IMG/VR virus record: IMGVR_UViG_3300024262_000266
Location: 1 to 22,741 of that record
Length of the DNA stretch: 22,741 nt
Origin: a virus
Reading direction: 5' to 3' (one strand)
Shown here: piece by piece, positions 1 to 22,741 of the stretch
Layout: the number at the start of each line of letters is the position of its first letter
Numbering within the stretch: position 1 is the first letter of the stretch
Made by a program: the position numbers and the translations under genes
Notes under the pieces: model-generated
The model's input: only the letters and a program-made list of their open reading frames with translations
What the model was told of the DNA's origin: nothing
Databases searched by the model: none

Positions 1-25
1 CAACCTTGCGGGGGCCTGTTTTTTT
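1..25 (+). terminator. possible 3' half of a plus-strand intrinsic terminator, cut by the window edge
   Basis: A GC-rich stretch (GCGGGGGCCTG) is followed directly by seven T residues at 19-25, the look of the 3' arm and U-tract of an intrinsic terminator reading rightward. The 5' arm would lie beyond the left edge, so the stem cannot be verified. If real, it would end a rightward gene converging on the leftward phage operon. Confidence 0.25.
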
Positions 26-37
26 CCTAAAATAAAA

Positions 38-115
38 ATAGCCAAACAAAAAAGACCAAATACCAACAGGAGCACCGCGAACCTGTCGGATATTCGGTCT
101 TAATTGTCTGGCTAT
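38..115 (-). repeat. 33-bp imperfect inverted repeat / long RNA stem-loop
   Basis: Arms 38-70 and 82-115 pair around an 11-nt loop (71-81). Of 33 paired positions, 28 are Watson-Crick. There is one 2-nt internal mismatch (50-51 with 102-103) and a one-base bulge at 90. The other three positions (45/108, 58/95, 65/87) are A-C on the plus strand but U-G wobble pairs in minus-strand RNA. So the fold is nearly continuous only if transcribed leftward, the direction of the neighbouring genes. In the minus strand the stem is followed by TTTTTATTTT (37-28 region), so it could also end transcription. No gene overlaps it. It could be a terminator, a small RNA or a miniature inverted-repeat element; the sequence alone does not decide. 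Confidence 0.75.
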
Positions 116-229
116 ATTAAATTTTAAGTTATCGAACTTTTTTAAAGATACTTACATCTGAAATGCATATGATATATTATAGGACCTTGTAAAATCTCTT
201 AAAAAAATTTAATGTTCCCGAATACCCGA

Positions 230-271
230 TCAATATTCAATTTTGGCTGGCTTTGGATATTTGAGCACCAT
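230..271 (-). CDS. possible 13-codon ORF with a good ribosome-binding site
   Basis: In the otherwise gene-free stretch 116-306, the minus strand carries AGGAAGGTG nine bases before an ATG at 271-269. A 13-residue reading frame (MVLKYPKPAKIEY) follows and stops at 230-232. It sits just downstream of the small helix-turn-helix gene and could be its translationally coupled leader or a micropeptide. There is no homology or composition evidence, and such a short frame may be chance. The rest of 116-306 shows only a TATAAT-like box on the minus strand at 176-181. Confidence 0.22.
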   Translation of the reverse strand: MVLKYPKPAKIEY

Positions 272-306
272 CGCGGTTTTCACCTTCCTAAATTACTTTT
301 TTAGTT

Positions 307-525
307 TTATTTTAATTTATCTATTATATTATCTATAACTGCCCTGGTATTCTCGCTTTGAGGGACAGTTTTACCTTGCTGGTATCTATTATATGTGCCA
401 TAACTCACTCCGATAAAATGAGCCATTGAGGTAGGACTTATATCATGTTTTATGGCCAAACTTATCAGTTTCTTGATTCTTGGGTCTTTTATTAAATTTA
501 TATCTATTTCTTTTCTTTTTCCCAT
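307..525 (-). CDS. small helix-turn-helix DNA-binding protein
   Basis: This 72-residue protein has a basic N-terminus and a probable Xre/Cro-type helix-turn-helix. Residues 31-40 (PTSMAHFIGV) fit the first helix and turn, and residues 41-50 (SYGTYNRYQQ) fit the recognition helix, followed by the typical GKTVP turn. Such proteins bind operators as dimers and act as phage regulators or excisionase-like factors. The ATG at 525 is preceded by AGGG eight bases upstream. A separate promoter lies immediately upstream (542-571), so it can be expressed apart from the operon. It is the last substantial gene leftward in the window. Whether it is a repressor, an activator or a recombination directionality factor cannot be told from sequence. 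Confidence 0.8.
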   Translation of the reverse strand: MGKRKEIDINLIKDPRIKKLISLAIKHDISPTSMAHFIGVSYGTYNRYQQGKTVPQSENTRAVIDNIIDKLK

Positions 526-541
526 AATTTTCCCTATAGAT

Positions 542-571
542 ATAATAACATATGAATGTATAATATGTCAA
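542..571 (-). promoter_or_regulatory. sigma-70-type promoter for the helix-turn-helix gene
   Basis: On the minus strand a perfect TTGACA (571-566) is followed after 18 bases by TATTAT (547-542), one mismatch from consensus. The start codon of the gene at 525 follows closely. An inverted repeat, ACATAT / ATATGT with nine bases between (551-571 area), overlaps the -35 and spacer and could be an operator for the downstream regulator. Confidence 0.6.
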
Positions 572-586
572 ATTTTTGATAATTTT

Positions 587-889
587 TTAATTATTATTGT
601 TATTTCTTATTTTATTAGTAAATTTCATTTTGTTAATTAATTTTTGATGTACTATAATAAGTTCTTGATCCACCACATTATTTAAATAATTAAGTAAATT
701 AGGATATGTTTTTTTCTTTGCCAGGAAAGGTTCGCTAAATTCAACTAAATATCCTTTTTCTGTAATATCTACCGCACCAATTATATAAACCTGGTCAGTT
801 TTTTTTACGGTCATATCGCATTTTTTATATTGAAATTTTGCAATCATTTCAAAAGATATAATATCATTATTATTTATTTTATGCCCCAC
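587..889 (-). CDS. hypothetical protein, 100 residues
   Basis: I do not recognise this protein. It starts with GTG at 889, chosen because AAGGGGGT lies about eight bases upstream and no ATG follows with a better site. The first 60 residues look like a beta-rich fold (stretches such as QVYIIGAVDIT and GYLVEFSEPF). The C-terminal third is helical and ends in a run of five asparagines, a common low-complexity tail in AT-rich genomes. It lies in the leftward operon between the ribbon-helix-helix-like gene and the helix-turn-helix gene, so a role in phage regulation or host takeover is possible but unsupported. Confidence 0.6.
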   Translation of the reverse strand: MGHKINNNDIISFEMIAKFQYKKCDMTVKKTDQVYIIGAVDITEKGYLVEFSEPFLAKKKTYPNLLNYLNNVVDQELIIVHQKLINKMKFTNKIRNNNNN

Positions 890-924
890 CCGACTACCCC
901 CTTAAACACATATTTTTTTTTATC

Positions 925-949
925 TTCTATGTATTACTACTACATAGAA
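925..949. repeat. perfect 9-bp inverted repeat in the 100-bp spacer
   Basis: TTCTATGTA (925-933) and TACATAGAA (941-949) form a perfect dyad with a 7-base centre. Neither side has a T-run in the terminator position; A/T tracts flank it the other way round. It is therefore more like a dimeric-repressor operator or an mRNA hairpin in the leader of the gene at 587-889. The ribbon-helix-helix-like gene directly upstream is a natural candidate binder, but this is inference. Confidence 0.5.
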
Positions 950-989
950 TTAAAAAATCCTTCTTTTTTTAAAATTATTTTTAATATTT

Positions 990-1202
990 TTAATAATCCC
1001 AATTATCTACTTTGCCTTCTTTAACCTTTTTCATAAATTCTTTTAGTGCTATCTGGCAAAAATCGGACAAACTGATCTTGATAGGCTTAAATTTTCTGGC
1101 CAGTTCCCGGGCTTCCTCTTTCACTTTAGCAGATCCCGCGCTAAAAGTAATTCTATCATCCTCTTCTTTTTCTTTGGTTCCGGTAATTTCTTTTTTAACC
1201 AT
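990..1202 (-). CDS. ribbon-helix-helix-like small protein
   Basis: This 70-residue, highly charged protein has a short strand (DRITFSA) followed by two predicted helices (KVKEEARELARKF and SLSDFCQIALKEFMKKV). That order fits ribbon-helix-helix DNA-binding proteins, which work as dimers with the strand in the major groove. No diagnostic residue makes this certain. AAAGGAG precedes the ATG by eight bases, and the start overlaps the stop of the SWIM gene by one base (TAATG), so the two are translationally coupled. It could autoregulate the operon through the dyad at 925-949. Confidence 0.6.
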   Translation of the reverse strand: MVKKEITGTKEKEEDDRITFSAGSAKVKEEARELARKFKPIKISLSDFCQIALKEFMKKVKEGKVDNWDY

Positions 1203-1618
1203 TATAATACTCCTTTCGCAATATTTTTAACTTTAGTTAAAGTCCAGATATCGGACAGATTTCTTATTTCTTTGATTTCTTTCCACAAGTAGCCGTATTT
1301 AGCCATAGTATAGCATATAAGGGCTTCCATTTTATAATCGTAGGGTTCTATCCTGATCAACGGTATTAAAAGTTTATTTTCTTTTTCTTTGTAAGTGGGT
1401 TTTTCTACCATTGCCAGAATGTATTCAGGTTTTTTAAATGGTTTCTCGGTTTCATATCTCTCCGGATTTAGCTTTACCCTTATAATATGCTTACATTCCT
1501 GCCTTCTAAATTTCCAGGCCGGGCATGAGCAGCCCCAGGTATTCTCATCTGATAAGGATACCACATATTCTTTATTGCTGCTTTCGCTTTTGATATGCCA
1601 TTTTTTAACCCAATTCAT
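1202..1618 (-). CDS. SWIM zinc-finger protein
   Basis: From the chosen start the protein has 138 residues with a SWIM finger near the N-terminus: C30-x-C32-x9-C42-x-H44 within WGCSCPAWKFRRQECKHI. SWIM fingers bind zinc and mediate DNA or protein contacts; free-standing ones occur in phages and in partners of recombination proteins. The C-terminal half is helical and unassigned. I use the ATG at 1618 because AAGGGAGT lies nine bases upstream. An in-frame ATG at 1639 has no ribosome-binding site. The stop overlaps the next gene by one base. The hairpin at 1663-1718 lies just upstream. Confidence 0.75.
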   Translation of the reverse strand: MNWVKKWHIKSESSNKEYVVSLSDENTWGCSCPAWKFRRQECKHIIRVKLNPERYETEKPFKKPEYILAMVEKPTYKEKENKLLIPLIRIEPYDYKMEALICYTMAKYGYLWKEIKEIRNLSDIWTLTKVKNIAKGVL

Positions 1619-1662
1619 TTTATTTATACTCCCTTCCATTTAATTTAATATTATTATCGTAA

Positions 1663-1718
1663 ATTGAGTAGGCTTAATAAGTACCGGGATCAACCCGGCA
1701 CCTATAAACCGGCTCAAT
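1663..1718 (-). repeat. structured intergenic RNA element (three stacked stems)
   Basis: The minus-strand transcript can fold into one long hairpin. The outer stem is 1663-1668 with 1713-1718 (6 bp), the middle stem 1671-1676 with 1705-1710 (6 bp), and the apical stem 1681-1688 with 1694-1701 (8 bp), closed by a 5-nt loop. Two positions (1673/1708 and 1683/1699) pair only as G-U in minus-strand RNA. The outer stem overlaps the stop codon of the gene at 1714-2139. There is no long U-tract, so it looks more like a processing or attenuation element than a strong terminator. Confidence 0.55.
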
Positions 1719-2139
1719 CAATTCTTGATGACCAGGAACATTCCAAACCGTGATCCTTGCAATAATCGCAAAAAGTCCGGACCACACCTTCTCTGACTGA
1801 GAGCTCCTGTCTGTTGCTTAAATTAGTTATTAGGCCATAACCGCCCCGGTAAGTATCTTTTGAGATACTGAAACCGTTATAAGATAGATCCCCGTATCTA
1901 TCCGGTTTACCCAATAATTTAAGAGTTCTAACGATTTTACTATGACCGGTTAAATGTAAAGCAGTACAACCGCAAACATCCAATAGAGTGCCTACAACCT
2001 TATTATCGGATTCATTTTTAACCGCCCACCTAGGCCCAGCTTTTTGTAATTCCTTTAGTTTTGATTCTCCGGCCTCTATTCCCGATCTCCGGGCATTCAT
2101 TAAAACCACGATAATGTGCTTTGCTTCTTGTTTTTTCAT
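1714..2139 (-). CDS. conserved hypothetical phage protein, 141 residues
   Basis: The product is not assigned to a family. The N-terminal third is helical and basic (residues 1-35, including a GIEAGESKLKELQKAGP segment). A middle segment has VCGCTALHL. The C-terminal part is mixed and ends with FCDYCKDHGLEC, a C-x2-C followed by another cysteine, which may bind metal but is not a classic finger. Only one base separates it from the stop of the upstream zinc-protein gene, and AAAGGAGA sits eight bases before the ATG. The context is a run of small, probably early-expressed genes; a DNA-replication or host-modulation accessory role is a guess. Confidence 0.65.
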   Translation of the reverse strand: MKKQEAKHIIVVLMNARRSGIEAGESKLKELQKAGPRWAVKNESDNKVVGTLLDVCGCTALHLTGHSKIVRTLKLLGKPDRYGDLSYNGFSISKDTYRGGYGLITNLSNRQELSVREGVVRTFCDYCKDHGLECSWSSRID

Positions 2140-2140
2140 T

Positions 2141-2461
2141 CTAAAAATCTCCTTTCATTTTTTTTGTAATCTTTTTCTTTTCGTAGGTTGGAAATTTTTC
2201 GATAAGATCGAAGCCACCACTAGGCTTTAAGAAAAGATTTTTATTTTTTTTATATCTCGGTTCCCCGGGTTCACCCTTGATTTGTTTTCCGGTTATCTTT
2301 TTAACTTCTACAAAATTGCAAGAATTAAATTTTAACTTAGGATAGCATTCCTTGCAAACGTCTCTAAATTTTTCTTTAGATAATCCTATCTCTTCATGAT
2401 ATTCAAGATAACAGACTCTTATAGCAGAAGAAATCTTTTTTTTGCATTCCCAGCACTTCAT
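2141..2461 (-). CDS. four-cysteine zinc-ribbon-like protein
   Basis: This 106-residue protein has two CxxC knuckles, C3-x2-C6 and C36-x2-C39, typical of a zinc ribbon or treble clef. A basic, disordered-looking tail follows, rich in K, G and P and ending KKITKKMKGDF. This layout suits a small nucleic-acid-binding or adaptor protein, but no specific family is recognisable. GGGGG lies about ten bases before the ATG. It directly precedes the 141-residue gene with a one-base gap, so the two are co-translated. Confidence 0.6.
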   Translation of the reverse strand: MKCWECKKKISSAIRVCYLEYHEEIGLSKEKFRDVCKECYPKLKFNSCNFVEVKKITGKQIKGEPGEPRYKKNKNLFLKPSGGFDLIEKFPTYEKKKITKKMKGDF

Positions 2462-2517
2462 TTAAAAAGCCCCCATTAATTTATTTTTTAAAGGCATTAA
2501 ATTTAAGTAATCACAAA

Positions 2518-2542
2518 CCAGGGGACTTTTAAAATCCCCTGG
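2518..2542 (-). terminator. stem-loop between operon genes, weak terminator or mRNA stabiliser
   Basis: CCAGGGGA (2518-2525) and TCCCCTGG (2535-2542) make a perfect 8-bp stem with a 9-nt loop. On the minus strand the stem is followed by TTTGTG, a poor U-tract. It is at most a partial terminator between the DUF2958 gene and the zinc-ribbon gene, and may protect or punctuate the mRNA. Confidence 0.45.
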
Positions 2543-2568
2543 GATCTGACTGCTTAACCCCCCTTTTT

Positions 2569-3066
2569 TTAACTTTTAAATTGCCTGGTAAATACTGTTT
2601 CGCAAAGGCTTCCTTTATCAACCCCCGCCTTATTACACATTTTTTCAAATTCTTTTGTTTCTTTTTTGAATCTTAAATAATCTTCGTAAGTTAATTTCTT
2701 CCCGGGATTGGCCAGTGTATATTCTACAAATAGATCAAAAGATTCTTTATCGGGCTTATAACTATGTTTCTTAAATTCATCTAACCTATGATCATATCCG
2801 AAATATAAATCCCTTTCTATCCCCATGCCTTTTACCTTTACTTCTTCAAGCTGCCTTAAAGTAAAATATCCCAATTCCTTTTCTTGTCCATCTACTAATC
2901 CAAAAAATAATATATCCCCATCCGGATCTCTTTCCCCTTCTATTACATACCAGGTAAAACTACTAAGCGGGTGAAAGTATTTTACTATTATCTTTGGATT
3001 TTCTTCCTGCTCCTGTGAATATCGTTTAGGCAATCTCTTTTCAATTTCTTTAGTTAATAATTTCAT
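2569..3066 (-). CDS. DUF2958 family protein
   Basis: This 165-residue protein matches from memory the DUF2958 family, found on plasmids, phages and integrative elements. Recognisable parts are the N-terminal MKLLTKEIEKRLP, the aromatic TWYVIEGE segment, the DGDILFFGLVDG loop, ELGYFTLRQLEEV, and the IERDLYF motif near residue 85. The family has no established biochemical function. The C-terminal 60 residues here are an extra helical extension ending with TRQFKS. AAAGGAGGT lies nine to ten bases before the ATG, and the start overlaps the small gene at 3050-3211 by 17 bases. It belongs to the leftward operon from the promoter at 3251-3279. Confidence 0.85.
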   Translation of the reverse strand: MKLLTKEIEKRLPKRYSQEQEENPKIIVKYFHPLSSFTWYVIEGERDPDGDILFFGLVDGQEKELGYFTLRQLEEVKVKGMGIERDLYFGYDHRLDEFKKHSYKPDKESFDLFVEYTLANPGKKLTYEDYLRFKKETKEFEKMCNKAGVDKGSLCETVFTRQFKS

Positions 3067-3211
3067 TTTTTAGATACCTCCTTTTCTTTTCCGGTTCCCG
3101 TTCATCCTGTAGTCTATCCTTCTGCCGGTAGATATATAATTTCCGGGTAAATCTTTCTAAGTCTTTAATCCCGTTTTTATCTATCTTTTCCACTCTTTGA
3201 TTAGTTAACAT
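3050..3211 (-). CDS. small basic protein, 53 residues, first gene of the left operon
   Basis: The frame begins with ATG at 3211-3209, preceded by AAAGGGGGT with nine bases spacing, and stops at 3050-3052. It encodes 53 residues, rich in K, R, E and D, with predicted helices (for example KDLERFTRKLYIYRQK) and no cysteine or membrane segment. Its 3' end overlaps the start of the DUF2958 gene by 17 bases, and the ribosome-binding site of that gene lies inside it, so it is probably translationally coupled. It is the first frame after the consensus promoter at 3251-3279. No family is recognised. Confidence 0.6.
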   Translation of the reverse strand: MLTNQRVEKIDKNGIKDLERFTRKLYIYRQKDRLQDEREPEKKRRYLKNEIIN

Positions 3212-3250
3212 CTTTAAATAACCCCCTTTATTTATCTCTTACCTACCTAT

Positions 3251-3279
3251 AATATACTCTTATTTCATAACTTTGTCAA
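3251..3279 (-). promoter_or_regulatory. strong sigma-70-type promoter for the leftward small-gene operon
   Basis: On the minus strand a perfect TTGACA (3279-3274) is separated by exactly 17 bases from TATATT (3256-3251). Transcription would start near 3244, about 20 bases before the ribosome-binding site of the 53-residue gene. This is the best promoter in the window and drives the genes from 3211 leftward independently of the late genes. Confidence 0.8.
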
Positions 3280-3612
3280 GTCTTTTCTGAAATAAATATA
3301 TAATAATTTGCATTATTTCACACAATTATACACCGAAAATTAGATTTTTTTGCTCTTTTTTTACCTGAAATCGTTGTAACCCTTATAAATAAAGGGTTTG
3401 CTTGATTTTTGAATACGTTCGTAGACTGCATATATGAAGAAATTTTGCAGGGTCGCGTATATTTGTATGTATAGGGCTAAAAGACCCCCCTTAAAACGTA
3501 AAATTGAAGGTCTGTTTTTGATGATCTTAAATTTGACCCCCGGAGCCCTAGAATCTCCGGGGTTAGGAAGTGATTAAATGAAAAAGCACGTGCGGGTAAG
3601 TAGCAAGCAGTT
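3280..3612. other. intergenic region between lysis-side genes and the left operon
   Basis: About 330 bases show no credible gene on either strand. They hold the hairpin at 3378-3398 (AACCCTT / AAGGGTT, 7-nt loop) and the GC-rich hairpin at 3538-3562. A weak AGACC / GGTCT stem at about 3484-3512 is followed on the minus strand by TTTT. A TATAAT-like box lies on the minus strand near 3335, without a good -35. It separates two transcription units and may carry regulatory sites. Confidence 0.5.
3538..3562 (-). terminator. GC-rich stem-loop, probable transcript end or boundary
   Basis: CCCCGGAG (3538-3545) and CTCCGGGG (3555-3562) form a perfect 8-bp stem with a 9-nt loop. It lies 50 bases downstream of the last gene of the lysis-side block (3613). 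On the minus strand it is followed by GTCAAATTT, not a clean U-tract, so it may end transcripts inefficiently or act as a 3'-end stabiliser. Confidence 0.45.
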
Positions 3613-3876
3613 TTATTTTAGAATATTTGGATCAATATCCCAAACAATCTCTTCTAATTCTTTTGGGGTCCATCCCTTAATATCTTTTTTAAACTCTTCT
3701 ATTGCATCTTTCACTTTCTTATCTAGATTCTTAGTGTAAATTTTTCCCTTCTTATATTTCTTCCACTTTTCGATTTCTTCAGAATAGACCTTGTCTAACC
3801 CTCTTCTAACGAACTCTTTTATTACTACCTTAATTATTTCGGGTTTGGCAATTTCTATACCAAGAAAAAGAATCAA
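3613..3876 (-). CDS. downstream ORF, probably translated as a -1 frameshift extension of the gene at 3918-4139
   Basis: As an isolated ORF (87 residues) it would begin with TTG at 3876, but no ribosome-binding site is visible before it. The same frame is open without a stop back to the CCCTTTA heptamer at 3924-3930, at the end of the upstream gene. Read through the frameshift, 16 more residues (RLTARIDKSGKRAILK) precede this segment and the whole product has 175 residues. The segment is helical and very charged (for example EEIEKWKKYKKGKIY), with a short hydrophobic patch LILFLGIEI. No family is recognised. An ordinary frameshift mutation or an unaided TTG start is the alternative. Confidence 0.65.
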   Translation of the reverse strand: MILFLGIEIAKPEIIKVVIKEFVRRGLDKVYSEEIEKWKKYKKGKIYTKNLDKKVKDAIEEFKKDIKGWTPKELEEIVWDIDPNILK

Positions 3877-3885
3877 TTTCAGAAT

Positions 3886-3930
3886 AGCACGTTTACCCGA
3901 TTTATCTATTCGTGCTGTTAGTCTAAAGGG
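3886..3930 (-). promoter_or_regulatory. programmed -1 ribosomal frameshift signal
   Basis: In the frame of the gene at 3918-4139, the codons TAC CCT TTA contain the heptamer C CCT TTA (3930-3924), which fits X XXY YYZ exactly. After a 7-nt spacer (3923-3917, holding the zero-frame stop), AGCACG (3916-3911) pairs perfectly with CGTGCT (3891-3886) around a 19-nt loop. Slipping back one base gives CCC TTT AGA and opens the frame that runs to 3613. Heptamer, spacing and stem all match the known layout for -1 frameshifting. Confidence 0.65.
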
Positions 3931-4139
3931 TAATCTTCAAGAGGATATTTTTTAAGTAGTTTATCTCTTACGCCAATTTCAACTATTCGATAAGCGGTAT
4001 TATCGAATTTAGTAGTAGTTTTATCAACCTGAGCTTGTAAGAATTTCCCAAATGCACCATAGACTGTTTCTACTTGAGCCTCTGCAAATTCATCAAGTTT
4101 TTCTAATGCACTATTGGCTACATCCCATATTCCTGCCAT
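3918..4139 (-). CDS. small protein of the lysis-side block, zero-frame product of a frameshift gene
   Basis: The 73-residue protein is probably helical (ANSALEKLDEFAEAQVETVY, then FGKFLQAQVDK), with no signal peptide or membrane segment, and ends in a curious PLEDYPLD. AAGGTGAG lies six bases before the ATG. I do not recognise a family. The last codons form a -1 slippery heptamer with a downstream stem-loop, so a fraction of ribosomes would make a 175-residue form that includes the ORF at 3613-3876. It lies downstream of the holin, endolysin and lipoprotein genes, which hints at a late function in lysis or virion release, but that is by position only. Confidence 0.7.
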   Translation of the reverse strand: MAGIWDVANSALEKLDEFAEAQVETVYGAFGKFLQAQVDKTTTKFDNTAYRIVEIGVRDKLLKKYPLEDYPLD

Positions 4140-4182
4140 TATTTTCTCACCTTCTTCCCTTCTTTATTTTTAATTTATCTGT

Positions 4183-4590
4183 CTAATTAAATAGTTCCCA
4201 TGATACAGATACAGTCTCCGGACTATCGTATGGTACTAAATCAAGCATGCCTTCTTCTTTTGCTCCGACTTCAAGATAATTTCCTAAGACTGTAAATATC
4301 ACATTGTCTTTTTCTACCATAGGATAAAGTACATCAAAGGTTATTATGTATTCTCGGATAAATAATTCTCCTATGTTCTCGATACTCCACGCAACGTGAT
4401 AGATATCCACTACTTCTTCTTCTATTAGTAAAGGTTCCACAACTAGCACTGCGTCTACATTAGCTTCCATTGTAAGTACAGGAACTTCAGGCTCGACAGG
4501 TTCATCAGGAGCTATCCAATCAGGCAGACATCCAACAAACAGAAAAGTTGCTAATACTACACAGACCATTACTAAAAGTAGTTTCTTCAC
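4183..4590 (-). CDS. secreted lipoprotein next to the lysis genes
   Basis: This 135-residue protein starts at GTG (4590), placed eight bases after AAAGGAGGTG. It has a classic lipoprotein signal: basic MKK, hydrophobic stretch, and lipobox FVGC with the modified cysteine at 21. A short proline and glutamate-rich linker follows (DEPVEPEVPV). The rest is beta-rich, with alternating hydrophobic strands such as YIITFDVLYP, similar in look to small Ig-like or DUF-type surface domains. It follows endolysin and holin, so an outer-membrane spanin-like role in a diderm host is possible. A superinfection-exclusion lipoprotein is equally possible. No homology was recognised. Confidence 0.75.
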   Translation of the reverse strand: MKKLLLVMVCVVLATFLFVGCLPDWIAPDEPVEPEVPVLTMEANVDAVLVVEPLLIEEEVVDIYHVAWSIENIGELFIREYIITFDVLYPMVEKDNVIFTVLGNYLEVGAKEEGMLDLVPYDSPETVSVSWELFN

Positions 4591-4597
4591 GGTTTTT

Positions 4598-4672
4598 TCA
4601 CCTCCTTTCCTTATATGTATTTACGAATATGTAAAATAAGATTGCTAATATTAAAATTGAAATACACTTCAT
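4598..4672 (-). CDS. 24-residue single-span membrane peptide
   Basis: ATG at 4672-4670 opens 24 codons ending with TGA at 4598-4600. The peptide (MKCISILILAILFYIFVNTY, then KERR) is one hydrophobic span followed by a basic end, so it should insert with the C-terminus in the cytoplasm. AAGGAAAA lies about eight bases upstream, inside the end of the endolysin gene. Its stop lies within the ribosome-binding site of the lipoprotein gene, so it may couple endolysin and lipoprotein translation. Its place between endolysin and lipoprotein suits a small lysis accessory peptide. Chance cannot be excluded at this length. Confidence 0.45.
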   Translation of the reverse strand: MKCISILILAILFYIFVNTYKERR

Positions 4673-4675
4673 GTC

Positions 4676-5170
4676 CTATTTTCCTTCTGTTACGATCCGA
4701 TAAAACTTCAATAAACTCTCATTCTCTATCTTCGCCGAATAAATAATTTTTCCACCCAGGTAGATCCAGAATTTACTCGGAGAAGGTGGTTTAACATCTA
4801 CATGAATACCCCATTTAGCTATTCCTATCCTCAAGCCTCCTACTTCTTCAGCTATTAAACCTAACTCTATTGATGTTAGACTATCAACTGTTATATCTGC
4901 TGCCTCTCCATCGGGATCCGGTATGTGTTCAGATCCTGGGAAACCACCTATTCTTTTATTTTCTTCTTCGCATCTATTACCACTCAAAACAGTTACCGGT
5001 TTATGAAAATCAAGCCCCCGGTCAATAATAGTTATCATCATTTCAAGTTTAAATAGTAATAGACTACTTACCCGGACCTTTTTTCTCCTGCATTTTTTAC
5101 AAGGACATCGAAATTCCCATTTCCAAAAGTTAGTAGAGAGATCACCTAAAGATTTCTTATTTTCGTCCAT
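4676..5170 (-). CDS. M15-family peptidase endolysin
   Basis: This 164-residue protein has the peptidase M15 (D,D-carboxypeptidase / L,D-endopeptidase) signature. There is an N-terminal FRCPCKKC cluster, then SGNRCEEEN, then SEHIPDPDGEAAD with presumed zinc ligands H82 and D92 (with an unusually long H-to-D spacing from the inserted PDPD), then GIHVDV with the third ligand H123. Phage enzymes of this type cut peptide bonds in peptidoglycan stems or bridges to lyse the host. The length is typical for a stand-alone catalytic domain; no cell-wall-binding domain or signal peptide is present, so export needs the holin. AGGAG lies six bases before the ATG, and the start overlaps the holin-like gene by 14 bases. 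Confidence 0.85.
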   Translation of the reverse strand: MDENKKSLGDLSTNFWKWEFRCPCKKCRRKKVRVSSLLLFKLEMMITIIDRGLDFHKPVTVLSGNRCEEENKRIGGFPGSEHIPDPDGEAADITVDSLTSIELGLIAEEVGGLRIGIAKWGIHVDVKPPSPSKFWIYLGGKIIYSAKIENESLLKFYRIVTEGK

Positions 5171-5486
5171 TTATTCTCCTATCAACACTCTCTATCAATT
5201 TGCATAGTTTATTTTGGTTCTCGCCGATATCTTTGAGTAATACTATGCTCTGATTATTTAAGTCAGCATTTTTTACGCTGTCATTGTGTAAACTCTTTAA
5301 ATCATTATTGACTAAAGTCCTGTAAAATAGCCTTTCTTCTTCTTGTATTTTATCGTGCTTATCTTCTCTTTTGGTCTGTCGTTTTATCAAATACCATACC
5401 AGGCCAACTACCAAAATTAACATTACCGCTGTTATAATTGGCGTTCCATATTCAGCTATTGCCTTTCCTAATTCTATTGGATTCAT
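5157..5486 (-). CDS. holin-like single-span membrane protein (BhlA/UviB type)
   Basis: The 109-residue protein has one membrane span (about residues 15-34, ITAVMLILVVGLVWYLI) followed by a basic stop-transfer KRQTKR. A cytoplasmic, charged helical tail (EEERLFYRTLVNN and onward) likely forms a coiled coil. This is the plan of BhlA/UviB-like holins and of small phage membrane proteins placed before endolysins. It would permeabilise the membrane or gate the M15 enzyme. AAGGAG lies eight bases upstream of the ATG, and the 3' end overlaps the endolysin start. I am confident of the topology and context, less so of the pore function. Confidence 0.75.
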   Translation of the reverse strand: MNPIELGKAIAEYGTPIITAVMLILVVGLVWYLIKRQTKREDKHDKIQEEERLFYRTLVNNDLKSLHNDSVKNADLNNQSIVLLKDIGENQNKLCKLIESVDRRINGRK

Positions 5487-5498
5487 TAAATCATCTCC

Positions 5499-6080
5499 TT
5501 ACTCCAAATCATTCCATTTAGTAAATTCTTTGGTATTCAATTTGCCGATCGTTACAGTATTCCATTTATGAGGCCAGCCAACTTCAGTTGTGCCCGTTCC
5601 ATAAAGACTTAAAGTATTATAAGCTGTAAAATTAAATGCCTGATTACTACAAGGTATTAAATCTACACCCGCTCCACCATACCAAAGTCCAACGGTGGGC
5701 TCATTAAGTCTATCTAACTCTCCTGCTGAAAAATAGATACCAATATAATCTCCTGCTTGGACATCAATTTCAACCTCAAAAGTTTGCTTACTTCCTGCTG
5801 TTACGCTTCCAATAGTATGTGTATCTCTTGTAGATAAATTATTACCACTTACTACATAAAAAGTGGCAACTTTACAATTCTCTAAGTTAACAGCAGCCCA
5901 AATTTCGACGTTATTTATCACTCCAGAATCATTTGCTGGATTAACTTTAGTAACCACTGTCATTGAGGTAATAGAGTGTTCTCTATCTATCGCTGGACTT
6001 CCTATGTCAATATCAATGGCCATAATAACCATTTGAAATATTAAAAGCGTAAGAGCAATTATTAATAATATTTTTTTCAT
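5499..6080 (-). CDS. exported beta-rich protein, tail-fibre or surface type
   Basis: This 193-residue protein begins with a clear export signal (basic MKK, then a hydrophobic stretch LLIIALTLLIFQMVIMA). A beta-sandwich-like domain follows, rich in alternating hydrophobics, glycine and asparagine, including VEIWAAVNLENCKVATFYVV and DYIGIYFSAGE. It resembles carbohydrate-binding or fibre-tip domains by composition only. TAGGAGAG lies nine bases upstream of the ATG, and it starts 2 bases after the stop of the 560-residue fibre-like gene. A signal peptide on a virion fibre is unusual because fibres assemble in the cytoplasm. It may instead be displayed on the host cell. Confidence 0.7.
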   Translation of the reverse strand: MKKILLIIALTLLIFQMVIMAIDIDIGSPAIDREHSITSMTVVTKVNPANDSGVINNVEIWAAVNLENCKVATFYVVSGNNLSTRDTHTIGSVTAGSKQTFEVEIDVQAGDYIGIYFSAGELDRLNEPTVGLWYGGAGVDLIPCSNQAFNFTAYNTLSLYGTGTTEVGWPHKWNTVTIGKLNTKEFTKWNDLE

Positions 6081-6082
6081 AA

Positions 6083-7765
6083 TTAAATCTCTCCTACGTC
6101 AATGGACGGATCAAAGAATAAAATATCGGCAGACTTTGCCACCCCTACCCTTTGAATTTGATCTCCTGTTTCGGTTGGGGCAGTAGAGGACATAGCACCT
6201 GGAGTAACGCTCGTATAGATCATCGCTCCTGCGAAATCAAAGGCAGAATCATCTCTTATATATCCTTTGATTAACATTAAACACGTCTGACCATCAGCTT
6301 TGGACTCTAAAGCAATTCGTAATCCGGGCATAGTGGCCGCTGTGTCCGCATCAGTTTTTTTCCACTCTTTATCTGTCCAGTTAAAATAAAGCAAATCTCC
6401 TAAAACTACAGATTCACCAACAGGTTGACTGTCTAATTCACCACTATAAAAATGGTCAGTGCCAAGTGCGTTAACAAAATTTATATCCTTATTGGTTAAT
6501 ACTTCATCACCAGTCAAAGTAGCATAAGTTCCCAAGTCTGATATATCAGCTTCCACTAAAGCTCTACTTTCAAAGTCAACACCATCAGCAATTAATACGA
6601 ATTTATCAGTAGGAGTAGAAGTATTGACATCAGATAAATCAACTAATTCCTCACCAGTTATATCTTCGAGATATGTACCCAAATCACTAATATCAGCTTC
6701 TACTAATGCCCTTGACTCCCAACTATCACCATCAGCAACTAATACATATTTGTCGGTAGGAGTAGTAACACCGACATCACTCAAATCTGATAATTGAGAA
6801 GCACCACCGCCACCAGCTTCAAAAGTTGGAGCAGAAGTTGCTCCATTAGACATTAAGTAGGTATTATCAGCACCTAAAGCTAATTCTTTTATATCACCAG
6901 AACCATCAGAATAAAATATCTTCCAGTTATTTTGGTCAACGAAAGAGGTTAAGTCGGTATAACCACCGCCACTTTCATCTTCACATTCAAATTTACTTGT
7001 GGTAAAGTTATATTTTAATATCTTCCCATCAGCCAAATCGGTTAAATCTACATTGCTTAAACTACCTATGCTCTCCCCAGTAATATTAGAGAGTTTGTTA
7101 TTGAAAATATCCCAGTCAGTATCGCTTAAAGCTCCGGTTGTATTTGTGCTGGATAGAGCTAAAGATAATTCCTGCAAATTTAGAGATAATCCGTTAGCAG
7201 TTCCTAAAGTCAATATAGTATGTAATTCGCTATCGTTGGCTAAACTCACTCCCCAGATAGTCTCTACTTCTGATTGACTATCAATAGCAGTTTTTAGATA
7301 ATATAAATCTAAATCTCCGTCATTAACTAAAGAAACTCCCCATATCGTCTCAACTTTTGCCTGTGTGTTTATTTCAGTCTTGAGATAATAAAGAGCTAAA
7401 TCAATACCTAATTCTGCTTTAGTCTGCCAGGTCATTTCACCGGCAATATAAGCAGCAATATCATTATTTATAGGATCATTACCGAATTTTAATCCAGCTT
7501 CGGGAATTTGTATCGTTCCTCCGGTAGTTCCATTTTTAGGATATAGATCATCCCTTTTAGAATGGACCAGCAAAGCGCCTAAATCATCAATTATCTGTCT
7601 CATTTCATTGGTATCTTCCAGGGCATCGGCTTTATCAGCGGTCCCTACATAGAAATTAGTACCGGATTCCTGGGTATATTTGTAATACGCAGTAAGGCCA
7701 TTTATGCTAAATAGCAATAAGATAATCGATAATATTATCCCAAACCATAATTTATTTTTTAACAT
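6083..7765 (-). CDS. tail-fibre-like protein with an N-terminal membrane anchor or signal peptide
   Basis: This 560-residue protein has fibre-like repeats. A pair of 30-residue units (about 125-180) shares YYLKT and VETIWGVSL. A pair of about 50-residue units (326-365 and 376-414) shares PTDK and SRALVEADISDLGTY. Many short LSDLSD / LTDLADG segments fit trimeric beta-helical shafts. The C-terminal part (430-560) looks like a folded tip domain. Residues 1-26 are a strong export signal or anchor (WFGIILSIILLLFSINGLTA). GAGGTGG lies seven bases before the ATG. It overlaps the small upstream gene by 14 bases. Position before holin and endolysin suits a receptor-binding fibre, but the signal peptide does not; a surface-exposed host-modifying protein is an alternative. 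Confidence 0.75.
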   Translation of the reverse strand: MLKNKLWFGIILSIILLLFSINGLTAYYKYTQESGTNFYVGTADKADALEDTNEMRQIIDDLGALLVHSKRDDLYPKNGTTGGTIQIPEAGLKFGNDPINNDIAAYIAGEMTWQTKAELGIDLALYYLKTEINTQAKVETIWGVSLVNDGDLDLYYLKTAIDSQSEVETIWGVSLANDSELHTILTLGTANGLSLNLQELSLALSSTNTTGALSDTDWDIFNNKLSNITGESIGSLSNVDLTDLADGKILKYNFTTSKFECEDESGGGYTDLTSFVDQNNWKIFYSDGSGDIKELALGADNTYLMSNGATSAPTFEAGGGGASQLSDLSDVGVTTPTDKYVLVADGDSWESRALVEADISDLGTYLEDITGEELVDLSDVNTSTPTDKFVLIADGVDFESRALVEADISDLGTYATLTGDEVLTNKDINFVNALGTDHFYSGELDSQPVGESVVLGDLLYFNWTDKEWKKTDADTAATMPGLRIALESKADGQTCLMLIKGYIRDDSAFDFAGAMIYTSVTPGAMSSTAPTETGDQIQRVGVAKSADILFFDPSIDVGEI

Positions 7766-7922
7766 CTTTTACCACCTCATTTTTGACTGGGTTATAGTCT
7801 CTAATTTCCTTTAAAATCGCATCATTTAGACCCTTCATTGCAAATTGCGATAATCTGTTACCTAATTCCTCTCGTACAAATTGATCGAGTATCGGTTGTA
7901 TTTTCTGAATCAATTCTTCCAT
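7752..7922 (-). CDS. small helical protein, 56 residues, upstream of the fibre-like gene
   Basis: ATG at 7922-7920 follows AAAGGAG by ten bases and opens 56 codons to a stop at 7752-7754. The product is amphipathic and helical (MEELIQKIQPILDQF, then VREELGNRLSQFAMKGL, then a charged VKNEVVKDVKK end), with no membrane span. Its 3' end overlaps the start of the 560-residue gene by 14 bases, so the pair is co-translated. It is the first gene after the terminator at 7941-7994. Small helical proteins in this place are common in phages and may be fibre chaperones or adaptors; here that is inference. Confidence 0.7.
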   Translation of the reverse strand: MEELIQKIQPILDQFVREELGNRLSQFAMKGLNDAILKEIRDYNPVKNEVVKDVKK

Positions 7923-7940
7923 TTGATTTATTCTCCTTTC

Positions 7941-7994
7941 AAAATAAAAAAAGAGCCAAAAACAGAACGTTTTATCATTCTTATTCTTGGCTCT
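7941..7994 (-). terminator. strong intrinsic terminator inside the late gene run
   Basis: On the minus strand AGAGCCAA (7994-7987) pairs perfectly with TTGGCTCT (7959-7952), followed at once by TTTTTTT and then ATTTT (7951-7941). The loop is 27 nt and can fold further. This is the only textbook intrinsic terminator in the window. It ends transcripts coming from the accessory genes at 8048-9067 before the fibre and lysis genes. Confidence 0.85.
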
Positions 7995-8047
7995 CTAAAA
8001 ATGGAGCTCTCGATTTATTTAATTTTTAGGAATTGATTAATTAATTA

Positions 8048-8611
8048 TTAAAAATCGTCTTTGGCCTTTTCTATCTCTTCCTGTTTGTTAATTTCAGGAA
8101 GGTCTTCCTGACGAATCTTTATGCTTTGAATTGTTAATTGTCCAAATCCCTCTCCAGTCAAATTTTTATTAGAATCATACCATATCCGCATAAATGTTTT
8201 ATCCCCTCTCCAGCTTAATAAATAACCGTCTTTTCCCTCACTTATATATGTTGGTTTACCGAATTTATCTTCAAATATTATCTTTAAGATATTATAATTA
8301 ATTTCATCAGAAAAGTTGGCTTCCCACTTGTAAAATTGGTTGCTGCGAAGATTAAATGTATATTTTATTGAATAAATTTTGACGCTACCAATATATGGTT
8401 TATCATTTGATTTATAATATATATTCCCTTTATCTAAATATTTATCTATTAATTGATAGGAAAATCTCATATCCTCTGTTGGTGCGTCTCCCCATTTCAA
8501 TCCCCTAAATCCATCGGGCTCATTTTTAAAAGTAATTTCATCCTTAGAAGCAAATCCTATTCCTGTAATTAGAAATATTAAAATTATGCTTAATAAAATG
8601 ACCTTCCTCAT
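8048..8611 (-). CDS. secreted hypothetical protein (accessory/moron gene)
   Basis: The 187-residue protein has a signal peptide (MRKVILLSIILIFLITGIGFA, cleavage likely near residue 21). The mature part begins near GFRGLKWGDAP, a motif I associate with small periplasmic or secreted hypothetical proteins in many bacteria. Central strands (VKIYSIKYTFN, then YLLSWRGDKTF) suggest an alpha/beta fold related to type III chaperone-like or lipid-binding domains, without certainty. AGGAGGGAT lies seven bases before the ATG. The leader is nearly the same as that of the neighbouring lipoprotein gene, and the terminator at 7941-7994 follows. The pair looks like lysogenic-conversion genes rather than virion parts. 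Confidence 0.7.
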   Translation of the reverse strand: MRKVILLSIILIFLITGIGFASKDEITFKNEPDGFRGLKWGDAPTEDMRFSYQLIDKYLDKGNIYYKSNDKPYIGSVKIYSIKYTFNLRSNQFYKWEANFSDEINYNILKIIFEDKFGKPTYISEGKDGYLLSWRGDKTFMRIWYDSNKNLTGEGFGQLTIQSIKIRQEDLPEINKQEEIEKAKDDF

Positions 8612-8641
8612 TTTATCCCTCCTGAGATAAAATTTGCTTAA

Positions 8642-9067
8642 TTATTTAAGTTTCCAATCTCCGGCTATTTTGATTAAATCTATAGAATAATCTTTCATCA
8701 TTCCACTTACATCAGTATAAATACCTTCAAAGCAAATTGCATAATTTACAGTAATATCTATGTTTGCAACAGCTTTATTATCAATTATACATACCCAATT
8801 AATGTATGGAATCCATGTTGCCTTTGAAAGATCATAATAAGGGATATCTTGATAAATTATAACTAAATCAACATTATTGTAAAAATTACCATTTGGAATA
8901 CAATAACTTTTAGCTAAAGAATATTGCCTATTAGACAATGCTGACCAATAATTATTTATTACTTCTTTTATTTCTTCTTTTTGACTTACATCAGGAACAA
9001 TTACACAACCAACCAATGCCAAAACTAAAAATACAACAAAGACCGATAATAGAATCTTTTTTTCCAT
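8642..9067 (-). CDS. NTF2-like lipoprotein (accessory/moron gene)
   Basis: I place the start at ATG 9067, directly after GGGAGGGATAAA. The frame is open upstream to 9172, but that part has no ribosome-binding site and overlaps the next gene. The resulting 141 residues have a lipobox LVGC with cysteine 21. After it come KEEIKEVINNYWSALSNRQY and, at the end, a KIAGDWKLK-type strand, the pattern of NTF2-like/DUF4440 cone-shaped domains. Such lipoproteins are anchored outside the cytoplasmic membrane and often bind small ligands. Its own promoter lies at 9104-9132. Role unknown; superinfection exclusion or host-fitness modification are typical for such phage-borne lipoproteins. Confidence 0.75.
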   Translation of the reverse strand: MEKKILLSVFVVFLVLALVGCVIVPDVSQKEEIKEVINNYWSALSNRQYSLAKSYCIPNGNFYNNVDLVIIYQDIPYYDLSKATWIPYINWVCIIDNKAVANIDITVNYAICFEGIYTDVSGMMKDYSIDLIKIAGDWKLK

Positions 9068-9103
9068 TTTATCCCTCCCAAAATAAAATTTACCTTTATA
9101 ATT

Positions 9104-9132
9104 ATTATAAACTTTTTTATTATATATTTCAA
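9104..9132 (-). promoter_or_regulatory. promoter for the accessory lipoprotein gene
   Basis: On the minus strand TTGAAA (9132-9127) is followed by exactly 17 bases and a perfect TATAAT (9109-9104). The -35 overlaps the stop codon of the upstream gene at 9129. Start of transcription near 9097 leaves about 30 bases to the ATG at 9067. This allows expression independent of the late operon, as expected for a moron. Confidence 0.65.
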
Positions 9133-9629
9133 TTCTTAGGATTTTTATTAATGATATCTTCAATCTTGTCATAATATTTTTGGAATTCCGGATAATCTAT
9201 ACTCAATTTATCTAGGATAATTTTGAGTGCCTTTCTTACTAATTTGGCTTCGCTTGGTGGATTATATAATTGATTTATTTTCTTTGCTAATGATACCCTT
9301 CTATTTGTATTAGCAAAATATTGATATCGCATATAATTGAAGGAAACTATTTTCCCACTTATAATTTCATAAATAGAAAAACTATTCCAAGTATCTTGTT
9401 CTCTTACCACAAAGACTTTACTTTCTATTTCTTCTGTGTCTTTGCCTTCTTTGTCTTTTTTGTAAATTATTTTTAACGTATCTTTTATAAATTTATTGTC
9501 ATCAGGAAGTTCAAGTATAATGTCATAGCCATAAAATTCTTTATCACTTACAGATAATATTATTTCGTGTTCAATTAGATTATTTTCTTCCTCAAAATTT
9601 AACTTCTTTATATTAACGTACAGCTTCAT
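9129..9629 (-). CDS. hypothetical protein, 166 residues, after the tail-tip gene
   Basis: I do not recognise this protein. It has no signal peptide or membrane span. The N-terminal half is beta-rich (MKLYVNIKKLN, EHEIILSVSDKEFYGYDIIL), and the C-terminal half is helical and basic, ending near YDKIEDIINKNPKN. AGGGAGTGAT lies about nine bases before the ATG, and 36 bases separate it from the stop of the tail-tip gene. It is the last gene before the accessory block with its own promoter, so it could be either a minor tail accessory protein or the first accessory gene. Confidence 0.65.
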   Translation of the reverse strand: MKLYVNIKKLNFEEENNLIEHEIILSVSDKEFYGYDIILELPDDNKFIKDTLKIIYKKDKEGKDTEEIESKVFVVREQDTWNSFSIYEIISGKIVSFNYMRYQYFANTNRRVSLAKKINQLYNPPSEAKLVRKALKIILDKLSIDYPEFQKYYDKIEDIINKNPKN

Positions 9630-9665
9630 AGATTATCACTCCCTAATTTTTTTAAGAATTCCATT

Positions 9666-12410
9666 TTACCAGTCATCTGTATCGGAACATTTTACCCAAT
9701 GAGCATTAACATAAAAACAAATTCCTTCCTGTGAATCACTAGTTCCTGCATTTTTGACTGCAATATCTCCTTCATGCCCAGTTGGAGCATTTACCAAAGT
9801 AGGTAATTGTAAAGTTCCTGTATTATAAAATTTAAAAGATTTATTCAAAAGATCCACGTATAAATCATATTGATAAAATGTTATATTAGATCCAAACTGT
9901 TGACCTACTGCAACAGTAGTAGCACCTATACCAAGAATGAGAGTTTTGTAACTGGTTTTGGTTATATAAATACATTGACCGCCCCCGTCATACATTCTTA
10001 CTCCGCTATCCTCAAAATAGATATCCTCATCAACCCCGCCACCTACTCTAAATCTTGTTCCATAAATTAAACTGCTATAGATTGTGCCAGAATGAACTGT
10101 TCCCAGAGTAGCTTCTATAGCTGCCAAACTTGTAACATTTATTTTGTCGGCAGTAACCGCGCCAGCTTTTATCTTAGCAGTTTCGATGGCATTGGCATTT
10201 ATCTTGATAGCGGTTATGGCATTAGCCGCTATTTTATCGGCAGTAACCGCGCCAGCTTTTATCTTAGCGGTTTCAATGGCATTAGCCGCTATTTTCCAAG
10301 CAGTTACTGAGCCATTGGGGAGCATAAGCATATTATTATCTAAATCAAAATATACTTGCCCATCAGTAGACTCGATTTTTCCGGTCCGGATAAATTTCCC
10401 GTTTACGATCGTCTGTCCATAAGTAAGGGATACTCCCCGCACTCCGTCAACCACCGAATGTAATACTCCAATTAGAAAATAATAATAAGTCTCATCATCA
10501 TCAAATTTTCTTTGTGTTTCATCAACTAAAATTTGTCCGGTATATCCGGGCTCTTTAGTGCATTTTGCGTAAATATAATAAACTGTCTCATTTACCAGGC
10601 TTTCCTGTAAATTCTCCGATAACGTCCAGGTCCTGATCTCTTCTGCGATTGATAAATGAATTAAACTTCCGGCACTTGCATGAAATTTGCTTACATCAGA
10701 AGTGTAATTTCCCTCTATCTCAACTTCCTTTAATATAAATTGAGTCGATTTTGCCCCTACTGACAGCATAGAAGTCGAGACTGATGCAGGTTTAATATTC
10801 CCCATGTCAAAATATCCGTCTGTATCATAAATCATTGATCTTAATTCTTCGGATGTTCTCCAGTTCCGCCTGGACCGGATAATATCCCCGCCTTCTCCGA
10901 TTTCAATCTTCTCCTTTAAATCTTCCTGTTCGGAATATATCCGTTGGATCAACTGCACTTCCAGATGGTCAGTCAATTTCAGGGTATACTTGTATTTGTT
11001 TGCGACTGATTTAGTCAACTCTACAATCCGGGTCATTACATCTATCCCTAAGACCGTATCCTCTATTGTAATAAAATCCCCTGCCTTGAGTTCGATAAGA
11101 TGAACCTTAAAATATCGCCAGTCAGGTTCGAGAAGGTAAGTTACTCGTGGCTCGCAATTGTCATCAATGTAAGTTTGGGCTTTGGCTTGCAGGGATGTTT
11201 CGGCAGTATCAATATAGGATTGTGGTAGATATATTTCAAGTAAAACGTATTTATCGCCAACAGCAGGCTTTAAGATGGCATTAGGCATTTCATAGCCTAC
11301 CTCGTCTTTATAGGCTATAATAGTAAATTCTTTAGTGACATTATTATAATTAGAGACTTCAAACTCATACCCGCCTAAATTACCAGAATTAAAATGGAGT
11401 TTTGCGGTTACGCCGGAAAGTAGATAATCATTTAGGTTAAAATCCATTCCGCTATCAAAAAATTTTGTTATATCTCCGGCATCAACAGAGCTTATTGTTC
11501 CTTCCCGGTGGGGGTAAATATCATTAAATAATTCAGTGTGTTCAATCACGCCGTATTTGTCGGTATTTTTTTCAAGATAGGATTTACCATCGGAAACAAA
11601 TTTCAATCTCCTAGAATGATCCCTGTAATCACTTGCCAGATTTTGAGTCGAGCCAAAAGCATATAGCCGTGTAATGATATTCTTTTCGCTTAATGTGTTT
11701 CGCTTAATATTTCTCAAGCCTTGTTTATATTTGAAGGTTAGCCCTGAATCACTGCCCGCCTTATCGGTAAAGCAGATATCTTTTGTATAAGTATAAATAG
11801 TAAATTCAGCAGGCTTATAACCGTGTTCGGCTTCGGCAGCGGGTTTATACCCTATCACTGCCTCACCAGCAGGATAATAAGGTAATTCTGCCCCTTCTTC
11901 AAAATCCAGTGCAAAATCGAAATAGAATTCTCCTTCAAATTCCTCACAAAGCTTCTGCAGGACCTGCATGCAGTTATTTTTTGAAAAACTTAATAATTTA
12001 TAATCTGCATTTGTTTGATCGCAGGTCCCTTTTACCCAACCGGTATGTTCCCGGCCCATATTGGTTACAATAAGGTCGATAAATGTTTCCAGATTTCCTA
12101 CCAAATAAAAATCAGAATTGCCGTCAGTATCTAAAAATTGAGTTTTGAGTAATTCGTAACTTTCAGATTCAAAAGTAATATTGTAATCATAAGAATTAAC
12201 AGAGTTTTTCTTTATGTTAGGAAGACTATTGATATGATAGATAACACCATCATAAATAATAAAATCCCCGATATTAATATCTAAAAAAATATGGGAATTG
12301 AAAGATGACTTGATGATATCTTCCCCTAGAAGTTGGCTAATATGGCGGGTATTATCATCGGTTTTTATTGTTATCCAGACTGTTGATCCTCTATATATAT
12401 TCAGATTCAT
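9666..12410 (-). CDS. tail-tip / tail-associated fibre protein (Tal-like)
   Basis: This 914-residue protein follows the distal tail gene, the standard place of Tal, the baseplate-hub protein that carries fibres or lysins. Residues 1-400 fit the hub plan, with beta domains and an early segment on binding-position definition (INIGDFIIYDGVIYHI). Residues 178-202 hold an odd tandem GYKPA insertion. Residues 540-700 have a linker and beta domain like those before fibre shafts (EEIRTWTLSEN). Residues 707-757 are 10-residue repeats of the form AANAIETAKIKAGAVTADKI, a trimeric coiled-coil shaft. The C-terminal 150 residues look like a beta-rich receptor-binding tip. No protease or hydrolase motif was seen. 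AAGGAG lies about nine bases before the ATG. Confidence 0.8.
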   Translation of the reverse strand: MNLNIYRGSTVWITIKTDDNTRHISQLLGEDIIKSSFNSHIFLDINIGDFIIYDGVIYHINSLPNIKKNSVNSYDYNITFESESYELLKTQFLDTDGNSDFYLVGNLETFIDLIVTNMGREHTGWVKGTCDQTNADYKLLSFSKNNCMQVLQKLCEEFEGEFYFDFALDFEEGAELPYYPAGEAVIGYKPAAEAEHGYKPAEFTIYTYTKDICFTDKAGSDSGLTFKYKQGLRNIKRNTLSEKNIITRLYAFGSTQNLASDYRDHSRRLKFVSDGKSYLEKNTDKYGVIEHTELFNDIYPHREGTISSVDAGDITKFFDSGMDFNLNDYLLSGVTAKLHFNSGNLGGYEFEVSNYNNVTKEFTIIAYKDEVGYEMPNAILKPAVGDKYVLLEIYLPQSYIDTAETSLQAKAQTYIDDNCEPRVTYLLEPDWRYFKVHLIELKAGDFITIEDTVLGIDVMTRIVELTKSVANKYKYTLKLTDHLEVQLIQRIYSEQEDLKEKIEIGEGGDIIRSRRNWRTSEELRSMIYDTDGYFDMGNIKPASVSTSMLSVGAKSTQFILKEVEIEGNYTSDVSKFHASAGSLIHLSIAEEIRTWTLSENLQESLVNETVYYIYAKCTKEPGYTGQILVDETQRKFDDDETYYYFLIGVLHSVVDGVRGVSLTYGQTIVNGKFIRTGKIESTDGQVYFDLDNNMLMLPNGSVTAWKIAANAIETAKIKAGAVTADKIAANAITAIKINANAIETAKIKAGAVTADKINVTSLAAIEATLGTVHSGTIYSSLIYGTRFRVGGGVDEDIYFEDSGVRMYDGGGQCIYITKTSYKTLILGIGATTVAVGQQFGSNITFYQYDLYVDLLNKSFKFYNTGTLQLPTLVNAPTGHEGDIAVKNAGTSDSQEGICFYVNAHWVKCSDTDDW
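10141..10290 (-). repeat. in-frame tandem repeats in the tail-tip shaft
   Basis: Bases 10141-10193 and 10231-10283 are the same apart from three substitutions (period 90). The segment between them (10201-10230) is a diverged copy of a 30-base sub-unit. In protein they give 10-residue units with A-x-A-I and K-I at fixed places. The near-identity at DNA level points to recent duplication or gene conversion, and shaft length could vary by recombination. Confidence 0.8.
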
Positions 12411-12423
12411 TATAAAATTCTCC

Positions 12424-12852
12424 TTATGAGGCTATAGTCGGTGAAGGTTCACGTAACTTTAAAATAAATTTTCCTACTAAAGTAGTGCTATTCCAGCCAG
12501 TCAGCATATCTAGAGACCCACCGGCCTTAAAGTATACATTCAAATTAGAAGCTAAAAATGGTAATTTTAAAGTGTGCAGGCCGGAACTTTCTAATATTAA
12601 TTTAAAGGCATTTAAATTAGTTAGAAAATCAGCTTTTGTATTTGCTTTCATATAGCAATATAAGATTATATCCCGGGGTTCAAAATTAATATCATCTGTG
12701 CTGGTAAATGCTTCCTCTCCATTGGAATCGAGCCAGCTATGGGATGTTTTACCTTTTCGCTTCAAGAAATCTAAAGCCCCTTTTGTTTTTTGAACATATA
12801 CTCCATATGTAGAAGCCATATCCAAAGTATCGAGTAAATATCCAGATTGCAT
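12424..12852 (-). CDS. distal tail-like protein
   Basis: This 142-residue protein lies between the tape measure and the tail-tip genes, where siphophages encode the distal tail protein that joins tube and baseplate. The sequence is beta-rich, with FEPRDIILYCYMKANTKADF in the middle (a segment type seen in Dit N-terminal domains: hydrophobic strand followed by a helix) and LTGWNSTTLVGKFILKLREP at the end. The length fits a short Dit lacking the C-terminal carbohydrate-binding domain. AGGAGGGG lies eight bases before the ATG, and a single base separates it from the tape measure stop. Assignment rests mainly on position and general fold pattern. Confidence 0.7.
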   Translation of the reverse strand: MQSGYLLDTLDMASTYGVYVQKTKGALDFLKRKGKTSHSWLDSNGEEAFTSTDDINFEPRDIILYCYMKANTKADFLTNLNAFKLILESSGLHTLKLPFLASNLNVYFKAGGSLDMLTGWNSTTLVGKFILKLREPSPTIAS

Positions 12853-12853
12853 A

Positions 12854-15800
12854 TTAGACCCCTCCTATTGACCTTAAATATTCGCTTTCTAAAGTATTTC
12901 CTTCACCTATTTTTTTATCAATGCTTTCTAAATATCTATTATATTCAGTATTGTCGGCAATTCTCGCATTAATTATTATTATACTTTCCATATTTGTAAG
13001 TATTTCTATGGTATTAATTCTAATCGCCTGAAATTGCCCCGCTAGAAGCCCGGCCGTCTCTTCTGTTATACCTGCAATTGCTCCCGTTAGGCCTGTTATA
13101 TCCCCTCCCGCTATATCTGTTACTACATCTTCTAATTGTATACCCACTGATTCTAAAATCGCTTGCACGGTTTCCCATTGTGTTTCTGCGGTTTGAAGTA
13201 ATCTTAGATATTGTTGTGCTAACATATTTATTTCTTCAGGGGTTAATCCGCCTTCAGATAAAGCGGCGAATTGCTGATACCAGCGCTGGAGATATTGCGT
13301 AATTATCGTTCTCTTAAAGGCATCTACTATTGCTTTTTTCATCATGTCGTTAAAAGTGTCGGCGAAAACTTGGGCCGAGTCTAATCCTTGAGAAAATCCT
13401 TCTGCAATAGCATCAGCGATCGTCTCAGCAGTCGTTCCGGTAAGAATTTGTTGATATTGTTGATTCAAATTAGCTATTTCTGCACTTATATTTTCTATAG
13501 ATGATAACCATTCTTCTATTTTTTCCTGGTCAGTTTCGCTCCAAGTCCACCATAAAAATTGCCCATAGGCTTCTTTTTCGGCTTCGATCATTTCATTATA
13601 TACATCAATCTGTTCATTAAGTAGATCAATGGTATCTTGTATCGCCTCGGTCTTTGCCGTTCCTATAGATTGGCTTAATATGTTTTGCTGTTTTTGTAAT
13701 TCAAGGGTAATCGCTTGTAATTCTTCCCGGAGCTCGGGAACGTCAGATTTATGCTTAACGAATAAATTAATAATAGTATTTATGATACCTAATATTCCCG
13801 TTAATGTTCCTGCGATACCACCCCAGGTTGAAAAATCAATTTTTATATCCCCGATTTTACTGATTAAATCGGCCACATCATTTATCATTTCTTCAAGTTC
13901 AGTATCAAAATTCCCCACAACATCGGCCAAGGCATGCAGGGAATCTATAGTTTTATCAATCTCGTCCCTTGTATTTTCCCATATTTGTTTTTGTGATTCA
14001 GCGATTTTTTCATTAAGCAGGATTATAATATCGGCATATTCGGCATATTTTAATTTCATTTCTTCCAGGGTTTTAATCTTATTTTCTAATTCTTCATTAT
14101 TTAAATCCTCTCCGTATTCAGCTAATTTTTCATCTACTTCTTTCTTTGCTTCGCTAAATTTGATTTCTGCTATTAGCTGTTCTTCTATAATTCTTAATCT
14201 ATCTTGCTCGTATTTATCATCGGTAAATTTTAATAATCTGGCAGTTTCCTCGTGGATCGCAACGATTTTTTCTTCTGCTGTTTGGTAAGATTTAAAATAA
14301 GATTCTAATATTTCTTTCTTTTCTTTGATTGATTCTTCTTCTAATATTCTTATTATATTTAATTTGTTTCTTATAAATTCAACACGTTTTATGTCAATTA
14401 CTTTTTCTGCTTCAAGTTCTTTTAATTTTCCTTCAAGTCTTCTTATATAAGCTTCTTTTTCTTCCCCTATTTGCTTTTCCCAACCTGCCTTAAATAAAAC
14501 TAATTTTGCTTCTGCGATTTCTTGATCGTATTTGAGGTTAATAGCTTTTTCATTCTCTTTATGCTTCTCAACTGCCGATAAATATTCGATAGACGCTTTA
14601 TCTAATTTATCAAAATTATCTTTTTCCGCTGCAAGGTCTTGTTCTCTATTAGTGGCAATAAATTCAAATAATTTCTCTTCGGCTTCTTTTCTTTTTGCTA
14701 CTATTAACTTATTATATTCATATATATCGTCGGAAATTATTCTGCTTAATTCGGCATTGTCTTTATATTCTATTGCCATATCAGATAGGTATTTAGCATA
14801 ATTTTTGCCCTCTTCGGCCAATTGTGTATTATTCTCTTTTACATAATCTTCTCCAAACTGAGCTACATCACTCAAATATCTTTTATATTGGTTTGCCATA
14901 TACTTTAATTTATCTTCTATATCTTTAATTTGTTCATCGGTAAGGGCAAGAATAGTTACAGGTTTTTTTTCAGGAGGTTTTTCAGGCTCAGGAGGAATTA
15001 TAATTGGTTTGCCTAATTTTTCTAAGGCCTCAGTTAAGGCATCTATTTCACTCGTTGTTTTTTCTACATTAAGGATTAATTGTTCTTGTTCTAATAATCT
15101 CTTCTCGGTTGCTATAGATAGTTCATTCTGCAATCTTATTTCTTCTTTTATTTCCCCAGTAGTTTGGAGTTCTATTATTTGCTGAATCGAAAGCACATGG
15201 CGGAAACGGTCTAATCGATCCTGCATCCTTTTTATTTCTTCATTAGCCTCATCTTTACCTCTCTTGTATATTGCTAAAGCTAAATCTGCTCGACGCTTCT
15301 CGATCTCTGCTTGTCTTAATTCCAATTCTATAATTCTTTTACTTAATTCGTAAGAATCTTTTTTAGCTAAGGTTAAAAGATCGATTTTACCGGTGGCACC
15401 TTCAACAGCTTCTTCAAAAGTGGGATAAAATGTAGCCAAAGCCCTCTCTGCTGCCTCTAACTGAGTTGTTTCTTCTCTGCTCAATTCCGTCTTGCTTCTT
15501 AGACCTTCTATCGTAGCAATTAAGTCATCAATTCTGCTTTGTTTTTTCCGTAATGTATAGGTCAATTCCGAATAAGCTCTCGCTAAATTTGAAAATTCAT
15601 CGTTGACCCCGCTCATTGCTTGATTAATTCCACTGGCTATGTCATTCATTTGTTTAAGTATGCTGTCGCCAAGCGGTTTTAATTTTGCCATTACATTATT
15701 TTTCATGATCGCCATTTGATTTTCGGTAGTGTCCATCATGATCTTGAAGCCTTCCCCGGTAGCGCCTAATGAATTCTCTATCTCATTCAGAGTCTTATTC

Positions 15801-16717
15801 CATCCTTCGCCTTCGCCTGTCATAATTGAGAGTAATCCAATGAGTCCACGAATATTAGGGAATAACCTACCAAGAGCAGCTTCATTGCCTTTAGTCGCCT
15901 CTATAATGTCCTGTAAAACTTGTTTAAATCCTTTAGATTTTAAAGCATTTATATCAAATTCGATTCCTAATTCCCTTGCTGCGTCTGCTGCTTCACCCGT
16001 TCCTTTGGAAACTTGTAACATGGCAGTTAGAATTCCCCTTATACCGGTAGTGGCAATGTGGGGTTGTAGTTTCTTCACTGCTTCGGCATATATTGCGGCA
16101 AGTTCGTTGAAAGATAATCCCATTTGCGCGGCAAGCCCTGTTACCATAGATATAGTTGGGCCAAGCTCTTCCATTTTTACTTTACCTAATCTGACTATGG
16201 TAAATAATTTATCGGAGATTTCTGAGGCAGTCCCAGCAGCTTTCCCGTAGGCATTCATGACATAGGTCAGAGCATCGGCGGCGGTGAACGTATCGGTTAC
16301 AGTGGCTACAGCAAGTTCAGCAGAGATTCGTAATATGTCCATGGCCTCTGCCCCATCATAACCCGCACTAACGATCTGGTATAGTGCTTTGGTTAATTTC
16401 TGGGCATTGTCAGGAACGGTTTTTGACATATCAATTATTTCTTTTGATATTCCCTTAAAATTATTTTGAACCGCCTTAGAAATAGTCTGGACTTCTTTCA
16501 TAGCAGTTTCAAATTCTTTAGAAAAATTGTAGGCCTGTTTGGTTATTTTCGCAAAAATTAAAGTAGCCCCGATGGCCAGGCCGGCAAAAATATCCATACC
16601 GGTAATCGATCTTCCAAGGCCTGTTAATATTCCCTTTGCCTGGACCGCGCCTGTCTGCAATCCCGTATTATCGATTTTTGTATGCCAATAAAGTGAATTC
16701 CCAGTTTCTAGTGCCAT
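12854..16717 (-). CDS. tail tape measure protein
   Basis: This 1287-residue protein is the largest in the window. Residues 75-330 match the TP901-type tape measure core, with KEVQTISKAV, the PDNAQKLTKALYQIVSAGYD segment, and an AAIYAEAVKKL helix. Residues 380-900 are mostly long charged coiled coils. A hydrophobic stretch near residue 962 (GGIAGTLTGILGIINTIINLF) may be the membrane-penetrating part used in DNA injection. By the family rule of about 1.5 angstrom per residue, the tail would be near 190 nm. No peptidase domain is seen. AAGGTGG precedes the ATG, and one base separates it from the stop of the glycosyltransferase gene, so the tape measure is translated right after that gene. Confidence 0.92.
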   Translation of the reverse strand: MALETGNSLYWHTKIDNTGLQTGAVQAKGILTGLGRSITGMDIFAGLAIGATLIFAKITKQAYNFSKEFETAMKEVQTISKAVQNNFKGISKEIIDMSKTVPDNAQKLTKALYQIVSAGYDGAEAMDILRISAELAVATVTDTFTAADALTYVMNAYGKAAGTASEISDKLFTIVRLGKVKMEELGPTISMVTGLAAQMGLSFNELAAIYAEAVKKLQPHIATTGIRGILTAMLQVSKGTGEAADAARELGIEFDINALKSKGFKQVLQDIIEATKGNEAALGRLFPNIRGLIGLLSIMTGEGEGWNKTLNEIENSLGATGEGFKIMMDTTENQMAIMKNNVMAKLKPLGDSILKQMNDIASGINQAMSGVNDEFSNLARAYSELTYTLRKKQSRIDDLIATIEGLRSKTELSREETTQLEAAERALATFYPTFEEAVEGATGKIDLLTLAKKDSYELSKRIIELELRQAEIEKRRADLALAIYKRGKDEANEEIKRMQDRLDRFRHVLSIQQIIELQTTGEIKEEIRLQNELSIATEKRLLEQEQLILNVEKTTSEIDALTEALEKLGKPIIIPPEPEKPPEKKPVTILALTDEQIKDIEDKLKYMANQYKRYLSDVAQFGEDYVKENNTQLAEEGKNYAKYLSDMAIEYKDNAELSRIISDDIYEYNKLIVAKRKEAEEKLFEFIATNREQDLAAEKDNFDKLDKASIEYLSAVEKHKENEKAINLKYDQEIAEAKLVLFKAGWEKQIGEEKEAYIRRLEGKLKELEAEKVIDIKRVEFIRNKLNIIRILEEESIKEKKEILESYFKSYQTAEEKIVAIHEETARLLKFTDDKYEQDRLRIIEEQLIAEIKFSEAKKEVDEKLAEYGEDLNNEELENKIKTLEEMKLKYAEYADIIILLNEKIAESQKQIWENTRDEIDKTIDSLHALADVVGNFDTELEEMINDVADLISKIGDIKIDFSTWGGIAGTLTGILGIINTIINLFVKHKSDVPELREELQAITLELQKQQNILSQSIGTAKTEAIQDTIDLLNEQIDVYNEMIEAEKEAYGQFLWWTWSETDQEKIEEWLSSIENISAEIANLNQQYQQILTGTTAETIADAIAEGFSQGLDSAQVFADTFNDMMKKAIVDAFKRTIITQYLQRWYQQFAALSEGGLTPEEINMLAQQYLRLLQTAETQWETVQAILESVGIQLEDVVTDIAGGDITGLTGAIAGITEETAGLLAGQFQAIRINTIEILTNMESIIIINARIADNTEYNRYLESIDKKIGEGNTLESEYLRSIGGV

Positions 16718-16718
16718 T

Positions 16719-17909
16719 TTATTCCACCTTGATTAAATTTTTCTTTGTGTCTTTCGTTGCCGCCCAGATATCCCAGCGTATAGGCAGCCTATTATTATTC
16801 AATCCAATTCCCATATTCATATATTCTCCTGCTTTTTCATAGTTCTTTTTCTCGAATTCATAGATAGCCAGCCAGTTCAGAATTTCCGGTAAAACTATTT
16901 TTGTATTGTTAACTAATAATCGTTCATACAAACTTCCCTTCGTTTTACAAATATCAAGTGCAATATCAAAATATTTTTTTGCTTTTTCATTATCCCTGCT
17001 GGTCCAGTAATTTCCTAACATCAAGTATATTTGAGAGATCCTGCTCGAATAATGACAGGCCTCCCTCTCTATTCTTTCCGCATTTTTTATATCATCTTCG
17101 GCCAGATATGAACCCACCATCTTAACAAAAACTTCCAGGAATGAATTCCAGCCCTCATTATAATCTTCCTTTCTCATATTCTTGATCCATATCTCACCAT
17201 AGCGAATCGTATTCTCAAAATCTTTGATAATATAATATGTCTTCACCAAGTGGGTCAAATTATGCAGGTTTTCCGGATGTTTTTCAAACTCTTTTTGGAG
17301 CATTGGCAGACTGCGCGCCATTTTATTATCTAACAGTTTTTCGCCCTTTTCCCCCTGAAAAATATATCCGTAATGATTAAAAATTATATGAGGGGCAAAA
17401 AGATAGGGGGCCTTGCAGATCGGTTTATTGTGGACGGCCTGTTCAAAATGGAAGCCCTTTTCATTTTTGAATATTCTCGGCTGCAGCATTTCCGAATATT
17501 GTCTTAAATCCTTAGTATAATAATTGTATAAATTTACAAATACCGTTGGTTCCTTATATTTTGGGTTCAGAATTATATCCTCTAACAGATATAGACATTC
17601 ATGACGCAATTCTTCATCGGCATCCATATACATAATTTTATTCCCGGTGGCCTTCCCGATCCCATAATTGCGGGCTTTACTGAAATCCCAGGGGATAAAT
17701 TCTTTTTCATATACTTTGTCGGTAAATTTTTTGGCAATATTTATCGTCCTGTCTGTTGATCCGGTGTCCACTATAACCAGTTCGGTAAGTGGTTTTATTG
17801 TTTTATCGTCTTTCATTTGAATAATAGGTAAGAAGGAATCCAGGCATCTTTGTAAATTTGCCTCTTCGTTCTTTACTATCATGCATATTGATAATTTTGG
17901 TTTTTCCAT
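16719..17909 (-). CDS. family-2 glycosyltransferase with C-terminal helical repeats
   Basis: Residues 1-110 are a GT-A fold: LSICMIVKNEEANLQRCLDS, then LVIVDTGSTDRT, then WDFSKARN (74-81) and the metal-binding DAD at 96-98. HFEQAVHNKP (154-163) and NHYGY (178-182) follow. That order is as I remember it in the SunS S-glycosyltransferase of phage SPbeta and related GT2-TPR proteins; alignment is needed. Residues 200-390 are TPR-like helices. It would use a nucleotide sugar to modify a protein or small target in the cytoplasm. The start overlaps the NTF2-like gene by one base (TAATG), with AAAGGAGAG upstream. Unusually, it lies between tail chaperone and tape measure, so a tail protein is a candidate acceptor. 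Confidence 0.85.
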   Translation of the reverse strand: MEKPKLSICMIVKNEEANLQRCLDSFLPIIQMKDDKTIKPLTELVIVDTGSTDRTINIAKKFTDKVYEKEFIPWDFSKARNYGIGKATGNKIMYMDADEELRHECLYLLEDIILNPKYKEPTVFVNLYNYYTKDLRQYSEMLQPRIFKNEKGFHFEQAVHNKPICKAPYLFAPHIIFNHYGYIFQGEKGEKLLDNKMARSLPMLQKEFEKHPENLHNLTHLVKTYYIIKDFENTIRYGEIWIKNMRKEDYNEGWNSFLEVFVKMVGSYLAEDDIKNAERIEREACHYSSRISQIYLMLGNYWTSRDNEKAKKYFDIALDICKTKGSLYERLLVNNTKIVLPEILNWLAIYEFEKKNYEKAGEYMNMGIGLNNNRLPIRWDIWAATKDTKKNLIKVE

Positions 17910-18253
17910 TATCTCTCCTTTAAACAGCTTATAGGATTAACGCCCCAGTTCCCTTTTATATCCGGTTTATAGGGCCCAGTTTCACAAATAACTCTTGCCC
18001 TTATTTCTTTTATCCCCTTTCCGTAATCAACATTAACAAAGACATCTCTGCAGGCATCCCCCACAAATTCGATTTTGATTATTTCCCATTTATTCAGATT
18101 TTTTAATCCGAACCAGCCTTCTAACCACCGGGCGTTGTTTTTACGGAAAGCTCCCCTCCAGGTCAATTGAGTATATTTCAACATTTTCACCCAGTTTTTC
18201 TTTCTCCAATTGATCAGGAATTTTTCTATTACCTTTTTTGCTTTCTTGTTCAT
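17909..18253 (-). CDS. NTF2/SnoaL-like small protein in the tail module
   Basis: I start at ATG 18253, because AAAAGGGAGAG lies just upstream, overlapping the stop of the peptidase gene. The longer frame begins with TTG at 18304 and lacks a site. The 114 residues show an NTF2-like plan: helix VIEKFLINWRKKNWVKMLKY, then QLTW, then curved strands IIKIEFVGD and FVNVDYGKG, ending in GNWGVNPISCLKER. I recall similar small proteins ending in WGVNPIS in phages, but cannot confirm this. The function is unknown: enzymatic or scaffold roles are both possible. It is co-translated with the glycosyltransferase gene. Confidence 0.65.
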   Translation of the reverse strand: MNKKAKKVIEKFLINWRKKNWVKMLKYTQLTWRGAFRKNNARWLEGWFGLKNLNKWEIIKIEFVGDACRDVFVNVDYGKGIKEIRARVICETGPYKPDIKGNWGVNPISCLKER

Positions 18254-18266
18254 AAATCTCTCCCTT

Positions 18267-18629
18267 TTATTGATTAATTTTAATAAATGACGTCTCCCTT
18301 TCAAATTTATCTAATTTCGTTCTTACTCCGCGTGACGGATCATAATATTTATTATTATTCCAGACACAAAAATGTTTATTCTTATATCCGGAGTAATGAA
18401 TAGTGATTATACAGAGTTTCGGTTTATTATTATTTTTTATTCTGACAGTTTTATTACTACAGGTTATTCCCCTTTTTTGTAAGGCGTAATATATTGTTTT
18501 TGTGCCCGTTTTGCCCCTTGAACCAAATAATTTTATTGATTCATCAAGTGATATCCCGGCAATCATCGCCACGCAGGCCTGACCACACAGATTCGAATCA
18601 TCGGGTTGCCTGATTAAATTAATTGTCAT
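18267..18629 (-). CDS. C39-like papain-fold cysteine peptidase
   Basis: This 120-residue protein matches the C39-like peptidase layout. There is an early glutamine Q8, the nucleophile C15 in NLCGQACVAMIAGIS, then H86 in NKHFCVW, and D97 in YYDPS. Such domains cut after a double-glycine or, in stand-alone phage forms, have unknown substrates. There is no signal peptide, so it acts in the cytoplasm or in the virion. AAGGG precedes the ATG, and the start overlaps the end of the chaperone frameshift product (ATGA-type junction at 18626-18629). It heads a three-gene insert before the tape measure. A tail maturation protease or a host-directed enzyme are the options; activity is not proven by motif alone. 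Confidence 0.75.
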   Translation of the reverse strand: MTINLIRQPDDSNLCGQACVAMIAGISLDESIKLFGSRGKTGTKTIYYALQKRGITCSNKTVRIKNNNKPKLCIITIHYSGYKNKHFCVWNNNKYYDPSRGVRTKLDKFERETSFIKINQ

Positions 18630-19368
18630 AATAACCCTTCCAATTCTTTTATATCTTTAATCTCCATATCGCTTATTTCTTTCTTTTTTTGTTTTTTGGA
18701 ATCATAACTGGGAATACTACTCATCAGCATCGCTAAGTTAGTATATGAGTAATTCCATAAGATATCCCTCATGGACATCCGGGGAAAATAATGCATCAAT
18801 CCGCCGATTATTCGCCAGGGGTTGTTTCCTTCTTGGTCTGCAGAAGATTCATCCCCTTTATCGAAACTAAAGACGCCAAAAAAGGGTTTACATCCATTTG
18901 CTGAACTATTACCGTCATTAGTTTCAACCCCTCCTTCGCGGTCAGATTTTCATTTAAGAATTTAATCAGACTTTTAGGGGGTTCTTTCTCTCTATTGACA
19001 ATTCCGTAGGCAATCATCTTGATCAGTTTGTCTTTATTCTCGATTATATTCTTCGCCCCCAGATCTAAAAGATTGATTTCTTTATTTTCGTTTTTCATCG
19101 CCCCCACTAATTCATCAGTATTTAAATCTAATAGAATTTCACTAATTTTTAATAGGGTCCCCATTTTAATAGGGTAGATAACGAATTTTCTTTTAGGGGG
19201 GGTTAAATTAAATTTATTAAGTATACTTTTATTTTGGACGGTAATGGTAAAATCAACTCCCTTTTCGAGAATTGAATCTATGGCGTCCTGGCGGATCTGA
19301 TTATTCTTGTTATCACTCGGGGCCCCGAGCTTGTCCTTGATTTCTTTTTTTTTATTCTTTTTGGCCAT
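18626..19368 (-). CDS. tail assembly chaperone, -1 frameshift product (GT-like)
   Basis: A -1 slip at A AAG GGG (18859-18853) joins the first 172 residues of the short chaperone to 75 residues in the -1 frame, ending with TGA at 18626-18628 (247 in all). The extension begins DESSADQEGNN and contains PWRIIGGLMHYFPRMSMRD and ILWNYSYTNLAMLMSSIP, the kind of sequence seen in T-domains of frameshifted chaperones. In lambda the long form recruits tail tube protein to the tape measure. The extension has no start codon or ribosome-binding site of its own and fills the 178 bases before the peptidase gene. Confidence 0.85.
18808..19368 (-). CDS. tail assembly chaperone, short (G-like) product
   Basis: The 186-residue zero-frame product lies directly after the major tail protein, the position of the tail assembly chaperone in siphophages. 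It has a basic, disordered N-terminus (KKNKKKEIKDK), then a mixed helical domain (RKFVIYPIKMGTLLKIS, LNTDELVGAMKNE), and ends in LLQTKKETTPGE. It binds the tape measure during tail assembly. AGAGGGAGA lies directly upstream of the ATG. The slippery site near codons 171-172 splits the output into short and long forms. The tape measure gene is normally next; here three other genes come between. Confidence 0.85.
   Translation of the reverse strand: MAKKNKKKEIKDKLGAPSDNKNNQIRQDAIDSILEKGVDFTITVQNKSILNKFNLTPPKRKFVIYPIKMGTLLKISEILLDLNTDELVGAMKNENKEINLLDLGAKNIIENKDKLIKMIAYGIVNREKEPPKSLIKFLNENLTAKEGLKLMTVIVQQMDVNPFLASLVSIKGMNLLQTKKETTPGE
18829..18859 (-). promoter_or_regulatory. -1 ribosomal frameshift site of the tail chaperone
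   Basis: The zero-frame codons ATA AAG GGG ATG contain the heptamer A AAG GGG (18859-18853), which fits X XXY YYZ. After a 6-nt spacer, CTTCT (18846-18842) can pair with AGAAG (18833-18829) around an 8-nt loop, a weak stem that could stimulate slipping. The -1 frame is open from well upstream of this site to 18626. Confidence 0.75.
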
Positions 19369-19382
19369 ATCTCTCCCTCTTA

Positions 19383-19430
19383 ATTTATTACCCGCTCCAA
19401 TAGTGTTTCTATATAGGGCGGGTAATAAAT
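19383..19430 (-). repeat. 13-bp perfect stem-loop after the major tail protein gene
   Basis: Arms 19383-19395 and 19418-19430 are perfectly complementary with a 22-nt loop. It lies 7 bases past the stop of the major tail protein gene and before the chaperone ribosome-binding site. No T-run follows on either strand, so it is not a classic terminator. A 3'-end stabiliser or partial attenuator that keeps tail-tube output far above chaperone output fits the position. Confidence 0.7.
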
Positions 19431-19436
19431 AATCTT

Positions 19437-19937
19437 CTATGTCAATGGAAGGATCGTCATCTTAATTGGAGCAAAGGCGGTGGTGGCAGGCAACAGCACA
19501 TCAGCTGTAAATGTGACCTGTCCTGATTCGGTCTTGGCAAACCTCAATTCCCCTCCGGCATAAAGAGAAGCCCTGGCTATTTCGAACTTTAATTGCGTAG
19601 CGTTTATCAGTTTAGAAGTAAGCTCGAAAGCCCTCTCACTTATTACTATTGCCGTATGAGGTGACTTCCAAATAGATACACCGCTTGCGGCTCCCCCGAA
19701 AGCGTCTATCATTATGCCAGTTCCCATATCCCTTGTGGCGAATTCTATAGTCTTTTTACCTCCGGTGATTATTTGTATATCAGGATACTCTGTTTCCTCG
19801 CAAAATAGATCGGCCACCGAAGGAGCATTAATCACAATATGCGCACTATCGGGGACTATGTGTTGCACAGTAACAAGGGTATCAAGAGACGGTCCTATTT
19901 TTATTGATTCTAATCCTATCAGTCTTATATTACTCAT
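19437..19937 (-). CDS. major tail (tube) protein
   Basis: This 166-residue beta-rich protein lies between the tail terminator and the tail assembly chaperone, the fixed place of the major tail protein. Segments such as PDIQIITGGKKTIEFATRDMG and ELRFAKTESGQVTFTADVLL suit the beta-sandwich/barrel of tube subunits that stack in hexameric rings around the tape measure. The length is in the normal range. GGAGG lies eight to nine bases before the ATG within a small hairpin nearly the same as the one before the capsid gene. A stem-loop follows the stop. The functional call rests mainly on synteny. Confidence 0.8.
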   Translation of the reverse strand: MSNIRLIGLESIKIGPSLDTLVTVQHIVPDSAHIVINAPSVADLFCEETEYPDIQIITGGKKTIEFATRDMGTGIMIDAFGGAASGVSIWKSPHTAIVISERAFELTSKLINATQLKFEIARASLYAGGELRFAKTESGQVTFTADVLLPATTAFAPIKMTILPLT

Positions 19938-19942
19938 TTTAT

Positions 19943-19957
19943 ATTACCTCCAGTAAT
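19943..19957 (-). promoter_or_regulatory. Shine-Dalgarno hairpin of the major tail protein gene
   Basis: The minus-strand leader ATTACT-GGA-GGTAAT can fold with six pairs, the closing one being U-G. The GGAGG ribosome-binding site lies in the loop and 3' arm. The bases around it match the capsid-gene leader with two differences. The single change inside the stem keeps pairing only in minus-strand RNA. Confidence 0.55.
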
Positions 19958-20356
19958 TTATTTTTCTATGAAACAGCTTATTCTTAAATTAACGTATGAC
20001 ATTGATTTTTGGTCGATATCATTTAATAATATTTGATTTACGATGTCAAAAACATAATATTTGGAAGTGCTATTATATGCTTCTATCACTGCTATTACCG
20101 CGTCAGCAATTGCTCTTAATTTTGTTATATTAGGGGTCCCGTTGTTAAAATTTTTACAATGGCAATTAATCATAAAGGTGGCATCATTTATGATTTCATC
20201 TCCGTTATAATTAGATAAAGGGATTATCACAATGTCCTGCAATTCGGAATTTAAGGGCTTTTTATTCCTATATACCCTACCATCGATTGTGGTCTGAACA
20301 GAAGCTATATTAATAACAGGAAACAGTATATCGTTTATGTCGAATGTCGTTTTCAT
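19958..20356 (-). CDS. tail terminator / tail completion protein
   Basis: This 132-residue protein lies after the gp10-like gene and before the major tail protein, the usual place of the tail terminator that caps the tube and joins it to the head. The sequence has an alpha/beta look: KTTFDINDILFPVINIA, then IVIIPLSNYNG, then a helix KLRAIADAVIAVIEAYN, and strands to the end VNLRISCFIEK. AAAGGAAT lies nine bases before the ATG. Its start overlaps the preceding stop in an ATGA junction, so it is translationally coupled to the neck gene. Assignment is by position and size. Confidence 0.7.
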   Translation of the reverse strand: MKTTFDINDILFPVINIASVQTTIDGRVYRNKKPLNSELQDIVIIPLSNYNGDEIINDATFMINCHCKNFNNGTPNITKLRAIADAVIAVIEAYNSTSKYYVFDIVNQILLNDIDQKSMSYVNLRISCFIEK

Positions 20357-20778
20357 AAGTTATATTCCTTTATCTTTGATTTTAAGAGTGCCTTCGCTAC
20401 CGGCACGCTTCCGGTAATTACATCATACCCCTTACTTTCAACCGCTGCAGCATATTCCATGCCCGCAACTACGATTAAGACAAAGCCCTTTTTATTTTCC
20501 CTTAATACCTCATCTGTTATTTTTTTTGCCTGGGCTCTGCCTTCGGCCTTTCCCTCTATGTTTTCCTGAATAATATTTCCATCCCTGGCAATGATATATC
20601 CGATCGAGCTCCTCAGGTTTCCGGTCTGATCTTTATATGTTCTTATGTTTCTGGCATCATTGACGAAATTTTCGCCTACCATGGCCAGGGTCCAGATGAT
20701 TCTTTGCTCTATGCTGACCGTAAATCTGTTTATCCGTCTGTCTACGTCCCCTTGTGAAAATCCAGGAATCAAAGGCAT
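20353..20778 (-). CDS. HK97 gp10-like neck / head-tail joining protein
   Basis: The 141-residue protein has features of the HK97-gp10 family: a long N-terminal helix (VDRRINRFTVSIEQRIIWTLAMV), the RNIRTYKDQTGNLRSSIGY segment with the typical TGNLRSS motif, a beta part (GFVLIVVAGMEYAAAVESKGYDV), and a C-terminal helix. TGNLRSSI and AAAVE.KGYDV are common in this family. These proteins act at the head-tail interface or in tail completion. No clear ribosome-binding site is present, only AAGTG inside the previous stop region, so it probably relies on coupling. It overlaps the next gene by 4 bases. Confidence 0.82.
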   Translation of the reverse strand: MPLIPGFSQGDVDRRINRFTVSIEQRIIWTLAMVGENFVNDARNIRTYKDQTGNLRSSIGYIIARDGNIIQENIEGKAEGRAQAKKITDEVLRENKKGFVLIVVAGMEYAAAVESKGYDVITGSVPVAKALLKSKIKEYNL

Positions 20779-20779
20779 G

Positions 20780-21085
20780 TTAACACTTCATTTCTATATG
20801 TTTTTGATATTCAAACAATTGTAAAATTATATGTTCCTTGTTAAAAAAGGTTAATTTTGCAGCCTCAGGAACGTCTCCCGCACCGGCAAAAATCGGAGAA
20901 GAAACAAACCAACTATATCCGATCATGTCCCCGGATTCCCCTATAATATATTTAGTTGAATTCGGTTGAGCATTACAGACAATCCCTATCGTTACCAATG
21001 TCCCTTCCGTATATATTCCTATTGAATTAGTAGTTCCGGGAGTAAAATAACTCAAGGTTGCCGTATGGGGATATCTTTCTATCAC
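20780..21085 (-). CDS. head closure protein (head-tail adaptor)
   Basis: The 101-residue protein has the small beta-barrel pattern of phage head-closure/head-tail-joining proteins: an N-terminal IERYPHTATLSYFTP start like those of the family, strands TLVTIGIVCNAQP and GYSWFVSSPIF, and KLTFFNKEHIILQLFEYQKH at the end. It seals the portal-connector ring and keeps DNA in. It overlaps the preceding connector gene by 4 bases (ATGA) and lies two bases from the gp10-like gene. The order connector, closure, gp10-like, terminator agrees with the call. Confidence 0.8.
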   Translation of the reverse strand: MIERYPHTATLSYFTPGTTNSIGIYTEGTLVTIGIVCNAQPNSTKYIIGESGDMIGYSWFVSSPIFAGAGDVPEAAKLTFFNKEHIILQLFEYQKHIEMKC

Positions 21086-21375
21086 CAGATTGCCTCCCCG
21101 CTAACTGTCGGTTTGTCCATATCGTATTTTTTTAAGATTGTTTTTGCCATTGCGTTCAATTGAGCCCCATTGTATTTTACTGAAAAAGCCCCTTCTCTCA
21201 GGTCGGGATGTGCAGCCAAAGTAAAATACAAATTGGCTGCACACAAATCTATATCTTTAGCATTTGCTGCGGCATAAGTTCCCCCTGTCGCAACCCCTCT
21301 GTCTAAAAGAAGTTTCTCTAATAGATTATCATTTTTATATTCGGTTTGTGACTGCAAAGCCTCTTTATTGGTCAT
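21082..21375 (-). CDS. head-tail connector (adaptor) protein
   Basis: This 97-residue all-helical protein lies directly after the capsid gene, typical for head-tail connector (gp6/gp15-like) adaptors that bind the portal. Helices are suggested by KNDNLLEKLLLDRG, AKDIDLCAANLYFTLAAH and LNAMAKTILKKYDM. GGGGAG lies about twelve bases before the ATG, overlapping the end of the capsid gene. The 4-base overlap with head closure couples the pair. Function is inferred from position, size and helix content. Confidence 0.7.
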   Translation of the reverse strand: MTNKEALQSQTEYKNDNLLEKLLLDRGVATGGTYAAANAKDIDLCAANLYFTLAAHPDLREGAFSVKYNGAQLNAMAKTILKKYDMDKPTVSGEAIW

Positions 21376-21380
21376 TTAGA

Positions 21381-22499
21381 TTATGCTCCCCAGGTAGTCG
21401 CATTCTCAGTATCAAGAGAAAGCACCCTATCTATTGTGGGCCAGGATGGGAATGCGTTTAGTTCGCCCTTGGTGTATTCGGCCACAGGATCAACATCAGA
21501 CCATTTAGAGATTAGAATAGGTCCTTTTTTGGCCTGAACCACTTGTTTTGGAGGATTTGTCTCTTCTGCAATTGGTCCATAGAGCATATCTCCACACTTT
21601 AAATCTTCCAAGAAAGTTACATATCTGTCATCTCCGGCAGAATCAAGCCAAGGATCAACCGATGTAATTTTATGTTCTGCATCCTCATAGCTTATTCTGG
21701 TATCAATTACCATTATTAACGGATATCCTTCGGATTTTAAAGCCTCGTTTGCCACTTCAAGAGTAGGAGCTCTTTTAAGTCTCGTTCCACCATAAAGAGC
21801 AAATGGAACTACGAAATCTTTGACCTGGGCTGATATCCTGAATGCTAGCCACTTAGAACGATTCATTAGCATATATTTGAGTGCTACGCCGGCATCCCGG
21901 GCCTGTTCCATAACAAATTCTATATCGGTTATAGGTTTGGAAGTGGCAGCATTGTCGATTGTCCAATGAGTGGTGCCAGCTCCCACCACAACTTCTTTAT
22001 TAGCTGCAAGAATTCCAAAATCAATGGCCTCTTCGGTTACTACTCCTGCAGCATTTGTGACTGTGGAAAGGGATATCTGCCCCTTAGATAATGCCTGGAA
22101 TATTATCCATTCCAACCGGGCATTCACACCATCCACGCAGTCATCTATATCTCCAAATACAAGGTCCAGTAAAGCCTTCTGTTCCGGTCTTGCCTGGGCT
22201 TTTAGTATATTGTAGGTATTCAAATCCATTTCTGTCATTTTTTTCTTCATTCTAATTGAGGGGATTTCTCCCGATAATTTACTTACAGTCCTTCTAGTTT
22301 TTAAAGGTGCACTCACATCATATGCAACCACATCAGCAGCCACTCTATTCCCCTTTGAACCCACCAAGGTCTCGTAGGTGAGAAATGGCGTTACCTTCAG
22401 GGGAAAGAATGTAGGCCAGAATAGTTTTTCATATACTCGTGCAATGAGATAGGCCTGCAAACTCTTTTTGTCTATTTCTTTTAATAGTGAATATTCCAT
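21381..22499 (-). CDS. major capsid protein, gpE-type
   Basis: The 372-residue protein matches the phage capsid protein E family in length and in landmarks: FFPLKVTPFLTYETL near residue 35, GEIPSIRMKKKMTEMDLN near 77, a long insert with YEDAEHKITSVDPWL near 273, and ARDAGVALKYMLMNRSKWLAF near 200. It has the HK97 fold and builds the icosahedral head; no N-terminal scaffold domain is seen. GGAGG lies eight bases before the ATG inside a small hairpin. A probable decoration protein lies just upstream, the usual gpD-gpE pair. Connector and closure genes follow. Confidence 0.85.
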   Translation of the reverse strand: MEYSLLKEIDKKSLQAYLIARVYEKLFWPTFFPLKVTPFLTYETLVGSKGNRVAADVVAYDVSAPLKTRRTVSKLSGEIPSIRMKKKMTEMDLNTYNILKAQARPEQKALLDLVFGDIDDCVDGVNARLEWIIFQALSKGQISLSTVTNAAGVVTEEAIDFGILAANKEVVVGAGTTHWTIDNAATSKPITDIEFVMEQARDAGVALKYMLMNRSKWLAFRISAQVKDFVVPFALYGGTRLKRAPTLEVANEALKSEGYPLIMVIDTRISYEDAEHKITSVDPWLDSAGDDRYVTFLEDLKCGDMLYGPIAEETNPPKQVVQAKKGPILISKWSDVDPVAEYTKGELNAFPSWPTIDRVLSLDTENATTWGA

Positions 22500-22504
22500 G
22501 TTAT

Positions 22505-22519
22505 ATTACCTCCGGTAAT
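22505..22519 (-). promoter_or_regulatory. Shine-Dalgarno hairpin of the major capsid gene
   Basis: The minus-strand leader ATTACC-GGA-GGTAAT is a perfect 6-bp hairpin with a 3-nt loop. The ribosome-binding site GGAGG lies in the loop and 3' arm. The same element, with one U-G pair, precedes the major tail protein gene. Confidence 0.6.
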
Positions 22520-22546
22520 TTATTTGATTTTTATTTTTAATCTTTC

Positions 22547-22741
22547 TTAAGCAAATCGTATTCTGGCGGTCAAATCAGTCTTATGCTGACTTGTCACGAA
22601 ATATGGTAATTCTGATTCATCCACGGTTCCCCTGACAACGGCCCCTGCAAAGATATTATCTAATAAGGTCTCCACGCCTCCCCTTCTTACTTCTATGGTA
22701 TCCCGCAAAACAGCGCTTGCGCCATATAAAGCAGTTGCGGT
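22547..22741 (-). CDS. partial gene: probable capsid decoration protein (C-terminal end)
   Basis: The last 64 codons of a gene run off the right edge and stop at 22547-22549. The visible part includes LYGASAVLRDTIEVRRGGVE, then LDNIFAGAVVRGTVDES, and ends SQHKTDLTARIRFA. The gene immediately before a gpE-type capsid gene is usually the head decoration protein (gpD-like), which trims and stabilises the head; the visible beta-like sequence is consistent but not diagnostic. It is about 50 bases upstream of the capsid start and probably shares its transcript. A different head protein, such as a protease C-terminus, cannot be ruled out. Confidence 0.65.
   Translation of the reverse strand, partial: TATALYGASAVLRDTIEVRRGGVETLLDNIFAGAVVRGTVDESELPYFVTSQHKTDLTARIRFA

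Follow-up and report, generated by a model that had tools for sequence, protein, structure and literature searches.

Probable programmed -1 frameshifting in a small gene pair behind a phage endolysin

Introduction

Are two adjacent reading frames behind the endolysin gene of a tailed phage separate genes, or one gene with two alternative ends? The question is raised by ORF A and ORF B in IMG/VR record IMGVR_UViG_3300024262_000266, of which we analysed positions 1 to 22,741 (22.7 kb, referred to here as the window). The minus strand of the window carries the late operon of a tailed phage, in which the major capsid protein, tail genes, a one-span membrane protein, the endolysin and a lipoprotein-like gene are followed by ORF A. 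In tailed phages, programmed frameshifting is textbook matter for tail chaperones and is known for some capsid proteins. A preliminary description of this DNA, made from the letters alone, had suggested that A and B are joined in the same manner.

Results

Anatomy of the A-B locus

ORF A (4139-3918, minus strand) begins with an ATG at 4139, preceded by an AAGG-type ribosome-binding site, and its 0-frame product of 73 amino acids terminates at the TAA in 3920-3918. The 3´ end of the gene reads GAT TAC CCT TTA GAC TAA and contains, in the A frame, the putative slippery heptamer C CCT TTA (3930-3924, minus strand), with the A stop 3 nt past it. ORF B (3930-3613, minus strand, stop at 3615-3613) occupies the -1 frame, which is open for 105 codons counted from the heptamer. 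No start codon is present near the beginning of B; of ATG, GTG and TTG, the first to appear past the A stop is a TTG, 15 codons in, which no ribosome-binding site accompanies. Upstream of the heptamer, the -1 frame is open for two codons only and is closed by a TGA (3939-3937, minus strand) located 9 nt ahead. With this TGA on one side and the A stop on the other, about 20 nt remain in which a shift could occur. The predicted fused A-B product has 175 amino acids. All coordinates of the preliminary description were confirmed: its junction of the two frames at C CCT TTA, its statement that B has neither ribosome-binding site nor ATG and is open back to the heptamer, and the frame lengths behind its predicted products of 73 and 175 residues.

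Seven nucleotides after the heptamer a perfect 6-bp stem begins (AGCACG, 3916-3911, pairing with CGTGCT, 3891-3886, both minus strand), closing a loop of 19 nt. In the minimum-energy fold, the loop segment TCGGGT (3900-3895, minus strand) pairs with ACCCGA (3844-3839), which might form a pseudoknot or an alternative hairpin.

Two further elements were observed around the end of B (approximately 3535-3580, plus strand, in the window). A GC-rich hairpin behind B is retained in most loci. On the strand opposite B, most loci carry a good ribosome-binding site and ATG AAA AAG (ATG at 3578-3580 in the window), directed antisense into the end of B, which might be a short antisense ORF under conservation, or else an ACCTCC element with another use.

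Taken by itself, the sequence of the window makes a modest case for frameshifting. In-frame heptamers of the X XXY YYZ type represent 65 of 6689 codon pairs (0.97%) in the genes of this phage and, as four to five codon pairs are usable in the overlap, a heptamer would be expected there by chance with a probability of about 4-5%. Of the dinucleotide shuffles, 7% contained a perfect stem of 6 bp or more that began 4-10 nt past the shift site, and the folding z-score of -0.6 indicates a local fold that is not unusually stable. The 7-nt spacer and 6-bp stem noticed earlier are real, but as a stimulator the stem is weak on its own. In the whole window, the only in-frame heptamers entering a -1 frame of more than 40 codons are C CCT TTA, a cluster at 18889-18859 and TTTAAAG at 17924, and the gene after the last of these begins with its own ATG.

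The cluster at 18889-18859 belongs to the tail assembly chaperone gene (19368-18808, minus strand), which has its own -1 frameshift at A AAC CCT TTT TTG from 18889. Its -1 frame is open for 87 codons and extends 61 codons past the stop (IIGGLMHYFP...), and T TTT TTR is nearly invariant in about 25 related loci. Frameshift control is thus normal for these viruses, and the chaperone served as an internal positive control for the method. The A-B frameshift is separate from it. We considered whether A and B themselves might be a tail assembly chaperone of the G/GT kind and rejected this in view of their position behind the endolysin and the lack of a convincing PHROG or Pfam match; the actual chaperone of the window is the separate gene at 18808-19368. 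The stretch between this gene and the tape measure gene encodes, unusually, a C39-peptidase-like protein (18267-18629, minus strand; E 0.003, below cut-off) and a glycosyltransferase-like protein (16719-17909, minus strand; recognized by eye).

Relatives of the window-type gene

Searching directly with A or B retrieved no relatives. Three other proteins of the phage, the endolysin, the capsid protein and one of the tail, were used to fetch relatives, whose loci were then searched. The locus L018 was found in this way, and L106 by alignment search. Being near-identical here (389 of 394 bases), they count as one lineage, so that the window-type gene was found in two lineages in total. ORF A of L018 and L106 shares 55% and 53% identity, respectively, with that of the window and ends (T/C)AC CCT TTG GAT TAA, with CCCTTTG at the position of the window's heptamer. 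B again lies in the -1 frame without a start, and this frame is closed 24 nt upstream of the heptamer. CCCTTTA or CCCTTTG is therefore in frame in all three window-type loci.

The residues YPL, encoded at the shift site, have a second copy further upstream in A. The codons of this second copy differ between the loci (TAT CCT CTT versus TAC CCA TTA), but C CCT TTR is retained at the shift site itself in the window, L018 and L106. This is consistent with conservation of CCCTTTR beyond amino acid constraint, as judged from two lineages. B is homologous between the window and L106; a RID motif near its beginning, upstream of any B start codon, is preserved in residues but written with different codons (CGA ATA GAT versus AGG ATT GAC). 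The excess of third-position differences between these two B sequences is small, owing to the high divergence of the pair.

L106 possesses a hairpin of 12 bp, including one G-U pair, which begins 5 nt past the heptamer. Its z-score is -2.6, and none of 2000 shuffles contained an equally long one. The hairpin corresponds in position to AGCACG/CGTGCT of the window and has no sequence in common with it. Comparison with related phages had been named in the preliminary description as a way to check the proposed signal: heptamer, -1 B frame and hairpin position are all kept in L018 and L106, and no uninterrupted A-B frame occurs among the relatives found. A search for further window-type B genes yielded L106 again and nothing else.

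In L106 (5388-5813), the window-type A-B module sits behind a different endolysin, of the glycosyl hydrolase 108 (GH108) type. Evidently, the module moves or persists independently of endolysin type.

A sister family with a different heptamer

In 16 related phage loci (14 clusters at 80% DNA identity), the same endolysin is followed by a different A gene together with a B in the -1 frame. This sister A encodes about 90 amino acids (MTKILE.LG...PGFGAEKKK...FFNLVGWFK). All 16 loci contain an in-frame A AAC CCY (CCT or CCC), one to six codons ahead of the A stop. The asparagine of the heptamer is AAC in every locus, against a background of 18% (387 of 2151 Asn codons in these loci); the background of CCY among proline codons is 58%. 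The base before AAC is likewise always A, compared with 35% A at third positions in general, even though the preceding codon itself varies (Ser, Gly, Lys, Val, Thr, Glu). By these figures, the heptamer of the sister family is conserved in divergent relatives to a degree beyond what the amino acids demand.

Sister B also appears to be a constrained protein in the -1 frame, as its differences concentrate at third codon positions in most pairs compared. Nine of the 16 loci have a -1 frame that opens no earlier than 6 nt ahead of the heptamer, and in L120 a -1 stop immediately precedes the heptamer. B of L108 contains no ATG, GTG or TTG over its whole length. Five loci do have one of these triplets in the -1 frame 5 codons upstream of the heptamer; its kind differs from locus to locus and it is not conserved. 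A consensus or conserved downstream RNA structure was not found in the sister family.

We did not accept homology of B between the window and sister families (profile comparison, probability 40% over 23 columns). A resemblance of sister A to a protein of Thermus phage TMA (E 0.05) was dropped because no lysis genes surround the TMA protein. A metagenome-assembled genome of Bacillota encodes a sister-A homologue with neither heptamer nor B, hence A can stand alone.

Several arrangements were noted in passing. Contig IMGVR_UViG_3300031578_000051 (51 kb) carries two sister pairs, L110 and L111, one near each end. In two Bacillota genomes (L129, 1662-1934; L131, 1707-1931), a distant sister-A homologue stands directly behind an amidase gene. 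After it comes a conserved -1 ORF (LDPFSV.VEYHV.AGRLP.ENPG) that lacks an obvious start; the two may form a further frameshifted pair. The phage locus L014, which has an A AAC CCT pair, also includes at 2044-2334 a fragment of the C-terminal region of window-type B, sharing 84% identity with the corresponding part of L106 and placed after an ORF resembling the N-terminal part of an HNH nuclease. This arrangement suggests module exchange.

Weighing other explanations

A sequencing error or recent indel might have split one gene, or B might be a decaying remnant. Such an accident would be easy to imagine for a single metagenomic contig in which two neighbouring frames belong to no known family. 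L018 and L106, however, are separate assemblies, about 55% identical to the window in A, whose frames divide at the same codon. Among the relatives found, none has an unbroken A-B frame, and 16 sister loci share the -1 arrangement, an unvarying heptamer and a B constrained as protein. An equivalent signal, preserved by relatives at this position in another gene, makes the slip look deliberate, and an error or a decaying B is very improbable. Transcriptional slippage, by which a fraction of mRNAs would carry an indel, is hardly credible: although it is a known alternative in bacteria (reviewed in PMC5009743), neither the site of the window (CCCTTTA) nor that of most sister loci (AAACCCT) offers a sufficiently long run of A or T.

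Separate translation of B, by termination-reinitiation or from a non-standard start near the A stop, merits somewhat more attention and is still improbable. The stop of A lies inside the start of B, a layout in which coupling is common in phage operons; in MS2, as Berkhout is said to have reported in 1987, termination at the coat gene activates the lysis gene. The triplets found upstream of the heptamer in five sister loci could serve as starts, but their lack of conservation, together with an L108 B devoid of any start codon, speaks against this use. The first B start of the window, 15 codons in and unaided by a ribosome-binding site, has conserved residues upstream of it. Moreover, coupling leaves the invariant 0-frame AAACCY or CCCTTTR unexplained.

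Programmed -1 frameshifting at A-B, as first proposed from the window, thus gains support both from L018 and L106 and from the A AAC CCY present in all 16 sister loci. Together, as far as comparison of sequences can tell, the window-type relatives and the sister loci make it very probable (about 0.87).

Protein features and the post-endolysin position

Neither window A, window B nor the fused protein has a convincing match in Pfam or PHROGs; the best PHROG match, a 'transcriptional repressor' (E 0.0027, 56 residues), was judged to be due to chance. Searches of A and B separately in NCBIfam, and searches of annotated phages and GTDB genomes, gave nothing convincing. Window A is not hydrophobic and has no predicted membrane span. 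A hydrophobic stretch (mean Kyte-Doolittle 1.8) lies in the B part, so that hydrophobic segments exist only in the A-B form. Since A looks soluble, frameshifting would decide how much of the product reaches the membrane.

In the sister family the predicted roles are distributed otherwise: there A itself would be the membrane protein, holin-like in character, and B would form a soluble tail of helices. The model of sister A consists of three helices, the first and last of which (residues 2-24 and 56-83) are hydrophobic with hydropathy of 2.4 and 2.0; the model of sister B is helical and non-hydrophobic. A fold search of both models against the PDB returned nothing significant. Sister A of L014 resembles Holin_LLH (PF09682) with E 0.0014 and 19.5 bits, below the cut-off of 24.9, whereas window A-B does not match this family. 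Distant bacterial homologues of sister A are found directly behind amidase genes.

The surroundings of the window pair are those of a lysis region. Upstream of the endolysin lies a small one-span, holin-like membrane protein (5486-5157, minus strand), whose similarity to BhlA is weak and below cut-off. The endolysin itself (5170-4676, minus strand) is of the peptidase M15 type and served as the anchor for locating the slot in relatives. Between it and A, the lipoprotein-like gene (4590-4183, minus strand) encodes a signal with the lipobox LFVGC and has no family match above cut-off. The same post-endolysin slot is occupied in L009 and L015 by an unsplit Holin_LLH. In L022 (21607-21916) it contains a short A (MWTIISKIL...KMLLGF), with GGG TTT TGA at its end, and then a B that lacks a start, lies in the +1 frame and weakly resembles the B of the window type; this single instance possibly represents a +1 shift at UUU UGA.

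From position and weak similarity, we tentatively propose that A-B is a lysis-linked membrane protein made as short and long forms in a fixed ratio, comparable to a holin and its C-terminally extended regulator, although we would not give this even odds. In both families the two forms would differ in membrane behaviour or regulation. A frameshift that is real but belongs to a post-endolysin gene unrelated to lysis, serving for instance in superinfection or host takeover, is a serious contender, if again somewhat short of even odds. Window A and B lack family matches, window A lacks a membrane span, and L106 keeps the same module behind a GH108 endolysin. In favour of lysis stand the persistence of the position behind endolysins of different type, the occurrence of Holin_LLH in the same slot and that of distant sister-A homologues behind amidase genes. 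More doubtful is the broader idea that, in a group of uncultured tailed phages, the slot repeatedly hosts non-homologous pairs controlled by frameshifting (at C CCU UUR, at A AAC CCY and perhaps, as a +1 shift, at the UUU UGA of L022), the ratio of short to extended lysis protein being selected and frameshifting forming part of the lysis clock.

Discussion

The A-B gene would be one translational unit with two products. Most ribosomes would read A through to its stop and release the 73-residue protein. On C CCU UUA a fraction would move one base backwards: the P-site Pro-tRNA would leave CCU for CCC, the A-site Leu-tRNA would exchange UUA for UUU, and these ribosomes would go on in B to make the 175-residue A-B protein. 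The hairpin just past the A stop would probably assist. What is observed is the anatomy of the locus, heptamers kept where synonymous change was free, the protein constraint on B, and the absence of usable starts; the slip, its efficiency and the part played by the hairpin we infer.

Some points weigh against the proposal. Downstream structure is strong in L106, weak in the window and not conserved in the sister family, and neither UUA nor AAC is the best of codons for re-pairing. In E. coli, A AAC CCA was one of three motifs that did not work, and ZZN codons composed entirely of pyrimidines shift more (PMC4066793). By these rules, CCY is the better A-site choice.

The locus would represent a second conserved frameshift, in a lysis-adjacent gene, with two unrelated pairs using different slippery sites at the same position. 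This coincidence suggests that a fixed ratio of lysis-linked protein forms is under selection. Gene callers will split such genes: lacking a usable start codon, B would be missed or mis-started. The A AAC CCY family further offers 14 divergent natural variants for studying how a weak-looking heptamer functions outside E. coli.

How does A-B compare with known systems? The preliminary description had called CCCUUUA a known slippery site. A precedent does exist in giardiavirus, whose shift site has the identical heptamer and was proposed to act with a downstream pseudoknot, but the role of the heptamer there has been challenged (PMC8230311), and giardiavirus is a dsRNA virus of a eukaryote, unlike the phage of the window. 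The same description knew of no such frameshift beside lysis genes. This holds for holins in the accessible parts of the open-access reviews and surveys PMC5009743, PMC3711429 and PMC4066793, in which no case was found. It does not hold for Streptomyces cluster BI phages, where untested frameshifts near endolysin and holin genes were predicted by GeneMarkS (PMC9671017). That case resembles A-B in proposing frameshifts in lysis-adjacent genes and differs in being a gene-finder prediction, given in the accessible text with neither slippery site nor comparative evidence.

With the lambda G/GT tail chaperone, A-B would share a -1 shift on X XXY YYZ late in a small gene, from which a short protein and one lengthened at the C terminus result. 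It differs from G/GT in having no detected homology, a different heptamer, a shift site 3 nt from the stop, and a place behind the endolysin instead of before the tape measure gene. Holin_LLH (PF09682) shares the slot behind the endolysin in L009 and L015, and one sister A matches it weakly; it is, however, a single ORF without frameshift, which window A and B do not match. The holin and antiholin of lambda S arise from two start codons and differ at the N terminus. If the lysis inference is right, A-B would resemble lambda S and other two-product lysis genes in making two forms in a set ratio; unlike in lambda S, these forms would differ at the C terminus and be produced by frameshifting.
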